Shown in pieces: positions 1 through 64,000 of a stretch of 64,000 nucleotides of DNA. The notes under the pieces are model-generated. The model did not search any database, was not told where the DNA came from, and saw only the letters and a program-made list of their open reading frames with translations. How positions within the stretch are numbered: the first letter of the stretch is position 1; the number at the start of each line of letters is the position of its first letter. Source of the DNA: Bacteroidetes bacterium GWE2_42_24 (GTDB taxonomy: Bacteria > Bacteroidota > Bacteroidia > Bacteroidales > TTA-H9); the NCBI GenBank assembly GCA_001768515.1, contig MEOA01000001.1, forward strand, positions 248,001 through 312,000, given 5' to 3'. The position numbers were made by a program, and so were the translations under genes.

Positions 1-1168
1 CGTAACCTTTAATATTGTGCTTATTCCCTGTCGGTACGCGATAAAACTTTTGAAAAACAAGCTTTCGCTGTGAAGCAGTCATGCCCACTCCATTATCGCT
101 GACAATAATATAGATTCCATGTTCACTTGAACGGGTACTGATGACAATTTGTGGTTTTGCTGGAGAATATTTCTCGGCATTATCGATGACACTGCTCAGA
201 ATATTGGTTAAATACAGCCTGTCGCCTACCAGCAGATACCTATCAGCTTCGGTTTTTAATGTAATAGAGCCACCCCGGTCTTCAACGATAAGACGGAATG
301 AAGCTACCAGATCGTCAATCATTTCATGTACATCAACCTCCGCGAGGTTTAACCGATACTCATGCCTGTCAAAGGCCGAAACCTGAAGAACATGCTCAAC
401 CAGACTTCGCATTCGATTATTCTGATCAAAGATGAGGCTGGCGTATTTCTCAACTTTCTCGCGATTGGAGAGCACCATTGGTTTTAGGAGCATTTCGCTG
501 GCCAACGAGATTGCAGAAACAGGCGTTCGCAACTCATGTGTCATATTATTTACAAAATCGCTCTTCATCTCAGCAAGCTTCCGCTGCCTGATTAATGCCA
601 GTACAGTCCAGGAAAAGGAAAAGATGATTATTGCGGTAAAGATGACCGACAATAACATCCAACCCATCAGTTGGCTAATTATAAAACTCCTTTTACCGGG
701 AAAAAAAACAGCCAGATAATACACATTCGCTTCATGCAGACAGGATAAGGAGACAGAATGTGGTGACGTAACTATTTCAGAAAAGTATCTGTCCGGATTA
801 CCTAAAAGGGACTTCTTATCGAGCGTGCTATAAACAGCATAATAAAAACCTCTGTTAATATCGGTGCCCTTAAATTCATCAACAAGCAATGAATCCAACA
901 GATAACCATCAATACTGAGACCCGATTTTACCGAATCAGGGATAGCGCAGGAAGGTGGGCAGCCAGCAATAAGAACCACCTTGGCCGGAGAAGCTATTTG
1001 TTTATACAACCTGTTAACAACCGTTTTTAAGGCCACCTTTACACGGCTGTCAAACTGTTCTTCCTTCAACAACCATGCATTTCTGACCCAGTAAACCTGC
1101 GTGAAGATGATGCCGGCCAGCGACACTGCAGCAATCCATACAATCGTCTTGAACCAAAATGGTTTCAT
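1..1168 (-). CDS. sensor histidine kinase, RprX-like, 3' end cut by window edge
   Basis: The visible 389 residues start at an ATG at 1168 and run off the left edge inside the ATPase domain. The order is a membrane segment (about residues 8-28), a periplasmic sensor region, a second membrane segment (about 165-187), a HisKA phosphoacceptor motif NNMTHELRTP with His211, an N box (NILSSVIDNAEKYS) and a G1 box DNGVGM; the sequence stops in the KFYRVPTGN stretch before G2. It should autophosphorylate on His211 and pass phosphate to a response regulator, which in RprX-type pairs is an OmpR-family protein; that partner would lie beyond the edge. It is divergent from a Cys-rich secreted protein, with a repeated TTAACA operator between them. 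Sure of the family; the ligand is unknown. Confidence 0.93.
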   Translation of the reverse strand, partial: MKPFWFKTIVWIAAVSLAGIIFTQVYWVRNAWLLKEEQFDSRVKVALKTVVNRLYKQIASPAKVVLIAGCPPSCAIPDSVKSGLSIDGYLLDSLLVDEFKGTDINRGFYYAVYSTLDKKSLLGNPDRYFSEIVTSPHSVSLSCLHEANVYYLAVFFPGKRSFIISQLMGWMLLSVIFTAIIIFSFSWTVLALIRQRKLAEMKSDFVNNMTHELRTPVSAISLASEMLLKPMVLSNREKVEKYASLIFDQNNRMRSLVEHVLQVSAFDRHEYRLNLAEVDVHEMIDDLVASFRLIVEDRGGSITLKTEADRYLLVGDRLYLTNILSSVIDNAEKYSPAKPQIVISTRSSEHGIYIIVSDNGVGMTASQRKLVFQKFYRVPTGNKHNIKGY

Positions 1169-1202
1169 TTAGTAAATGATCAAGTTCATAATTAAATATA
1201 TG

Positions 1203-1210
1203 CAAAAGTA
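1203..1210 (-). promoter_or_regulatory. -7 promoter box of the sensor kinase
   Basis: TACTTTTG on the minus strand fits TAnnTTTG and lies 34 nt before the kinase ATG. No TTG -33 element is visible at the usual spacing, so it may depend on an activator bound to the TTAACA repeats just upstream. Confidence 0.45.
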
Positions 1211-1235
1211 CTGTGAAAACCCTGATATTTTGTTA

Positions 1236-1275
1236 TTAACAACACATTAACATCACTATTAACAAGCCATTAACA
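1236..1275 (+). promoter_or_regulatory. four-copy TTAACA operator, 11-12 bp phased
   Basis: Four perfect TTAACA hexamers start at 1236, 1247, 1259 and 1270, spaced 11, 12 and 11 bp, so all face the same side of the helix. This is the architecture bound by OmpR/PhoB-family regulators as tandem dimers. The block lies between two divergent TAnnTTTG promoters (1203-1210 minus, 1297-1304 plus), and its last copy falls where the plus promoter lacks a -33 TTG. A link to the regulator paired with the adjacent kinase is inference. Confidence 0.6.
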
Positions 1276-1296
1276 CACATCATGGCAGCTGTGTTG

Positions 1297-1304
1297 TAAG
1301 TTTG
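1297..1304 (+). promoter_or_regulatory. -7 promoter box of the Cys-rich protein gene
   Basis: TAAGTTTG matches TAnnTTTG, 37 nt before the ATG at 1342. The expected -33 TTG is missing and the TTAACA repeats end 21 bp upstream, which suggests activated rather than constitutive transcription. Confidence 0.6.
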
Positions 1305-1341
1305 CATTGTAAAATTTTCACTTTTAAATAATTTTTGAATT

Positions 1342-1644
1342 ATGAAAAACGTATTTCTTAGTATCGCATTGGCAGCTTTCATGCTTGTCGGTTTCAATAC
1401 CGTCAGTTTTGCCACAACCTCAAACGGTTATTCAACTTCAATCAATACAGACGATCCTCCCAAGGCTGCCAAGGTAGAAGCCAAAGACGCCAAAGCCACC
1501 GATAACAAAGCTAAAACAACCGAATGCAAGGATAAAGCTAAATCGAAAGATGGCAAATCTTGCTGCAGCGCCAAAAGTTCATGCTCTAAAAGCTGTGCCG
1601 GTAACACTAGTTGCTCTAAGGACAAGAAACCCGAAAAGAAATAA
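1342..1644 (+). CDS. small secreted Cys-rich, Lys/Ala-rich protein of unknown function
   Basis: I do not recognise a family. The 100-residue product has a clear Sec signal peptide (hydrophobic core about residues 5-20, likely cleavage after SFA, residue 24). The mature part is low-complexity and rich in Lys, Ala, Asp and Ser, with six cysteines in the last 40 residues (62, 74, 75, 81, 85, 91), one pair adjacent. It would be a short, basic, probably disordered exported protein that could bind metal or form disulfides; that is inference. It is a single-gene unit: a TAnnTTTG box and TTAACA operator upstream, and a strong hairpin terminator 23 nt after the stop. The divergent neighbour is a sensor kinase, so it may be a target of that system. 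Confidence 0.8.
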   Translation: MKNVFLSIALAAFMLVGFNTVSFATTSNGYSTSINTDDPPKAAKVEAKDAKATDNKAKTTECKDKAKSKDGKSCCSAKSSCSKSCAGNTSCSKDKKPEKK

Positions 1645-1667
1645 TTGGTTTTCGAGTTAATAAATTG

Positions 1668-1707
1668 ACCCCTGTCGGTTGCTTTCCGTCAGGGGTTCTT
1701 TATTTTT
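1668..1707 (+). terminator. intrinsic terminator of the Cys-rich gene
   Basis: ACCCCTG (1668-1674) pairs with CAGGGGT (1690-1696); after a T-T mismatch CGG/CCG extends the stem. A T-rich tail (1697-1707) follows. The tail also contains the -7 box of the next gene. Confidence 0.75.
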
Positions 1708-1708
1708 G
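1679..1708 (+). promoter_or_regulatory. promoter of the osmC-thioesterase pair
   Basis: TTG at 1679-1681, 19 nt spacer, then TATTTTTG at 1701-1708: both elements of the Bacteroidota primary promoter. It overlaps the loop, right arm and T-tract of the upstream terminator, so termination and initiation share the same 30 bp. Confidence 0.6.
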
Positions 1709-1720
1709 CATAAAAAAACA

Positions 1721-2134
1721 ATGGCTACGATTAAAACCACTTATATAAGCAACCTCCGAATTGAAGCTACTCATATTCAGTCAGGTAATACAATTATCAC
1801 CGATGCCCCCACTGACAATCAGGGACGAGGCGAGGCTTTCTCTCCAACCGATTTGCTTGCAGCATCTCTAGGTAGTTGTATGCTAACCATCATGGGTATT
1901 GCAGCCAATGTCCATGGCTTCTCCATCGACGGAACAAGGTCAGAGATCACGAAAATAATGGCGTCCAATCCCAGGCGGGTAGGTACAATCGAAATACATC
2001 TTTGGTTCCCTGCCAACAATTATACTGCTAAAGAGAAAAAACTGATAGAACATGCCGCATTTACCTGTCCGGTTTATCTCAGTTTGCACCCTGATTTGGA
2101 AAAAAACATTCATCTTCATTTTGACCAACAATGA
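1721..2134 (+). CDS. OsmC/Ohr-family peroxidase-like protein
   Basis: A 137-residue OsmC-fold protein. Members of this family use two conserved cysteines to reduce organic hydroperoxides. Both are present: Cys53 in LGSCMLTIMG on the central helix and Cys116 in FTCPVYLSLHP. The N-terminal FSPTDLLAASLGSC stretch is typical of the YhfA/OsmC branch. I chose the ATG at 1721 because an earlier in-frame start would lie inside the preceding terminator and the promoter box lies at 1701-1708. The last codons overlap the start of the thioesterase gene (ATGA), so the two are translationally coupled. The physiological substrate is not shown by sequence. Confidence 0.9.
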   Translation: MATIKTTYISNLRIEATHIQSGNTIITDAPTDNQGRGEAFSPTDLLAASLGSCMLTIMGIAANVHGFSIDGTRSEITKIMASNPRRVGTIEIHLWFPANNYTAKEKKLIEHAAFTCPVYLSLHPDLEKNIHLHFDQQ

Positions 2135-2508
2135 GCGAATTGATCATCGGTAGCTCATACCGAGATGAAAAAACGGTTAATCCTGAGGATTCTGCCAGAG
2201 AATACGGATCGGGAACAATCGATGTATTTGCCACCCCGGCCATGATTGCACTGATGGAGCACGCCTGCCTTACGCTAGTTTCCCCGGCTTTGCTGAAAGG
2301 ACAGAATACAGTAGGAACCAACGTTAACGTACGGCACATGAGGGCAACACCACTGTTTAAAAAAGTGTGGTGCGATGCAACATTACTCTCCACCGAAGGC
2401 CGAAAATTGTTGTTCAAAGTAGAAGCATTTGACGAAAAAGGGATGATAGGATCAGGAACACATACACGCTATATCATCGACGAAGAAAAATTTCTTGCTT
2501 CACTCTAA
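2131..2508 (+). CDS. FlK-like hotdog-fold acyl-CoA thioesterase
   Basis: A 125-residue single hotdog-domain protein. Fluoroacetyl-CoA thioesterase FlK uses a Thr-Glu-His triad spaced 8 and 26 residues apart; here Thr35 (ATPAM), Glu43 (LMEHA) and His69 (NVRHMRATP) have the same spacing. The helix TPAMIALMEHAC and the strand NVRHMRATPLF are characteristic of this subfamily. Most relatives act on unknown acyl-CoAs, and fluoroacetate resistance should not be assumed. It overlaps the osmC-like gene by 4 bp, and its stop lies one base from the stop of convergent dtd. Confidence 0.85.
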   Translation: MSELIIGSSYRDEKTVNPEDSAREYGSGTIDVFATPAMIALMEHACLTLVSPALLKGQNTVGTNVNVRHMRATPLFKKVWCDATLLSTEGRKLLFKVEAFDEKGMIGSGTHTRYIIDEEKFLASL

Positions 2509-2509
2509 C

Positions 2510-2962
2510 CTATTCTTTCCATCTCGTATCAATGATGATTGTAACCGGACCATCATTTAGGAGCGATACTTTCATGTGCGCCCCAAACTTGCCTGTTTGT
2601 GGTTTCCTTCCCATTTCTGTCTCCATTCTTTCAATAAAATACTGGTATAGTGGAATTGCCGTTTCAGGCCTCGAGGCCCGAATATAAGATGGCCTGTTTC
2701 CCTTTCTTGTTGAAGCATGTAGGGTAAACTGACTCACGACCAACACCTCTCCATTTACATCTAACACACTCAAATTCATGACACCTGTATTATCGTTGAA
2801 CACACGTAACCGGGCAATTTTTCCGCTCAGCCACTCAGCATCTATGGCTGAGTCACCCTCCTCAAAGCCGATCAGAATCAATAATCCACAACCAATTTCT
2901 GCAACCGTCAAGTGATCGATTTCTACCGTAGCCTTCGTAACTCTTTGAATAACTGCCCTCAT
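2510..2962 (-). CDS. dtd: D-aminoacyl-tRNA deacylase
   Basis: A 150-residue protein, normal length for bacterial Dtd. It hydrolyses D-aminoacyl (and Gly) esters from mischarged tRNAs in the cytoplasm. It starts MRAVIQRVTKA and contains both active-site motifs: SQFTLHAS followed by KGNRPSY in the middle, and the cis-Pro loop NDGPVT near the C terminus. It lies 33 nt downstream of a TPR protein gene on the same strand and probably shares its transcript. Convergent with the thioesterase gene with a 1-bp gap. Confidence 0.96.
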   Translation of the reverse strand: MRAVIQRVTKATVEIDHLTVAEIGCGLLILIGFEEGDSAIDAEWLSGKIARLRVFNDNTGVMNLSVLDVNGEVLVVSQFTLHASTRKGNRPSYIRASRPETAIPLYQYFIERMETEMGRKPQTGKFGAHMKVSLLNDGPVTIIIDTRWKE

Positions 2963-2995
2963 ATCAATCTTTCTGCTCTCTGCACTAATGATTTC

Positions 2996-4528
2996 TTAAT
3001 TGTTGGTCTTTGTTCGTTGATAACCGGCCCTGGCTTTCTGTGTCAGACTATTTCTGTATTCATTGAACTCGAGCGGCTCTACCCTGCTATACCAAAGGGC
3101 GGCCATATCGGCCCGGCCAAGCCGTTCGAAAAGGTCACCTAGTTTCAAAGCACTGTTGGCTGCATAATATCGGGTATCATATCTCCCTGTTTCGTATACC
3201 TTCTGGTAAGCTACGATTGCTTGCGGAGCCATCCCCTTTTCATCTAAGATTCGCGCCTGTCTGTATTCTGCTTCAAGTCTGTCGTAACTACTGATATCCT
3301 TGTCCAGAAAAAAGGCATCCAATACACTTTGAGCACGATCAAGATATCCGCCATCAGAAAGTAACCGGGCCCTGAGTAGTTTAGGATTCGGAACAACTCC
3401 CGACTTTGCATCACGATGTGCTACTTTATCAGCATCAACATCCAGAAAACCATAGGTTCCGGCAGAGGCCATACATCGACGGTAGTTACTCAGGTTCCCT
3501 TGCAACAGATGAAACCATGCCAGTCGTTGCCAGGCAGCTTTAATGAAATTGCGTCCTTTAAATCCATGCGCATAGTTAAAAAGATACGATTCCGCCCGAT
3601 CATCCCCATCGGTCAGAAAGGCGATTCCAGTCATATAATCAAGGTATGGAACTTCAAGCCGGCCATCATTTTTCAACCTACTTGTCAACATCGTAATCGC
3701 CAGCTTATTGTGTCCTGTCTTTAATGCAATTCCTGCCAGAGCATATGCCTGAAGGGGCTCTAATCTCTCAGCACTAAGCCCACGTTTGGCCATGTAGGTA
3801 TTCATAAAGTCAACAGCATGTGACTTGTCACTATCAGCATTTAAATAGATAATGCTAAGGAAGAAGAGACATTGCAGGTTATAGAATCCACGGTTCTCAC
3901 TAAGTTCAGTCCAACGCATCGCATCTTTCATCTCCGAAATACCACCTTTCACATCACCATTAAAGCCCAGTATTTTCACAGCCCATTGATATTTAGACGG
4001 AACCGATCCAATAAGTGTATGGAGGAATCCCAAAGAAATGAGTGCAGGCTTAAAATCAGGATGTTTACTATTTAGGTCGGATAGTAATGCATAACTTCTT
4101 TTCACTTCACGTAAACAGGTGACATACTCCTTGAACTTGACGCGAGCCAATGCCCATTGTATATTTACTTCTGCCTGACAGAACTTATGATACGGACTCG
4201 CCGGATCCCCTTTACTCAACCGATCGAGACGCTCGCTGCGGTTGCTTTCATAACGATGGAACAACCCTTCATCTTCGGTAACAATAATCTCAATGAAATC
4301 AGCATAATTAAGCAACCATACAGGGATGTTATTGTCGGGATATTGGATGCGGGCAAGACCAAGCAACTGACGGGCCTTATCTACCTTCAACTGAGAAAGG
4401 GCAGTCATTGCCTGGCTGCTGTATTGATCGAACCGGTAATAGTAGGCTCCTGACAGACCCGGAGGAATACAAAACGTAAGGATCACTGCTATTATACAAG
4501 AGGCACAGGGTTTAGGTTTGCCCATCAT
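2996..4528 (-). CDS. exported TPR-like solenoid protein
   Basis: A 510-residue protein with a short N-terminal hydrophobic stretch (about residues 10-28, IIAVILTFCIPPGLSGAYYY) that is probably a signal peptide or anchor, followed by an all-helical repeat region with loosely conserved tetratricopeptide signatures, clearest at the C terminus (YRQARILDEKGMAPQAIVAYQKVYE and LKLGDLFERLGRADMAALWY). It looks like a periplasmic or outer-membrane-associated scaffold; no catalytic motif is visible. Start is MMGKP at 4528; the second Met (4525) is equally possible. TAACTTTG at 4549-4556 is a fitting promoter box. First gene of a two-gene unit with dtd. The specific role is unknown. Confidence 0.8.
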   Translation of the reverse strand: MMGKPKPCASCIIAVILTFCIPPGLSGAYYYRFDQYSSQAMTALSQLKVDKARQLLGLARIQYPDNNIPVWLLNYADFIEIIVTEDEGLFHRYESNRSERLDRLSKGDPASPYHKFCQAEVNIQWALARVKFKEYVTCLREVKRSYALLSDLNSKHPDFKPALISLGFLHTLIGSVPSKYQWAVKILGFNGDVKGGISEMKDAMRWTELSENRGFYNLQCLFFLSIIYLNADSDKSHAVDFMNTYMAKRGLSAERLEPLQAYALAGIALKTGHNKLAITMLTSRLKNDGRLEVPYLDYMTGIAFLTDGDDRAESYLFNYAHGFKGRNFIKAAWQRLAWFHLLQGNLSNYRRCMASAGTYGFLDVDADKVAHRDAKSGVVPNPKLLRARLLSDGGYLDRAQSVLDAFFLDKDISSYDRLEAEYRQARILDEKGMAPQAIVAYQKVYETGRYDTRYYAANSALKLGDLFERLGRADMAALWYSRVEPLEFNEYRNSLTQKARAGYQRTKTNN

Positions 4529-4548
4529 TCAACAAAAGATTTGTGATT

Positions 4549-4556
4549 CAAAGTTA
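4549..4556 (-). promoter_or_regulatory. -7 promoter box of the TPR-dtd unit
   Basis: TAACTTTG on the minus strand, 20 nt before the ATG at 4528; it fits TAnnTTTG. No TTG at standard -33 spacing. Confidence 0.5.
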
Positions 4557-4579
4557 GTCTTTTTGCCAAAGATTCATAA

Positions 4580-4611
4580 GAAAAGAAAAGGGCCGGTCAA
4601 CCGACCAGCCC
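4580..4611 (-). terminator. intrinsic terminator after the zinc-ribbon gene
   Basis: On the minus strand GGGC-x-GGTC pairs with GACC-x-GCCC around a 4-nt loop (4590-4611), followed by TTTTCTTTTC. It ends the nif3-like / zinc-ribbon unit 29 nt after the stop. Confidence 0.65.
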
Positions 4612-4639
4612 AATCAAAGAGTGTATTTATGCTAAATCA

Positions 4640-5440
4640 TTAAGACCCTTTAACGATATCAACAATTTCCTGATCAACCAGAATCCGGCCGCAATACTCA
4701 CAAACGATTATTTTCTTATGCATCCTGATATCCAACTGATGCTGCGGTGGAATCTTTGAGAAGCAACCGCCACAAGCATCACGCTCAATATGTACAACAG
4801 CCAGCCCGTTACGCGCATTGCGGCGAATACGGCCATAGGCAGCCAACAGGCGATCTTCAATATACTTCTTATTGTCCTCACTGCGAGTCAATAATTGTTG
4901 TTCTTCCTTTTGAGTCTCAGCAACGATGTCATCCAGTTCAGCACGCTTCACCTCCAGGTCATTGCGCTTATCAACCAACTCTACCTGTGCCTGTTGAATC
5001 TCTTCCTTCAGGTTACTCAGCTCGAAGGAAAACTCCCGGATACGTTTTTCAGACAACTGCATTTCAAGCCCCTGAAACTCAATCTCCTTCGACAAAGAAT
5101 CGTACTCACGATTGTTGCGAACATTCATCTGTTGTTCTTCATACTTCTTGATGAGTGACTCGCTGTCTTTGATGGCCTGGGTTTTCTCGACAATCTTCTG
5201 GTTCAGATTTGTACTCTGCTGAATATAATTTTCAATACGAGTTTCCAGTCCGGCAATATCGTCCTCTAAGTCCTGAACCTCAAGAGGTAGCTCTCCCCTG
5301 ATGATCCGAATTTTGTCAATGTGTGAATCCACTTGTTGCAAACTGTAGAGGGCAATGAGTTTACGTTCGATTGAAACTTCAATGTTCTCTTCTACTTCGG
5401 GTGTGCCGATAGAATCTGGGTATAGGTTATTCTCTTTCAT
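4640..5440 (-). CDS. coiled-coil protein with C-terminal C4 zinc ribbon (CT398-like)
   Basis: A 266-residue protein from the ATG at 5440. Residues about 25-190 form a long charged coiled coil (repeated LEDDI, LNQKI, LSKEI and LVDKRNDLEVKRAEL heptads). The C terminus carries CGGCFSKIPPQ and, 21 residues later, CEYCGRIL, a four-Cys zinc ribbon. This is the CT398/DUF-type family found next to Nif3-like genes in many bacteria; its biochemical role is unsettled, with nucleic-acid or secretion-apparatus binding proposed. It lies 57 nt downstream of the Nif3-like gene on the same strand. An in-frame ATG 14 codons upstream exists, but the extra residues look unrelated to the family. Confidence 0.85.
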   Translation of the reverse strand: MKENNLYPDSIGTPEVEENIEVSIERKLIALYSLQQVDSHIDKIRIIRGELPLEVQDLEDDIAGLETRIENYIQQSTNLNQKIVEKTQAIKDSESLIKKYEEQQMNVRNNREYDSLSKEIEFQGLEMQLSEKRIREFSFELSNLKEEIQQAQVELVDKRNDLEVKRAELDDIVAETQKEEQQLLTRSEDNKKYIEDRLLAAYGRIRRNARNGLAVVHIERDACGGCFSKIPPQHQLDIRMHKKIIVCEYCGRILVDQEIVDIVKGS

Positions 5441-5497
5441 AGTTTGGAAATATTCGGATCGTTTGATTAATCTAAACAACAACTGACATCCAGCTTA

Positions 5498-6595
5498 TTA
5501 AGCATAATGAACAGGATTGGTATTCACGTTGGAAATCAGGACGGCAAAGTTAGGAAAATTTTCCGTTAAATAGTGCGCCAGTAATTGAACTGTAAACTGT
5601 TCGGTTTCATAGTGGCCGGCATCAACCAACAACAACTGTTCCGGTGACTCGAAAAATTCATGGTATTTTACGTCCCCTGTTACAAAGGCATCTGCACCCG
5701 CGGAAGCAGCCTTCCGAATCAGAAAGCTGCCAGATCCACCACAGATTGCTACACTGCTAATCATTCTGTTGGAAAGTTTTGTATGTCTTAATCCTGGCGT
5801 CCCCAACACAGTTTTCAGATGATCAAGGAAGGATTCTTCCTTCATTGGAGTATCAAGTGTGCCAATCATGCCGGCTCCAATAACCGGTATCTCATTCTGA
5901 AGCTGAAAAAGATCGTAGGCTACTTCCTCGTAGGGATGCACTCTTTTCAGTGTCTCAACAAGTTGTTTTTCGAGCCACTGAGGGTAAACGACTTCTATCT
6001 TTACCTCTGGCTCAAAATGGATGTTATTACGCTCTCCAACAAAAGGATTTGTATGTTCACCCGCTCTGAATGTTCCGGTTCCGTTCGTATTGTAACTACA
6101 TGAATCGTAATGACCAATATTTCCAGCCCCGGCTTCAAACATGGCTGATCTCACGGCCTCTGTATAATTAGTAGGGACAAATGTTGTTAGTTTTCTCAAT
6201 TTACCCTCAACCTTGCTCAGAATATTCAGATTCGACAGTCCAATCCTTTTACCAAGTTCTCGATTAACTCCCTGCAAATGGTTATCCAGATTGGTGTGCA
6301 TTGCTATCAGGGCAATATTGTTGCGGATGGCTCTTAAGAGAATCCTTCCTGTTGAAGTGTCGCTGGTAATCTGCTTAAGGGGTCGGAACAAGGCCGGATG
6401 ATGTGCAACGATAACATTACAATGTCTTTCAATTGCCTCATCAATTACGGCCTCATTAACATCGAAAGACACTAAAACACCGGTCACAGAAGCCCACCTG
6501 TCGCCAGTAATCAGCCCGCTATTATCATATTCCTCCTGCAAGGAAGGATGAGCCAGTAAACACAATGCGTTCCATAAATCGTTGACTATAGACAT
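5498..6595 (-). CDS. Nif3-like dinuclear metal-centre protein with PII-like insert
   Basis: A 365-residue member of the NIF3/YqfO/GTP-cyclohydrolase-I-type-2-like family. Metal ligands are visible: two His in IVAHHPALF and Asp in MHTNLDNH in the N-terminal half, and His/Glu in VDAGHYETEQF in the C-terminal half. Between them (about residues 130-235) is the PII-like insert (GKLRKLTTFVP, GAGNIGHYDSCSY, HPYEEVAYDLF) found in the longer, toroidal-hexamer forms. The family's reaction is not firmly known. I took the ATG at 6595 (MSIVNDLWNAL) because it starts the conserved fold and a promoter lies just upstream; an upstream ATG would add 11 residues. Confidence 0.93.
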   Translation of the reverse strand: MSIVNDLWNALCLLAHPSLQEEYDNSGLITGDRWASVTGVLVSFDVNEAVIDEAIERHCNVIVAHHPALFRPLKQITSDTSTGRILLRAIRNNIALIAMHTNLDNHLQGVNRELGKRIGLSNLNILSKVEGKLRKLTTFVPTNYTEAVRSAMFEAGAGNIGHYDSCSYNTNGTGTFRAGEHTNPFVGERNNIHFEPEVKIEVVYPQWLEKQLVETLKRVHPYEEVAYDLFQLQNEIPVIGAGMIGTLDTPMKEESFLDHLKTVLGTPGLRHTKLSNRMISSVAICGGSGSFLIRKAASAGADAFVTGDVKYHEFFESPEQLLLVDAGHYETEQFTVQLLAHYLTENFPNFAVLISNVNTNPVHYA

Positions 6596-6612
6596 AGAGT
6601 CACTATTTCTCA

Positions 6613-6641
6613 CAAAGATAAGCAACATACACCAGAATCAA
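6613..6641 (-). promoter_or_regulatory. promoter of the nif3-like / zinc-ribbon unit
   Basis: Minus strand: TTG at 6641-6639, 17 nt spacer, TATCTTTG at 6620-6613, then 17 nt to the ATG at 6595. Both consensus elements are present at good spacing. Confidence 0.6.
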
Positions 6642-6771
6642 TCCCGAAGATTTCTCAATTAAACGTAACCATAATGGCAAATCTAACGTAAATCCTGACA
6701 AGAAAAGACCTGTTATTAACAATGTCGGTTTTTACTGACAAGACTTAATTTTCTAACTATTATACACAGGA

Positions 6772-7836
6772 ATGAACGCATGGACCCCCTTACTTCTGCC
6801 TTTTACCCTTTTGTATGGTACTGTAACAACCATACGGAACATATTATTCGACTACAGGATTCTCAATACAAAAAGATTTACCGTACCTGTAATTGGCGTC
6901 GGTAATTTGTCTGTTGGCGGGACAGGCAAGACTCCCCACATTGAATACCTGATCCGGATTTTAAGAGAACAATATAAAGTAGCAACAATCAGCCGGGGAT
7001 ACGGCAGAAAAGGCCAGGGTTTTGTCATGGCATCACCCGAACACAATTACACCCAAATTGGTGATGAGCCACTACAATATCTTTCCAAATTTAGTGATGT
7101 TACTGTGACTGTTGATAACCGGAGGGCACGCGGTATAAAAAAATTACTGACCCTCAGGCCACAAACTCAGGTGGTATTAATGGATGATTCCTTTCAACAC
7201 CGATGGGTGAAGGCCGGACTGAACATATTGCTTACCGACTTTCGTAATCTTTATGTTGATAATTACCTGCTACCCGCCGGGACACTTCGTGAATCGATCA
7301 GAGGAGCCAAAAGGGCAGATATAATAATTGTTTCCAAGACAGATCCCATATTCCCTAAAATGCTCAGGCAACATGTTACCGAGCAACTAAAACCACTTCC
7401 TCATCAAAAGCTTTTGTTCAGCACCATCGACTACGGAGCGATGGTTCCAATCACTGAGGCTGCTGTTACATACAAAATTCCGAAAAAACTTACAATTCTT
7501 CTGGTGGCTGGAATAGCTAACTTATATCCGCTGGAAGAGTATCTGAAAAGGACATACGAAAACCTTGAAGTCCTAAGGTTTAAAGACCATCATAGCTATA
7601 CTGAAACTGATATTAAAACCATCGAAAATACTTTCAGTAATATCATTTCCATGAAGAAAATCTTGGTAACAACCGAAAAAGACGCCATCAGGTTACTACA
7701 CCCATCGCTGGTTCCCTTAATAAAAAATCTTCCGATTTTCTCCATCGGAATACAAGTCGTTTTTCATGATGAGGATAAAGAAACATTCGATGAGGAGGTA
7801 AAATCCTACATCCGAAGAACCCTCAAGCTACAGTAA
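6772..7836 (+). CDS. lpxK: tetraacyldisaccharide 4'-kinase
   Basis: LpxK phosphorylates the 4' position of the lipid A disaccharide at the inner face of the cytoplasmic membrane. The 354-residue product is of family length. It has a hydrophobic N-terminal helix (about 5-25) that anchors it to the membrane, the Walker A GNLSVGGTGKT (44-54), the lipid A kinase stretch SRGYGRKG, VLMDDSFQHRW with the catalytic Asp pair, and LLPAGTLRE. The C-terminal half has VTTEKDAIRL. Monocistronic; convergent with a small membrane protein gene, 2 bp apart. No clear promoter box was seen in the 176 bp before it. Confidence 0.96.
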   Translation: MNAWTPLLLPFTLLYGTVTTIRNILFDYRILNTKRFTVPVIGVGNLSVGGTGKTPHIEYLIRILREQYKVATISRGYGRKGQGFVMASPEHNYTQIGDEPLQYLSKFSDVTVTVDNRRARGIKKLLTLRPQTQVVLMDDSFQHRWVKAGLNILLTDFRNLYVDNYLLPAGTLRESIRGAKRADIIIVSKTDPIFPKMLRQHVTEQLKPLPHQKLLFSTIDYGAMVPITEAAVTYKIPKKLTILLVAGIANLYPLEEYLKRTYENLEVLRFKDHHSYTETDIKTIENTFSNIISMKKILVTTEKDAIRLLHPSLVPLIKNLPIFSIGIQVVFHDEDKETFDEEVKSYIRRTLKLQ

Positions 7837-7838
7837 TA

Positions 7839-8330
7839 TCAGTTTCCAATTAAAGGCATTACACGTAAACGCCATCTCATATTTTTACCTACACGGATAT
7901 TTCGCTCTCTAAACTGCGACAACAACCACCCTCCTCCAATCATGGCACCTCCAATTACAGCAGTCTCAGCAGTAACTACCGGGGAATCACCATTAATAGC
8001 TCTATTGATTGCATCGAGTGATAAATAAAAGGCTCCTCCAATCATGGCGCCATATCCGAAAAAAGAAAAGAAAAACCGGCTTTTCACAACACTTTTTACA
8101 TCCCCAACCCCAAACTCCTCCTGATTGTTGACAACGAAGGTGGAATCTGCAATACGTGTTATTTCTCCATCAATGCGGCGACCATCCTTTGTCAGGATGA
8201 AACTTATTTCATCGCCGATAAAAAACTTATAATTCTTAAAAGTGCCCGCCTTCTCAAGCAGCAGAAACTGTTGTGAAAACGAACTCATCGCCAGTGCTAA
8301 TAAAACAACTGTAATACAAATCGCTCGCAT
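7839..8330 (-). CDS. exported protein of unknown function with two Gly-rich hydrophobic segments
   Basis: Not recognised. From the ATG at 8330 the product is 163 residues with a signal peptide (hydrophobic about 4-17, cleavage near SSFSQ). A short beta-rich middle follows (GDEISFILTKDGRRIDGEITRIADSTFVV resembles a small barrel-like domain), then two Gly-rich hydrophobic stretches (about 83-110, FFGYGAMIGGAFYL, and 122-142, VIGGAMIGGGWLL) that could be membrane or amphipathic outer-membrane segments. It ends in a basic tail. The start was chosen because TATTTTTG lies 14 nt upstream; a longer reading adds 17 residues without signal-peptide character. Single-gene unit convergent with lpxK. Confidence 0.7.
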   Translation of the reverse strand: MRAICITVVLLALAMSSFSQQFLLLEKAGTFKNYKFFIGDEISFILTKDGRRIDGEITRIADSTFVVNNQEEFGVGDVKSVVKSRFFFSFFGYGAMIGGAFYLSLDAINRAINGDSPVVTAETAVIGGAMIGGGWLLSQFRERNIRVGKNMRWRLRVMPLIGN

Positions 8331-8344
8331 AGCTTGTTTTTCTA

Positions 8345-8352
8345 CAAAAATA
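8345..8352 (-). promoter_or_regulatory. -7 promoter box of the 7.8-kb membrane protein gene
   Basis: TATTTTTG on the minus strand, 14 nt before the ATG at 8330; a TTG lies 23 nt further upstream (8378-8376). Confidence 0.5.
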
Positions 8353-8442
8353 GTAAAATTCACACGTATAAATGGCAACATCTTCTCCTTTGACTATCCC
8401 GACATCTTTTCTAAAACCATCCGAAAATCGAAACAAACGGGT

Positions 8443-9552
8443 TCAGACGGTTTTCTTATAATGATGCACGGCGATTACAATCGAAGCAAATGCGTACACC
8501 GAGAGCGAAATAAGCTGAACAGAAACATCGGCCAGGCCTGACCCTTTCAGCATGACCAACCGTATGACCTGAATGAAATAGGCGATTGGGTTAATCTTAT
8601 TGAAGATCTGTGCCCAGGCAGGCATACTCTCAGCAGGGGTAAATAATCCACTCATTAAAATGAACAGTACCAGAAAAAACCAACTGATAAACATCGACTG
8701 CTGCTGGGTATCACTCACTGTTGAAATGATCAAACCAATCCCCATGATTAAAACAAGATAGATGCCTGCAACCAAATAGATAATGGCTGGATTCCCCAGA
8801 ATTGGCACATCAAAAACCAGGCGGGCAAGGATCAACCCGAATGTAAGCTCAACCAACCCAATAATCCAAAAGGGAATCAGCTTACCGGCAATAAACTGAA
8901 TCTTTTTAATCGGGGTTACATTGATTTGCTCAATCGTTCCCATTTCCTTCTCCCTGACCAAATTTATCCCGGTAAGAAACAACCCGATAATAGTCACCAG
9001 CAATACCAGTATTCCGGGTACCATAAAGGTGGTATACTGGAGTTCGGGATTGTACCAGAACGACCAGGTGGCAACAATGGGTTGAGTAATATTAAGCCCG
9101 GTAACCCTGGTATTGATTAGCATGCTGTAACGCTGGATTATACTCTGTGCATAAGCACTCCGTATAGAACCTGCAGAGCCGTCAACAGCGTCGGTGATCA
9201 GTTGAAGCGTAACTGATTTCTCAACAATCATCTTTCGCTCAAATCCCCTTGGGATAGTCAAAATCTGATGAACTCTTCGCGTATTGATGAGTTTCTCAGC
9301 CTCTTCAATGCCTTCTACGTCTGTTAAACTTGAAAAAAAACTTGATCCCTGAAACAGCGATACCAGCCTCCTTGATTCAACAGAGCGATCGTTGTCAAGA
9401 ATAACGATCCGGGTCTGCTTAATCTCAAAGGTAGCCGCATAAGAAAGCAACAAAAGCTGAAAAAGCGGAACCGCGAAGATAATTTTGGGCATAAACCGAT
9501 CCCTGAATATCTGGATAAACTCCTTCTGTATGATATAGCCGATTGTTCTCAT
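8443..9552 (-). CDS. ABC-2 type exporter permease, second subunit
   Basis: A 369-residue integral membrane permease of the YbhR/YbhS type. One N-terminal membrane helix (about 20-40), an extracytoplasmic domain (about 45-165) containing VILDNDRSVESRRLV, then about five helices from 175 to the C terminus with the LVREKEMGTIEQINVTP coupling helix and GLFTPAESMPAWAQ motif seen in ABC2_membrane_3 proteins. It should pair with the next permease (about 30 percent alike by eye) to form a heterodimeric channel. Last gene of the seven-gene TetR-regulated operon, 6 bp after the partner permease. No terminator was evident in the 60 bp downstream. Confidence 0.93.
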   Translation of the reverse strand: MRTIGYIIQKEFIQIFRDRFMPKIIFAVPLFQLLLLSYAATFEIKQTRIVILDNDRSVESRRLVSLFQGSSFFSSLTDVEGIEEAEKLINTRRVHQILTIPRGFERKMIVEKSVTLQLITDAVDGSAGSIRSAYAQSIIQRYSMLINTRVTGLNITQPIVATWSFWYNPELQYTTFMVPGILVLLVTIIGLFLTGINLVREKEMGTIEQINVTPIKKIQFIAGKLIPFWIIGLVELTFGLILARLVFDVPILGNPAIIYLVAGIYLVLIMGIGLIISTVSDTQQQSMFISWFFLVLFILMSGLFTPAESMPAWAQIFNKINPIAYFIQVIRLVMLKGSGLADVSVQLISLSVYAFASIVIAVHHYKKTV

Positions 9553-9558
9553 AAGGTT

Positions 9559-10656
9559 TTAATCAAGCCTGAGTTTAAAATTTACAATGCTCAGTCCAAT
9601 AAAGAATAGTGTCATGCCAAAGATGATCATGGTCTCTTTCCAGAGATAAGCTATCCCTGATCCCTTCAGCATAATATCGCGTACAATGATAATAAACCAT
9701 CTGGACGGCATGAGATTACTAAGCCATTGCAGTACCGTGGGCATATTCTCAACCGGAAAGATAAACCCCGACAACAGAATGGTGGGAAGCATAAGGGCAA
9801 ACATTGACAGCAACATTGCAACCTGCTGCGTGGGGCTAATGGTTGAGATAAAGATCCCCAACGAAAGTGACATGATAATAAATAATAACACTTCAATCAA
9901 AAGGAATCCTTTACTCCCGATGATGGGTACACCGAAAACAAACCATCCCAGCGACAAAATCAGTAGCGCATTGATAAATGAGAGCGCCACGTATGGGATA
10001 ACCTTGCCTATGATGATCTGCCATGGACGAAGCGGAGATACCAACAGTACTTCCATGGTCCCGAGCTCTTTTTCACGTGCAATACTGATGGAAGTCATCA
10101 TGGCTGAAACAAGCATTAATATAATGGCCATGGTCCCGGGAACAAACATATAAACTCCTTTTAGTTCAGGATTATAGAACATGAGTGGTTCAACCTTAAC
10201 ATCTACCGGAAGGGACTGCTTTCCCAATTCCTGCATCTGAAAGTCATTCAGAATTGCCATCGTATAGGTCTTTAACATGTTGGCTGTATTGGGGTCAGAA
10301 GCATCTCCCAGAATCTGTATGGTCACCTGTTTTTGGAGTCCAAAATCAGTACCAAATCCTGAAGGGATAACAATTACCTGCTTTACACGACCTTCACGAA
10401 AGGCGGGCTCGATTTGCGATGGATGGTCGAGGGTACGATCTACTTCAAAGTAACCAGAGGCCGTAAGCTTCGATACAAACCGGCTACTGAGAACATCACC
10501 CGACTGATCCAGAATGGCCACTTTCGCATCCTTAATCTCATTAGTGATAGCATATCCGAAAATCAACACCTGAACCACCGGCATTCCAAACAGAATCAGC
10601 ATGGTGCGATAATCACGGAATATATGGAATAGCTCTTTTTTTATAAATGCTTTCAT
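9559..10656 (-). CDS. ABC-2 type exporter permease, first subunit
   Basis: A 365-residue permease homologous to the downstream gene: N-terminal membrane helix (about 20-40), extracytoplasmic domain with VAILDQSGDVLSSRFV, then helices from about 175 onward. It carries the coupling-helix sequence IAREKELGTMEVLLVSPL and the loop SGFIFPVENMPTVLQ typical of ABC2_membrane_3 permeases. With the second permease, two ATPases, an HlyD-type adaptor and a TolC-type channel it forms a complete tripartite efflux pump. It lies 11 bp downstream of the first ATPase gene. The substrate cannot be read from sequence. Confidence 0.93.
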   Translation of the reverse strand: MKAFIKKELFHIFRDYRTMLILFGMPVVQVLIFGYAITNEIKDAKVAILDQSGDVLSSRFVSKLTASGYFEVDRTLDHPSQIEPAFREGRVKQVIVIPSGFGTDFGLQKQVTIQILGDASDPNTANMLKTYTMAILNDFQMQELGKQSLPVDVKVEPLMFYNPELKGVYMFVPGTMAIILMLVSAMMTSISIAREKELGTMEVLLVSPLRPWQIIIGKVIPYVALSFINALLILSLGWFVFGVPIIGSKGFLLIEVLLFIIMSLSLGIFISTISPTQQVAMLLSMFALMLPTILLSGFIFPVENMPTVLQWLSNLMPSRWFIIIVRDIMLKGSGIAYLWKETMIIFGMTLFFIGLSIVNFKLRLD

Positions 10657-10667
10657 CCCTTATGGAA

Positions 10668-11402
10668 TTAATTTCTGGCCAGTTCTAGAAAAACTTCCTG
10701 CATAGTGGCACATCCAAACCGATTCTTCAATGCAGCTGGCGTATCCAACGCTTTAATCTTCCCATCAACCATGATGGAAAGCCGGTTACAATACTCTGCC
10801 TCATCCATATAGTGGGTTGTTATAAAAACCGTGAGTCCTTGATAGGCATTCTTATAAATCAGGTCCCAGAATTGCCTTCTGGTTATCGGATCTACCCCTC
10901 CCGTAGGCTCATCAAGAAAAACGATGGCTGGCTTGTGAATGATGGCGACCGAAAAAGCAAGTTTTTGCTTCCAGCCCAACGGAAGCGTCTTGATCACCCG
11001 GTTCTTGTAATCCGACAGGTCAAGCTGTGACAGCAATATTTCGGTCTGACTGTGAATCTCGGAACGGCTCAAGCCGTATATACCGCCATAAAACCTAAAA
11101 TTTTCGTATACTGTGAGGTCCTCATAAAGAGAAAACTTTTGCGACATATAGCCGATACTCCGTTTTATCTTTTCTGTCTGCGTGTATATATCATAACCGG
11201 CTACAGTCACCTTCCCTGAAGTCGGATGGCTTAACCCACACAAAATCTTCATGGCAGTGGTCTTACCCGCGCCATTAGCACCCAGAAAACCAAAAATCTC
11301 TCCCTTCGAAACATCGAAGGAAAGATGGTCGTTGGCAATGAAGTTTCCAAACTTTTTCACCAGATTTTCGACAACGATAATCTTATTTTGACTAGCTGGC
11401 AT
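10668..11402 (-). CDS. ABC exporter ATP-binding protein, LPLGWKQ-signature type
   Basis: A 244-residue nucleotide-binding domain: Walker A GANGAGKTT (about 41-49), Q-loop MSQKFSLYEDL, Walker B IVFLDEPTGGVD, H-loop TTHYMDEAEYC. The ABC signature is LPLGWKQ instead of LSGGQ. In E. coli YbhF-like double ATPases the second half has a similar LPLG signature, so this protein corresponds to the C-terminal half of YbhF. Its start overlaps the end of the upstream ATPase gene by 11 bp. The degenerate signature suggests an asymmetric ATPase pair. Confidence 0.94.
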   Translation of the reverse strand: MPASQNKIIVVENLVKKFGNFIANDHLSFDVSKGEIFGFLGANGAGKTTAMKILCGLSHPTSGKVTVAGYDIYTQTEKIKRSIGYMSQKFSLYEDLTVYENFRFYGGIYGLSRSEIHSQTEILLSQLDLSDYKNRVIKTLPLGWKQKLAFSVAIIHKPAIVFLDEPTGGVDPITRRQFWDLIYKNAYQGLTVFITTHYMDEAEYCNRLSIMVDGKIKALDTPAALKNRFGCATMQEVFLELARN

Positions 11403-12315
11403 TTTGATTTTGTTTCTTCAACATCAAAGACATAAAACTATCTTCAACCGTCGGCTTCGTCTTATTAACTTGTATCTCCGTATGCCCCTTCTCTTTCAGA
11501 AAATCGCAAATTGCTCTTTCCGTGATTTGTTCTGTACCCGGAGTAAAATGAACATACTCGCCAAACGAATAGGCCGACAAGGCTTCTTTCCACTCCCTCA
11601 AGTGATTGAGCAGTAAAAAAAAGTTGTTGGTTTTGACTGCGAAAAGTGAATGTGGAAACGATCCGGCGACAACCTCCGGGGTATCGATACTCATCAGGCG
11701 CCCCTCCTGAATCAGGGCAATTCGCTCACATAGCGAGGCTTCGTCCATGTAGGGCGTCGAAACAATTATGGTGATTCCCAGGTCTTTTAAACGCCGAAGG
11801 ATATCCCAAAACTCAATACGTGAAACGGCATCAACTCCGGTGGTAGGTTCGTCCAAAATTAATAACTCTGGCTTGTGAACCAAAGCACAGCAAAGAGCCA
11901 GCTTTTGTTTCATGCCGCCGGAAAGCTTTCCGGCCGGGCGATGTTTAAACGGTTCTATCTGGACATAGATATCCCTGATAAGGTCATAATTCTCATCGAT
12001 GGTTGTCTTGAAGATTGAGGCAAAGAACGAGAGGTTTTCGAGCACCGAGAGATCCTGATAAAGCGAAAATCGTCCCGGCATATAGCCTACCAGCCGCCTG
12101 ATTGCAACATAATCTTTCACCACGTCAAGGCCGGCAACCTTCGCTTCACCTGCATCGGGAATCATCAATGAAGAAATTATTCTGAAGAGGGTTGTCTTAC
12201 CAGCTCCGTCAGGACCAATTAACCCAAAGAGTTCTCCACGTGGCACCGACAATGAGACCTTATTAAGGGCGGTCACCTCGCCAAAACGTTTTTCGATATT
12301 GGAAATCTGTATCAT
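11392..12315 (-). CDS. ABC exporter ATP-binding protein, canonical-signature type
   Basis: A 307-residue ATPase corresponding to the N-terminal half of YbhF. Walker A is GPDGAGKTT (about 34-42), signature LSGGMKQ, Walker B LLILDEPTTGVD, switch region STPYMDEASLC where the usual His is replaced (STPYMD against TTHYMD in the partner), so the catalytic H-loop is altered. A C-terminal extension of about 75 residues (KTNNFFLLLNHLREW onward) follows the nucleotide-binding domain. Combined with the partner's non-canonical signature, each protein lacks one element, which points to a heterodimer with one composite active site. Overlaps the downstream ATPase gene by 11 bp. Confidence 0.94.
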   Translation of the reverse strand: MIQISNIEKRFGEVTALNKVSLSVPRGELFGLIGPDGAGKTTLFRIISSLMIPDAGEAKVAGLDVVKDYVAIRRLVGYMPGRFSLYQDLSVLENLSFFASIFKTTIDENYDLIRDIYVQIEPFKHRPAGKLSGGMKQKLALCCALVHKPELLILDEPTTGVDAVSRIEFWDILRRLKDLGITIIVSTPYMDEASLCERIALIQEGRLMSIDTPEVVAGSFPHSLFAVKTNNFFLLLNHLREWKEALSAYSFGEYVHFTPGTEQITERAICDFLKEKGHTEIQVNKTKPTVEDSFMSLMLKKQNQNAS

Positions 12316-12325
12316 CTGCCTTCGA

Positions 12326-13198
12326 TTATAACCTCACCTCTCCGGGCATCCCTATCTTCAGCCTTCCATCGTTTTCTACATGCACTTTCACGGCATAAAC
12401 CAAATTCACCCTCTCCTTTCGGGTCTGAATGATCTTTGGTGTGAATTCAGCTTCAGATGAAATCCATGAAATTTTTCCGGTAAGTTGGCTTTTGGTGCTA
12501 TCACCATCAATGTAGACTTTCACCTCCTGACCAACTTTAATCGCGGCTAACTGATCACCTGAGAAATAAACCCTCAGATCAAGCTCCTCCAGTTTGGCTA
12601 TTTTAAAAAGTGGCTTTCCAATGTTAACAAATTCACCTTGTTTAACATAAGCCTCAAGAATAGTTCCTTCGACCGGTGAAACTACATTGCACCTCCTTAC
12701 CGACTCCGAAACCTGGTCTATCTGGCTGGTCACAGCCGAAGTTTCTGCTGTAATGGAGGCAAACTGTGCTTCGATAGCCTCTTTCTGCCTGTAGGCCAGA
12801 CTGATGGCTCCATCGATATCGTCAAGTTGCTTTTGGGTGGCAGCTCCATCCATCGACATCTTCTCGAACCTCACTTTATCCTTGCGTAGGTTTACTATTT
12901 GCTGCTCATAAACATTTTTCTGTGCTTCAAGGGAGGATGCTTTTGCTATAATTGCAGCCCGCTGGCTTATAAGTTGCAACTTGCGCAGGCTAAAATCGAT
13001 GGTATCAATCAGGGCAAGCCTGCTGCCCGAATCAAAAGACATCCCTTCAGTGGTTTCACAGATGACTACTTTCCCATTCGATTCCGCGCTCACGGTATAT
13101 TCCTGAGCCTCAAAATTTCCAAAGGCATCGGCTGGTTTTTCACCTTTCCCGCAGGCCGCCAGCAGTAAAATACAAGCTATATATCCTGAATTTTTCAT
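12326..13198 (-). CDS. HlyD-type periplasmic adaptor lipoprotein of the exporter
   Basis: A 290-residue membrane-fusion protein, like YbhG. It begins with a lipoprotein signal peptide (IACILLLAACGKG, lipidated Cys16). The biotinyl-lipoyl half-motif follows (VSAESNGKVVICETTEGMSFDSG), then an alpha-hairpin of coiled-coil helices (about 75-165) with the conserved KDKVRFEKMSMDGAATQKQLDD, and the second lipoyl half VVSPVEGTILEAYVKQGEFVNIGKPLF. It bridges the inner-membrane permeases and the TolC-type channel. Sits 10 bp downstream of no adaptor-specific promoter; it is transcribed within the TetR operon. Confidence 0.94.
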   Translation of the reverse strand: MKNSGYIACILLLAACGKGEKPADAFGNFEAQEYTVSAESNGKVVICETTEGMSFDSGSRLALIDTIDFSLRKLQLISQRAAIIAKASSLEAQKNVYEQQIVNLRKDKVRFEKMSMDGAATQKQLDDIDGAISLAYRQKEAIEAQFASITAETSAVTSQIDQVSESVRRCNVVSPVEGTILEAYVKQGEFVNIGKPLFKIAKLEELDLRVYFSGDQLAAIKVGQEVKVYIDGDSTKSQLTGKISWISSEAEFTPKIIQTRKERVNLVYAVKVHVENDGRLKIGMPGEVRL

Positions 13199-13210
13199 CT
13201 TGTTTGTTTT

Positions 13211-14491
13211 TTATTGTTGACCCAGAATTGTTAAATACTTTATCTGGTTCTGTATAAGTTGCAATTTGTGAATCTCATAATTAATCCTGGCTTGTGTCTC
13301 TTCATTCGTGCGGGCAACAAGATCGGATGCCTCGAGTGCGCCATTATCAAATTGGGAAACAGCCGTCAGTCTGATTTTTTCTCTGGACAAAATAATCTGC
13401 CCGTCAAGCTTTAGCAATTCACCAATCCTGGTAATATCGGTCTCAACAGCAACTATCTGTGCCTGAGTCCTCTGGTCATACGCCTTCTTCTGAGCACTGA
13501 TAATGTCTTCCTGCAATCTTAGCTGTGTCCTGTCACGCGTCGTTTGCTTCCAATCCCAGAAATTCCATTGAAACCTAAGCCCCACCAGATACCAGGAATC
13601 GAATTCATTCAACAACATATTCAGACCCGGACGGCCATAACCGGCCTGACCATAGCCACTAATTACCGGCAGAGTACGCGCATCCGTCTGATTACTCATT
13701 TCCTCCAGTCGCTTTTGCTGCAAACCGAAGAGCGCCTGTTCCGGCCGTAAATTCTGCCTGATACCTGTTGATACAGGAGGCGAACTTACCTCCAAACGAC
13801 TTTCACGTGAGAGAGGTTGTCCTATCCACACCGACAACATCTGAAGCGCCCCGTCAATGGCATGCTCCACATCAACCAACCTTTGCTGCTGAGTAATAAT
13901 TTCCACGTCTATCAGTTCCAGTTGGGCTGAGACGAGTACACCATTCTCTACAGCCGAAACAGCAATATGCCTGCGAGCCTTCAGATTGGACAACCCAAGT
14001 TCGAGTTGCTCCTGCATTTTAGACCCCATCAATACAGAAAAGAACAAATCGTTTACAAGCTCCTTCACCTTATAAAAATCAGACTCAACCTGGAGATTAT
14101 CAACCTCATGCTGAATCAACTGCCCCTCTCGTCGTGCCTTGGTGGCTCCCCCGTCATAGATAAGCTGATTAACATCTAAATATGCTTTGTATGAGTCTTT
14201 CGACATCTTGGGAATTGAAACCATGGGCAGGTTGATATCAATCGAAGTCACATCGGACTGGTAACTCGCTGAAGCGGTAAAAGTGCTCTTGGGAAGATAG
14301 GTAACTCTGATATTCTCGAGCGCCAACCTGTGCATCTCCGCAAGTGCGGATAGCTGAGCTATTCCCGGGAATACAATTCTGGCAGCCTTATAACAGGAAT
14401 CAAGGGTTAAACCAGCCGGTTGGGCTATTGTTCTCCCGATACTGAAGGGAAGGATCAATAGGACGGAAATATAAATTACAAAACGTTTCAT
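13211..14491 (-). CDS. TolC-family outer-membrane efflux protein
   Basis: A 426-residue outer-membrane channel protein from the ATG at 14491. A signal peptide (MKRFVIYISVLLILPFSIG, cleavage near TIAQ) is followed by the repeated helical hairpins and beta strands of the OEP family: LTLDSCYKAARIVFPGIAQL at the start, the QLIYDGGATKARREGQL strand/turn, and in the second half YLVGLRFQWNFWDWKQTTRDRTQL and the closing hairpin NGALEASDLVARTNEETQARINYEIHKLQL. The start is one base after the tetR stop, which indicates translational coupling. A longer in-frame start inside tetR exists but lacks signal-peptide character. Confidence 0.93.
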   Translation of the reverse strand: MKRFVIYISVLLILPFSIGRTIAQPAGLTLDSCYKAARIVFPGIAQLSALAEMHRLALENIRVTYLPKSTFTASASYQSDVTSIDINLPMVSIPKMSKDSYKAYLDVNQLIYDGGATKARREGQLIQHEVDNLQVESDFYKVKELVNDLFFSVLMGSKMQEQLELGLSNLKARRHIAVSAVENGVLVSAQLELIDVEIITQQQRLVDVEHAIDGALQMLSVWIGQPLSRESRLEVSSPPVSTGIRQNLRPEQALFGLQQKRLEEMSNQTDARTLPVISGYGQAGYGRPGLNMLLNEFDSWYLVGLRFQWNFWDWKQTTRDRTQLRLQEDIISAQKKAYDQRTQAQIVAVETDITRIGELLKLDGQIILSREKIRLTAVSQFDNGALEASDLVARTNEETQARINYEIHKLQLIQNQIKYLTILGQQ

Positions 14492-14492
14492 C

Positions 14493-15104
14493 TCACGCTT
14501 TTTTGATGGAGTTGATAATAAATTGGGCAGCCGCTTGCTTGCGTTTATTAAGAAATTCCGCGTACTCCTCTTCATTATTTTTAAAAAGTACTATCTTCAG
14601 AATCGGCTTTCCCACAAATGGGAAAATACAAAGTGCGAGTAAATTAACAATCAATTCACGCGGGTCAATCGGATTGATGCTTCCTGCACTTATCTCTGCT
14701 AATACCTGCTCAGAAAACGGGTCAGGATTCAACCCTACCGTCCGCATTATCTTACTCAACCGTTCGCTGTTGCGACTCAATTCATGCAGAATAAATCCCG
14801 GTATAAACGGATTCTTTGACAATAGCTCTATGTAATGGTCAACAAAAACCTCAATCTTCCGGAACAAGGGACTGTTCGAATTCAGCGTTATCAGTATGGT
14901 CGGGACAAACTTTACAAATGCATCGATAAATACGGCCTCAAATAGTTTATCCTTACTCCTGAAATAATAATGCAGCAAGGCTTTGTTGATACCAGCTTCA
15001 TCGGCAATCTCCTGCATCCTGGCCCCCTCAAATCCCTTGAAAACAAAGACATGTTTTGCGGCCTCGAGTATCGAACTCTCAGTGGTAGAATCAGTTAATT
15101 TCAT
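14493..15104 (-). CDS. TetR-family repressor of the efflux operon
   Basis: A 203-residue TetR protein. The N-terminal helix-turn-helix (about residues 8-55) reads SSILEAAKHVFVFKGFEGARM then QEIADEAGINKALLHYYFRSKDKLFEAVF, a textbook TetR DNA-binding domain; the remainder is the ligand-binding/dimerisation domain. It is the first gene of the operon and lies directly behind a promoter whose initiation region holds a perfect 18-bp palindrome, so it very likely represses itself and the pump genes until an inducer binds. The gene order matches the E. coli cecR-ybhGFSR logic. The inducer is unknown. Confidence 0.95.
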   Translation of the reverse strand: MKLTDSTTESSILEAAKHVFVFKGFEGARMQEIADEAGINKALLHYYFRSKDKLFEAVFIDAFVKFVPTILITLNSNSPLFRKIEVFVDHYIELLSKNPFIPGFILHELSRNSERLSKIMRTVGLNPDPFSEQVLAEISAGSINPIDPRELIVNLLALCIFPFVGKPILKIVLFKNNEEEYAEFLNKRKQAAAQFIINSIKKA

Positions 15105-15136
15105 CCTACAAGTAATTATTTGGTTTATCCTTTTGA

Positions 15137-15154
15137 TTTAACTGTGTAGTTAAA
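15137..15154. promoter_or_regulatory. TetR operator, 18-bp palindrome
   Basis: TTTAACT-GTGT-AGTTAAA: two perfect 7-bp arms around 4 bp. It starts 8 bp downstream of the -7 box of the tetR promoter and so covers the transcription start. Position and symmetry fit an autorepressing TetR protein. Confidence 0.75.
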
Positions 15155-15162
15155 CCAGACGG

Positions 15163-15192
15163 CAAATATAAAACCAAAAATTAATTATCAAA
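15163..15192 (-). promoter_or_regulatory. promoter of the TetR-efflux operon
   Basis: Minus strand: TTTG at 15192-15189, 18 nt spacer, TATATTTG at 15170-15163. Both Bacteroidota elements are present; the ATG lies 58 nt downstream, leaving a leader that contains the TetR palindrome. Confidence 0.72.
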
Positions 15193-15901
15193 CTTTTTTT
15201 AAGAAAAAAATAATGATCCTGATCGTCCTAAATTAAACTGATAATTCTAACTCATAGAAAGACAATGAAGTATCAGCTATCCTCTGGTAATCATTTCAAA
15301 CAGAGCCAAATTGTATTGAGTATTAAGTCGGTAAAAGATGACAAAACGGATTTGAGTATCTGACTAGCATATCAATACAATTACGGGAGAAAAGAATAAG
15401 GATGGATCGGGAGCATTGATTGTTTTCAGAAGACGACTATAACTGATGAAGCTATATTTTAGGTTCTAACGGAAGCAGTGTTGAAGATATAGCTTTGATT
15501 GAGTTTCCAGCGATGATTTTGAAATGATTCGTTGAAGTTCTGCCGTCTGAATCTCTTCATGAGTCAAAACCCATATCCGGGTTCTCTCTTAAAACTATGT
15601 TTATGATCAGGTAAATAGTTGTTCCAATTATAATTAATTAACCACTTCCAGTGCGGCCGCAATGGTCATCATACCGGATGGCTTCCAGGGTTGAAGGGGC
15701 ATAGTATTCTATGACCGTTTTTGATAATTGGATAAGCCTTCGATTAACAGGCAGGGATCCTGATCTGATCCTATCCATGGAGAAACATGCTGTCGAATGG
15801 CCATCACAAATTTTGCGCCAAGAAATACACATAGTTACAACTCTATCATATATAAGATACTCAAACGTTACTACAACCATAAGCGATACATAAGAAAAAG
15901 A

Positions 15902-15909
15902 TAACTTTG
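15902..15909 (+). promoter_or_regulatory. possible -7 box within the gene-poor stretch
   Basis: TAACTTTG, 13 nt before an ATG that opens a 44-codon frame. No -33 TTG is visible. Could be chance in AT-rich DNA. Confidence 0.25.
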
Positions 15910-15922
15910 CCCTAACTTTTGT

Positions 15923-16057
15923 ATGAATTTGATACGACTTTGGGGCAAAATGGAGTTGCAAATAACACGTAATCAATTGTTTAAAAAGCAGGTTTTTTGT
16001 GATTATATTCACACAAAAAAATTAAAAAAAGTTGAAATTTTCTTAAACAAGGGATGA
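15923..16057 (+). CDS. possible 44-residue basic peptide
   Basis: A short frame MNLIRLWGKMEL ... EIFLNKG ending in TGA. It is rich in Lys, Ile and Leu with one Cys, and could form an amphipathic basic helix. The only support is the TAnnTTTG box 13 nt upstream and the absence of any other gene in the region. No family recognised; quite possibly not a gene. Confidence 0.2.
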   Translation: MNLIRLWGKMELQITRNQLFKKQVFCDYIHTKKLKKVEIFLNKG

Positions 16058-16601
16058 ACCCAAATTAAAAACACATCCATGATTTGGGAAATTAAATATA
16101 ATCCGGAAAGTACGAGAAACCAAAATCTGTTTCTGATTTCCTGAGGGGAAGTTGGCTATGGTCAGGTTTACGCGACCAATTAAAAATCGATGATTAGGCA
16201 ACATCAGCCGTAAGATTATGTCGATAGCAATGGAGAGTTAATATATTGACTTTTTTGTATAGGTTCCGCCGGGATTTGCTGGTAAAAAATGCATTTTACT
16301 TGTCAGATGACCAGGTATCTACTGACATGGCGGGTTAAATCGCGTGCTTCTGGTATGCAGATTATGACTAAAGTATTCCGGCTATTCAGAATTTGGCTAT
16401 CAGAATATTTCTCACAACTCCGGTTAGAATCATATTTTAAAAATCAACAAAGCCTTTCTTAGTTCGGTCTGATGCCAGGTGGTGGATAACTGCGCCAAAT
16501 TATCTGTCGGTCGGAAATAAAAAGTTCACAAAAAACCACATTATTCTAAAACATAACGCAAATTCATAAGCTGTTGTCAAACAGAAGTCAAACATATCAT
16601 C

Positions 16602-16645
16602 GCTTCGAAGTAGCTTCGAAGGGGCTTCGTGGGGGCTTCGAATTT
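16602..16645. repeat. 11-bp tandem array, 4 copies (GCTTCGaaggg)
   Basis: Four head-to-tail 11-mers: GCTTCGAAGTA, GCTTCGAAGGG, GCTTCGTGGGG, GCTTCGAATTT. The first six bases are invariant and the last five drift. The period is not a multiple of three and no frame crosses it. A second 11-bp array of different sequence lies at 53128-53204. Confidence 0.85.
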
Positions 16646-17154
16646 TCACGAACCAACAACGAAGCAACCAAAAAGCGGTTCCGAATGAAGCCTGACTATG
16701 GTATAACCCGCACTTAATTCAATGCTTATGGCTAACCCAAAAGCAAACAACACACAAATACCAGACTGATTTTGTAATCTACCCCTTGGGCCAGGAAGCT
16801 AAAGAAAGCAAATCGCTAATTTCAGCCGAGAAATAGACCAGTAGTTCTTTCCAAATATTTACCAAAACCAAATTTTAAGCCTCAACAATGCGTCATTCTT
16901 GTGCACGGCTTCCTTCAAATATTAGACTGAGGCATCAGTCTCAGAAAACAGATAACAATCCTTACCAATTGGGGCTGTTAAAAACCAGGCACTCCGACCC
17001 GTAAGCTTTCAATATGAAAAGTTATTCATCCTATGTTTCTTCGGAGGAAAGAAAGAGCACCAAATGCAAGGAGTAAAACAAGACGCAGACCCTCGGAAGT
17101 AAAAAATTCCGTTCCTTTGTAGAAACAAATAGCTGAAACCTGATCCCCTCTCCC

Positions 17155-17577
17155 ATGACAATATCCCGTAAAAATCTGCTTAAAAACATCTTTTCAATCA
17201 TATTGATACTGTTACCGGGACTGCTCTGGCGTTGTGGTTCGGATGCTAAAAACGATCCGGCAGGAGAATGGCGGCTATCGGCTGCCCGCAGGGAGGCGCC
17301 CTTCGGTGGAAGAGCCGACCGGATTAAGTTGCCCGAAGATGCCGTGTTTCCAATTTATTATCTCCTGGAACGCAACGGAGCCTTCAGGGCAGAATCATCG
17401 CGACATTCCGTGAAGGGAACGTGGAGTTACACTGCTGCAACGGGTCAGATTATTTTACTTAGTGAAGACAAGAAGACAGATACCCTGATGGTCATCTCAG
17501 CAAACGAAAGCCTTAAGCTTGAAAACCCGCATCACACCCCAGAAGGATTGATCGTATTTACCTACGAGAAAGAGTAA
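17155..17577 (+). CDS. small exported (lipo)protein, lipocalin-like
   Basis: A 140-residue product with a hydrophobic leader (about residues 10-25, IFSIILILLPGLLWRC). Cys27 could be lipidated, though Arg just before it is an unusual lipobox. The mature region (DPAGEWRLSAARRE, FPIYYLLERNGAFRAES, HSVKGTWSYTAATGQIILLSED) has the W-containing strand pattern of the small lipocalin-like domains common in Bacteroidota lipoproteins: a G-W strand, then a K-G-T-W strand, then a hydrophobic strand. Function unknown. Monocistronic, convergent with the EnvC-like gene 25 bp away. No consensus promoter was identified. Confidence 0.75.
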   Translation: MTISRKNLLKNIFSIILILLPGLLWRCGSDAKNDPAGEWRLSAARREAPFGGRADRIKLPEDAVFPIYYLLERNGAFRAESSRHSVKGTWSYTAATGQIILLSEDKKTDTLMVISANESLKLENPHHTPEGLIVFTYEKE

Positions 17578-17602
17578 AGGTTTAAAACACGTAATTAATC
17601 AC

Positions 17603-18871
17603 TTAACGGCGAAGTAACCACTCGGAAGGATTAACTGACGTAGTGCCCCTCCAAAGCTCAAAATGGATCATCGAATTTTTCTCTGAGGCATCAGGGGCAA
17701 TGACACCAATGACTGATCCTTTCGATACGTTCTCATCCACATTCACATTCACAGACAACAGGTTTGAATAGACCGACAGGAAACTGCCATGGCGTATGAT
17801 CACCACATGGTTATAGCCAGGTACTTCAATTACCCTGCTGACAATACCTTCGAAAATAGCTTTGGCCGAAGAATTACCCGGGCTGAGAATGTCGATGCCG
17901 TTGTTTTTGGTTTTCACGGTACGTGTCACCGGATGTGGATGTTCACCATATTCTTCGACTACATATCCTCTTTCAACAGGCCAGGGAAGACGCCCGCGGT
18001 TTTCGGTAAAATTCTTTGCCAAAGTCTGCTCAGCCGGTGTAAGTTCAAACACACCAGACTTCTCATCTGTTTTAGGTTTCGCTTTTTCACCGCTCTTCGA
18101 TTTTTTAGCCCGTTCAGCAGCCAGCCTGATCTCCTCAGCAATGACCTTTTCAATAGTCTTTTTAAGCTTTTCAGCGGCAATCTGCTTCTTTTTAATGTCT
18201 TTTTCAAGGTTTGTCTTCTTGGCACCAAGCGATTTCACCAACTTATCCTGCTGGGTTTGCTCTTGCTGAAGTTTTGTTTTCTCGTTACTCAGCTCCTGCC
18301 TCCCCTCAAGTTGCCTTGCGCGGGTGGAATCGAGCGTGGATTTGCGTTGAGTTAACACGTGCTGGGTCGTCTCGATTTGTTGGGCCTGACGTTTTCTGAA
18401 CTCACTGTATTGTTGATAATAGCGAAGGCGTAGATAGGCCTGATTAAAATCGCTGGAAGCCAGCAGAAACATTATTTTTGAATAGCGCCCGCGATTGGCA
18501 TAGGCCGCCCTGATCATGTGAGCATAGTCTTTTCGGAGCGATTCATGCTCACGAGAAAGGCGTTTAACTTCATTAACAAGAACTTTAATCTGACCGTCAA
18601 GGCCCTTGATATTGCTATTTATATTTTCGATCAGCTGCTGCCGTTTGCTAATGGTGTTGGTCAGAATCTGAAACCGTGCTATCGACTCCATATGGTTGGT
18701 ACTGGTGGCATCCAGCATCTTTTTCAGACTCTTGATCTCTTCTTCAATCTTAATCTTCTCCTGTTCGAGTTTTTTCCGGTCACGGTTGGTCTGAGTGCTT
18801 GCTTGCATCGCAAAAAGCGTGAACAGGCAGCATAAAGTTAAAATTACAGAATTTTTCTTAGACCTTTCCAT
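17603..18871 (-). CDS. EnvC-like murein hydrolase activator with degenerate LytM domain
   Basis: A 422-residue secreted protein: signal peptide (about 1-27, MQASTQ), a long coiled coil (about 30-265), and a C-terminal LytM/M23 domain (about 310-422). In active LytM enzymes zinc is held by HxxxD and HxH; here the first His is Asn323 (NNGID, Asp327 kept), YxH becomes YSN (Asn370), and HxH becomes MIH (Met401, His403). It should therefore not cut peptidoglycan itself but activate amidases at division, as E. coli EnvC does. It lies 16 bp downstream of the DUF4292 lipoprotein gene, at the end of the dut operon. Confidence 0.92.
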   Translation of the reverse strand: MERSKKNSVILTLCCLFTLFAMQASTQTNRDRKKLEQEKIKIEEEIKSLKKMLDATSTNHMESIARFQILTNTISKRQQLIENINSNIKGLDGQIKVLVNEVKRLSREHESLRKDYAHMIRAAYANRGRYSKIMFLLASSDFNQAYLRLRYYQQYSEFRKRQAQQIETTQHVLTQRKSTLDSTRARQLEGRQELSNEKTKLQQEQTQQDKLVKSLGAKKTNLEKDIKKKQIAAEKLKKTIEKVIAEEIRLAAERAKKSKSGEKAKPKTDEKSGVFELTPAEQTLAKNFTENRGRLPWPVERGYVVEEYGEHPHPVTRTVKTKNNGIDILSPGNSSAKAIFEGIVSRVIEVPGYNHVVIIRHGSFLSVYSNLLSVNVNVDENVSKGSVIGVIAPDASEKNSMIHFELWRGTTSVNPSEWLLRR

Positions 18872-18887
18872 GGTGATATATTAACGC

Positions 18888-19721
18888 TCAATGAAAATTT
18901 ATTGCCTGATACGATGATGGTACCGCAAAAGGAAATGATAATGAGTCATTGATCTTGATCTTGTTCATCTTAAGTTTAAGCTCAATGTTTTCGTCAGCAT
19001 GTATTTGAATCTTTACCTCCTCAGGTACGACATCCTGATTTTCGAGGGTCACAAAAGACTCATAATCCGCCTGTAATCGTCTACTATCGCGATTGGCCTC
19101 CTTCAGTTTTAGCTGTCGGATTCTGAATGTCTGAGGGTCGAGCCAGACATCCTGTAATAGTATCCGCTCCGAATCAGAATGAGACCTGACGAAACGGCGG
19201 ATTTTACGTCGGTTGGCGGTTGAAAGTCGGTATAGCAGATTGTCGATCCCTGCCTTCATTTCACCTTGGTCATAACACCTGAAATCTACCCCCAGAAGGA
19301 CAGATTCGATCATATCATAATCAAAGCCAACATTATAATAATCCTGAAAAAAGGAATAATTCCCGCAGAAATAGCTCTTGTGAATCCTGTCGAGAAATTT
19401 AACGCTATCCGGAGTCAATACAATTCTGACGACTTCAATTCCAAGAAGAGGACTAAACGACATCCAAATGAGGCTGTCTTTTTGCATCCGAATCTGCACC
19501 TTCAGGCTCATGTCTGTCTTCGATGAGCTGATATCCAAAGCAGCCCGGGTAGACAATGTACTAAAAGAAGGCTTGTTCTTCTGAAGTTGCTCATACAGGA
19601 AAGCTGCTCCCTGTTGCTTTAATGGTTCCCGAATGGCCTTACGGGCAGGGCTACATGCAACAACTGTCAGCAGCAGAAAAACAACAACTGCCAAGAAGGG
19701 ACAGCAACTGACTTTATTCAT
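18888..19721 (-). CDS. DUF4292 (LolB/LolA-like) outer-membrane lipoprotein
   Basis: A 277-residue lipoprotein with signal peptide and lipobox (LLLTVVACSP, Cys23). The rest matches the Bacteroidota DUF4292 pattern: LSTRAALDISSSKTDMSLKVQIRMQKDSLIWMSFSPLLGIEVVRIVLTPDSVKFLDR, with alternating beta strands of a half-barrel related to lipoprotein carrier proteins. In the lineage it is regularly found between a TPR gene and an EnvC-like gene, as here. The 5' end overlaps the TPR gene by 8 bp. It may help carry lipid or lipoprotein to the outer membrane; that is inference from fold resemblance. Confidence 0.88.
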   Translation of the reverse strand: MNKVSCCPFLAVVVFLLLTVVACSPARKAIREPLKQQGAAFLYEQLQKNKPSFSTLSTRAALDISSSKTDMSLKVQIRMQKDSLIWMSFSPLLGIEVVRIVLTPDSVKFLDRIHKSYFCGNYSFFQDYYNVGFDYDMIESVLLGVDFRCYDQGEMKAGIDNLLYRLSTANRRKIRRFVRSHSDSERILLQDVWLDPQTFRIRQLKLKEANRDSRRLQADYESFVTLENQDVVPEEVKIQIHADENIELKLKMNKIKINDSLSFPFAVPSSYQAINFH

Positions 19722-21453
19722 TTAAGCTTCTGCGGTTTATTTTAAGTTCCACCTCTTTCAAGGCGGCATTAATCAAAAGTGCCTTCTGCCACATTTGCAC
19801 GGCTTCATCCACACGATTGAGTTTGAATAAGATATCGCCTGCATGATCATAGAGCGTAGCGCCGGGTTTTTCTTCTGCTGCCAAAGTCTTACTCATCCAG
19901 AAATGACTTTCTTCATACCGTCCAAGTTTAAACAATACCCATGCATAGGTATCGAGGTACGTGGCATTGTTTGGTTCTGCAGCTATAGCTTTTGCTGACA
20001 TTTTTTCAGCTTTCCCGAGCAGCACACCTCTTTCAGAAAGATAGTATGCATAATTGTTTAAGACATAAATATTTTCAGGATTGTATCTGAGTGTTTCCTC
20101 ATAGGCAGAGTCTGATTCGGCAGGAAGGTTCAGGGCATGATAGGTGTCCCCGAGAAACATCGCAAACTGTTCGAGAAGAGCATTATTGTCCGTCACAAGT
20201 GCTTTCCCTTCCCTGAAAATTCTGGCTGCTTCGGCATGTTGCCCTGCGCGGGCTTTCATAAGTCCTTCAAAAAAGTACGGAATCGGTTGAAAAGGGAAAA
20301 GCTGGCGGCAACGGTAACTGAAACTTGTAAGCCCTAAAGTATCATTCATGGCCGACATGACAAACATCAATTGCTCCCAAACAAAATAGCGACTACTATC
20401 TATGGCTATGCTCTGTAGCAGGTTTGTCCTGGCTTCCTCCTCTCTTTTTGATTTATAAAGAAGATCGCCTCTAATGGCTAACAACTTGGGATCGTTCGGA
20501 TGGGTTGCATTCAAAATATTGACGAGATCAAGAGCGGCTTCTTTTTCCGTTGTGTAGATCTGCTCAGGAGTATAGAGGGTAAGAAACACCTGCAGTTTGG
20601 GTTCAGCGCCCAATTCTTTTGAGGCGAAGGCCTGGTGTAATGTTTCCCTTACCTTCTCCCTGTCGCCCATTTTATTGTACATGTCGGCCATCGAGATGGC
20701 GGTATACACATTATCAGGATTCCGTGCAAGCAATTGATCATATACCTTAACTGCTTCTTTATAATCGCTGTTTTTACCGTAATATTCAGCCAGCATCATC
20801 AGGTATTTATCCTCTTCGGGGAATGCATCAGCCAGATGAATCAATTCACGTGCCGCTTCCTTCTTCTTTTTAAGCTGCTCTGCATAAATCTTGTGTTTCT
20901 GAAGGCTAAGCGGTTCACTGACACCTTCGAGTGCTTCAATTTTATTGAGGTAAACAATTGCTTTGGCAGGTTTTCCACTATTAAGCCATGCACTTGCCAT
21001 CTTTTCAAGAGCAGCCGTATTGTTGGGATCCTGACGCAGCATCTTTTCGATCAGCTTAATCAGTTTAGGCGTCTGTCCTGACTGTTCATACAGACTACCG
21101 AGTAATTCCCCGTACCATTTGTTTGATGGATCAAGCTGGTAAGCCCCCTCAGCCAATTCAACCGCTTCAGGTATCTTATCTGTGCCGGCATAGATTCGGG
21201 CCAGTTCGTACCGTGAGGCAGCGTCCCATTTGTATTTATTAACAATCTCTTCAAAATTTTTCTGGGCTGACGTATAGTTCTCAAGCAGCAGAAACTTATA
21301 GGCTGCTGCAAAGGCATCAGCATTGGCCTTCAGTTCTGCTTCAGAGATTCCCTTTGGGGGCTTCGCATTAGCTTCATCAGTTTGAGCCTGTACAACATTT
21401 ATGGTCAGTAATATACTGACAACAAAGAGCAATTTTATAAATCGGGCTATCAT
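19714..21453 (-). CDS. periplasmic TPR protein
   Basis: A 579-residue protein with a signal peptide (hydrophobic about 5-20, cleavage near VVQAQ) followed by roughly a dozen tetratricopeptide repeats covering residues 50-570 (for example AASRYELARIYAGTDKIPEAVELAEGAYQLDP and IYVLNNYAYYLSERGVLLGKAEKM). No catalytic motif is visible; it will be a protein-protein scaffold in the periplasm. Gene order dut, TPR, DUF4292, envC is a recurring Bacteroidota block, suggesting a role in envelope assembly. It lies 31 bp after dut and overlaps the next gene by 8 bp. Confidence 0.88.
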   Translation of the reverse strand: MIARFIKLLFVVSILLTINVVQAQTDEANAKPPKGISEAELKANADAFAAAYKFLLLENYTSAQKNFEEIVNKYKWDAASRYELARIYAGTDKIPEAVELAEGAYQLDPSNKWYGELLGSLYEQSGQTPKLIKLIEKMLRQDPNNTAALEKMASAWLNSGKPAKAIVYLNKIEALEGVSEPLSLQKHKIYAEQLKKKKEAARELIHLADAFPEEDKYLMMLAEYYGKNSDYKEAVKVYDQLLARNPDNVYTAISMADMYNKMGDREKVRETLHQAFASKELGAEPKLQVFLTLYTPEQIYTTEKEAALDLVNILNATHPNDPKLLAIRGDLLYKSKREEEARTNLLQSIAIDSSRYFVWEQLMFVMSAMNDTLGLTSFSYRCRQLFPFQPIPYFFEGLMKARAGQHAEAARIFREGKALVTDNNALLEQFAMFLGDTYHALNLPAESDSAYEETLRYNPENIYVLNNYAYYLSERGVLLGKAEKMSAKAIAAEPNNATYLDTYAWVLFKLGRYEESHFWMSKTLAAEEKPGATLYDHAGDILFKLNRVDEAVQMWQKALLINAALKEVELKINRRSLNE

Positions 21454-21484
21454 AATCAGGTTTTAGTATATCAAACGAAAAGAA

Positions 21485-21916
21485 TCACAATCCGGTATGT
21501 CCAAAACCACCGGTTCCACGCTGTGACTCCGCTAGCTGATCTGCCAGATACCATTGCACCTTCTCGTGTCGGGCAATTATCATTTGGGCAATCCTGTCGC
21601 CATGCAGGATTGTAAACGGTTGGTCAGAAAGGTTCACCAATATGACAGCTATTTCACCACGGTAGTCAGCATCAATTGTTCCCGGAGAATTCAGTACCGT
21701 AATGCCATGCTTGATAGCCAACCCACTACGTGGTCTTACCTGTGCCTCATAGCCTTCCGGTAGTTCAATAAAAAGGCCGGTTTTTACAAGTTTACGTTCG
21801 AGCGGTTGAAGCACTAAGTTGGAATCAAGATTGGCACGCAGATCCATACCTGCCGAAGACACTGTTTCATAGGCAGGAAGCGGATTTGAGGAATGATTAA
21901 CGATTCTGACTTCCAT
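21485..21916 (-). CDS. dut: dUTP diphosphatase
   Basis: A 143-residue trimeric dUTPase that hydrolyses dUTP to dUMP, keeping uracil out of DNA and feeding thymidylate synthesis. All five motifs are present: [26 protein letters not shown] (catalytic Asp), DRIAQMII and the C-terminal [10 protein letters not shown] that closes over the nucleotide. The ATG at 21916 fits the family; a GTG one codon earlier is unlikely. TAAATTTG lies 28 nt upstream. First gene of the dut-TPR-DUF4292-envC operon. Confidence 0.97.
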
Positions 21917-21944
21917 CACAACAGAAATTTATTTGAATAAGGGG

Positions 21945-21952
21945 CAAATTTA
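21945..21952 (-). promoter_or_regulatory. -7 promoter box of the dut operon
   Basis: TAAATTTG on the minus strand, 28 nt before the dut ATG. No -33 TTG at standard spacing. Confidence 0.55.
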
Positions 21953-21981
21953 ATCATTTTACCAGAGCTCCCTTTCCATTC

Positions 21982-23460
21982 TCAACGGGAAGAGATAATC
22001 CGTTTCAGGTTGGCATATTCAAGAATCGTTATAACAGTAAGATATAAGACCAGAAGGGCTGTCCCAACCAGCAATCTGACAGAGATTTGCTGTGAATCGA
22101 AAAGGGTTGAAACAAAATATATCACCAAGGCCCCACCAAGGTAAAACGCAATCTTTCTGAGATTATACCTGATGGGAAAATGCTTTTGACCTAAACGATA
22201 AGAGATGACCATCATTACAAAATAACAAATAAGTGTAGCCCATGCTGACCCCATGTATCCATAATCGGGAATCATCCATAAATTAAGAACAACGGTAATG
22301 ACAGCACCAATAACAGCCATCAGTGCGCCATAAAGCGTCTGGCTTGTAAGCTTATACCAGATACTCAGGTTATAAAATATGCCCAGACAAATATTGGCAA
22401 GCATCAAGATCGAAATTACCGGTCTTCCTTCTCTGAAGTCTTTACCAATAAACAGGATGATTACATCAAGGTAGAGCATTGTCACAAGAAAGATGATGCT
22501 AATAATCAACACAAAATAGGTAAGCATCTGACTATAAATCTGCTTTGCGTCCTTCTGTCCGGCCTGAGAGAAAAAGAATGGTTCGGCCGCATAACGGTAG
22601 GCCTGAATAAACAGCGTGATCAGAATTGAAATCTTATAACATGCACCATAGATTCCGACCTGCGAATCGGCAATATCAGCGGGTAATAAATGCTTCAGCA
22701 GCACCCGGTCAAAGGTCTCGTTAATGATCCCGGCAAATCCCGCGATGAGCAACGGAAGGGCATATTTTAACATCGAACCCAGTAACCGTGGACTAAAAGC
22801 ATGAAAGCTGATCTTCATCTCCGGGATAAGCAGTAACAGGGTAACAGCGCTAGCAACCAGATTACTGATAAAAATATACTGAACCAGATTTTGGGTTGGA
22901 AATAAGCTGACGAACCAAGAACCTTCAGGAGCATTGCCAGAGATTATGGCAGGAATCAATAACAGAAATACCAGATTTAGCGCAATGTTAATCACAATGT
23001 TGATCATCCGAAGCACAGCAAATCGTCTGGCTTTATTGTGTGCCCGGAGTTTCGCAAACGGAATCGCGCTAATGGCATCGAATGCCAGAATAAAACAAAA
23101 GTAACGAATGTAATCGGGTCGCCCCTCATAACCAATTGCACGAGCAATTGGTGTGGTATAGATCAACATCAATACCACAAAAATTGCGCTGGTAAATAAA
23201 AGCGAGATCAGAGAGGTAGCATATACCTTTTCATTATTTTCATCTTTGCTGTAAAACCTGAAAAATGCTGTCTCCATGCCATACGTAAGGACAACAATCA
23301 TGAATGCCACTACAGAATATAGGTACACGTATGAACCGTATTCCTGAGTATCAAGAACCCTTGTGTAAAGAGGCGTAAGCAGATACCCCAAAATTCTGAG
23401 CAGAATACTGGGCAGGCCGTAAATGGCAGTCTGACCTGCCAGCTTCTTGAGTGGATTCAC
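21982..23460 (-). CDS. polysaccharide/lipid flippase, MOP superfamily
   Basis: A 492-residue polytopic membrane protein with about 14 predicted helices in the Wzx/polysaccharide-biosynthesis pattern. It opens with LAGQTAIYGLPSILLRILGYLLTPLYTRVLDTQEYGSYVYLYS, the conserved first two helices, with further family features (ETAFFRFYS, EPFFFSQAG). It should move an undecaprenyl-linked glycan or another lipid-linked precursor across the inner membrane. The start is GTG, 3 bp after the stop of the large kinase gene, so the two are co-transcribed. Known relatives near dut/TPR genes are common in Bacteroidota, but the actual substrate is not known. Confidence 0.92.
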   Translation of the reverse strand: MNPLKKLAGQTAIYGLPSILLRILGYLLTPLYTRVLDTQEYGSYVYLYSVVAFMIVVLTYGMETAFFRFYSKDENNEKVYATSLISLLFTSAIFVVLMLIYTTPIARAIGYEGRPDYIRYFCFILAFDAISAIPFAKLRAHNKARRFAVLRMINIVINIALNLVFLLLIPAIISGNAPEGSWFVSLFPTQNLVQYIFISNLVASAVTLLLLIPEMKISFHAFSPRLLGSMLKYALPLLIAGFAGIINETFDRVLLKHLLPADIADSQVGIYGACYKISILITLFIQAYRYAAEPFFFSQAGQKDAKQIYSQMLTYFVLIISIIFLVTMLYLDVIILFIGKDFREGRPVISILMLANICLGIFYNLSIWYKLTSQTLYGALMAVIGAVITVVLNLWMIPDYGYMGSAWATLICYFVMMVISYRLGQKHFPIRYNLRKIAFYLGGALVIYFVSTLFDSQQISVRLLVGTALLVLYLTVITILEYANLKRIISSR

Positions 23461-23463
23461 AGT

Positions 23464-26400
23464 TTAAATATTGGGCAAATTTAAGTTTTCATTCTTATGC
23501 TGCTGACCAGATGCCGGCAGACTTACGAAAAAAACTGTTCCGATATTCTCCTGCGAAACAAACCAGACCTTTCCATGCAGTGTGTTTATAATCTGATATA
23601 CAAGGTGCAGGCCAATACCAGTTCCTTGCGATTTAGTAGTAAAGTAGGGAGTAAATATCTTTTGGTATTCACCTGTCGGTATTCCCTTTCCATTGTCGGC
23701 TATCCGTATTTCAACATTACCATTTTCAGAAACCGACAAGGTTATTGAAATCTCTGCCTTTCGGTCATGCGGTACAGCTTGTACTGAATTCTTAACCAGA
23801 TTTGTAAAAACGACTTGCAACAAGCCTTCATCACTATCGAAATCAAAGACTTCGTAATCAGACGTAAACGTCACTCTTGAATTGTCATCAGTAAATAATA
23901 ATGAAATTCGTCTTAGAATGCCACATAATTCAACTCGCGCAAAACGGGGCTGCGGAAGTGAGCCAAATTGTCCAAAGTCGGTGGCGATGGTATTCAACCG
24001 CTCTATCTGCTCCTGCATGGTAGTAATAAATCGATTAAACCGTTGGTCAAAGTCAGGGGCTTCTTCTATCCAGGCCTTTTGAAGATACTGAACATTAAGT
24101 TGCAGGGGCGTGAGAGGGTTTTTAATTTCATGAGCAACCTGTCGCGCCATTTCCCGCCATGTTGCTTCACGTTCCCTGATTTTTATCTCTATTGCGCCAG
24201 AATCGAGTTCATCAAGCATCCGGTTATATTCGCTGATCAGAATTGCCAATTCGTCGGACCCTTGCCATTCAATTTTGCGGTTGGACCTCCCAATCTTCAC
24301 AGCAGACAGATGATGAGCCAATAACTGAAGGGGTCGGGTAAGAACTCTTGTCACAACAAGGCCAGTAATTGCAGCAATCAATAGCACGATGGCATAAACA
24401 TTAATAATGGCTATCAAAAAAGAACCAATCTCGGCCTGCAGTTCCTCCTGCCTGGAAAAGGACGGCAGGTTAATAAAGGCCAAAACCTCCTTTCCAGAGT
24501 TGGAAAAGGGAAGATAGGCCGAAAGAAACTGCAGGTTTCCAATCGTTTCTTTATGTACAAGTTTTGATTCTTTAGAAATAATCAAGATTCGGCGGGCATC
24601 ACCGTCCATGTAGTGGGCTAGTATTCCCGCCTCAAAAGCATTAGGCTGACTGGTTGCAATAAGATAACCCTGTGGACTATACAGATTGATATCAGTAAAA
24701 AAAACATCTGAGAACTTTGCCAGCATTTTATCCAAAGAGGCAGTATCGTTAGTCTGGATATTATTAAAGTAAGGTAATTGATGCTGCAGCTCTATGAGAA
24801 TGCTATGTGCTTTGTCGGAAATCACATTTTCATTCTTTCGCTCATTCAAACTAACAATAAAATAAACGGAACTGATTCCGATGGCAACCAAAGAAAAGAA
24901 AATCAATAAAAACACCGTTCCCTGAAACCGATTTCTAAAAGAACCTGAGAATAAACTATGACCTGATGAGAATCCAACAAACAACAATCCTAACAGCAAC
25001 AACATACTAAATCCCAAAAACACATAGCTAAATAAAGAAATAGAGGTAAACCAGGAACGGGTAGGTAAACTTATGACTATAATAGCTTGTCCCGGAGCTT
25101 TAATCACAAGATGCGACCATTTCTGCATGGTGATAAGCGTATCACCCTGAAAACTATTATGAGGCAGAGGGAGTTGGCGCCAATAAGAAAAGGCACCGGC
25201 ATGACTCATCAGGTCAGCATCCCAGTAACGGGCATAGGAATATGGTTGTAATGCCCTTCCAGCCGAAGAGGAGAACTGTCCGGAAATTTCGGGCATCCCG
25301 ATTCCACGTGAAACACCGACCGGAACTAACTCAGCATAAATATTCAACACTCCCGTACTAAAAGGCACCACATAACGTCCAAGATAACCTTTATGTTCGG
25401 GGGTATAACCAAAAAACCATAACATAGAGGAATCGATAACAGAGATCGAAGAAAAAGACTTCTCTCTGAAAAATTTCTCACACGAAACAGGTTGCGCCAT
25501 TTGTGAAGCAATCAGATTATCTCCGGGAAGACAAAAGGTAAATACAGAAGTATATCGGCGTAAATAACCGCTGAAATATTGGGTGTGCAAGTATTCGTCA
25601 AGGCGGGCCTGCGTAAGAATCTGGTCGGCAAATTGGCCGGCCATCCTACGCAGGATTGTATCAGACTGGAGTACAGATCCAAGGGTTAACAAATGACGTT
25701 CAGCGATGCGATCCTGATTATCAAGCAGATACTTCTCAGCGATAGAGCGCCGGAAGGCCAATTCCTTTTGACCTAAGGAGTCAGTAACCAGAATTGAGGC
25801 CAAAAAAGCCGCTGCCCCTAAAATCAACAATTGGGAAGGAAGAGGCATCATAAAAGAAATTTTCAGACTGCTATTGCGAAACAGTATGATACTATAGATA
25901 AGAGCGGCACAAACTATTTCTGCAACAAGGGTTAACAGGTTTTCATGCAAGAAAACCCCAGGAGTTCCGGTCAGTATGATTAATACCAGCAAACTATAAA
26001 TACGTTGGATGACCGAGAAGCGATCGAATGTCCGTAACAATGAGAATGCGGGTAAGAACCATACTAAAAAAAGAAGGAACAGAAGCGCATAAATTAGTAT
26101 ACTGTACTCATTAAATAGCGGAATTGAACTAGTGTCAAGCGGAAGGTTTGAATGGTGGATCAATAATTGAAAACCACCTATCATAAGCCGGAAGCCTCCA
26201 GCGATGAGCATGACCACCAATGCGATGAAAGCATATCTATTGATAGCTGAAGTAAAACTCAGCTTATACTCAATACGATGCCACATCAAAGCCAAGATTA
26301 ACAGAAAAACAATATTCAGTGTTAAAACGGCCATGTTAGGATTAAACCTACCCGATGCAAATACCAGTGGTTTAAATAAGTCACCCAGCAATAAAGGATT

Positions 26401-27174
26401 AAGAAGATGAAGAAGGGAGCCAGCTGCCAACCAGACACTAAGAACAATAAGGATTTTTACCCAAATCATTCTGTTGGTCTTCCGTGAAAAAAGTCTCTTA
26501 CTAACACTAAACAAAAACGAAACCAGCGAAACAGAAAGTAGCAGAAGCCATACGAGGATTAACCACTGATTTATATGCCAGAAAGAATTTGGTAACTTCA
26601 AACACACGAAAAACAAAACTTTATCATCAACCCGAACAGTTACACCCTCAGAATTCTTACAAATCAACAAGTTTCTGCCGTCAGGAAATTTCGTCGTAAA
26701 GCCATTCTGAAGGAAGCCATTTTCAACCGGGTACTGATGGTACACTTTCTTGAACAGATATAGTTTATTAGGAAAATTCTCTACAACCTCAAGGAATAAG
26801 CTTGTTGCTCCGATCGCAGACACATAACCGTTACTGAGATGTCCATGATCAAGAATAGGAAAACAAACACTGTTATCGCTCCAGCTAACCAAAGAATCGT
26901 TTCGATATAAACGAAATCCATCTATCTGATCCTTTGACACAAGTAAGGCAGCCTCTGACACAAATTCCGGGGTTGCCATATGGCCAAACTGAACAGCCGT
27001 TTGATGAAGATCATCAGACGCTCTCTTCAGATTAAGCTGTAGTCGGATCGCAGTTGCTTCTAATCCGGTTGATTGATTGTGATATAATAATGCAAAAAGC
27101 CCAACGAGGTTGGCGCAAAGAAAGAGAAGAAAAAAATATTTCGGAGACAAATTCCTGCTGGTAAGCTTTCTCAT
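23464..27174 (-). CDS. large multi-spanning NtrY-like sensor histidine kinase
   Basis: A 1236-residue kinase. About ten membrane helices are arranged as: helix at 12-30, periplasmic domain (about 33-205), a hydrophobic block of seven or eight helices (about 205-465), a second periplasmic domain (about 470-715), two helices (about 720-790), a third periplasmic domain, then a last helix with HAMP (about 920-1000). HisKA follows with MARQVAHEIKNPLTPLQLNV (His1015), then an ATPase domain with NLVKNSVQAVP, DNGKGI and GTGIGLHLV. The kinase core is NtrY-like (HEIKNPLTP). No response regulator is adjacent; the only co-transcribed gene is the flippase. Confidence 0.92.
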   Translation of the reverse strand: MRKLTSRNLSPKYFFLLFLCANLVGLFALLYHNQSTGLEATAIRLQLNLKRASDDLHQTAVQFGHMATPEFVSEAALLVSKDQIDGFRLYRNDSLVSWSDNSVCFPILDHGHLSNGYVSAIGATSLFLEVVENFPNKLYLFKKVYHQYPVENGFLQNGFTTKFPDGRNLLICKNSEGVTVRVDDKVLFFVCLKLPNSFWHINQWLILVWLLLLSVSLVSFLFSVSKRLFSRKTNRMIWVKILIVLSVWLAAGSLLHLLNPLLLGDLFKPLVFASGRFNPNMAVLTLNIVFLLILALMWHRIEYKLSFTSAINRYAFIALVVMLIAGGFRLMIGGFQLLIHHSNLPLDTSSIPLFNEYSILIYALLFLLFLVWFLPAFSLLRTFDRFSVIQRIYSLLVLIILTGTPGVFLHENLLTLVAEIVCAALIYSIILFRNSSLKISFMMPLPSQLLILGAAAFLASILVTDSLGQKELAFRRSIAEKYLLDNQDRIAERHLLTLGSVLQSDTILRRMAGQFADQILTQARLDEYLHTQYFSGYLRRYTSVFTFCLPGDNLIASQMAQPVSCEKFFREKSFSSISVIDSSMLWFFGYTPEHKGYLGRYVVPFSTGVLNIYAELVPVGVSRGIGMPEISGQFSSSAGRALQPYSYARYWDADLMSHAGAFSYWRQLPLPHNSFQGDTLITMQKWSHLVIKAPGQAIIVISLPTRSWFTSISLFSYVFLGFSMLLLLGLLFVGFSSGHSLFSGSFRNRFQGTVFLLIFFSLVAIGISSVYFIVSLNERKNENVISDKAHSILIELQHQLPYFNNIQTNDTASLDKMLAKFSDVFFTDINLYSPQGYLIATSQPNAFEAGILAHYMDGDARRILIISKESKLVHKETIGNLQFLSAYLPFSNSGKEVLAFINLPSFSRQEELQAEIGSFLIAIINVYAIVLLIAAITGLVVTRVLTRPLQLLAHHLSAVKIGRSNRKIEWQGSDELAILISEYNRMLDELDSGAIEIKIREREATWREMARQVAHEIKNPLTPLQLNVQYLQKAWIEEAPDFDQRFNRFITTMQEQIERLNTIATDFGQFGSLPQPRFARVELCGILRRISLLFTDDNSRVTFTSDYEVFDFDSDEGLLQVVFTNLVKNSVQAVPHDRKAEISITLSVSENGNVEIRIADNGKGIPTGEYQKIFTPYFTTKSQGTGIGLHLVYQIINTLHGKVWFVSQENIGTVFFVSLPASGQQHKNENLNLPNI

Positions 27175-27195
27175 CGTGGCTATGTTTTCTCAAAT

Positions 27196-27203
27196 CAAAA
27201 GTA
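27196..27203 (-). promoter_or_regulatory. -7 promoter box of the kinase-flippase unit
   Basis: TACTTTTG on the minus strand, 21 nt before the kinase ATG at 27174. Confidence 0.5.
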
Positions 27204-27236
27204 CAAAAAAATTAGCCAGTACCCTTGCCAGACATA

Positions 27237-28121
27237 TCAACGAGGCCGAAGATAATAAATCAGGCTGGATGTTCCTTGCTTACCTCTCCCGGAGACAAAA
27301 TTTGACCAAAAGCCAATCAAAAGAGCGGTTATAATGCCAAAATAACCTGATTTCTTATATTTCTCGCTCGTTAGGGCTACATAAAAAGCATCAAACCACA
27401 TTGGACGAATAGCTGTAACCTCAAAACCAGCCTTCATAGCCAGCAATTCAACCGACTTCTGCGAAAAATGATATAAGTGGCGGGGCACATCCCATGCGGC
27501 CCAATAAGCCCCATAATGAAGTGCATCATAGGACCCTGGGTTTGGTAATGCCACCACAACGAGGCCATCGGATTTAACCAGCCTCCGTATCTGCTTCAAT
27601 CGTTCCGGAACATCATATACATGTTCCAGAACATGCCACATAGTAATCAGGTCGAAAGAAGCTCCGGAAGCTTCATCCAGAAAATTCTCTTCAAATACCT
27701 CAAGTCCGGATGAAATGGCATGCCTTCTTGCTTCAGAAGCCGGTTCAACACCCTTCCCCCGCCACCCCTTTCGATTAAAATACCTTAAGGCAGCACCGTT
27801 ACCACATCCAATATCAAGTAGTGCCCCTTTGGGAGTTCCCATATTAGTTATGCCTCTCAATTTCAAAAAAAGATTGACATTCTGAACGAGCTGATATATC
27901 CTTAAGAACAAACCGCCTTTACCGGTATTATGCGAGATATACTTCTCGGGAGCATAGTAACCGGCGAGCTTATCAGCCAAAGGTTTTGGTTGGGTGGACT
28001 GAAGTCCGCAATGCCTGCAGGTTGAAATGGAAAACATATCTCCGGAGTAATAAAAGTCTTTAATACTCAATCCTGCTACATCGACAGAATTACCACATGC
28101 AATACATTGAATCTTAGACAT
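27237..28121 (-). CDS. class I SAM-dependent methyltransferase with N-terminal zinc ribbon
   Basis: A 294-residue protein. The N terminus has two Cys pairs (CIACG at about 5-9 and CRHCG at about 33-37), a small zinc ribbon. The Rossmann domain follows: motif I LLDIGCGNGAALRYF, acidic loop GVEPASEARRHA, motif IV DLITMWHVLEHVYD, post-IV GLVVVALPNPGS. It resembles the Methyltransf_23 proteins encoded in glycan or ubiquinone-like clusters; the substrate is unknown. I placed the start at the ATG 28121 (MSKIQCIACG); a TTG nine codons upstream would run through the parS palindrome. It follows mnmG by 27 bp as the last gene of its operon. Confidence 0.88.
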   Translation of the reverse strand: MSKIQCIACGNSVDVAGLSIKDFYYSGDMFSISTCRHCGLQSTQPKPLADKLAGYYAPEKYISHNTGKGGLFLRIYQLVQNVNLFLKLRGITNMGTPKGALLDIGCGNGAALRYFNRKGWRGKGVEPASEARRHAISSGLEVFEENFLDEASGASFDLITMWHVLEHVYDVPERLKQIRRLVKSDGLVVVALPNPGSYDALHYGAYWAAWDVPRHLYHFSQKSVELLAMKAGFEVTAIRPMWFDAFYVALTSEKYKKSGYFGIITALLIGFWSNFVSGRGKQGTSSLIYYLRPR

Positions 28122-28131
28122 ACAAACTATT

Positions 28132-28147
28132 CGTTTCACGTGAAACA
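28132..28147. other. parS: parS-like ParB-binding site 1
   Basis: CGTTTCACGTGAAACA contains the perfect 14-bp palindrome GTTTCACGTGAAAC and agrees with the bacterial parS consensus TGTTTCACGTGAAACA at 15 of 16 positions. It fills the 27-bp gap between mnmG and the methyltransferase gene. Confidence 0.88.
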
Positions 28148-28148
28148 A

Positions 28149-30020
28149 TTAACGGCCAAGAAAAACCAAAAGCACCGAAATGTCAGAGGGATTGATTCCA
28201 CTAATTCGACTTGCCTGTCCGATTGTCTCAGGACGTTGAACGCTCAACTTTTGTCGGGCTTCAGTACTTAATGAGACCATTGGCAGGTAATCGATGTCTA
28301 TTGGAATAGCCAGACTTTCATAACGATTAAGCTTATCAGCCAGCTCCTTTTCTTTGCTAATATAGGCCGCATATTTTATCAGAATTTCAACCTCTTCAGA
28401 GACCTCACCGGCTAATTCCCCAGAGTTTAAAAGTAATTGGTTCAACTTGGGGACAAGCCATGCAAGGCCTTCCAATGAAACCTGTGGTCTAAGTAATAAA
28501 GAAGCTAATTTTTGTTTCTGTATTACAGTTGCAGAATCATTATAAGCAAGATAATTATTTACCTCACTAGCTTCAATGGATGTTTGATTAAGAAAGAAAT
28601 TAACAGTATCGATAGCTTTAATCTTGGTTTCAAGCTTTCTCATCCGGTCAGCAGAAGCAAGGTTAATCTTATAGCCCAAAGGTGTAAGCCGAATATCAGC
28701 ATTATCCTGTCGTAAAAGCGTACGGTATTCAGCTCTCGAGGTAAACATCCGGTAAGGCTCATCTACACCTTTTGTAATCAAATCATCTATAAGTACACCT
28801 ATATAAGCTTCTGAACGATTAAGAATAAGAGGATACAGATCATTAATCCGCCGGTGCGCATTGATACCCGCAAGGAGTCCCTGTGCTGCAGCTTCTTCAT
28901 AACCAGTTGTTCCGTTTATCTGTCCTGCAAAGAAAAGGCGGGGAACTAGTTTTGTCTCTAGTGAAGATGTCAATTGTACAGGTGGAAAATAGTCATACTC
29001 TATTGCATAACCCGGGCGAAATATTTTGGCTTTCTCAAATCCCACAACTTTCCTTAGGGCAGCCACCTGTACATCATCGGGCAGAGAGCTTGAAAATCCA
29101 TTTATGTAGTACTCGACAGTATTCCATCCTTCCGGCTCAACAAATAACTGATGTCTTGTCCGATGAGAGAACCGCTCAATCTTATCTTCAATACTTGGGC
29201 AATATCGGGGACCAATGCCTTGAATTCTGCCACTAAACATTGGAGAAAACTCGAATCCTGTCCTTAAAGTATCATGTACGGCTTCTGAGGTATAAGCAAT
29301 AAAGCAACTCCGCTGTTGCTTCAGTTGGGGTGTGGAAATAAATGAAAACCTACCCGGATTCTCATCTCCTTTTTGTTCTTCAAGCTTAGCAAAATCTATT
29401 GTTCGACCATCAACCCTTACCGGAGTTCCCGTCTTCATCCGATCCGAATGGAATCCTAAACCCCGCAGAGAGGCTGTTAAGCCGACAGCAGCACCCTCCC
29501 CTATCCTCCCGCCAGAGAATTGCCTTGTACCAATATGAATTACACCATTAAGAAAAGTTCCATTAGTGAGTACGACAGCTTTACTTTGAATAGTGTATCC
29601 TAATTGGGTTGTTACCCCACAGATACCATTTTTATTTACGACAAGACCAAGAACGGTATCCTGTAAAAAATCAACATTCAGATTTCCTTCTAATAATTGA
29701 CGCCAATATAAAGAAAATAGCACCCGATCATTCTGAGCCCTGGGGCTCCACATAGCAGGACCTTTCGATTTATTAAGCATGCGAAATTGAATCGTAGTAT
29801 GATCAGCAACAACACCAGACATCCCCCCGAGTGCATCAATTTCACGAACGATTTGCCCTTTGGCAATCCCACCGATGCTGGGATTACATGACATCTGGCC
29901 CATAGCGCCCATATTCATAGTAATCAAAAGCACCCTCGAACCAAGGGTGCCAATCGCATGGGCCGCTTCACATCCTGCATGACCGGCTCCGACCACTATA
30001 ACATCATAACAATCAAACAT
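28149..30020 (-). CDS. mnmG: tRNA uridine-5-carboxymethylaminomethyl modification enzyme, FAD-binding subunit
   Basis: MnmG (GidA) works with MnmE to install the cmnm5 group on U34 of several tRNAs. The 623-residue product is of family length and begins YDVIVVGAGHAGCEAA, the FAD Rossmann motif. It has MSCNPSIGGIAKGQIVREIDALGG, GTFLNGVIHIG, MKTGTPVRVDGRTID with the signature CP/PS region (YCPSIEDKI), the substrate-site GTTGYEEAAAQGLLAGINA and the C-terminal helical domain. The gene lies 40 bp after ybeY. parS palindromes flank it on both sides, in line with the frequent origin-proximal position of gidA. Confidence 0.97.
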   Translation of the reverse strand: MFDCYDVIVVGAGHAGCEAAHAIGTLGSRVLLITMNMGAMGQMSCNPSIGGIAKGQIVREIDALGGMSGVVADHTTIQFRMLNKSKGPAMWSPRAQNDRVLFSLYWRQLLEGNLNVDFLQDTVLGLVVNKNGICGVTTQLGYTIQSKAVVLTNGTFLNGVIHIGTRQFSGGRIGEGAAVGLTASLRGLGFHSDRMKTGTPVRVDGRTIDFAKLEEQKGDENPGRFSFISTPQLKQQRSCFIAYTSEAVHDTLRTGFEFSPMFSGRIQGIGPRYCPSIEDKIERFSHRTRHQLFVEPEGWNTVEYYINGFSSSLPDDVQVAALRKVVGFEKAKIFRPGYAIEYDYFPPVQLTSSLETKLVPRLFFAGQINGTTGYEEAAAQGLLAGINAHRRINDLYPLILNRSEAYIGVLIDDLITKGVDEPYRMFTSRAEYRTLLRQDNADIRLTPLGYKINLASADRMRKLETKIKAIDTVNFFLNQTSIEASEVNNYLAYNDSATVIQKQKLASLLLRPQVSLEGLAWLVPKLNQLLLNSGELAGEVSEEVEILIKYAAYISKEKELADKLNRYESLAIPIDIDYLPMVSLSTEARQKLSVQRPETIGQASRISGINPSDISVLLVFLGR

Positions 30021-30026
30021 TAATTA

Positions 30027-30042
30027 GGTTTCACGTGAAACA
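30027..30042. other. parS: parS-like ParB-binding site 2
   Basis: GGTTTCACGTGAAACA, again a perfect 14-bp palindrome and 15 of 16 to the parS consensus. It lies 6 bp upstream of the mnmG start codon, in the ybeY-mnmG gap, 1895 bp from site 1. Confidence 0.88.
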
Positions 30043-30060
30043 TTGCTTTCATTTACCTGA

Positions 30061-30474
30061 TTACCATCTGTTTAACAAGTAAAAATTCTCTTTCTCACTC
30101 ATTATAGCTTTTGCCGATTTTGTTTTATCCTTATATCCCATTAGGTGTAATACACCATGAATCATCACCCGATGAAGCTCATCGATGAACGGGACTGCAA
30201 AGGTAACAGCATTTTCCCTAACCCTTGGTATACTAATAAAAATATCACCGGAGATCAATGAGCCTTCTGTATAGTCAAAGGTAATCACATCCGTCATACT
30301 ATCATGTGAAAGATATTGAACATTCATTTTTAACAAAACTTCATCAGAAACAAAAATGAAGTTTACCGACCCCGGCAACTTCATCTCATTCTCTATTGAT
30401 TGTTTCATCCAATTTCTAACCTTTCGCCGAGCGGGAAGGCTAAAACGAATATCATCCGTATTAAAAGTAATCAC
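30061..30474 (-). CDS. ybeY: endoribonuclease YbeY
   Basis: A 137-residue single-domain metalloenzyme for 16S rRNA 3'-end maturation and ribosome quality control. The motif is HGVLHLMGYKDK: the first two zinc-binding His are present, while the third ligand position, His in E. coli (GYDH), is Asp here; I have the impression that KD at this point is usual in Bacteroidota. The preceding MTDVITFDY and SGDIFIS strands are conserved. The start is GTG and overlaps the stop of the ATPase gene by 4 bp. Confidence 0.95.
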   Translation of the reverse strand: MITFNTDDIRFSLPARRKVRNWMKQSIENEMKLPGSVNFIFVSDEVLLKMNVQYLSHDSMTDVITFDYTEGSLISGDIFISIPRVRENAVTFAVPFIDELHRVMIHGVLHLMGYKDKTKSAKAIMSEKENFYLLNRW

Positions 30475-30965
30475 GATTCTTTGTCTGATTTAATATTGAT
30501 TGGTTTAAAGTAATTTACAAGAGCTGAGGCCCTCTTTTCACTTAATTCAAGATTCATACTACTTACATAAAACGATATATGGATTATCCGTCCGTTGTTG
30601 CTGTAACTCACCTCATCAGCCAGTGAAACAATCGTAAACAAACCACGACCTTCAGATGTATCTTCTTCTGATTCAGGATTAGTGGGATCAGGAATGGCGT
30701 CAGGTTCAAAACCAGCTCCTTCATCTGAAACAGAAAACTTCAATCCCCTTCGGGTTTGGTGTAAAGATATAGTAACTTTCTTTGAGGAGTCATTTTGGTT
30801 TCCATGAACAACCGCATTTTGAAAGGCTTCTGTCAGCGATAGCAATATATGCCCAAAATAAGTATTCCCGATATTATAATATTCACAGACTTCGTCTACA
30901 AACGATTCAAGTAACACCTGATCGGCCAACTGACTACGTAGTGTAAGAGTGGAAGGTAGGTTCAT
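30471..30965 (-). CDS. GHKL ATP-binding protein, RsbW/anti-sigma-kinase-like
   Basis: A 164-residue single HATPase_c domain protein. N box LSLTEAFQNAVVHGN, G1 DEGAGFEPDAIPDP, and G2 EGRGLFTIVSLAD are clear and match the SpoIIAB/RsbW class that phosphorylates anti-anti-sigma factors or binds sigma factors. No STAS partner or sigma factor gene is next to it. In Bacteroidota it lies regularly between a DUF4175 gene and ybeY, so its role may be separate from general stress signalling. Starts 2 bp after the DUF4175 stop and overlaps ybeY by 4 bp. Confidence 0.9.
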   Translation of the reverse strand: MNLPSTLTLRSQLADQVLLESFVDEVCEYYNIGNTYFGHILLSLTEAFQNAVVHGNQNDSSKKVTISLHQTRRGLKFSVSDEGAGFEPDAIPDPTNPESEEDTSEGRGLFTIVSLADEVSYSNNGRIIHISFYVSSMNLELSEKRASALVNYFKPINIKSDKES

Positions 30966-30967
30966 GG

Positions 30968-33900
30968 TTATTTTACGGTATTGTGTTCGTATAGAATAAC
31001 TTTTCGATGAAAGAATGAATTAAATTTCAATTTTTCGCGAAGGAAAACATCATCTCCTTTGCGCTTCGATTCGTTATACCTCAATTTCTGAAAAGGGTTA
31101 CTCTCCTGATCAATAATTCCAGTCTTGCTTTCGCGTCGTTCTTCTTTTTCTCTTTCTTGTTCAGCTCTTTCCGATTCGAGAAGTCTCGTTAAAATTTTTT
31201 CTTGTCGCTCAAGTGTAAAATTAGACAGCTTTTTATAAACCAGATCGTTTTCTGTTTTATCCATGTCATTAGTAATTTTTTTGAGCTCTTCTCCAGCCAA
31301 TCCGCTTTCATCCTGAACGGATTTCATATAAGATTCGAGTTCACGCCGTATCATTGCTTGCTCCATGGCAAGTCGCGAAAACTGCTCACCTGATTGCTGA
31401 GATTGCTCCCCTTTATTGCCGTTACTCTTACCCATCTGATTCATTTTTTGAAGTTGCTGGTTAAGTTGCTCCTGCGCCTGCCGAAGGCTTTTAAGGCTGG
31501 GCTTACCCTTATTTCCCTTCCGGGGTTTAGCATTTTTACAACTGCCTGAACTCATCATGTTCATATTTGACTGACGCTGCAAATTTGACATTGCTTCACT
31601 CAAAAGCAAAGCCAAATTATTAATGTCGGTCATGGCACTTCGTTGTCCAATCAATATTGCCGATATCTTACGATCTCCGAACTGGCGGAGTAATGATTGC
31701 ATTGTCTCATCTATTTGCCGAAATAAAGAAAAAAGAAAAGGTGGTATGCTACTCTCACGCTTACTGAGTTCTTTTAATGAATCATGCATGACCTCAAGAC
31801 CAGCCATCAGCATTCGCTGCTCAGAACCTAATTGAATGTAACCCGGATCATTAAGATCAATGTGGCTCGTAAGACCTAAAAGACGTTCTTGCTGAAAAGA
31901 GGACTCCACAACATTTTGCAGAATAAGTCGCAACCTTGCAATAGACTCCTCAAGTGATTCCTGCTCCTCTTCCTCAAGCATGGAATTGAGTTCATTGCTC
32001 ATAGATTGCATCTTTTCAGCAGCTTCATTTTGATTTTTTTTTGCTCGCGAGTTACGGCCTTTAGCTAAATTCTCCTCTGCTTTTTTAAGCTCATTATTGG
32101 TCTTCTGCTCATTATCGCGAAAAGAATCAGATAATGAATCTCGTTTCAATTCGCTATTCTGCCTGTCCAGGCTATCGAATGTAGACTGGAGTGCTTCAAA
32201 TTCCTTCCTTATATCGGCTTGCTTAGCTATTTGGTTTTTAGGATCAGTGCCAATCTTTTCAGATTCTTCTGCGACCTGTATTTGCTTTTGACTAAGCTTT
32301 TTTAACTTCTCAGAGCTTTCGAACATCTCCTTTTGAAGTACGAGTTCTTTATAGAGCTCAAGGTTACGATCAAGGTTGTCCTCGAGTTGTTCCAATGAAC
32401 TTTTAAGGTCCTGAACGCGATCTTTCAACTCTTGTTGACTAATACTGTCAATCAGTTTCTGCATTTCACGGAGTTTCTCAAGCGTCTTCTCATCCAGAAC
32501 CTGACGCATCAAGTCCATCAACTCCTGCTCCTTTTGTGAAAATTTGTCGAGATAAGCATCTGACATGCGACTACGCAACTCTGATTCCTGCTTCAGTTTT
32601 TTCTTTAACTCCTGCAAGGATTCATAACTCTTCTTCTGTTCCTCAATGGCTTCCTTAATCTTTTCCCTGTCGCTCCATTCCTCCTCTCTTTGAGTTTCAA
32701 GCTTATAATCTAGGTTATCTAACTGCTTTTTCTGAGCCCCATTTGATTGCATTATATCCCTTAATCTAGCCAGGGAAGATGTGGCCATTTCACGACTCAT
32801 TTCTGACAACTCCTCACGAGTAAACTTGCGCAGGAAGAAAATCGCTGATCGCGCCGAAGAAGGTCCGGTGGTATAATTATTGTCGAAAACTGTAAACCAG
32901 GCATTGTAACTCTTCCCTGGTACAAGACCAAGGGTATCAACCAGCAAACTATAGTAAAAAGACGCAGACAGTATACCAGGAGTCACATGAATATCAATCA
33001 TAGTGGGTGCTGAATCACTTTCAACTTTTCCAAACGAAAAGACAAGTTTTGAAATTCCATGATCATCAGCTATCATCCCGCTAAAAAAGAACAGGTCTGG
33101 TGTGGTGGTATCTCCTTCCTGGACAACACGTATTGTCGGAGCCTGGTCGGCAATCACCTGACAGGTATAGGTGAGCGAATCAATTACAGATTTCTGGTCG
33201 TCAGTCAGAAGTATCGTATATCTAAAAGAAGTTAAAGCAGTTACTCTGAAATGAGCAACTGAAACAGATTTATTTGAATATAGAATCTTTTCTGACCCTG
33301 ACCGGAAATCTATGATACCTCCGCCTTTCAATCCAATATTCCAGTCCAGAATACTTCCAGCGGGCACAACAACATCTCCGGTTCCTTCAATAACCTCAGG
33401 CAGACGGTTCAAGTAACCAGGAAACGTTATAGAAACCTTAAAAGAAGTGATCCCCGGAAGCTGCTTCACTTTAAGCACATAATCTTCTGATGTAATTCCT
33501 GCTGCCATAAAGTGAAATGTTGTGCCTATCAACAGCTCTTTCAATACAAATTGAAAAACATCCGCCCTATCTGTTTTTTTCATGAGGAACTCACCTCTCG
33601 TGGTAACTAAGTGAACCTCAGTTGGCAGAACCTCTCCTTCAACCAGAGCAGTGATTGTGAAGTCTTTACCTTGATAAACGACCAGAGAATCAGACAAGAG
33701 GACAAAAGAGAACGGAGCAGGTCGTTCGTAGGCAACATTATAATTGAAAACCCTCCCAGGCGATTGGGTAATAATTCCTGGGCGGAGGCTGACTGAGGCA
33801 GCTATAAGAAGTACAATGACCACCATAGTGCGAAGCAGCCAAAGTGGCGGGCGCAAATCAACCACTTGTTTGAAATCAAAAGGATCAATTTCTCTGGTCT

Positions 33901-34315
33901 TCTGTTCAATTGCTGCGATAATCAAAGAATCACCGGCTTCCCGATCATTATTCCAACCAAGCTGAAGTATGTTGACCAGACGATCCTGTATATCCTTAAA
34001 ATGAAATGAAATTAACTCAGCTGCCTGTTTATGACTAATACCGCGTTTGATTTTCCACATTGATAATATCGCTGGCAAAACGAGGAAAGCCAACATGAAC
34101 AAAGGAAAAAGAAGAGCTAAAAGAAGAAAGCTAAAACGAAAATTTCCAGGAAGGAAAAGAAAATATTCTATGAGAAAAAGTAAGAACCATACAGTAATAG
34201 AGCCAATACCAGAAACTACAACCCCCCGGATTATGGAAGCCTGATAATATCGCCTGACAAATTGATCTAATTTGTTAAGCAAATTGGAATAGGACGGATT
34301 CTGATAAATTTCCAT
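30968..34315 (-). CDS. large DUF4175-type membrane coiled-coil protein
   Basis: A 1115-residue protein. Three N-terminal membrane helices (about 23-48, 55-80, and 155-177) are followed by a predicted periplasmic beta-rich region (about 190-500) and then an exceptionally Glu/Lys/Gln-rich coiled coil (about 520-1000) with a Met/Gln-rich patch (NLQRQSNMNMMSSGSCKNAKPRKGNKGKP). It resembles the DUF4175 proteins of Bacteroidota and alphaproteobacteria, for which no function is established; a scaffold spanning the periplasm is my inference. First gene of the operon with the ATPase, ybeY, mnmG and methyltransferase. TAATTTTG lies 34 nt upstream. Confidence 0.85.
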   Translation of the reverse strand: MEIYQNPSYSNLLNKLDQFVRRYYQASIIRGVVVSGIGSITVWFLLFLIEYFLFLPGNFRFSFLLLALLFPLFMLAFLVLPAILSMWKIKRGISHKQAAELISFHFKDIQDRLVNILQLGWNNDREAGDSLIIAAIEQKTREIDPFDFKQVVDLRPPLWLLRTMVVIVLLIAASVSLRPGIITQSPGRVFNYNVAYERPAPFSFVLLSDSLVVYQGKDFTITALVEGEVLPTEVHLVTTRGEFLMKKTDRADVFQFVLKELLIGTTFHFMAAGITSEDYVLKVKQLPGITSFKVSITFPGYLNRLPEVIEGTGDVVVPAGSILDWNIGLKGGGIIDFRSGSEKILYSNKSVSVAHFRVTALTSFRYTILLTDDQKSVIDSLTYTCQVIADQAPTIRVVQEGDTTTPDLFFFSGMIADDHGISKLVFSFGKVESDSAPTMIDIHVTPGILSASFYYSLLVDTLGLVPGKSYNAWFTVFDNNYTTGPSSARSAIFFLRKFTREELSEMSREMATSSLARLRDIMQSNGAQKKQLDNLDYKLETQREEEWSDREKIKEAIEEQKKSYESLQELKKKLKQESELRSRMSDAYLDKFSQKEQELMDLMRQVLDEKTLEKLREMQKLIDSISQQELKDRVQDLKSSLEQLEDNLDRNLELYKELVLQKEMFESSEKLKKLSQKQIQVAEESEKIGTDPKNQIAKQADIRKEFEALQSTFDSLDRQNSELKRDSLSDSFRDNEQKTNNELKKAEENLAKGRNSRAKKNQNEAAEKMQSMSNELNSMLEEEEQESLEESIARLRLILQNVVESSFQQERLLGLTSHIDLNDPGYIQLGSEQRMLMAGLEVMHDSLKELSKRESSIPPFLFSLFRQIDETMQSLLRQFGDRKISAILIGQRSAMTDINNLALLLSEAMSNLQRQSNMNMMSSGSCKNAKPRKGNKGKPSLKSLRQAQEQLNQQLQKMNQMGKSNGNKGEQSQQSGEQFSRLAMEQAMIRRELESYMKSVQDESGLAGEELKKITNDMDKTENDLVYKKLSNFTLERQEKILTRLLESERAEQEREKEERRESKTGIIDQESNPFQKLRYNESKRKGDDVFLREKLKFNSFFHRKVILYEHNTVK

Positions 34316-34349
34316 GAATTGGCAAAAGGGACATAAGTAAATCCGCTTG

Positions 34350-34357
34350 CAAAATTA
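34350..34357 (-). promoter_or_regulatory. -7 promoter box of the DUF4175-mnmG operon
   Basis: TAATTTTG on the minus strand, 34 nt before the ATG at 34315. Confidence 0.5.
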
Positions 34358-34444
34358 TCTGAAAAACCAACACGAGCGATATTGGAAAGCTTATCCTAAC
34401 ATCACACTGTCGGGAATAGATGCAGTAGCAATGAGTAATTTTTT

Positions 34445-34452
34445 TACCTTTG
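34445..34452 (+). promoter_or_regulatory. -7 promoter box of the acyltransferase gene
   Basis: TACCTTTG, 68 nt before the ATG at 34521; fits TAnnTTTG. No -33 TTG seen. Confidence 0.5.
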
Positions 34453-34520
34453 CCACCCTACAATCATATCATTTGGGGGTTCTAAACCTGATATGTCGCT
34501 TAAAATAATCTGTTTGAAGA

Positions 34521-36320
34521 ATGGCGCTAGTTACACCTGAAGAACTTATATCGGCGAGTCCGGTTCTACGCAAATTAGGCGGGCGGACTTTAGCCCGTTT
34601 AATATTGCGGATTCTTAAGATCGACAGGCTTAATACGTTTTATGATACAATTCATTATGCAGAGCCCGAAAAAGGCTTGAATACCATCATTGATTATTTT
34701 GGGTTTAAGTACGAAGTGAGTGAAACAGACTTAAAACGAATTCCGCGAACAGGAGCCTATATCACTGTTTCCAATCATCCTCTCGGTGGTCCGGAAGGTG
34801 TTATACTTGCCAGATTAATGCTAAACATCAGGCCGGATTTCAAAATTATAACTAATTTCCTGCTAAGCCGTATCGCTCCTTTATCAGGTTGGTTTATACC
34901 AGTTAATCCATTCGAAAGTCACAAAAATTCTAAGTCAAGTTTTTCAGGTATTAAAGAGGCTTTAGGTCAGCTATCTGACGGCAAACCGCTTTGTATTTTT
35001 CCTGCAGGGGAAGTTTCAGCCTACCAAAAAAAATGGAAGACGATAACCGATAAAGAATGGCAGCCCTCAATCATGAAAATTGTTCAACGGGCGAATGTAC
35101 CAGTTATTCCGATCTACTTTGAAGGTAAAAACTCTCTTTGGTTCTATATCTTAGGTTTGATAAATCCACTGCTCCGTACCATCAGGCTACCGGCAGAATT
35201 CCAAAATAAACATAATAAACCTTTAAAAATCAGGATAGGTTCACCAATCAATATAGCCGAACAGTCTGATTTTAGCCAATTATCAGATTATACGCGTTTC
35301 CTGCGGAATAAGACTTATGCTTTGGGCATTCCCTATCATGAAAAAGACATTCAGAATACACAAATCCTAACACCGGAAGAAAAGATTATTGAAGCCATAC
35401 CTATAGAAGTTCTCATGGCCGAAATTGCCACACTGCAAGAACACTACCTTTTCAGTATTAAGAATTACTCTGTTTATGCACCGCCTTCTTCCTTCATTCC
35501 CAAAATGATGCAGGAAATTGCCCGTTGCCGTGAAATCACCTACAGGGAAGTAGGCGAAGGGACTAATAAAGCACTCGATACCGACAAATATGATGCCTAT
35601 TTTTATCAACTCTTCATTTGGGATGAGGAGGCCAAAAGGTTAGTGGGCGCATATCGGATAGGACCGGGCCGCGAAATTCTTTCGAAGTATGGACTTGAAG
35701 GTTTCTATATTCATAGTTTGTTTAAACTGGATGAAAAGCTAAAACCGGTTCTCAACGAAACGCTGGAACTTGGGCGTTCATTTGTTGTGAAAGAATACCA
35801 AAGAAAAGCTACCCCTCTTTATCTGCTATGGAAGGCTTTGCTTGTGCTGCTCTTAAAATTTGAGTACCGTTATCTGATTGGACCAGTCAGCATCAGCGGG
35901 CGCTTTTCGAATATTGCAAAAGCCCTTACCATTGAGTTTCTCGCGGCCAATTATTACCAGAATGATCTGGCTGGTTATATAAAGAACCGCGAAAAATCAG
36001 AAATCAAATTACATAAAGTAATTGACAGAGAACTCTTCCTTCAGGTAACCAAAGGCGATTTTGCCAAACTTGATAAATATATCCAGGACATTGATCCTAA
36101 CTTTACGACACCTATCCTGGTCAGGCAGTATGTCAGTATGTTGAACACCAAAACAATCGGGTTCAACGTTGATCCGATGTTCAATAATTGTCTGGATGCA
36201 CTGATGATAATGGACATCCGTAACGCACCCAAGGCGTTGATGGAGTCTTTGGCAAAAGATCTGAAAGACGCACCCAATCTTGAGAAAATTCTGAACGAGG
36301 TAGAATCAAGGGCACACTGA
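34521..36320 (+). CDS. fused PlsC-type O-acyltransferase / OlsB-type N-acyltransferase (amino-acid lipid synthase)
   Basis: A 599-residue fusion. Residues about 55-275 are a lysophospholipid acyltransferase domain (NHPLGGPEGVILARL at 85-99, FPAGEVSAY near 160, VPVIPIYFEGKNS). Residues about 300-530 match the OlsB/GNAT-like acyl-ACP N-acyltransferase family (YREVGEGTNKALDTDKYD, RLVGAYRIGPG, LELGRSFVVKEYQRK, RYLIGPVSISGRFS). Such pairs make ornithine or glycine lipids: the OlsB half N-acylates the amino acid with a 3-hydroxy acyl chain, the PlsC half adds the second chain. In OlsF fusions the order is reversed (OlsB first). Monocistronic. Confidence 0.85.
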   Translation: MALVTPEELISASPVLRKLGGRTLARLILRILKIDRLNTFYDTIHYAEPEKGLNTIIDYFGFKYEVSETDLKRIPRTGAYITVSNHPLGGPEGVILARLMLNIRPDFKIITNFLLSRIAPLSGWFIPVNPFESHKNSKSSFSGIKEALGQLSDGKPLCIFPAGEVSAYQKKWKTITDKEWQPSIMKIVQRANVPVIPIYFEGKNSLWFYILGLINPLLRTIRLPAEFQNKHNKPLKIRIGSPINIAEQSDFSQLSDYTRFLRNKTYALGIPYHEKDIQNTQILTPEEKIIEAIPIEVLMAEIATLQEHYLFSIKNYSVYAPPSSFIPKMMQEIARCREITYREVGEGTNKALDTDKYDAYFYQLFIWDEEAKRLVGAYRIGPGREILSKYGLEGFYIHSLFKLDEKLKPVLNETLELGRSFVVKEYQRKATPLYLLWKALLVLLLKFEYRYLIGPVSISGRFSNIAKALTIEFLAANYYQNDLAGYIKNREKSEIKLHKVIDRELFLQVTKGDFAKLDKYIQDIDPNFTTPILVRQYVSMLNTKTIGFNVDPMFNNCLDALMIMDIRNAPKALMESLAKDLKDAPNLEKILNEVESRAH

Positions 36321-36388
36321 GCAAGGTCTGCACAGATTTTCAAACAGTCATAACTTACAGGGCTACTGAAAATGTGGCCGAAATTCTA

Positions 36389-36396
36389 TAATTTTG
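36389..36396 (+). promoter_or_regulatory. -7 promoter box of the ileS-dksA-lspA operon
   Basis: TAATTTTG, 30 nt before the ileS ATG. Confidence 0.55.
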
Positions 36397-36426
36397 CAAC
36401 TTTTTGGCAAAACCAATTTTCGTCAC

Positions 36427-39400
36427 ATGGAAAAACCATATAGAGAATATCGAAATCTTAATCTGCCCGAAGTGGCCCGACAGGTCAATGAATTTTGGGT
36501 CAGAGAAAATATATTTGAAAAAAGTCTGGAGAACAGGGCCAATCATAAACCCTATATTTTCTACGAAGGCCCACCATCGGCCAACGGTATACCCGGCATT
36601 CACCATGTGATGGCCCGCGCCATTAAAGACATTTTCTGTAGATATAAGACGCAGAAAGGTTATCTCGTCAATCGTAAAGCAGGATGGGATACTCATGGTT
36701 TGCCAGTTGAAATCAGCGTAGAAAAGAAATTAGGAATCACAAAAGAAGATATTGGGAAAACCATTTCTGTGGCTGACTATAACAATCAATGCCGGACAGA
36801 AGTGATGAAATACAAGGATTTGTGGGATGACCTTACTCGTCGCATGGGTTATTGGGTTGACCTCTCTGATCCTTACATTACTTTTGAAAACAAGTACATC
36901 GAAACCGTCTGGTATCTCCTGAAGAAACTATACGAGAAAGGCCTTCTCTACAAAGGTTATACGATTCAGCCATTCTCACCTGCAGCAGGTACAGGGCTTT
37001 CAACGCATGAACTAAACCAGCCCGGGTGTTACAAAATGGTAAAAGACAATACGCTGGTAGCGCAGTTCAAACTTATCAGGTATCAAGACTCACAATGGCT
37101 GTTTAACAACCTGCATGGAGATCTTTATATGCTGGCATGGACTACCACCCCGTGGACATTACCTTCAAACACCGGGTTAGCTGTTGGAAAAAACATGCAT
37201 TATGTTAAGGTCAAAACCTTTAATCCTTACACTTCTGAACCGATCACTGTCATTCTCGCAAAAGAACTGGTCGGACGGTATTTTCCGGAAAAGAATGCTG
37301 AGCTCATGCTTGCTAATTATGAGGCTGGCCAGAAAGCCATACCATTTGAGATTGATGGTGATTTTACGGGAAAACAACTTGAAGGTTTACGTTATGAACA
37401 ACTCCTCCCCTATGCAAAACCAGAAGAAGGTGATCCTTTCAGAGTGGTATGTGGAGATTTTGTCACAACGGAAGATGGAACTGGCATTGTACACATTGCT
37501 CCCAGCTTTGGGGCAGATGATTTTAAAGTAGGACGTCAGTATAACCTTGGATCGCTCACACTGGTTGACAGACAGGGGAGATTCACTGCCGAAATGGGTG
37601 AATTTGCAGGCGTCTATGTGAAGCCTGAATATGCTGCCGATTATGACCCTAAAACAAGCCAGAGTGTTGATGTTGATATCATCGTTAAGCTGAAAAAGGA
37701 AAACAAAGCCTTCAAAACAGAAAAATACGAACACTCATACCCCCACTGCTGGCGTACGGACAAGCCCATCCTTTACTACCCACTTGATAGTTGGTTTATA
37801 AAGACCACCACCTTCAGGGAAGAAATGCTAAGGCTCAATAAAACGATTAACTGGAAACCCGAATCAACCGGAACCGGAAGATTTGGTAACTGGCTTGAGA
37901 ATCTGGTTGATTGGAATCTTTCTCGCTCCAGATATTGGGGGACTCCCCTTCCTGTTTGGCGGACAGAAGATGGGGTAGAGGAAATTTGCATCGGCTCAGT
38001 ATCTGAACTCTATGAACAGATCGAGAAATCGGTAAAAGCCGGTTTCATGCAGAACAACCCGCTGAAAAACTTTAAGCCGGGTAGTCAGACCAAAGAAAAC
38101 TACGAAGCATTTGATTTGCATCGTCCCACAGTAGATGATATCTTTCTTGTTTCTTTGTCAGGGAAAAAGATGGTTCGTGAAGCCGACCTTATAGACGTGT
38201 GGTTTGATAGCGGTGCCATGCCGTATGCCCAGTTCCATTTTCCGTTCGAAAACAAAGAAAAGCTGGCCGACTTCTTCCCAGCTGACTTTATTGCCGAAGG
38301 GGTTGATCAAACCCGCGGATGGTTCTTTACCCTACATGCCATTGCTACAATGGTTTTTGGCTCAGTAGCCTATAAAACGGTTATATCGAACGGATTGGTG
38401 CTTGATAAGAATGGGAATAAAATGTCAAAACGACTCGGGAATGCTGTTGATCCTTTCGAAACACTTGACAAATTTGGCCCCGATGCTACCCGTTGGTATA
38501 TGATAACCAATTCTCAGCCCTGGGACAATCTGAAATTTGATGCAGCAGGTATCGGTGAAGTACAGCGGAAATTCTTCGGAACCCTATACAACACGTATTC
38601 ATTCTTCGCTTTATATGCTAACATTGACGAGTTCAATTATTCAGAAGCAGACATTCCTGCCAACGAGCGATCAGAAATAGACCGTTGGATACTTTCAGAA
38701 CTCAATACACTGATTAAATCGGTCGATGGATGTTATTCTGATTATGAACCAACCAGAGCTGGCAGGCTAATCGCCGGTTTTGTAGATGAACATCTGAGTA
38801 ACTGGTATGTCAGGCTATCACGCCGTAGATTCTGGAAAGGTGACTATTCTACCGATAAGATCTCTGCCTATCAGACGCTTTATACCTGCCTGATTACCGT
38901 TGCTAAATTATCAGCTCCCATTGCTCCATTCTTTTCAGATCGATTATATACTGATCTTAACGAGGTTACCAGAAAAGAGAATAAAATATCAGTACACCTT
39001 ACTACCTTCCCAGAATGTGATGCCGGAATAATTGATTCGGAATTGGAACAGCGGATGCAACTAGCGCAAAAAATTAGTTCCATGGTACTTTCGCTAAGGA
39101 AAAAGGTCTTTATCAGGGTTAGGCAGCCTTTGGCCAGAATCATGATTCCTGTCCAGAACGAACGAATTGTAAATCAAATTTCTGCCATTAAGAGCCTTAT
39201 TATGACAGAAGTGAATATTAAAGATATTGAATTTTTGACCAATACCGAAGGTGTTTTGATAAAGAAGATTAAAGCAGACTTCAAGAAGCTGGGATCCAGA
39301 ATGGGCAAACACATGAAAAATGTGGCTGCAGCCTTGGCTTCGATGGATCAGAACACCATCTCACGACTCGAACAAGGAGAACTCTTTACCATCCATTCGA

Positions 39401-39801
39401 TGGGTGAAGTTCAAACGATTTCCCTTGATGATGTTGAAATATTAACCGAAGACATTCCTGGCTGGGTTATCAGCACCGAAGGTAATCTAACCATCGCACT
39501 CGATGTAACTGTGACACCTGAACTAAAAGCTGAAGGAATTGCGCGTGACATTGTAAATCGGGTGCAGAATTTGCGTAAAGAGAACGGGTTAGAGGTTACC
39601 GATCGCATCAGATTGTTCATCCATCCTCACGAAGAGATTAAAACAGCTATCAATACCAATTATAACTATATTTGCTCCGAAACACTTGCGGATGAAATTG
39701 TAATGATTGACTTGTCGGAAGTAACTGCAAGACAAGTAGCCGAAATTGCCGATGACCTGAAAGTGTGGATGATAATCGAAAAAACGCAGGCTACAAATTA
39801 A
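36427..39801 (+). CDS. ileS: isoleucyl-tRNA synthetase
   Basis: A 1124-residue class I synthetase, the long form found in Bacteroidota. The HIGH motif appears as GIPGIHHVMARAIKD near residue 55, the editing (CP1) domain contains WTTTPWTLPSNT and EDGTGIVHIAPSFGADD, and the KMSKS loop reads NKMSKRLGN. The zinc-free C terminus and DUF5915-like tail (DDVEILTEDIPGW, LTPELKAEGIARDIVNRVQNLRKENGLEVTDRI) are those of the type-2/eukaryote-like IleRS. I chose the ATG at 36427 (MEKPYREYRNLNL), since the longer reading overlaps the promoter box. Confidence 0.97.
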   Translation: MEKPYREYRNLNLPEVARQVNEFWVRENIFEKSLENRANHKPYIFYEGPPSANGIPGIHHVMARAIKDIFCRYKTQKGYLVNRKAGWDTHGLPVEISVEKKLGITKEDIGKTISVADYNNQCRTEVMKYKDLWDDLTRRMGYWVDLSDPYITFENKYIETVWYLLKKLYEKGLLYKGYTIQPFSPAAGTGLSTHELNQPGCYKMVKDNTLVAQFKLIRYQDSQWLFNNLHGDLYMLAWTTTPWTLPSNTGLAVGKNMHYVKVKTFNPYTSEPITVILAKELVGRYFPEKNAELMLANYEAGQKAIPFEIDGDFTGKQLEGLRYEQLLPYAKPEEGDPFRVVCGDFVTTEDGTGIVHIAPSFGADDFKVGRQYNLGSLTLVDRQGRFTAEMGEFAGVYVKPEYAADYDPKTSQSVDVDIIVKLKKENKAFKTEKYEHSYPHCWRTDKPILYYPLDSWFIKTTTFREEMLRLNKTINWKPESTGTGRFGNWLENLVDWNLSRSRYWGTPLPVWRTEDGVEEICIGSVSELYEQIEKSVKAGFMQNNPLKNFKPGSQTKENYEAFDLHRPTVDDIFLVSLSGKKMVREADLIDVWFDSGAMPYAQFHFPFENKEKLADFFPADFIAEGVDQTRGWFFTLHAIATMVFGSVAYKTVISNGLVLDKNGNKMSKRLGNAVDPFETLDKFGPDATRWYMITNSQPWDNLKFDAAGIGEVQRKFFGTLYNTYSFFALYANIDEFNYSEADIPANERSEIDRWILSELNTLIKSVDGCYSDYEPTRAGRLIAGFVDEHLSNWYVRLSRRRFWKGDYSTDKISAYQTLYTCLITVAKLSAPIAPFFSDRLYTDLNEVTRKENKISVHLTTFPECDAGIIDSELEQRMQLAQKISSMVLSLRKKVFIRVRQPLARIMIPVQNERIVNQISAIKSLIMTEVNIKDIEFLTNTEGVLIKKIKADFKKLGSRMGKHMKNVAAALASMDQNTISRLEQGELFTIHSMGEVQTISLDDVEILTEDIPGWVISTEGNLTIALDVTVTPELKAEGIARDIVNRVQNLRKENGLEVTDRIRLFIHPHEEIKTAINTNYNYICSETLADEIVMIDLSEVTARQVAEIADDLKVWMIIEKTQATN

Positions 39802-39805
39802 TTTT

Positions 39806-39811
39806 AGGAGG
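39806..39811 (+). promoter_or_regulatory. perfect Shine-Dalgarno sequence before the DksA-like gene
   Basis: AGGAGG, 7 nt before the ATG at 39819. Such an element is unusual in Bacteroidota, where translation initiation rarely uses anti-SD pairing; it fixes the start of the downstream gene. Confidence 0.8.
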
Positions 39812-39818
39812 ACCTATT

Positions 39819-40214
39819 ATGTCAGAACAAGAATCAAAAGGAAAAACCAGATACTCCGACGAGGAACTGGAAGAGTTCAGGCTTATCATTCTTGATAAAC
39901 TTGAAAAAGCACGCCTTGACCTGAAACTACTTACCGAAGCTTATACAAATACCGAAGAGAACGGCACAAGCGATACTTCGCCAACATTCAAGGTTTTGGA
40001 AGAAGGTTATCAGGTAATGTCGAAAGAAGAAAACGGTAAACTGGCTGCACGACAGCATAAGTTTATTGCATCGCTGGAAAACGCTCTGATGCGGATTGAG
40101 AACAAATCTTATGGGATTTGCCGGGTAACTGGTAAGCTGATTCCCAAAGAACGCCTGCGCATCGTTCCGCATGCTACGCTCAGCATGGATGCAAAGTTGA
40201 ATCAAGATAAGTAA
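39819..40214 (+). CDS. DksA/TraR-type RNA polymerase-binding protein with degenerate zinc finger
   Basis: A 131-residue DksA/TraR family protein. The N-terminal coiled coil (about 12-90) leads to the C4-type finger region YGICRVTGKLIPKERLRIVPHATLSM, in which only the first Cys is kept, so zinc is probably not bound through four Cys; my recollection is that other Bacteroidota members look alike. The family binds the RNA polymerase secondary channel and modulates stringent-response promoters. I took the ATG at 39819 because a perfect AGGAGG lies 7 nt upstream and the sequence before it belongs to the ileS 3' end. 17 bp after ileS. Confidence 0.9.
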   Translation: MSEQESKGKTRYSDEELEEFRLIILDKLEKARLDLKLLTEAYTNTEENGTSDTSPTFKVLEEGYQVMSKEENGKLAARQHKFIASLENALMRIENKSYGICRVTGKLIPKERLRIVPHATLSMDAKLNQDK

Positions 40215-40248
40215 GACGCCGGACTCACGACGAAAAGGCAAACGCGTT

Positions 40249-40863
40249 TTGAAAAAAGTAGCCCTTATTGTATCCATAGTACTGATTCTTGATCAGTGCC
40301 TGAAAGCATGGATTAAACTAAATATGTTTATTGGTCAGGAATACGAAGCTCTTGGTCAATGGTTTTTGATACATTTTACCGAAAATGAAGGAATGGCTTT
40401 TGGTTTCGCCTTTGGTGGAGCCTGGGGTAAACTATTATTAAGCATCTTCAGAATTATTGCTGTTGCTGCTATCGGTTATTACCTGCTTATACTCACACGT
40501 TCAAAGACGCGCAAGGGTGTCATCTTTGGATTATCATTAATTTTAGCAGGTGCGTTGGGTAATATTATCGATAGCGCAGTATATGGTTTGTTATTCAGCG
40601 AAAGCACCTATTATCAGGTGGCTAACTTCCTGCCCGATGCCGGAGGTTATGCCGGCTTCCTTCATGGTAAAGTGGTTGATATGCTGTACTTCCCTATAAT
40701 TCAAGCCACAATTCCAAGCTGGTTTCCCGTTTGGGGAGGTGAACCATTTCAATTCTTCAGACCAGTATTTAACTTAGCTGATGCATCAATCACCACAGGT
40801 GTATTGTACCTTTTGCTTTTTGAACGGTCGTTTTTCAAAAAAACTGATCCGAACACGCTATAA
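40249..40863 (+). CDS. lspA: lipoprotein signal peptidase (signal peptidase II)
   Basis: LspA removes signal peptides from diacylglyceryl-modified prolipoproteins in the inner membrane. The 204-residue product has four membrane helices and the family motifs DQCLKAWIK, FTENEGMAFG, GALGNIIDS (catalytic Asp) and FNLADASITTG (second catalytic Asp). It is longer than the E. coli enzyme (164) through an insert before the last motif (YQVANFLPDAGGYAGFLHGKVV), as usual in Bacteroidota. The start is TTG at 40249. Third gene of the ileS operon, 34 bp after dksA; many lipoproteins in this window depend on it. Confidence 0.95.
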   Translation: MKKVALIVSIVLILDQCLKAWIKLNMFIGQEYEALGQWFLIHFTENEGMAFGFAFGGAWGKLLLSIFRIIAVAAIGYYLLILTRSKTRKGVIFGLSLILAGALGNIIDSAVYGLLFSESTYYQVANFLPDAGGYAGFLHGKVVDMLYFPIIQATIPSWFPVWGGEPFQFFRPVFNLADASITTGVLYLLLFERSFFKKTDPNTL

Positions 40864-40967
40864 ACTTGTTTGAGCCTCAAGTAATAGCCCGTAAAATTAC
40901 CAGGATTATTATAATCGATTATAGTAGTTATTTAAAGCACCGCAAAACTTCATTTAAAAAAAACACG

Positions 40968-40975
40968 TAAGTTTG
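40968..40975 (+). promoter_or_regulatory. -7 promoter box of atpDC
   Basis: TAAGTTTG, 24 nt before the atpD ATG. A perfect 14-bp palindrome TATAATCGATTATA lies upstream at 40910-40923 and might be the lspA terminator stem or a regulator site. Confidence 0.6.
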
Positions 40976-40978
40976 TAG

Positions 40979-42511
<1,533 letters not shown>

Positions 42512-42517
42512 GGAACC

Positions 42518-42757
42518 ATGAAACTTCAGATTATAAGACCTGATAGCCAGTTATTTTCTGGTGATAACATCGCCCTGGTTCAATTACCCGGTCTCGACGG
42601 ATCATTTGAGATACTGGAAAACCACGCTCCAATGATCAGTGCTCTCAAGGCGGGTCGCATTAAAGTAATTGACAACGATAAGCAAACTCAATATTTCACT
42701 ATCGGTGGTGGAATACTTGAAGTGCTACACAATCAAGTGCTCGTATTGGCTGAATAA
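42518..42757 (+). CDS. atpC: F1 ATP synthase, epsilon subunit, short form
   Basis: A 79-residue epsilon subunit. It covers the N-terminal beta-sandwich only (MKLQIIRPDSQLFSGDNIALVQLPGLDGSFEILENHAPMISALKAGRI), which attaches epsilon to gamma and the c-ring. The C-terminal two-helix domain that inhibits ATP hydrolysis in E. coli (139 residues) is absent. The frame ends naturally at TAA and a strong bidirectional hairpin follows, so this is not a frameshifted copy. Confidence 0.95.
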   Translation: MKLQIIRPDSQLFSGDNIALVQLPGLDGSFEILENHAPMISALKAGRIKVIDNDKQTQYFTIGGGILEVLHNQVLVLAE

Positions 42758-42777
42758 TCACTTTTAGTATATGTCAC

Positions 42778-42829
42778 AACATCTACGGCATCAGAACTGA
42801 TTATCAGTTTTGATGCCGTAGATGTTTTT
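42778..42829. terminator. long bidirectional hairpin terminator
   Basis: Arms AACATCTACGGCATCA (42778-42793) and its exact complement (42811-42826) extend inward through a G-T pair to AACTGAT/ATCAGTT, giving a nearly loop-free stem of about 23 bp. A T-run follows on the plus strand. It separates convergent atpC and the SnoaL-like gene. Confidence 0.85.
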
Positions 42830-42850
42830 ACGTAAGTTAATATTAGCTCA

Positions 42851-43354
42851 TTACTCAGAGATTGCCGGAAGTGAAAGATGGCTTTGAACAATATACCAAG
42901 TACTATCGCGCTTTTCAAGTACTCCTGTAAATCTCACCCCCTCCAGATTATAAGGTTTATTTCCCCGAATGAAACTATAGCTAACTATTTCTGAAAACCA
43001 GGCAGTAGTTCCCGTGGAATTGACATTAACAACCTGATCACGAACCGACAAATAAGGTTGTTCCAATTGCGCAAACTGGTCATTAAAAGCTTCCTGAATT
43101 TGAGACCATCCGGTAAGCCGCTCTGAGCCCTCCGTTCCAAAGACTATAATATCGCTATCGGGCGCCCAGATATTTTGAATTAAGTCTATATCCTGCTTTT
43201 CGCTGGCAATAACGTATCGTTCGAGTACCATTTCTACCTTGTTGATCTCTATTTGTAAACTGGCATCACCAAGAAGTTGAATACCAGCAGGCGGCTCATG
43301 ACAGCAAGAGATTAAAAGCAGACAGATCATAAAGCATAGTAAGCAGTTTTTCAT
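42851..43354 (-). CDS. SnoaL/NTF2-like lipoprotein
   Basis: A 167-residue protein with lipoprotein signal (CFMICLLLISCCHEP; Cys17 likely lipidated). The mature part has an NTF2-like cone fold pattern: INKVEMVLERYVIASEKQDIDLIQNIWAPDSDIIVFGTEGSERLTGWSQIQEAF, then RDQVVNVNSTGTTAWFSEIVSYSF and a final VLEKRDSTWYIVQSHLS strand, typical of SnoaL_3 nuclear-transport-factor-like proteins. No enzymatic assignment is possible. Own promoter TATATTTG at 43385-43392. Confidence 0.85.
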   Translation of the reverse strand: MKNCLLCFMICLLLISCCHEPPAGIQLLGDASLQIEINKVEMVLERYVIASEKQDIDLIQNIWAPDSDIIVFGTEGSERLTGWSQIQEAFNDQFAQLEQPYLSVRDQVVNVNSTGTTAWFSEIVSYSFIRGNKPYNLEGVRFTGVLEKRDSTWYIVQSHLSLPAISE

Positions 43355-43384
43355 AGCATGTCAGATTATTTTGATGAGCTTCTA

Positions 43385-43392
43385 CAAATATA
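43385..43392 (-). promoter_or_regulatory. -7 promoter box of the SnoaL-like gene
   Basis: TATATTTG on the minus strand, 30 nt before the ATG at 43354. Confidence 0.55.
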
Positions 43393-43502
43393 CGACCGAA
43401 TACCCCGAAATGATCCTTCCTGGAAAACTTTTAACAATGAGTGTTAAATGGCATGCCCTTATGAATTATCAGTACTTTAGCGCCCTTTTATAAACATGAC
43501 CT

Positions 43503-45506
43503 ATGGATCAGGAATTGTTCAAAATTCTTCTGGTTGACGACCGGCAGGAAAACCTGCTTACACTAGAAAATATTCTGGAGTCACCAGATCTAAAACTTAT
43601 TAAGGCCACAAATGGAAACGAAGCGTTGGCAATACTATGGGAGCACGATGTAGCACTTGTACTGATGGATGTGCAAATGCCGGGAATGGATGGATTCGAA
43701 GTTGCCGAAATTATGCGAAGCCGTGAGAAAACCAAAATGATTCCGATCATCTTTATCACCGCAATCAGCAAAGAAAGACAACATATATTCAGAGGATACG
43801 ACGCCGGGGCAGTCGATTACCTATATAAGCCACTAGATATTGAGATACTGCGCAGCAAAATAAGAGCATATATTGAACTATTCCGCCATCGGTATGCACT
43901 TCAGCAGACAACTGCCAAACTTGAGCAAACTGTTAAAGAGCTGGCAAGGGCTAAGCAAATTGCAGAGGAGGCGACCCAGGCAAAAAGTATCTTTCTGGCT
44001 ACCATGAGCCATGAAATCAGAACACCATTGAACGGGATTATCGGTATGGCCGATCTGATGACAATGGATGACTTGTCGGAATTACAACGCGACAGAGCAA
44101 ATGCTATCAGAGAATCAGGAGAATCACTGCTTGAAATTATTAACGATATCCTTGATCTATCAAAAATTGAAGCTAACAAACTTGAATTAGAATTAATCAA
44201 ATTCAGCCTTCGTGAAGTTTGCCTCAAAACCACACGCCTCATCGCAGTGAAGGCTCGCGAAAAAGAACTTGAGCTACAGCTAAGGGTTGACCCTGCAATT
44301 CCGGATATTATCGTGGGCGATCCTGTTCGCTTGCGACAGGTGTTAATTAATTTACTCAGCAATGCTGTAAAATTTACATCGATAGGAACCGTTTCTCTGG
44401 ACATCAGTATTAAGCGAACCGGTGACAGTACAGCCGACTTTTTCTTCTCAGTAGTGGATACAGGAATTGGCATCGAGTATGAAAAAACTGATATACTATT
44501 CGATAAATACAAGCAGGCCAAAATATCAACAACCAGGAAGTTCGGAGGAACTGGTTTAGGGCTCTACATTAGTCAGAAACTTGTCAGCAAAATGGGTGGG
44601 ACAATAAAAGTTGAAAGTGTTCCCCAAAAGGGTAGCCGGTTCTTTTTCACCCTGCCATTCCAATTCATTAATCAGAATGAAAGGCTGATGATATTACCTG
44701 AATATCTTCGCAAAGCCGCCCTGATTGGCCAATCTGACCACAACAATCAACAAATTGTCGATCAGCTCTCCTTCTGGAATTGCGAAACCGTACTGTCATC
44801 ACCAGAGATGTTTGTCGGCAGCTCCAGAACATTTCCGCATCTGGCCATTATCGATTTCAACACACCGGGCACATACGATTTACTGGAAAATGATTTGTTT
44901 AAAGAATTTATGAAAACTGACCCTGTTGTCGTTGCAACCGATGATGATCCAACAGTAGTGCCGCTGAAATTAAAACAAATGACAAGAGAGCTGTACTCTT
45001 TGAGTAAACCCTTTGTCTCGGTGGAGCTCCAGAAGATAATTGAATTACACCGCTCTAAAGCGGCAGGATTACAGCGAAATACAACAGATGAAGCGATCAC
45101 TGGCCAAATGCAATCTTTGCGAATTTTATTAGCTGAAGATCAAGCTATTAATCGCAAGATTGCAGTAGGGATGCTTCAAAAAATGGGCTATACCATAATC
45201 GAGGCAGTAAATGGCAACGAAGCCGTTGAGAAATTCATCAACGAACCATTTGATCTGATTCTGATGGATGTACAAATGCCCGAGCTAGATGGCTATGAAG
45301 CGACTCGTAGGATAAGAAAGATCGAAGAAGCCCTCGGTACACATATACCTGTTGTCGCACTTACAGCCCACGCTATGAAAGGGGATAGGGAAAAATCGAT
45401 TGAAAACGGAATGGACGCCCACATCACCAAACCCTTCAAAATGGAAGAATTATATCGGTTAATCAACGAAGTAACCATTAAAAAGCTCAGACATGAATCT
45501 CATTAA
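43503..45506 (+). CDS. cytoplasmic hybrid histidine kinase, REC-HisKA-HATPase-pseudoREC-REC
   Basis: 667 residues without signal or membrane helix. Residues 6-125 are a receiver ([18 protein letters not shown] with Asp56, YKPL). A helical linker (about 130-160) leads to His[16 protein letters not shown] (His170) and an ATPase domain ([27 protein letters not shown]). Residues about 403-520 have receiver-like sequence without the N-terminal acid pair (RKAALIGQ ... AIIDFNTPG ... LSKPF), a degenerate receiver. Residues 533-660 are an intact receiver ([19 protein letters not shown] with Asp589). First gene of a five-gene signalling block; it overlaps the next gene by 14 bp. Confidence 0.95.
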
Positions 45507-48500
45507 AAATTTGAAAATAAGACATAAACTGTACCTGATTTCGTTCATCTCGATCTTCAGCATTTTATTGGTCGGCTATACCGCAAATTACTGTGTACAA
45601 ACAAGTAATGTGGTTTCAATTATCCTTAAGGGACACCGGATTCATAATGTGAATTTTCATGCATCGGTGAGGGACTTTTACAAATACCTGACTACACACG
45701 ATACAACCGATCTGGTGAGTGCACGACAGAAGATGGATTATTCAGAAGAGCTTGCGCTCGCTTTTAGCACTATCGCTACCAGACCTTACCAAATGAGTTC
45801 TGAGAACTTTACAAAATCCGTTTACACATCCTTCCACGAAGCCCTGGGAGATGATTATACTCTGGCACAGCTTACCGCTAACAGAGTGAAATTTCTGCTC
45901 TGGTTTAAAAACCCAGAATTGTTCGACGCAGCAAATGTTGCACAAAAAGTATACGAAGCCCAGATACTGGTCAAAAAATCGATGCAAAACATCCTAATAA
46001 GTCCCAGTATTGAAAATATCAGACAGTTAAGCGACGACATTCGCATCGTTACCGGCTATGAGAAGCAATTTGCTGATTCAATTAACGCAATTAATGTTCA
46101 CGTAGTTTCGCTGCTCGACCTTGTCATTATATTAATCGTTATTGTACTTGGAACTGTCACACTACTAATCAGTTTGCTTATCTCATCCTCCATCAGCAAC
46201 CCTATCCGTTCCATTATAGCAAGTTTTGAAGAACTAGCCAAAGGCGATCTTAACAGCCACATCGAAATCGACTCTAAAGATGAAATCGGACGGCTTGGAC
46301 AAGCCATTAACAACACGCTGGCGGTTCTGAGAAACATAACGCAACACGCTCGTCAGATTGCAACAGGAAACTATGATAACCTCGTTACCCCGCTTTCTGA
46401 CAAGGATGAACTAAGCCTCGCGCTCAATGAAATGACCCATTCATTGAAGACCTCATCGGAGGCCATACAAAAAGAAACATGGCAAAAAAACGGTATCGCG
46501 GGTCTAAACGATCTGCTTCGTGGTGATAAAGCCCTAAAACAAATTACGGATGAAACCCTCACCTACTTCGTCAGTTACCTCGATGCGCGTATGGGCATTA
46601 TCTACCTGACTGATGATCACCAACTCTTACACCTTACCTCAAGCTATGCTTATGTGGACAGAACCGGCAATTTTTCAGAAATAAAACCAGGTGAAGGTTT
46701 GATCGGACAGGCCGTGGTAGAACAAAAGATGATTGAGTTTAGCGGGATAAGAGAGAATGCTCCAATTTTCAACTCAGGACTCTATGCTGAGATTCCAAAT
46801 CACCTCCTGGTGTCACCGCTTGTTTTCGACAAAGAGGTCGCAGGAGTTATGGTATTGGCCTCCATGGGCAAATTTTCACCTGAGGAGAAAGAGTTCATCC
46901 AACAAGCGGCGGCTATCCTCTCTTCGGCAATATTCTCGGCCATTTCACGAACCCGCATTCAAAAACTGTTGACACAAACCCAGCATCAGACCGAAAAATT
47001 GCAAGTACAACAGGAAGAATTAAGGCAAAATAACGAAGAACTTGAAGCTCAGACACAAGCACTAAAGGCTTCAGAAGAAACCCTGCAAACACAACAGGAG
47101 GAGCTAAGAGTAACGAATGAGGAACTTGAAGAAAAGTCGAGAAGCCTTGAAAAGGAGCGCGACACCGTGATGCGCAAAAATGATGAACTTGAATTGATGC
47201 AGGAAGAGGTTACCAGAAAGGCCAATGATCTCGAAATTACCTCAAAATACAAATCGGAATTCCTGGCCAATATGTCGCATGAACTCCGTACCCCCCTCAA
47301 CTCCATTCTGGTTCTATCGCAGTTATTGGTCGAGAACAAGGCCCAAACCCTTTCAGCAAAACAGATAGAATTTGCACGTACAATCAACAGTTCCGGGTCT
47401 GATCTGCTTTCTCTTATCAACGATATTCTTGATTTATCAAAAGTAGAATCCGGAAAAATTGAACTTGTGATTGAACGAATGGACATTGCTGATACTTTTA
47501 ACATGCTCAGCTCGATCTTTCTACCCATGGCAACGGAAAAGTCTATCGGCCTTGAATTCATCATCGATACAAAAAAACCAATCGCCATCCACTCTGATGC
47601 GAAGAGACTCGGCCAAATAATGAAGAATCTGATAAGTAACGCGATCAAATTCACCGATCACGGCAAGGTGACCTGCCGGTTCGGGAACATCCCGGCTGAT
47701 GTAAAAATTAAACGCAATGATCTTAAAAATAAGAAGTTGTTCTGCTTCACCATCGAGGATACCGGAATCGGCATTCCTCCAGAAAAACAGCAACTGATCT
47801 TTGAAGCCTTCCAACAGGTTGATGGCACAACGAGTCGAAAATATGGAGGTACCGGTCTCGGACTGACTATCTCACGTAGTTTTGCAGAGATCATCGGGGG
47901 TGAAATACAACTATTCAGCAAACCCGGAATAGGAAGCAAGTTTATGCTGATTGTTGGAGAATCTGTTGATACGGTTAAGGCTTCTTCAACAGGGGATATT
48001 TCTGTCCCGCAAAGCGATACGGCAAATTCCAATGCAGAAAAAACGAACGAAAAACCATTTGCAACAACCTTTGTCAGCAACGGTCCGGTACTGATTAAAA
48101 AAGAAGGGCTGAACACGTTGCTCATTATTGAAGACGATAACAATTTTTCGTCAGTTCTAGAGTCCCTGGCTACCGAAAAAGGGTTTCAGTGCATCATTGC
48201 CCATGATGGAGAAACAGGGCTTCATTATGCCGATTATTATAAGCCTGACGCAATTATCCTCGATGTAGGATTACCCGGTATTGATGGTTTTGAGGTCATG
48301 CGTCGCCTAAAAAGCAATCCGGATACAGCCAGGGTACCTGTCCACTTCATCACCGCCAACGATAACCAGTTAGACGCCTTAAAGCTGGGCGCTATCGGAT
48401 TCCTGACAAAACCAGTTAGTCTTGAAAAACTTTCGCAGTCGTTCAAACGGATTGAGGATATTATCTCCAGACAAGTAAAACGGCTTCTGATAGTTGAAGA

Positions 48501-49284
48501 TGACGCCGCGATGAGTCATAGCATCAAAGAACTAACTACAGCCGACGGGGTAGAAATCAAGGAAGTAGCCGATGGAAGCGAAGCTTATGCATACCTGCTG
48601 GGTGAAATTGTTGACTGCATAATTCTCGATCTTGGATTGAAAATGATGTCAGGGTTTGAACTACTGGAGAAAATAAGAACAAACGAAAAACTAAAACAAA
48701 TTCCGGTCATCATTTATACAGGGAAAGATTTATCGCGGGAAGAAGAAGAAAAACTAAAACGTTATGCTGACAGCATTATCATTAAAGGAGTCAAGTCACC
48801 CGAACGTCTGGTCGCTGAAACAACTTTATTCTTACATCAGGTAGCGCATAAATCGGAAGCAAATCATAGGCAACAGATGCCCGATTCACTCCCAGATAAG
48901 GATTCTGTGTTGAAAGGGAAAAAAATTCTTATCGTTGACGACGATATGCGCAACGTATTTGCACTTAGCAGTGTGCTCGAAGAAAAAGGACTTGTTGTGA
49001 TGGCCGGACGTAATGGTATCGATGGACTTGAAAAACTCGGTAAAAATGACGATATTAGCCTCGTATTAATGGATATCATGATGCCCGAGATGGATGGGTA
49101 TGAAGCCATGCGGCAAATTAGATCCAACAAGGATCTAAAGCACATACCGATTATCGCATTGACGGCTAAAGCAATGAAAGACGACCGTGAAAAATGTATA
49201 GCAGCCGGAGCCAATGATTATTTGGTAAAACCTGTCGATACAGCTAAATTGATATCATTGCTAAGGGTTTGGCTTTACAAATAG
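45493..49284 (+). CDS. membrane hybrid histidine kinase with HAMP, GAF and three receivers
   Basis: 1263 residues. A membrane helix (about 13-33), a helical periplasmic sensor (about 35-195), a second helix (about 200-225), HAMP ([38 protein letters not shown]), a GAF domain (about 335-485, including [21 protein letters not shown]), a coiled coil with repeated QQEELR..NEELE units (about 495-585), His[16 protein letters not shown] (His596) and ATPase domain, then three receivers with phosphoacceptors Asp924, Asp1046 and Asp1194. The arrangement resembles Bacteroidota and myxobacterial HAMP-GAF hybrid kinases. Centre of the signalling block. Confidence 0.95.
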
Positions 49285-49298
49285 GAAAAGCGTTTGTT

Positions 49299-50921
49299 AT
49301 GAATCAGAGATCTAAAATACTAATCGTTGATGACAAGGAGCAAAACCTGATTACCCTTGAAGCCATTCTGGGAGATTTTGAGGTTGATTTTATAAAGGCT
49401 TTGTCGGGCAATGAGGCATTGGCATTAAGTCTTGAAAACGATTTTGCTTTGGCAATTATCGACATACAAATGCCGGACATGGACGGCTATGAGACCGTAA
49501 AACTAATGCGTCAGGTAAAGCGGACACGAAACCTGCCTATAATATATGTTTCGGCTATCTACAAAGAAGAATTTCATGTTGTCAAAGGCATTGAAGCAGG
49601 TGCTGTTGACTTCATTGTCAAACCCATACTCCCCGAGATACTGAAAGGAAAAGTAAAAGTATTTCTGGAACTCTACCGGCATCGGGTACATCTGGAGGAT
49701 CTGGTAAAACAACGTACTGAAGAACTTGAGCGGGCTAACCTGCAATTTCAACGCGAAAAAGAAAAAGCTGAAGCCGCCACTACATCAAAATCTTTGTTTC
49801 TGGCCAACATGAGCCATGAAATCAGGACTCCCCTGAACGGCATTATTGGTATGACCAACCACCTGAAAAAAACTACATTAAACGAAGAACAGACCGACAT
49901 TGTAGACATCATCAGCACCTCAGGTGATTACCTGCTGGCAATCATCAATGATATCCTCGATTTCTCAAAGATCGAATCGGGTCAAATCGAACTTGAAGAA
50001 AAGGAAATGGATATCCTTAAACTGATAGATGAGCTTGTTAAAACCTTCAAACCTCGCCTTGAATCGAAGCAGGTAGAACTGACACATCACCTTTCGATCA
50101 ATGTTCCCCGGTTCGTTATAGGCGATCAGGTCAGGGTGCGCCAGATTTTCATCAATATCATAGGCAATGCCATCAAGTTTACAGCCAAAGGGAGCATCAA
50201 AATTGAAGGCAGGGTGCTGAGCGAAGAGGGAGACACAATCAAACTCAAATTCCATGTAATTGATACAGGGATAGGAATACCAACCGAACGGACCGATCAT
50301 ATCTTTAAGCTTTTTTCACAGGGGGAAACAAGTACTACCCGCAAATACGGCGGAACAGGTTTGGGTCTTGCCATCTCTAAAAATCTTTGTGAACTGATGA
50401 ACGGTTCGATAGGGGTGAAAAGTCAACCAGGGGTCGGAAGCGATTTCTTCTTCAGTATTCCATTCAGAATTGCGCGTTTGCAGACACCTGCACTGGAACC
50501 AGCAAATAGAACCCTTTCGAAGATAAACGACCTTGACATAAAAGAGTTGAGAATTCTTCTGGCTGAGGACAATCTGATTAATCAAAAAGTAGCTTCCATC
50601 TCCTTAAAAAAGCTTGGCTGTAAGTACGACATCGCTATTGATGGTATTCAGGCGGTCGCTATGTATAAAAAGAATGATTACGATGCCATTCTTATGGACA
50701 TACAAATGCCCGAGATGGATGGCATTGAAGCCACAAAGGTGATCAGACAACTAGAAACAGCGCACAATGAATTACATCCAATTACCATCATCGCTATGAC
50801 GGCCAATGCGATGATTGAAGACCAGGACAGGTACCGTCGTGCGGGAATGGATGGCTTTATTCCCAAGCCTTTCAAACCTGATAAACTGGCTGAGGTATTG
50901 AGCAATGTCAAAAAACGATGA
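49299..50921 (+). CDS. cytoplasmic hybrid histidine kinase, REC-HisKA-HATPase-REC
   Basis: 540 residues, soluble. N-terminal receiver (KILIVDDKEQN, LAIIDIQMPDMDG with Asp55, VKPI), coiled-coil linker, His[21 protein letters not shown] (His173), ATPase domain ([40 protein letters not shown]) and C-terminal receiver (LLAEDNLINQKVA, AILMDIQMPEMDG with Asp467, PKPF). It lacks the degenerate middle receiver of the first kinase but is otherwise its close relative. I took the ATG at 49299, 14 bp after the preceding stop, since upstream residues do not belong to the receiver. CheR follows after 6 bp. Confidence 0.95.
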   Translation: MNQRSKILIVDDKEQNLITLEAILGDFEVDFIKALSGNEALALSLENDFALAIIDIQMPDMDGYETVKLMRQVKRTRNLPIIYVSAIYKEEFHVVKGIEAGAVDFIVKPILPEILKGKVKVFLELYRHRVHLEDLVKQRTEELERANLQFQREKEKAEAATTSKSLFLANMSHEIRTPLNGIIGMTNHLKKTTLNEEQTDIVDIISTSGDYLLAIINDILDFSKIESGQIELEEKEMDILKLIDELVKTFKPRLESKQVELTHHLSINVPRFVIGDQVRVRQIFINIIGNAIKFTAKGSIKIEGRVLSEEGDTIKLKFHVIDTGIGIPTERTDHIFKLFSQGETSTTRKYGGTGLGLAISKNLCELMNGSIGVKSQPGVGSDFFFSIPFRIARLQTPALEPANRTLSKINDLDIKELRILLAEDNLINQKVASISLKKLGCKYDIAIDGIQAVAMYKKNDYDAILMDIQMPEMDGIEATKVIRQLETAHNELHPITIIAMTANAMIEDQDRYRRAGMDGFIPKPFKPDKLAEVLSNVKKR

Positions 50922-50927
50922 AGTCAA

Positions 50928-51767
50928 ATGATAAATGAAGAGATAAATGAAATTCAAAACATAGAAATCCGCCTATTTCTTGAAGCGCTATTCCAGCGTT
51001 ATGACTACGATTTCAGAAACTATTCCCAGGCTCACATCAAACGAAGAATTCTTCACCGGATGAACCTGAATAATTTCAAAAACATTAGTGAGATGCAGCA
51101 CCGCATCTTGTACGACCCATCATTTGTACAACAAATCCTGCTTGATCTCAGCATCAATGTTACGGAAATGTATCGCGATCCCAGCTTTTATGCAGCAGTA
51201 AGAAAAGAGGTCATCCCCATCCTGAAGACCTATCCATTCATCAAGACATGGCATGCCGGTTGTTCAACAGGCGAAGAAGTCTATTCGATGGCCATTTTGA
51301 TGAGGGAGGAAGGCCTTCTGAACCGTTCACAGATCTATGCTACTGACTTTAACCACAAAGTTTTAAAAATAGCTAAAGAAGGAATCTACCCTATTGACCA
51401 GATCAAGGATTATACCACCAATTATCAGAAATCAGGTGGAAAGGAGTCTTTTTCAAGCTACTATGATGCTAACTATAATTCCGTCATTATCGACAGTTCA
51501 TTAAAGAAAAATATCGTCTTCGCTGATCATAATCTTGTCACTGATAGTGTATTTGCCGAAGTAAATCTTATAATTTGCCGTAACGTCCTGATCTATTTTA
51601 ACCGTGAACTTCAGGACAAAGTCATCAAACTCTTTTTAGATAGTCTGGCTCCCGGAGGTATCCTATGCCTTGGATCGAAAGAGAACCTTCAGTATTCTAC
51701 ACATTTTGAAATGTTTAGCGTAATCGATGCGCATGAAAAAATCTATAGAAAAGAGTACCGCCATTAA
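50928..51767 (+). CDS. CheR-family protein-glutamate methyltransferase
   Basis: A 279-residue CheR. N-terminal helical domain (YDFRNYSQAHIKRRILHRMN), the NVTEMYRDPSFYAAVR motif (NVTxFFRD in chemotaxis CheRs), SAM-binding HAGCSTGEEVYSMAIL, the loop ATDFNHKVLKIAKEGIY, and NLIICRNVLIYFNRELQDKVI. It should transfer methyl groups from SAM to glutamates of a partner. No chemoreceptor is in the window; the coiled-coil of the neighbouring membrane kinase is a candidate target. 6 bp after the third kinase. Confidence 0.95.
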   Translation: MINEEINEIQNIEIRLFLEALFQRYDYDFRNYSQAHIKRRILHRMNLNNFKNISEMQHRILYDPSFVQQILLDLSINVTEMYRDPSFYAAVRKEVIPILKTYPFIKTWHAGCSTGEEVYSMAILMREEGLLNRSQIYATDFNHKVLKIAKEGIYPIDQIKDYTTNYQKSGGKESFSSYYDANYNSVIIDSSLKKNIVFADHNLVTDSVFAEVNLIICRNVLIYFNRELQDKVIKLFLDSLAPGGILCLGSKENLQYSTHFEMFSVIDAHEKIYRKEYRH

Positions 51768-51779
51768 TTAATAGTGACT

Positions 51780-52367
51780 ATGATTGAGCAAAAATCTTTT
51801 CCTATATATAAGCCATTAGCCATCGTCATCGGAACATCAGCGGGCGGTGTGGAGGCGCTTACTAAAATATTCATAGGGCTGCGTGCAGGCTTTTCAATTC
51901 CCATCTTAGTTGTACAACATATCAGTCCTTCGTCCGATAGCTATCTGCCGAAGCACCTCAACAGGCTCACAACAGTATCTGTTAACGAAGCCATCGATAA
52001 AACATCCATTGAAGAATTTAATGCCTATCTGGCGCCTCCCAACTATCACATGCTCGTCGAAGAAGACAGAACTATTTCCCTTACAGTAGATGAAAAAGTA
52101 AGCTATGCCAGACCAAGCATTGATGTCCTGTTCGAAACCGCATCCAGAGCATACGGAAGAAATCTTCTTGGTGTTATTATGACCGGTGCCAATGCTGACG
52201 GTGCATCAGGGTCAAAATTGCTCCGGGAAATGGGGGGATTTCTGGTTGTCCAGGACCCTAAAAGTGCCCACATCTCAACAATGCCTGAGGCAGCTTTGCA
52301 ACTTGCCGGAGCCGACTATGTTACCAATCTGGAAGGTATTATTGAATTTCTAAACCAACTGAAATAA
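51780..52367 (+). CDS. CheB-type protein-glutamate methylesterase, receiver-less
   Basis: A 195-residue methylesterase domain with the Ser-His-Asp triad: GTSAGGVEAL (Ser), VVQHISPSSDSYLPKHLNR (His) and MTGANADGASGSKLL (Asp). Chemotaxis CheB carries an N-terminal receiver that controls it; that domain is absent here, so activity is unregulated or governed by partners. I chose the ATG at 51780; a GTG two codons earlier is in frame. Last gene of the block, 12 bp after cheR. Convergent with tRNA-Phe. Confidence 0.94.
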   Translation: MIEQKSFPIYKPLAIVIGTSAGGVEALTKIFIGLRAGFSIPILVVQHISPSSDSYLPKHLNRLTTVSVNEAIDKTSIEEFNAYLAPPNYHMLVEEDRTISLTVDEKVSYARPSIDVLFETASRAYGRNLLGVIMTGANADGASGSKLLREMGGFLVVQDPKSAHISTMPEAALQLAGADYVTNLEGIIEFLNQLK

Positions 52368-52368
52368 A

Positions 52369-52390
52369 AAAACCGACCAATGGCCGGTTT
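52369..52390 (+). terminator. weak hairpin between the CheB gene and tRNA-Phe
   Basis: AACCG-A-CC pairs with GG-C-CGGTT around an AAT loop (one A-C mismatch), preceded by an A-run and followed by TGTGG. It may end transcripts from the minus strand (T-run on that strand) better than from the plus strand. Confidence 0.5.
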
Positions 52391-52391
52391 G

Positions 52392-52464
<73 letters not shown>

Positions 52465-52481
52465 GTTGGTTTTAGCGACTG

Positions 52482-52513
52482 CAAAGATAAAAACATTTCA
52501 GCTAAAGTTCCAA
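52482..52513 (-). promoter_or_regulatory. promoter of tRNA-Phe
   Basis: Minus strand: TTG at 52513-52511, 21 nt spacer, TATCTTTG at 52489-52482. Both Bacteroidota elements are present. Confidence 0.65.
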
Positions 52514-53534
52514 AAATATTTGAGCATATTTTAATAAATATTATCCCTCAGCTATTTATATGTCATATTGTGCCCAGTAATCCTGAAAAGAGTCATTGTA
52601 ATTTACCCACAATCGTCATTTTTAAGCCAACAGATTACCTCGCCCTAACTATCTTTAGTTACTAACAAAGTCAACCGGGTTCTATTAATTAATAATTACA
52701 ACCAGAAAACTTCACATTCTTAGCGCCTGATCATTATTCCGATCATAAAATCCGCTACCATGCTATCCATTAGCTTGCTCAGGCATGAAAGACCACATTG
52801 GATTTAAATAACAAAGCCCTCATTTCCTTTCAGTTTGATCCGCTAAAGCCCATTCAACGGCATAGTCTGACTTTCGGTAAAATACGGTATTACCCATTTG
52901 TGCTATGATTCCCGGATAGAAAGAGGCGATCCTACACACCCATAAGGATCAGTAAATGAAAAACTGTACAAACGAGTATAGTAACATGTTTGGAAGGCAA
53001 ATCTTTTCTTCTGTTGCTTGTATCAGCAGAACAGATTCCCAAATTTAAAAATTCAGCCTGATGCAATCGGGATATAGGGTTAAGTTTAAAAGTGCAGCGT
53101 TGCGATTCAAAACCATCTCACTTTTTAAGATCAACCGTAGATCAACCGTAGATCAACCGTAGATTAAACGTAGATTAAACGTAGATTAAACGTAGGTCTA
53201 AGGTCAATCTATGTTTAATTTTCGCTTAAAATCCGGCCAAAATCCTGTTTAAATCCATTTCAAATGAAAACAATAACTATACAAAAACCATATTTAGCAC
53301 ATATCCGGATAAAAAGAAGTTAAACTAAAAGGAGGAAACGTCGACCTGAAGAATCGTTAATACAACGATGAAGATAAATGGCCACCAACAGAAACATATT
53401 CACAAAAATCAACGGCCTATCGATCCAATGGCGTAATTGTCTGAACCTGCCAATAAATACATAAATAAATTGCTAACCATTAATTCATCAACCAACGGGC
53501 TTGGAAAACAAGAAAACATTGCCGGAGAAGCAGC
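52514..53534. other. 1.0-kb stretch without a convincing gene
   Basis: No reading frame longer than about 75 codons and none with a promoter or recognisable sequence. The notable element is the 77-bp, seven-copy 11-bp tandem array at 53128-53204. An isolated AGGAGG at about 53330 is not followed by a start codon at useful distance. Confidence 0.6.
53128..53204. repeat. 11-bp tandem array, 7 copies (AGATyAAmCGT)
   Basis: Seven contiguous 11-mers: three identical AGATCAACCGT, three identical AGATTAAACGT, and one diverged AGGTCTAAGGT. The two homogeneous triplets differ at two positions and imply recent block duplication. Eleven is close to one helical turn, and no coding frame spans it. Confidence 0.95.
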
Positions 53535-53542
53535 TATCTTTG
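53535..53542 (+). promoter_or_regulatory. -7 promoter box of coaX
   Basis: TATCTTTG, 19 nt before the coaX ATG at 53562. Confidence 0.55.
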
Positions 53543-53561
53543 CACTCTATTCACAAATGAC

Positions 53562-54302
53562 ATGAACCTGGTAATCGATATTGGGAATACAAGGGTTAAG
53601 CTGGCTCTTTTTGAAAAAGAAATCATGGTGGCCTTCGCCCAAAATGAAGAACTTACGATTGGTTGGTTGGAAGACTTTATAAATACCTATGTAAATGGGA
53701 CATCATCTTTTACTACAATTATCAGCAGTGTAGCAGAAGAACCTGACTCAATAGTTAAATGGCTTGAAACACAAGGAAAAGTAATCCATCTAAGTCAAAA
53801 TATAAAGGTACCTCTTGATATTCAATACAAGTCGCCCGAAACATTGGGTTCCGACCGGTTAGCAGGAGCAGTAGCAGCATGGAATCATTATGGTCCTGGA
53901 AATATTCTGGTATTTCAGGCTGGTAGTTGCCTGACACATGAATTTCTATCAAAGGAAGGAGGATTTATGGGAGGAGCAATATCACCGGGTATGGGAATGC
54001 GATTTAAATCGTTACATACTTTTACCAGCCGTCTTCCGTTAATTTCCCATCAAGAGATCAGATTGCTGACTGGCAGAACAACCGAAGAGTCAATTCTAAG
54101 TGGTGTAATTAATGGAATGGCTGCTGAAATTGATGGAACTATAAATTGTTATAGGGATAAATATGTTGAATTAAAGGTTATTCTGACCGGCGGTGATTTG
54201 AATTATTTTGATAAACGACTTAAAAATAGCATCTTTGCACACCCAAATTTAGTCCTGGATGGACTTAACTTAATTTTAAGGTTTAATGAATCTATACCAT
54301 AA
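53562..54302 (+). CDS. coaX: type III pantothenate kinase
   Basis: CoaX phosphorylates pantothenate in the first step of coenzyme A synthesis and is the potassium-dependent, feedback-resistant form. The 246-residue product has the P-loop-like VIDIGNTRVKLALF (Asp5, Asn9), the catalytic-base motif ETLGSDRLAG (Asp98), FMGGAISPGMGMRFKSLH and the closing LTGGDLNYF. One motif is odd: the second phosphate motif, usually DxGTAxT, reads FQAGSCLT here with Gln119 in place of the Asp and Ser122 for Thr. Overlaps the next gene by 17 bp. Confidence 0.93.
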   Translation: MNLVIDIGNTRVKLALFEKEIMVAFAQNEELTIGWLEDFINTYVNGTSSFTTIISSVAEEPDSIVKWLETQGKVIHLSQNIKVPLDIQYKSPETLGSDRLAGAVAAWNHYGPGNILVFQAGSCLTHEFLSKEGGFMGGAISPGMGMRFKSLHTFTSRLPLISHQEIRLLTGRTTEESILSGVINGMAAEIDGTINCYRDKYVELKVILTGGDLNYFDKRLKNSIFAHPNLVLDGLNLILRFNESIP

Positions 54303-55572
54303 GTTACGAGTATTAGGCAGCATATTGCTGATTAGCGGTGCGTTGCCCTCATTCGGACAGACAGGAACCAGCAGCCCCTACTCTAACTTTGGAATCGGTG
54401 ACTTAGTCCCGGTAACCAATTCAAGAACAGCTGCAATGGGCGGGGTAGGATACGCACTTCGTGGAGTTTCACAGATTAATCCTTCAAATCCTGCCTCTTA
54501 CACGTCGTTTGATAGTCTTTCCTTTACAGTTGAAGCTGGAATGTATGGAAACTTTTCGACGCTTACCACCACATCGGCTACTGAAAACGCTTCCAGTGCC
54601 GGTTTAGCGCATCTGTATCTTGGTTTTCCGGTTACCCGATGGTATCGGGTAAGCTTTGGAATAATGCCCTATAGCTCTATCGGGTATAGTATAAAGGATA
54701 TGCAGGCCGATCCCATCATGGGACGAGCACTTCGGATCTATGAAGGGGATGGGGGTCTCAACCAATATTTCTTTGGAAACGGATTTAAACTCGGAAAGAA
54801 TTTCTCAGTAGGACTCAATATTTTCTATCTTTCTGGTAAACTGGAACGTTCTAGGATGCTCAATTTTCCCGATTCAGTGTATACGCTCAACACCCGTGTA
54901 ACCAACACAACATCAATCGGTGACATAAATTTCTCGGTCGGCGTTCAATACCATCCAACATTAAAAAACGGAGACCTATTAACTCTGGGAGTTGTTTATG
55001 GACATTCCAGAGAACTTAGTTCCTCTACGGAAGAATTGGTCGAAACGCTCTTTGGTGGACTCGACAACGGGACTGAGTATTCGAATGATACAATCATATA
55101 CAATTCGGATCTGAAAGGCAAGATAAAGCTTCCAATGAACCTTGGGTTTGGGATTGGTTATGAAAAGCCGGATAAATTTACCTTCAGTGCCGAAGGCAGT
55201 TTCTCCAACTGGAGCGATTATACCTTCTATGGCAAAACCGACTCATTGAGAAATTCATTCAGGGTAGCAGCAGGACTGGAGTTCATTCCTGATAACAGGA
55301 GTATTTCAGGTTACTGGAAAAAGATAAGATACCGTGCAGGCTTTCGCTATGCACAAACCTACCTGAAACTACGCAATCAGGGGATTGATGAATATGCCAT
55401 CAGTTTCGGCATCGGCCTTCCGCTGCGCAAGATGGCCACAACCATAAACTTGGGCGGAGAATTCGGCAGCCGTGGCACCACTGATCAGAATTTGATCAAA
55501 GACAATTTCTTTCGGTTTACTTTAGGTATCTCCATTAGTGAAAGATGGTTTGTAGTTCCGAAATACGATTAA
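54286..55572 (+). CDS. outer-membrane beta-barrel protein of the TSSPYSxFGIGDL family
   Basis: A 428-residue exported protein: signal peptide (VLGSILLISGALPSFGQ), then SSPYSNFGIGDLVPVTNSRTAAMGGVGYALRG, a sequence shared by a Bacteroidota family of FadL/PorV-like barrels encoded behind coaX. The rest is alternating amphipathic strands (for example FKLGKNFSVGLNIFYLSGKLE and KFTFSAEGSFSNWSDYTFYG) ending in FFRFTLGISISERWFVVPKYD. It should be an outer-membrane channel of unknown substrate. Start overlaps the 3' end of coaX, so the two are coupled. Confidence 0.88.
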   Translation: MNLYHKLRVLGSILLISGALPSFGQTGTSSPYSNFGIGDLVPVTNSRTAAMGGVGYALRGVSQINPSNPASYTSFDSLSFTVEAGMYGNFSTLTTTSATENASSAGLAHLYLGFPVTRWYRVSFGIMPYSSIGYSIKDMQADPIMGRALRIYEGDGGLNQYFFGNGFKLGKNFSVGLNIFYLSGKLERSRMLNFPDSVYTLNTRVTNTTSIGDINFSVGVQYHPTLKNGDLLTLGVVYGHSRELSSSTEELVETLFGGLDNGTEYSNDTIIYNSDLKGKIKLPMNLGFGIGYEKPDKFTFSAEGSFSNWSDYTFYGKTDSLRNSFRVAAGLEFIPDNRSISGYWKKIRYRAGFRYAQTYLKLRNQGIDEYAISFGIGLPLRKMATTINLGGEFGSRGTTDQNLIKDNFFRFTLGISISERWFVVPKYD

Positions 55573-55597
55573 CAAATCGGATTTTAAAGTATGGCAT

Positions 55598-55605
55598 TAA
55601 CTTTG
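55598..55605 (+). promoter_or_regulatory. -7 promoter box before the TPR gene
   Basis: TAACTTTG, 47 nt before the ATG at 55653; suggests that the TPR-lptC part has its own promoter as well as read-through. Confidence 0.45.
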
Positions 55606-55652
55606 TATTATTCACATAGCTATTATAGTTATTATTGAAATATCTACACAAA

Positions 55653-57020
55653 ATGAAAACAAGTATTAAAACCCTTATTCTTGGAATCGGTATGGCGGTT
55701 GCCACGATTTCAACGTCTGATGCACAGAATCAGGGAATAACCGACAAAGGCTCCAAATATGGAGCCGATAGTGTCAGTTGTATTACTAATCTATCGCTTT
55801 ATAAAGAATTTTACAGGCAACAGAATTACAAGGATGCGCTTCCATACTGGCGCTGGGTGTTAAAAAACTGTCCAAGAGCCCGGGAAAATACCTTTCTTGA
55901 TGGAATAAAAATTATGGAATACAAAATCCATAATGAAAAGGACGCTAAAAAGAAAGATGCCTTCGTTGATACCCTAATGATGGTATTTGATGGTCGAATC
56001 AAATATTTTCCCCGGCATTACAAGACCTTCGAACCGCAGGAGGGAACAATTCTTGGTCGCAAAGGAGTCATGCTCTATGAGGTTAAACCGGAAGCCAACG
56101 ACCAGATTATTGAAATTCTTAAACGCAGCATTGAACTTGAAGGAGCCGCGACGCCCGGTGATGTCATTGTTTATTACTTCCGTGCCGTGGTAAACCGTGT
56201 TAAAGAAGGTAAAGCCGATTCATCCGCTATCGTTGATGTATACGATCAGGTAAGTGAACTAATCGATGCCAACCTGAATACTTATGCACAGGATGAAAAA
56301 ATGCGTGTAAACTGGGAAAACATCCGCAACAACGTCGAACTCACATTCGAACCGTACGCGACCTGTAAAGATCTGACCGCAATCTATGAAGCCAAATTCA
56401 AAGCTACACCAGAAGATATTGCCCTGCTTCAAAAAATCACGAAGATTTTAGATAAGAAAAAATGTACCGATACTCCTCTTTTCTTTCAGGCAACACAAAA
56501 CCTTCATAAACTTCAGCCCGATGCTGTTTCAGCATACATGATGGCAAGGCTGCTGCTGAAGGAGGAAAAATATGCTGAGGCTATTCCTTACCTGAAAGAT
56601 GCATTAGAACTTCAGACCGATAACAACAAGAAAAGCACTTCCGCCTATTTACTGGCATCTGTTTATCTGAGTTTAAAAAACTATACAGCCTGCCGTTCTT
56701 ATGCTCAAAAAGCCATGGAGTTACGTCCATCTGACGGCAACCCTCTCCTTCTTATAGGTGATGCTTATGCAGCCAGCGCAAAAGACTGCGGCGATGATGA
56801 GCTCAGCAAAAAAGCTCCCTACTGGGCTGCTGTCGATAAATACATCCAGGCCAAACGACTTGACCCTTCAGTAGCTGAGGCAGCCGACAAACGAATCGGT
56901 AACACATCAGCTGCCTTCCCGACACAGGAAACAATCTTCTTCAACGGAAAAAAGGTTGGCGACACCTACAAGGTGGAATGCTGGATTAACGAAACCACCA
57001 CCATTAGAGCTGCTCGTTAA
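55653..57020 (+). CDS. periplasmic TPR protein
   Basis: A 455-residue protein with signal peptide (MKTSIKTLILGIGMAVATIS, cleavage near SDAQ). The body is helical with tetratricopeptide-like units, most regular at about 300-400 (AYMMARLLLKEEKYAEAIPYLKDALEL, YLLASVYLSLKNYTACRSYAQKAMEL). It lies between an outer-membrane barrel and lptC; this position is conserved in Bacteroidota and suggests an assembly scaffold for the outer membrane. The ATG at 55653 was preferred over a TTG six codons earlier because signal-peptide charge and hydrophobic core begin there. Confidence 0.85.
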   Translation: MKTSIKTLILGIGMAVATISTSDAQNQGITDKGSKYGADSVSCITNLSLYKEFYRQQNYKDALPYWRWVLKNCPRARENTFLDGIKIMEYKIHNEKDAKKKDAFVDTLMMVFDGRIKYFPRHYKTFEPQEGTILGRKGVMLYEVKPEANDQIIEILKRSIELEGAATPGDVIVYYFRAVVNRVKEGKADSSAIVDVYDQVSELIDANLNTYAQDEKMRVNWENIRNNVELTFEPYATCKDLTAIYEAKFKATPEDIALLQKITKILDKKKCTDTPLFFQATQNLHKLQPDAVSAYMMARLLLKEEKYAEAIPYLKDALELQTDNNKKSTSAYLLASVYLSLKNYTACRSYAQKAMELRPSDGNPLLLIGDAYAASAKDCGDDELSKKAPYWAAVDKYIQAKRLDPSVAEAADKRIGNTSAAFPTQETIFFNGKKVGDTYKVECWINETTTIRAAR

Positions 57021-57024
57021 TAAA

Positions 57025-57600
57025 ATGATTGCCATGAAAGCAATTCACTTTCTGGTTAATACAGGCATCGTCAGTCTTCTCGGACTGACGATGCTCTTTT
57101 CATGTAAAAATGATATCCGTATTATTCAAGCCTTTAATTTAAAGGACAGCATACCAAGCGAAACAGCCCGCAACGTTGAGATGATCTATAGTGATTCGGG
57201 CTATACAACAACTATTCTGAAGAGTAAGATGTTAGAAACATTTGAAGGAGAGAACCCCTACATTGAATTTCCGATCGGTTTGCATGCACGCTTTTATGAC
57301 AGAAATAAACGTATCACCTCAACACTCAGGGCCGGTTATGGGAAAAGCTTTACAAAGACGAAACTACTTGAAGTCCGCAGCGATGTCGTCATTGTAAATC
57401 TTGAAAAGGGAGAACGTATCAATACTGAAAAATTAATCTGGGATCAGTCGAAACGAATGATCTACACTGATGCTTATGTAAAAATTACCGGTCCTGATAA
57501 GATAATTTTTGGCAGAGGACTGGAAGCAGACGAATCGATGAAGAGACGGACGCTCAAACATATAAGTGGTGAAATAATGATAGAAGATGAAAAGAAATGA
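57025..57600 (+). CDS. lptC: LPS export protein LptC, lipoprotein form
   Basis: LptC is the periplasmic part of the Lpt bridge, receiving LPS from LptBFG. The 191-residue product has a lipobox (GLTMLFSCKND), unlike the transmembrane anchor of E. coli LptC, and beta-jellyroll sequence: VEMIYSDSGYTTTILKSKMLETFEGENPYIEFPIGLHARFYD, VRSDVVIVNLEKGERINTEKLIWDQSKRMIYTDAYVKI. The start could be the ATG at 57025 or the one at 57034. 4 bp after the TPR gene. Confidence 0.9.
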   Translation: MIAMKAIHFLVNTGIVSLLGLTMLFSCKNDIRIIQAFNLKDSIPSETARNVEMIYSDSGYTTTILKSKMLETFEGENPYIEFPIGLHARFYDRNKRITSTLRAGYGKSFTKTKLLEVRSDVVIVNLEKGERINTEKLIWDQSKRMIYTDAYVKITGPDKIIFGRGLEADESMKRRTLKHISGEIMIEDEKK

Positions 57601-57708
57601 AAGAATTTGAACTTCATACCTCTGCCATCGAAATCATCTGCGATCGAAAGGTTAGCGTCTTAACGTTTTGAATTTCTAAAAAAATTTTTTTAACTATAAC
57701 AAACTGTG

Positions 57709-57716
57709 TACATTTG
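57709..57716 (+). promoter_or_regulatory. -7 promoter box of the PPIase gene
   Basis: TACATTTG, 26 nt before the ATG at 57743. Confidence 0.55.
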
Positions 57717-57742
57717 CAGCCTGTTAAAAATTTTATGTTAAA

Positions 57743-59857
57743 ATGGCAATACTAGGAAACATCCGCAAACATTCTGGATATGTTGTAGCTCTGGTTGGCG
57801 TCGCTATCGGTGCCTTTGTTATCGGCGATATCGGACTCAAAAACATGAGGACCCAGACCAATATTGGAAACATTGATGGAGAAGAGATTACCTACAAGGT
57901 CTTCGAACAAAAAGTGGAGGAGAACACCGTGCTCACCAAACAGGGCATGGGAAAAGAAAACCTCACGATGGAGGAAACATATACTGTCAGACAGAATACA
58001 TGGAATCAGATCGTCAACGAACTGATCATGGATAAACAATATGATGCCCTTGGATTGTCAATTTCAGAAGAAGAGTTAACCGATCTGATTCAGGGCCCCA
58101 CTCCTCATAGGTTTATTGTTCAAAACTTCACCAATCCGGAAACGCAGCAATTCGACCGGAATCTGCTCCTGAACTTCCTTCAGACAGTTGATCAACGTGA
58201 ACCAGCCGTTCAGAAACAGATGGAAAACCTGATTGTCATGATTAAGGCTGATCGTTTGACCCAGAAATATAACAATCTGGTTGGAAAAGGCTACTACCTG
58301 CCCAAGGCACTATTGAACAAAGATTTCGCGATGAAGAACACCAAAGCCAACTTCCGTATGGTTTCGCAGTCTTTCTCGATGATTGGTGACAGTGCCGTTA
58401 AAGTGACCGATAAGGATCTGAAGGCCTATTATGATAAAAACCTTAATATTTACGACCAAACGGAATCACGTGATATCGACTATGTATTATTCGAAGTTGC
58501 TCCTTCACAGGATGATAGGATCCGTATGGCCCGTGAAATGGACAACCTTTACAAGGAAATGAATTCCACGACTGACCTTCCCGCTTTCATCAACTTCAAT
58601 TCCGATATTCCCTATGATAGCACCTTCATGAAAAAAGGTACACTTCCTGTTCAGATCGACAGCCTGATGTTCGCTTCGGCAACCGGTACAATGGGGGGCC
58701 CATGGATCGACAACGATGTATACAACATTGCCCGTCTGGTAGATCGTCAGTCACGCCCCGATTCATTAAAAGCCAACCATATCCTCATTTCTTTTAAAGG
58801 TGCCTATAATGCTGCAGAAACCGTAAAGCGCTCAAAAGAGCAAGCCATTGCTTTAGCCGACAGTCTCCTTGCCGTGTTAAAGAAAGATAAAAAGAACTTC
58901 ACTGCCCTGGCCATAAAATTCTCGAACGATCCTTCGGTAACTAAAAACAATGGAGAAATAGGCTGGTTTGCAGAAGGGCAAATGGTTGCACAGTTTAACA
59001 AAGCAGTGTTAGACAACCCGGTCGGTTCATTGGTTAAGATCGAAACACCGTTTGGTTTTCACGTGATCGAGGTAACCGGAAAAACAGCTTCGATTGAGAA
59101 GGTTCGTGTAGCTATCCTGAAGCGCTCCATTGCGCCAAGCAATGCTACAATTCAGACAATTTATGCAAAGGCTGCTACTTTTGCCGGGCAAAACCACGAT
59201 CTGGCATCATTTGACAAAACTGTAACAGAGCAAGGCCTGAACAAAAGAACAAAAGAATACATCAACCCAATGGATCAACAGATCCCGGGTATGAAAACAC
59301 CCCGTGAAGTAATCCGCTGGGCCTTCGATCCAAAAACTGAAGTTGGTAATGTATCCGAAGTAAAAGACGTTGACGGAAACTTTGTTGTTGCCGTGGTAAA
59401 AACTATCCGTAAGAAAGGTATTGCTCCTTTCGAACAGGTGAAGGAAATGATTCAACCTACCGTTTTAAAAGAAAAGAAAATCGAGAAACTGGTTGAAAAA
59501 ATGAAAAACATCAATGCCAAGTCCATTGAAGACTATTCTTCAAAGCTTCAGGCAAAGGTGGATACCATTACCGATATCTCCTTCTTCTCTTTCAATGTAC
59601 CAATGGTTGGACGCGAACCGGCCCTTCTGGGAACCATATTCTCGTTGAATGCACATGAAATCAGTAAACCGATCAAAGGAGCCAATTTCGCGATGGTTGT
59701 CGTTGTAGATCAGTTTTCTGATGCCCCTGCCCGCGATAATCTGAGTGTTGAAAAGAAACAACTTGAAAATAGTTTCAATTCGCGTGTTTCAAGTAACCTC
59801 TTCAAAATCCTGGAAAAAGAAACTCCAATTGAAGATAACCGCGTGATATTCTTCTAG
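57743..59857 (+). CDS. membrane-anchored periplasmic peptidyl-prolyl isomerase, PpiD/SurA-like
   Basis: A 704-residue chaperone. Uncleaved membrane helix at about 12-32 (SGYVVALVGVAIGAFVIGDIG), a SurA_N-like chaperone domain (about 45-330), a parvulin rotamase domain (about 340-440: KANHILISFKG, FTALAIKFSNDPSVTKNNGEIGWFAEGQMVAQF, TPFGFHVIEV) and a C-terminal domain with a second, weaker parvulin-like section. It helps fold outer-membrane proteins. Own promoter upstream and a strong hairpin terminator downstream. Confidence 0.93.
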   Translation: MAILGNIRKHSGYVVALVGVAIGAFVIGDIGLKNMRTQTNIGNIDGEEITYKVFEQKVEENTVLTKQGMGKENLTMEETYTVRQNTWNQIVNELIMDKQYDALGLSISEEELTDLIQGPTPHRFIVQNFTNPETQQFDRNLLLNFLQTVDQREPAVQKQMENLIVMIKADRLTQKYNNLVGKGYYLPKALLNKDFAMKNTKANFRMVSQSFSMIGDSAVKVTDKDLKAYYDKNLNIYDQTESRDIDYVLFEVAPSQDDRIRMAREMDNLYKEMNSTTDLPAFINFNSDIPYDSTFMKKGTLPVQIDSLMFASATGTMGGPWIDNDVYNIARLVDRQSRPDSLKANHILISFKGAYNAAETVKRSKEQAIALADSLLAVLKKDKKNFTALAIKFSNDPSVTKNNGEIGWFAEGQMVAQFNKAVLDNPVGSLVKIETPFGFHVIEVTGKTASIEKVRVAILKRSIAPSNATIQTIYAKAATFAGQNHDLASFDKTVTEQGLNKRTKEYINPMDQQIPGMKTPREVIRWAFDPKTEVGNVSEVKDVDGNFVVAVVKTIRKKGIAPFEQVKEMIQPTVLKEKKIEKLVEKMKNINAKSIEDYSSKLQAKVDTITDISFFSFNVPMVGREPALLGTIFSLNAHEISKPIKGANFAMVVVVDQFSDAPARDNLSVEKKQLENSFNSRVSSNLFKILEKETPIEDNRVIFF

Positions 59858-59880
59858 AACCATTTACGAACTTAAAACTG

Positions 59881-59914
59881 CGGGTCGTATCCTTGAGATA
59901 CGACCCGTTTTTTA
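59881..59914 (+). terminator. intrinsic terminator of the PPIase gene
   Basis: CGGGTCGTATC (59881-59891) pairs perfectly with GATACGACCCG (59897-59907) around a 5-nt loop, followed by a T-run. Confidence 0.92.
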
Positions 59915-59944
59915 TTTACTTTCGCATACCCACGACCTATTAAA

Positions 59945-61891
59945 ATGATCAGGCACGAAACTATAGAGAAAGTACTCGACGTTGCACGGATTGAAGAGGT
60001 AATTGGTGATTTTGTCAGCCTCAAAAAGAGGGGGGGTAACTTCATAGGCAATTGCCCGTTTCACAATGAGAAGACCCCTTCATTCGCTGTATCTCCTGCA
60101 AAAGGTATCTATAAATGCTTTGGCTGCGGAGTATCCGGTAATGTCTTTGGTTTCATTATGCAACATGAGCACTTGTCATATCCGGAGGCAGTAAAGCATG
60201 TCGCTTCACGTTACAAGATTGAGGTAGAAGAAGAGAAGCCCTCAGCTGCTGAGATGGCTCAGATCGATGAGCGCGAAAGCCTCATGGCGGTAACTACCTT
60301 TGCAGCTGAATGGTTTCAAAAGCAACTTTTCGATACCGGGGCAGGGCAAGCTATCGGACTTTCGTACTTCAATGAACGCGAATTCAGAACCGACACTATA
60401 AAGAAGTTTGGATTAGGATACTCTCCGGAATCACGTGATGCTCTAACAAAACAGGCTATCGAAAATGGCTATAAGCTCGAGTATCTCGAAAAAACAGGCC
60501 TCACTATCGTTAAAGAAAACTATCAGGTCGATAGGTTTCGCGGCAGGGTAATCTTTCCAATTCATAATGTCGCGGGTAGGGTGATCGGATTTGGGGCCAG
60601 AATTCTGGGCTCTGACAAATCAACGGCTAAGTACCTGAACAGTCCGGAATCAGATATCTATCACAAAAGCAGCGTCCTTTATGGCCTCTTTCAGGCGCGT
60701 AAAGCCATTGCCGATCTCGATAACTGCTGCCTGGTTGAAGGCTATACTGACGTAATCTCGCTTCATCAGTCAGGAATAAACAACGTGGTAGCCTCTTCGG
60801 GTACCTCACTGACTACCGACCAGATCCGTATGATCAGGCGATATACCCAGCACATCACCATCCTTTACGATGGAGATGCTGCCGGCATCAAAGCTTCTTT
60901 CAGAGGTATTGATATGATATTGGCTGCCGATATGACCGTTCGCATCGTACTGTTTCCCGATGGAGAAGACCCGGATTCATTTGCCAGAAAACATCATCCT
61001 GATGAAGTAAAAAGGTTTATTACAGAAAATGCCCGCGATTTTATCCTGTTTAAAACCCAACTGCTGCTTGATGAAGCATCGGGTGATCCTATCAAAAGAG
61101 CTGCGCTGACAGGTGAAATGCTTGAATCGATAGCCCTTACCCCAAATGCCCTCCTGAGAAGTGAATATCTCAAAGAGTGTAGCCGTATCATGGATGTCGA
61201 TGAACAGACCCTGACATGGGAATTGAGCAAGATCCTCAGAAAAAATCTCAAAAAAGGGAACGAAGAGGCAAAAGCTCTTTCAGATTCTACGCGCATTACT
61301 AAACCGCAGGAAAAAGAAATACAAGAAATTGACCGGCTGTTAATCCATGAGGAGAACCTGATCAGAGTGCTTGTAAATTATGGTAATATGTCGTTCGAAA
61401 TCAAATCTGCCAATGAAGACAACGCGATTTCTGTTGAAAAATACCCGGTAGCTGAATTTATCATCAATGACCTCAATGCAGATGAATATTTATTTCAAAG
61501 CCAGGTCTATCAGAAAATGTTTGACGAAATCAAAGAAGGATTGACCAATGGAAACCTCCCTTGTGATCGCTATTTTATAAACCATCCTGACAACGAAATC
61601 AGAGTAATTGCTACACATCTGGCTGCCGATTTCTATGAGATAAGTCCCCTCTGGGAAACCGATAAGGGTATGCCTACACCCACCGAAAGTGACAAGATCA
61701 GCCTTCTGGTTAAGGAAACCCTATTAAAGTTGAAACTAAGAAAGGCAGAGAACCTGCGTAAGGGAATCTTACTAGGTCTTTCTCTGCCTGATATAACCGA
61801 AGAAAATGTCTTAAAAGTGCAAGTTCAACTGGTTCAAATTAATGAATTTATACAGGCTCTGAAAAATGAACTTGGCCTTTCCAGCAGATAA
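59945..61891 (+). CDS. dnaG: DNA primase
   Basis: DnaG lays RNA primers at the replication fork. The 648-residue product has the CHC2 zinc finger (CPFH at 37-40, CFGC at 58-61), the catalytic core (RFRGRVIFPIHNVAGRVIGFGARIL), the Toprim domain (VEGYTDVISLHQSGINNVVASSGTSLT, ILYDGDAAGIKASFRGIDM) and a C-terminal helicase-interaction region. A near-consensus promoter box TACTTTCG lies at about 59917. Convergent with the following gene, 10 bp between stops. Confidence 0.98.
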   Translation: MIRHETIEKVLDVARIEEVIGDFVSLKKRGGNFIGNCPFHNEKTPSFAVSPAKGIYKCFGCGVSGNVFGFIMQHEHLSYPEAVKHVASRYKIEVEEEKPSAAEMAQIDERESLMAVTTFAAEWFQKQLFDTGAGQAIGLSYFNEREFRTDTIKKFGLGYSPESRDALTKQAIENGYKLEYLEKTGLTIVKENYQVDRFRGRVIFPIHNVAGRVIGFGARILGSDKSTAKYLNSPESDIYHKSSVLYGLFQARKAIADLDNCCLVEGYTDVISLHQSGINNVVASSGTSLTTDQIRMIRRYTQHITILYDGDAAGIKASFRGIDMILAADMTVRIVLFPDGEDPDSFARKHHPDEVKRFITENARDFILFKTQLLLDEASGDPIKRAALTGEMLESIALTPNALLRSEYLKECSRIMDVDEQTLTWELSKILRKNLKKGNEEAKALSDSTRITKPQEKEIQEIDRLLIHEENLIRVLVNYGNMSFEIKSANEDNAISVEKYPVAEFIINDLNADEYLFQSQVYQKMFDEIKEGLTNGNLPCDRYFINHPDNEIRVIATHLAADFYEISPLWETDKGMPTPTESDKISLLVKETLLKLKLRKAENLRKGILLGLSLPDITEENVLKVQVQLVQINEFIQALKNELGLSSR

Positions 61892-61901
61892 CTTTTCAAC
61901 C

Positions 61902-64000
61902 CTACCAGAAAAACTTTCCTGTTATAGTATTCCCTTTGGCATCAGTCATTTTGAATAAGTAGATTCCTGACGCTTCACTGTTGAAGGGGACTGCAGTACT
62001 AATTCCAGTCATGCCATCGAGCGAATGCACCAGACATTGCTGCCCTTTGCTGTTGTATACCTCCAACTGTCCTCCTGCCTGAGATATACAACCGTTACAC
62101 CTGATGAGTAAAATGCCCGATAAGTGTTCCGGAATAATTAAAAATCGTGAAAAATCATTTGTATAACAGTCGGACAGGCTGATCACCACCGAGTCTGCGG
62201 CATTACACCCGAATTCATTTTCAACTGAAACAGAAACAGTGATAGCATCATTCAACAACTGGTTGTACCATATCATTGCCTTTGGAGACTCATCACCTGT
62301 ATTCCATAAATAGGATGAGAATTCTTCACCCGGGTCTAAAAGGATACTTGCACCCCTGCAGATGGAGGTATCGGAGCCCAGACAAGGCCGGGGAAGAGGA
62401 AAGGCTGTGATCGCTATCGATGCTGTATCTGATAAGCCGCAGGTATTCTCCATTACGGCAGATATAATGGCAGACTCTTCTGGAGCTGCAACAGATGTAT
62501 TGAAACCCTGCGCTACAGGATACATTTCGTTAGTGGTGTACCAGTTGATATGGTGGAAGGGCAGGGGAGAAGCCTTAAGCGTAATTAAATTAGTTTCATT
62601 CGGGCAATACGCCACCGGATCCACACTTATCAGCGCTTTCATGGGAGGCCGCTGAATGTATAAAGCCATCGTATCACAAACCAGAGACAGATTACCTATC
62701 GTTTTGCAATAAAGGGAAACCCTTCCGATGGCAATATCGGCCACTCCGGGCTCATATAAGACACTTAATCCCTGTGAATGAGAAAAGGCACCATCCCCCA
62801 ATGTGAACCAGCGTAAACGGTTAAAATAACCACCAAGAGCTTCCAGAATAATAGCAGAATCAGAATTGCACATGACTGTATCGTTCAGTGAAAGCCATGC
62901 TCTTGCCATCCCTGGAAGCAGAATATCATCAAGCCAGGCACAATCACGCCACAAACCATTAAATATATCTTTGCTGTATATCCAGGTGAAGGTCCGGTAA
63001 CCGCTGTCGACAGGAAAAGCAACCTGTTGCCATTCGGTCCGTCCTGACCAGGAGCCCATATCAGTATTACCAATCCTGAATGTCAGCTCGTCATATTGCT
63101 GTTCGCTCTCAGTCTTAATCCAAAAACTTACGGTATCGGGCTTAGCTACAAAATAACTCAACGATAAGACCGATCGGCCATTATCAGGTGGACTGGCTGA
63201 ACGCAGGCTGTACCTTCCGCTATGTGAAGTAATCGAATCAAGCGACCAGGGTTGGTCAGTTGTAATGCTCCATGGCAATCCAGTTGTGGTAGCTGATTCC
63301 CAGTCTTCCATAAGAGCCGATGTTGTTTGAATATTCGCAAGTTGCCTGGCAAAAGGTTGGCCGGTCATTGAAACCAAGATCCTCACATGCTGGCCGGTCA
63401 CAACATCAGCAGGCCATTGGCAAGTGGTTACAAGCACTACAGAATCGCCAGGATTAATCTGACCGACAGAGAGTGATTCAGACAAAAAATGTACCCCTGT
63501 ATGCTCAGCTGAGAAAACAGCCTCACCGGATGGAAAGGGAATTGATCCCTGATTAATGACGGTGAACCACAATTGAAATGTTTCGCCAGGGTCGGGGGTT
63601 CCATTGGTGAAAATTGATTCTTCCATCAGGGAAGCCTGAACCAATAGTAAATCGGGAGCGGCGATCCTCAGATAAAGAGCCTGTAACTGAATGGTATCAT
63701 CAGCAAGAAGAGATAGCATGCAGGCAGCAACGGCATCCTCCGGCGCTTCGGCTAAAGTATAAAGGAGAGCAATACTGTCGACCTCAAGGGAATCTCCGGG
63801 TTGAATGAGCCCTGAAATATTTACGCTTTCAACAGGGGTTAGAAAGGGAGAGTCGGTTGTTAGCCTAACTGCACAGTTGCCGATGGGAACCTGTCCGGTA
63901 TTAACCAAAACAACACTCAACACGGAGGTATCTGCGGCATGAAGTTTTCCTGATCCAAAAGAACCTTTCTGTTCTTCGAGCCACCATCTCCTGATGGTAA
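61902..64000 (-). CDS. large type IX-secreted surface protein, 5' end beyond the window
   Basis: About 699 residues are visible; the frame stays open through the right edge (RRWWLEEQKGSFGSGKLHA at the edge), so the start is not in the window. The C-terminal 75 residues form a T9SS type-A sorting domain (LEVYNSKGQQCLVHSLDG, EASGIYLFKMTDAKGNTITGKFFW). Upstream are CARDB-like Ig repeats (about LSVVLVNTGQVPIGNCAVRL, LWFTVINQGSIPFPSGEAVF), then a MAM/cleaved-adhesin-like module (DWESATTTGLPWSIT, LSYFVAKPDTVSFWIKTESEQQYDELTF) and PKD-like Ig repeats. Relatives with such tails are often C25 peptidases, but no catalytic domain is visible here. Confidence 0.85.
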   Translation of the reverse strand, partial: TIRRWWLEEQKGSFGSGKLHAADTSVLSVVLVNTGQVPIGNCAVRLTTDSPFLTPVESVNISGLIQPGDSLEVDSIALLYTLAEAPEDAVAACMLSLLADDTIQLQALYLRIAAPDLLLVQASLMEESIFTNGTPDPGETFQLWFTVINQGSIPFPSGEAVFSAEHTGVHFLSESLSVGQINPGDSVVLVTTCQWPADVVTGQHVRILVSMTGQPFARQLANIQTTSALMEDWESATTTGLPWSITTDQPWSLDSITSHSGRYSLRSASPPDNGRSVLSLSYFVAKPDTVSFWIKTESEQQYDELTFRIGNTDMGSWSGRTEWQQVAFPVDSGYRTFTWIYSKDIFNGLWRDCAWLDDILLPGMARAWLSLNDTVMCNSDSAIILEALGGYFNRLRWFTLGDGAFSHSQGLSVLYEPGVADIAIGRVSLYCKTIGNLSLVCDTMALYIQRPPMKALISVDPVAYCPNETNLITLKASPLPFHHINWYTTNEMYPVAQGFNTSVAAPEESAIISAVMENTCGLSDTASIAITAFPLPRPCLGSDTSICRGASILLDPGEEFSSYLWNTGDESPKAMIWYNQLLNDAITVSVSVENEFGCNAADSVVISLSDCYTNDFSRFLIIPEHLSGILLIRCNGCISQAGGQLEVYNSKGQQCLVHSLDGMTGISTAVPFNSEASGIYLFKMTDAKGNTITGKFFW

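Follow-up and report, generated by a model that had tools for sequence, protein, structure and literature searches.

PHO boxes bring about activation in place of a -35 element, and in Bacillus subtilis the boxes of PhoP are TTAACA-like. In the CpxRA system, the kinase-regulator operon is divergent from the gene for the small exported protein CpxP, which is under the same regulator. PhoB-type regulators sit head-to-tail on direct repeats of 11 nt, and complex operators have several such units (PMC4415409, in the part available). The WalR box is given as the direct repeat TGTWAH-N5-TGTWAH in the accessible text of PMC4168254, and a table in the accessible text of PMC5405149 has TTAACACTACCTTAACA as a predicted YycF site. 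In Flavobacterium psychrophilum, the Bacteroidota -7 element was placed from -12 to -5 (PMC9723704, excerpt).

The locus that we describe here is made of parts of known kinds: TTAACA boxes, two divergent promoters, a two-component system and a gene for a small exported protein rich in lysine and cysteine (Table 1). As far as we searched, neither the double operator conserved in this group nor its exported partner has been described; we found no description of the operator by title or start of abstract in the open-licence literature, and the words motif, consensus and binding site are absent from the main text of two RprY papers. Throughout, the window is the whole stretch of DNA that was analysed, 64,000 nucleotides long.

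The array and its neighbouring genes

Table 1. Features of the locus, in positions of the window except where genome coordinates are given.
Feature	Position	Strand	Remarks
Sensor histidine kinase, first 389 of 435 residues	1..1168	-	start 1168; remainder left of the window
OmpR-type response regulator, 232 residues	genome C1:247159-247857		left of the window, 3 nt after the kinase
-7 element of kinase gene, TACTTTTG	1203..1210 (1210-1203)	-	25 nt from box 1; inferred transcription start ~1198
TTAACA box 1	1236..1241	+	read from sequence
TTAACA box 2	1247..1252	+	boxes 1-2 are the pair closest to the kinase promoter
TTAACA box 3	1259..1264	+	read from sequence
TTAACA box 4	1270..1275	+	27 nt from its start to the TA of the -7 element of the exported-protein gene
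-7 element of exported-protein gene, TAAGTTTG	1297..1304	+	TAnnTTTG; inferred transcription start ~1309
Exported Lys/Cys-rich protein, 100 aa	1342..1644	+	apparent signal peptide, low-complexity body
Hairpin CCCCTGTCGG...CCGTCAGGGG	1669..1695	+	one mismatch, T-rich DNA behind; by eye

The observation of the array is confirmed: all four exact TTAACA hexamers of the preliminary description are found at the positions it gave. Its steps of 11, 12 and 11 also stand, but its placement of the boxes on a single helix face does not, since the steps drift slightly off. As it had further noted, the array lies between divergent TAnnTTTG elements, and by eye there is no TTG at the -33 distance upstream of either one. 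A search of the 4.3-Mb genome for such arrays returned this one only (its two forward matches overlap, and one match came from the reversed control pattern), and when the 173-bp intergenic region was shuffled 200,000 times by mononucleotides, an array of three boxes never arose. TTAACA alone is not enriched in the window, with 54 matches, a shuffle mean of 45.4 and 8 of 100 shuffles reaching 54. The spacers between the boxes are unlike one another, and the boxes are all head-to-tail, hence unable to face both promoters alike. If the -7 element is taken to occupy -12 to -5 of the exported gene, box 3 would start near -50 and box 4 would span about -39 to -34 relative to the putative start; on the other side, the pair of boxes 1-2 would begin some 40 nt before the putative kinase start.

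The hairpin behind the exported-protein gene is its probable terminator; it is absent from the output of the terminator scan. By eye, a separate -7 element follows at 1701-1708, and hairpin and -7 element together suggest that the downstream OsmC gene has its own transcription.

The kinase has HisKA and HATPase_c, and the gene after it has Response_reg (receiver) and Trans_reg_C (winged helix), all above the Pfam cut-offs, so the paired regulator is OmpR-type, as had been supposed. Its best NCBIfam score is with RprY (NF051850; 249 bits, cut-off 370). There are four RprY-like regulators in the genome, the best of which is encoded elsewhere and reaches 318.7 bits, also below the cut-off of 370. 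The recognition helix could be read in only one sibling regulator, where it is RSLDVFISRLRSIL, similar to RSMDVFITRLRKYL in the adjacent regulator. Left of the regulator (L003:3813-7091) we noted a Crp/Fnr-type regulator, a multihaem cytochrome and a DUF5777 beta-barrel protein, neighbours that suggest a respiratory setting.

In an alignment of 49 kinases, two sensor columns four apart have Cys in 21 and 28 rows, a third column has it in 38, and the two spaced sensor cysteines of the window kinase form CX3C. No link was seen in these kinases between sensor cysteines and the exported gene (mean 3.1 in the 31 with the gene, 2.8 in the 18 without). The structure model of the sensor domain (pLDDT 82.7) has a WalK model as its best match (Z 8.1), and several PAS/Cache-like domains follow at Z 5-6.4, mixed with unrelated rows; Foldseek returned nothing at E <= 0.001 with this model, and the fold comparisons point to no clear ligand class.

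No Pfam family matches the exported protein above cut-off, and the same is true of six family members, none of which has a CpxP/Spy-type match at E up to 1. Membership of the CopL family of metal-binding proteins (NF033807) was rejected at 20.1 bits against a cut-off of 40. After residue 24, the exported proteins of the linked loci defined below are about 24% Lys and 7% Cys and nearly without aromatic residues or Arg, in a set of 37 proteins that includes those of L124 (DUF1573) and L119 and leaves out L069.

Conservation of the arrangement

The preliminary description depended on the array being kept upstream of orthologous genes, and this was found in other genera and families. The three-box pattern is present in 15 of 60 related genomes; in seven of these (G000, G001, G002, G004, G034, G043 and G047) such a kinase and a Cys-rich exported protein flank the array, and in the remaining eight it has other settings.

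A four-box scan of a public genome collection, using the array pattern alone, gave at least 116 loci. We call a locus linked when a homologous kinase reads away from the array, which applies to 42 of the 116 among the matches listed (40 labelled Bacteroidota and two Chlorobiota). In these 42, again among the matches listed, the middle step is 10 in 41 (11-10-11) and 12 in one, TAnnTTTG occurs 26-28 nt past the last box start in all, and a kinase-side TAnnTTTG occurs 25-29 nt from box 1 in 35. The 11-12-11 spacing of the host genus has a centre 2 bp longer than this family norm. Hexamers are constant in the linked loci and spacers vary; the logo of 40 linked arrays among the matches listed reads TTAACAtaTc.TTAACAGt.aTTAACA...c.TTAACA, with little conserved around the arrays except the -7 elements. 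The arrangement is kept beside kinases with sensor parts 18-39% identical to that of the window, one row of the same genus being at 60%.

The 74 unlinked loci among the matches listed have a middle step of 11 in 62 cases, all 11-11-11, of 10 in nine and of 12 in three. Spacers 1 and 3 agree within one mismatch in 38 of these 74 versus none of the 42 linked loci, among the matches listed. Three of the nine with a middle step of 10 (L120, L141 and L147) are scored unlinked by the linkage rule; they are 11-10-11, have by eye a kinase-like frame and a Cys-rich protein, and lack TAnnTTTG where it normally stands.

A small exported Lys/Cys-rich protein is encoded at 36 of the 42 linked loci among the matches listed; our rule for exported Cys proteins gives 37, one of which, at L124, is a DUF1573 protein. 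Among the other five, L119 (Cys-rich, few Lys) and L142, whose contig ends within a Lys-rich protein, resemble the Lys/Cys kind by eye, L125 is at a contig edge, L113 has a different exported protein, and at L087 no exported protein was found. The gene beyond the exported-protein gene, within 1,600 bases, is OsmC in 12 and flavodoxin in eight of the 42 linked loci among the matches listed, including L033, L046, L060, L078 and L137, and some contigs end before 1,600 bases.

Loci were also collected by their kinases, with a sensor profile (A1) that is biased towards array-bearing kinases, the 22 kinases behind it having come from loci with the array. Of 247 genomes of the order, 119 have matches to the profile, and full-length hits among the matches listed were used, partial hits being left out. 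We took 108 loci, L270 having been added for its array, and counted 107 after L205 (a 60-base upstream region) was dropped. A TTAAC-N6-TTAAC pair (9 of 10 letters) lies upstream of 73 of the 107 kinases (shuffle mean 3.6). The pair is accompanied by an exported-side -7 element at 26-28 nt in 31 of 107 (shuffle 0.0), at exactly 27 nt in 23 of the 31, and by a kinase-side -7 element at 25-29 nt in 38 of 107 (shuffle 0.0). Arrays of four boxes matching in 17 or more of 20 letters are present at 37 of the 107 loci and in 0 of 2140 shuffles; the reverse-strand count, 13 of 107 at 17/20, is an unclean control since TTAA is a palindrome.

The exported-side site is present in 26 of 31 loci with the Lys/Cys-rich gene versus 5 of 73 without it (104 rows counted, L222 labelled by hand; Fisher p 9e-15, uncorrected for ancestry). 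On well-supported branches there are three independent pairs, of which on average 1.8 agree, 0.0 oppose and 1.2 are undecided, and the association is not safe against shared ancestry. The gene occurs without the composite site at L181, L188, L189, L195 and L264, and the site without the gene at five loci, at least three of them adjoining another exported protein. Kinase-side sites accompany the gene at 19 of 31 loci and are present at 17 of the 73 that lack it, which suggests that the operator halves can serve the two promoters separately.

The kinase tree (106 rows) places the majority of the Lys/Cys-rich products in an unstarred group of 43 with support 91, and two small lines account for the others. 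Of two starred groups, one, of 21 rows, often shows only two boxes and includes five loci with a CAP-type exported protein; in the other, of 32 rows, 17 encode an exported DUF1573 protein, beside boxes that read TTTACA or TTAACA. By eye, TTTACA boxes go mostly with RSL/RTL recognition helices, a coincidence that may be one old event. The window's own genome holds a paralogous unit at C1:448091-448157 (L149, L270), where four TTAACC boxes spaced 11-10-11 separate another kinase gene from the gene of a different exported protein, of 252 residues; the -7 elements are 27 nt away on the exported side and 28 nt away on the kinase side. A third unit at C1:465385-468640 (L256) has the boxes TTTACC/TTTACA/TTTACA/TTAACC, a related kinase and an exported DUF1573-type protein.

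A global TTAACA regulon was rejected, the composite search of the own genome with up to 3 mismatches giving 15 matches versus 10 in the reversed control and thus little apart from the site described here; two paralogous kinase loci account for one 2-mismatch match (the four TTAACC boxes) and one 3-mismatch match. With up to 2 mismatches allowed, a scan across the phylum yielded 11 sites, spread over 9 of 395 genomes, and the reversed control had one match in another genome. DUF1573 units make up four of these sites (L271-L274), and in two of the four a -7 element at 27 nt is lacking. At L277, L280 and L281, from one family and two genomes of another lineage of the phylum, four-box arrays lie exactly 27 nt from a -7 element; the genes behind them encode apparently exported proteins, and a divergent kinase was not seen nearby. 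L275, L276, L278 and L279 have neither a DUF1573 unit nor a -7 element at 27 nt. In L278 and L279 we noted TTAACA..TGAACAG..TTCACA..TTAACA at about 1500, upstream of an apparent dnaA, and these are probably DnaA boxes and not this operator.

A candidate local circuit and its alternatives

We think it likely that the array is the operator of the adjacent OmpR-type regulator, which would activate the exported gene and autoregulate the kinase operon in a local circuit. The 11-10-11 pattern has the usual spacing of two predicted dimer sites, boxes 1-2 and boxes 3-4, each of which would take one of two head-to-tail regulator dimers. On boxes 3-4 the phosphorylated regulator would replace the -33 element and activate the exported Lys/Cys-rich gene in the manner of PhoB, and boxes 1-2 would serve autoregulation of the kinase-regulator operon, with either sign. 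The preliminary description had the regulator activating both its own kinase and the exported gene, a reading that is supported here. Activation of the exported gene fits the near-constant distance from box to -7 element where a -33 is lacking, and control of the kinase, which may be activation or repression, fits the geometry.

The exported protein would probably act outside the inner membrane as a buffer for metals or thiol-reactive compounds, or else feed back on the sensor, in whose outer domain cysteines are frequent. That the chemistry is one of metals or thiols is a guess from the Lys/Cys composition of the protein and the cysteines of the sensor. Counted against the proposed circuit are the 11-12-11 spacing, which is off the norm, the head-to-tail boxes, and the sibling regulator, which with its similar helix could bind too. 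The exposure of the gene-site association to shared ancestry, the loci that have gene or site alone, and the arrays of L120, L141 and L147 also weigh on this side.

The adjacent regulator might instead bind the array and repress one or both promoters. WalR/VicR sites can both activate and repress, with strand no predictor (accessible parts of PMC4168254 and PMC10746227), and the related RprY is described as a repressor in the accessible text of PMC6032018. However, neither promoter has a -33, box 4 stands in its place, and the 26-28 nt are held in the linked loci among the matches listed; we consider repression unlikely. It is also conceivable that the boxes are nothing but a functionless tandem repeat, as many four-box matches elsewhere are plain 11-bp repeats (the 62 of 74 unlinked loci spaced 11-11-11, and the 38 of 74 with near-identical spacers, among the matches listed). 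Dissimilar spacers in the window and an arrangement kept beside such divergent kinases already disfavour this reading, to which we give hardly any credence.

That the reader of the array is another regulator, sibling or global (the RprY-like copy on C52, PhoB or another paralogue), and not the adjacent one seems quite improbable to us. The number of RprY-like regulators in the genome and the similar helix of the readable sibling would allow it, and in G034 (L331 / L352) an exact two-box composite site lies before a Na/Pi transporter gene. That site is absent from 29 other Na/Pi loci, however, and Na/Pi transporter genes were rejected as a shared target, with loose pairs in 7 of 30 and the composite in 1 of 30; the RprX-type upstream regions described below, with their few loose pairs and no four-box array, also speak against such a reader. 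In 22 genomes chosen for carrying the unit there are 21 exact composite sites, 17 of them at this locus (reversed control 0): 15 genomes have the site here only, two here and elsewhere, one elsewhere only and four not at all, their boxes being off by at least one letter. From the 17 of 21, the proposed circuit of array and adjacent regulator looks local.

As a wider generalization, possible though doubtful, RprY-like systems of Bacteroidota might share a promoter code in which each reads TTAAC-type pairs or 11-10-11 double operators about 27 nt from TAnnTTTG. Many would drive a divergent gene dedicated to them, whose exported product (Lys/Cys-rich, DUF1573, CAP or others) reports back to its own sensor, with the Lys/Cys-rich branch as a periplasmic thiol/metal circuit. 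A conserved operator with fixed promoter geometry makes regulators assignable to targets by sequence, and this one offers a ready reporter for its two-component system. The finding also points to a family of exported Lys/Cys-rich proteins, six members of which have no Pfam match above cut-off.

Comparison with described two-component systems

The nearest named family of the adjacent regulator is RprXY of Bacteroides and Porphyromonas (249 bits). Identity with RprXY was rejected: the score is below 370 bits, and a regulator closer to RprY is found elsewhere in the genome. Among 18 RprX-type loci sampled, the kinase was found in 17, with a loose pair upstream in three, tandem pairs in none and no four-box array; 9 of 31 genomes have a regulator that exceeds the RprY cut-off, so not all 17 are certified RprXY. 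The kinases of these 17 loci have 469-583 residues versus 435 here. From the score, the copy elsewhere and the array-free RprX-type upstream regions, the two-component system of the window is, on sequence grounds, a sibling of RprXY and not RprXY itself.

The PHO boxes of PhoB/PhoP are like the present array in their 11-nt direct repeat units and multi-unit operators. PhoBR itself was rejected, the regulator scoring 162 versus 270 bits with Bacteroides PhoB (NF053854) and 143.6 versus 296.2 bits with TIGR02154, and the kinase (first 389 residues only) 73.8 versus 500 with NF053855; among the neighbour genes read there is no phosphate gene. The divergent layout is like that of CpxRA and CpxP, although the exported protein here lacks a CpxP/Spy-type Pfam match and differs in composition.

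The closest likeness in the boxes themselves is with WalR/VicR (YycF) of Bacillota. Both TTAACA-N5-TTAACA pairs match the WalR box exactly on the minus strand, and in each system the boxes are direct repeats with an 11-bp period, there bound by OmpR-type regulators and here predicted to be. WalR/VicR sites have two boxes, whereas the operator described here has four at 11-10-11 tied to the Bacteroidota -7 element, in another phylum and beside other genes.
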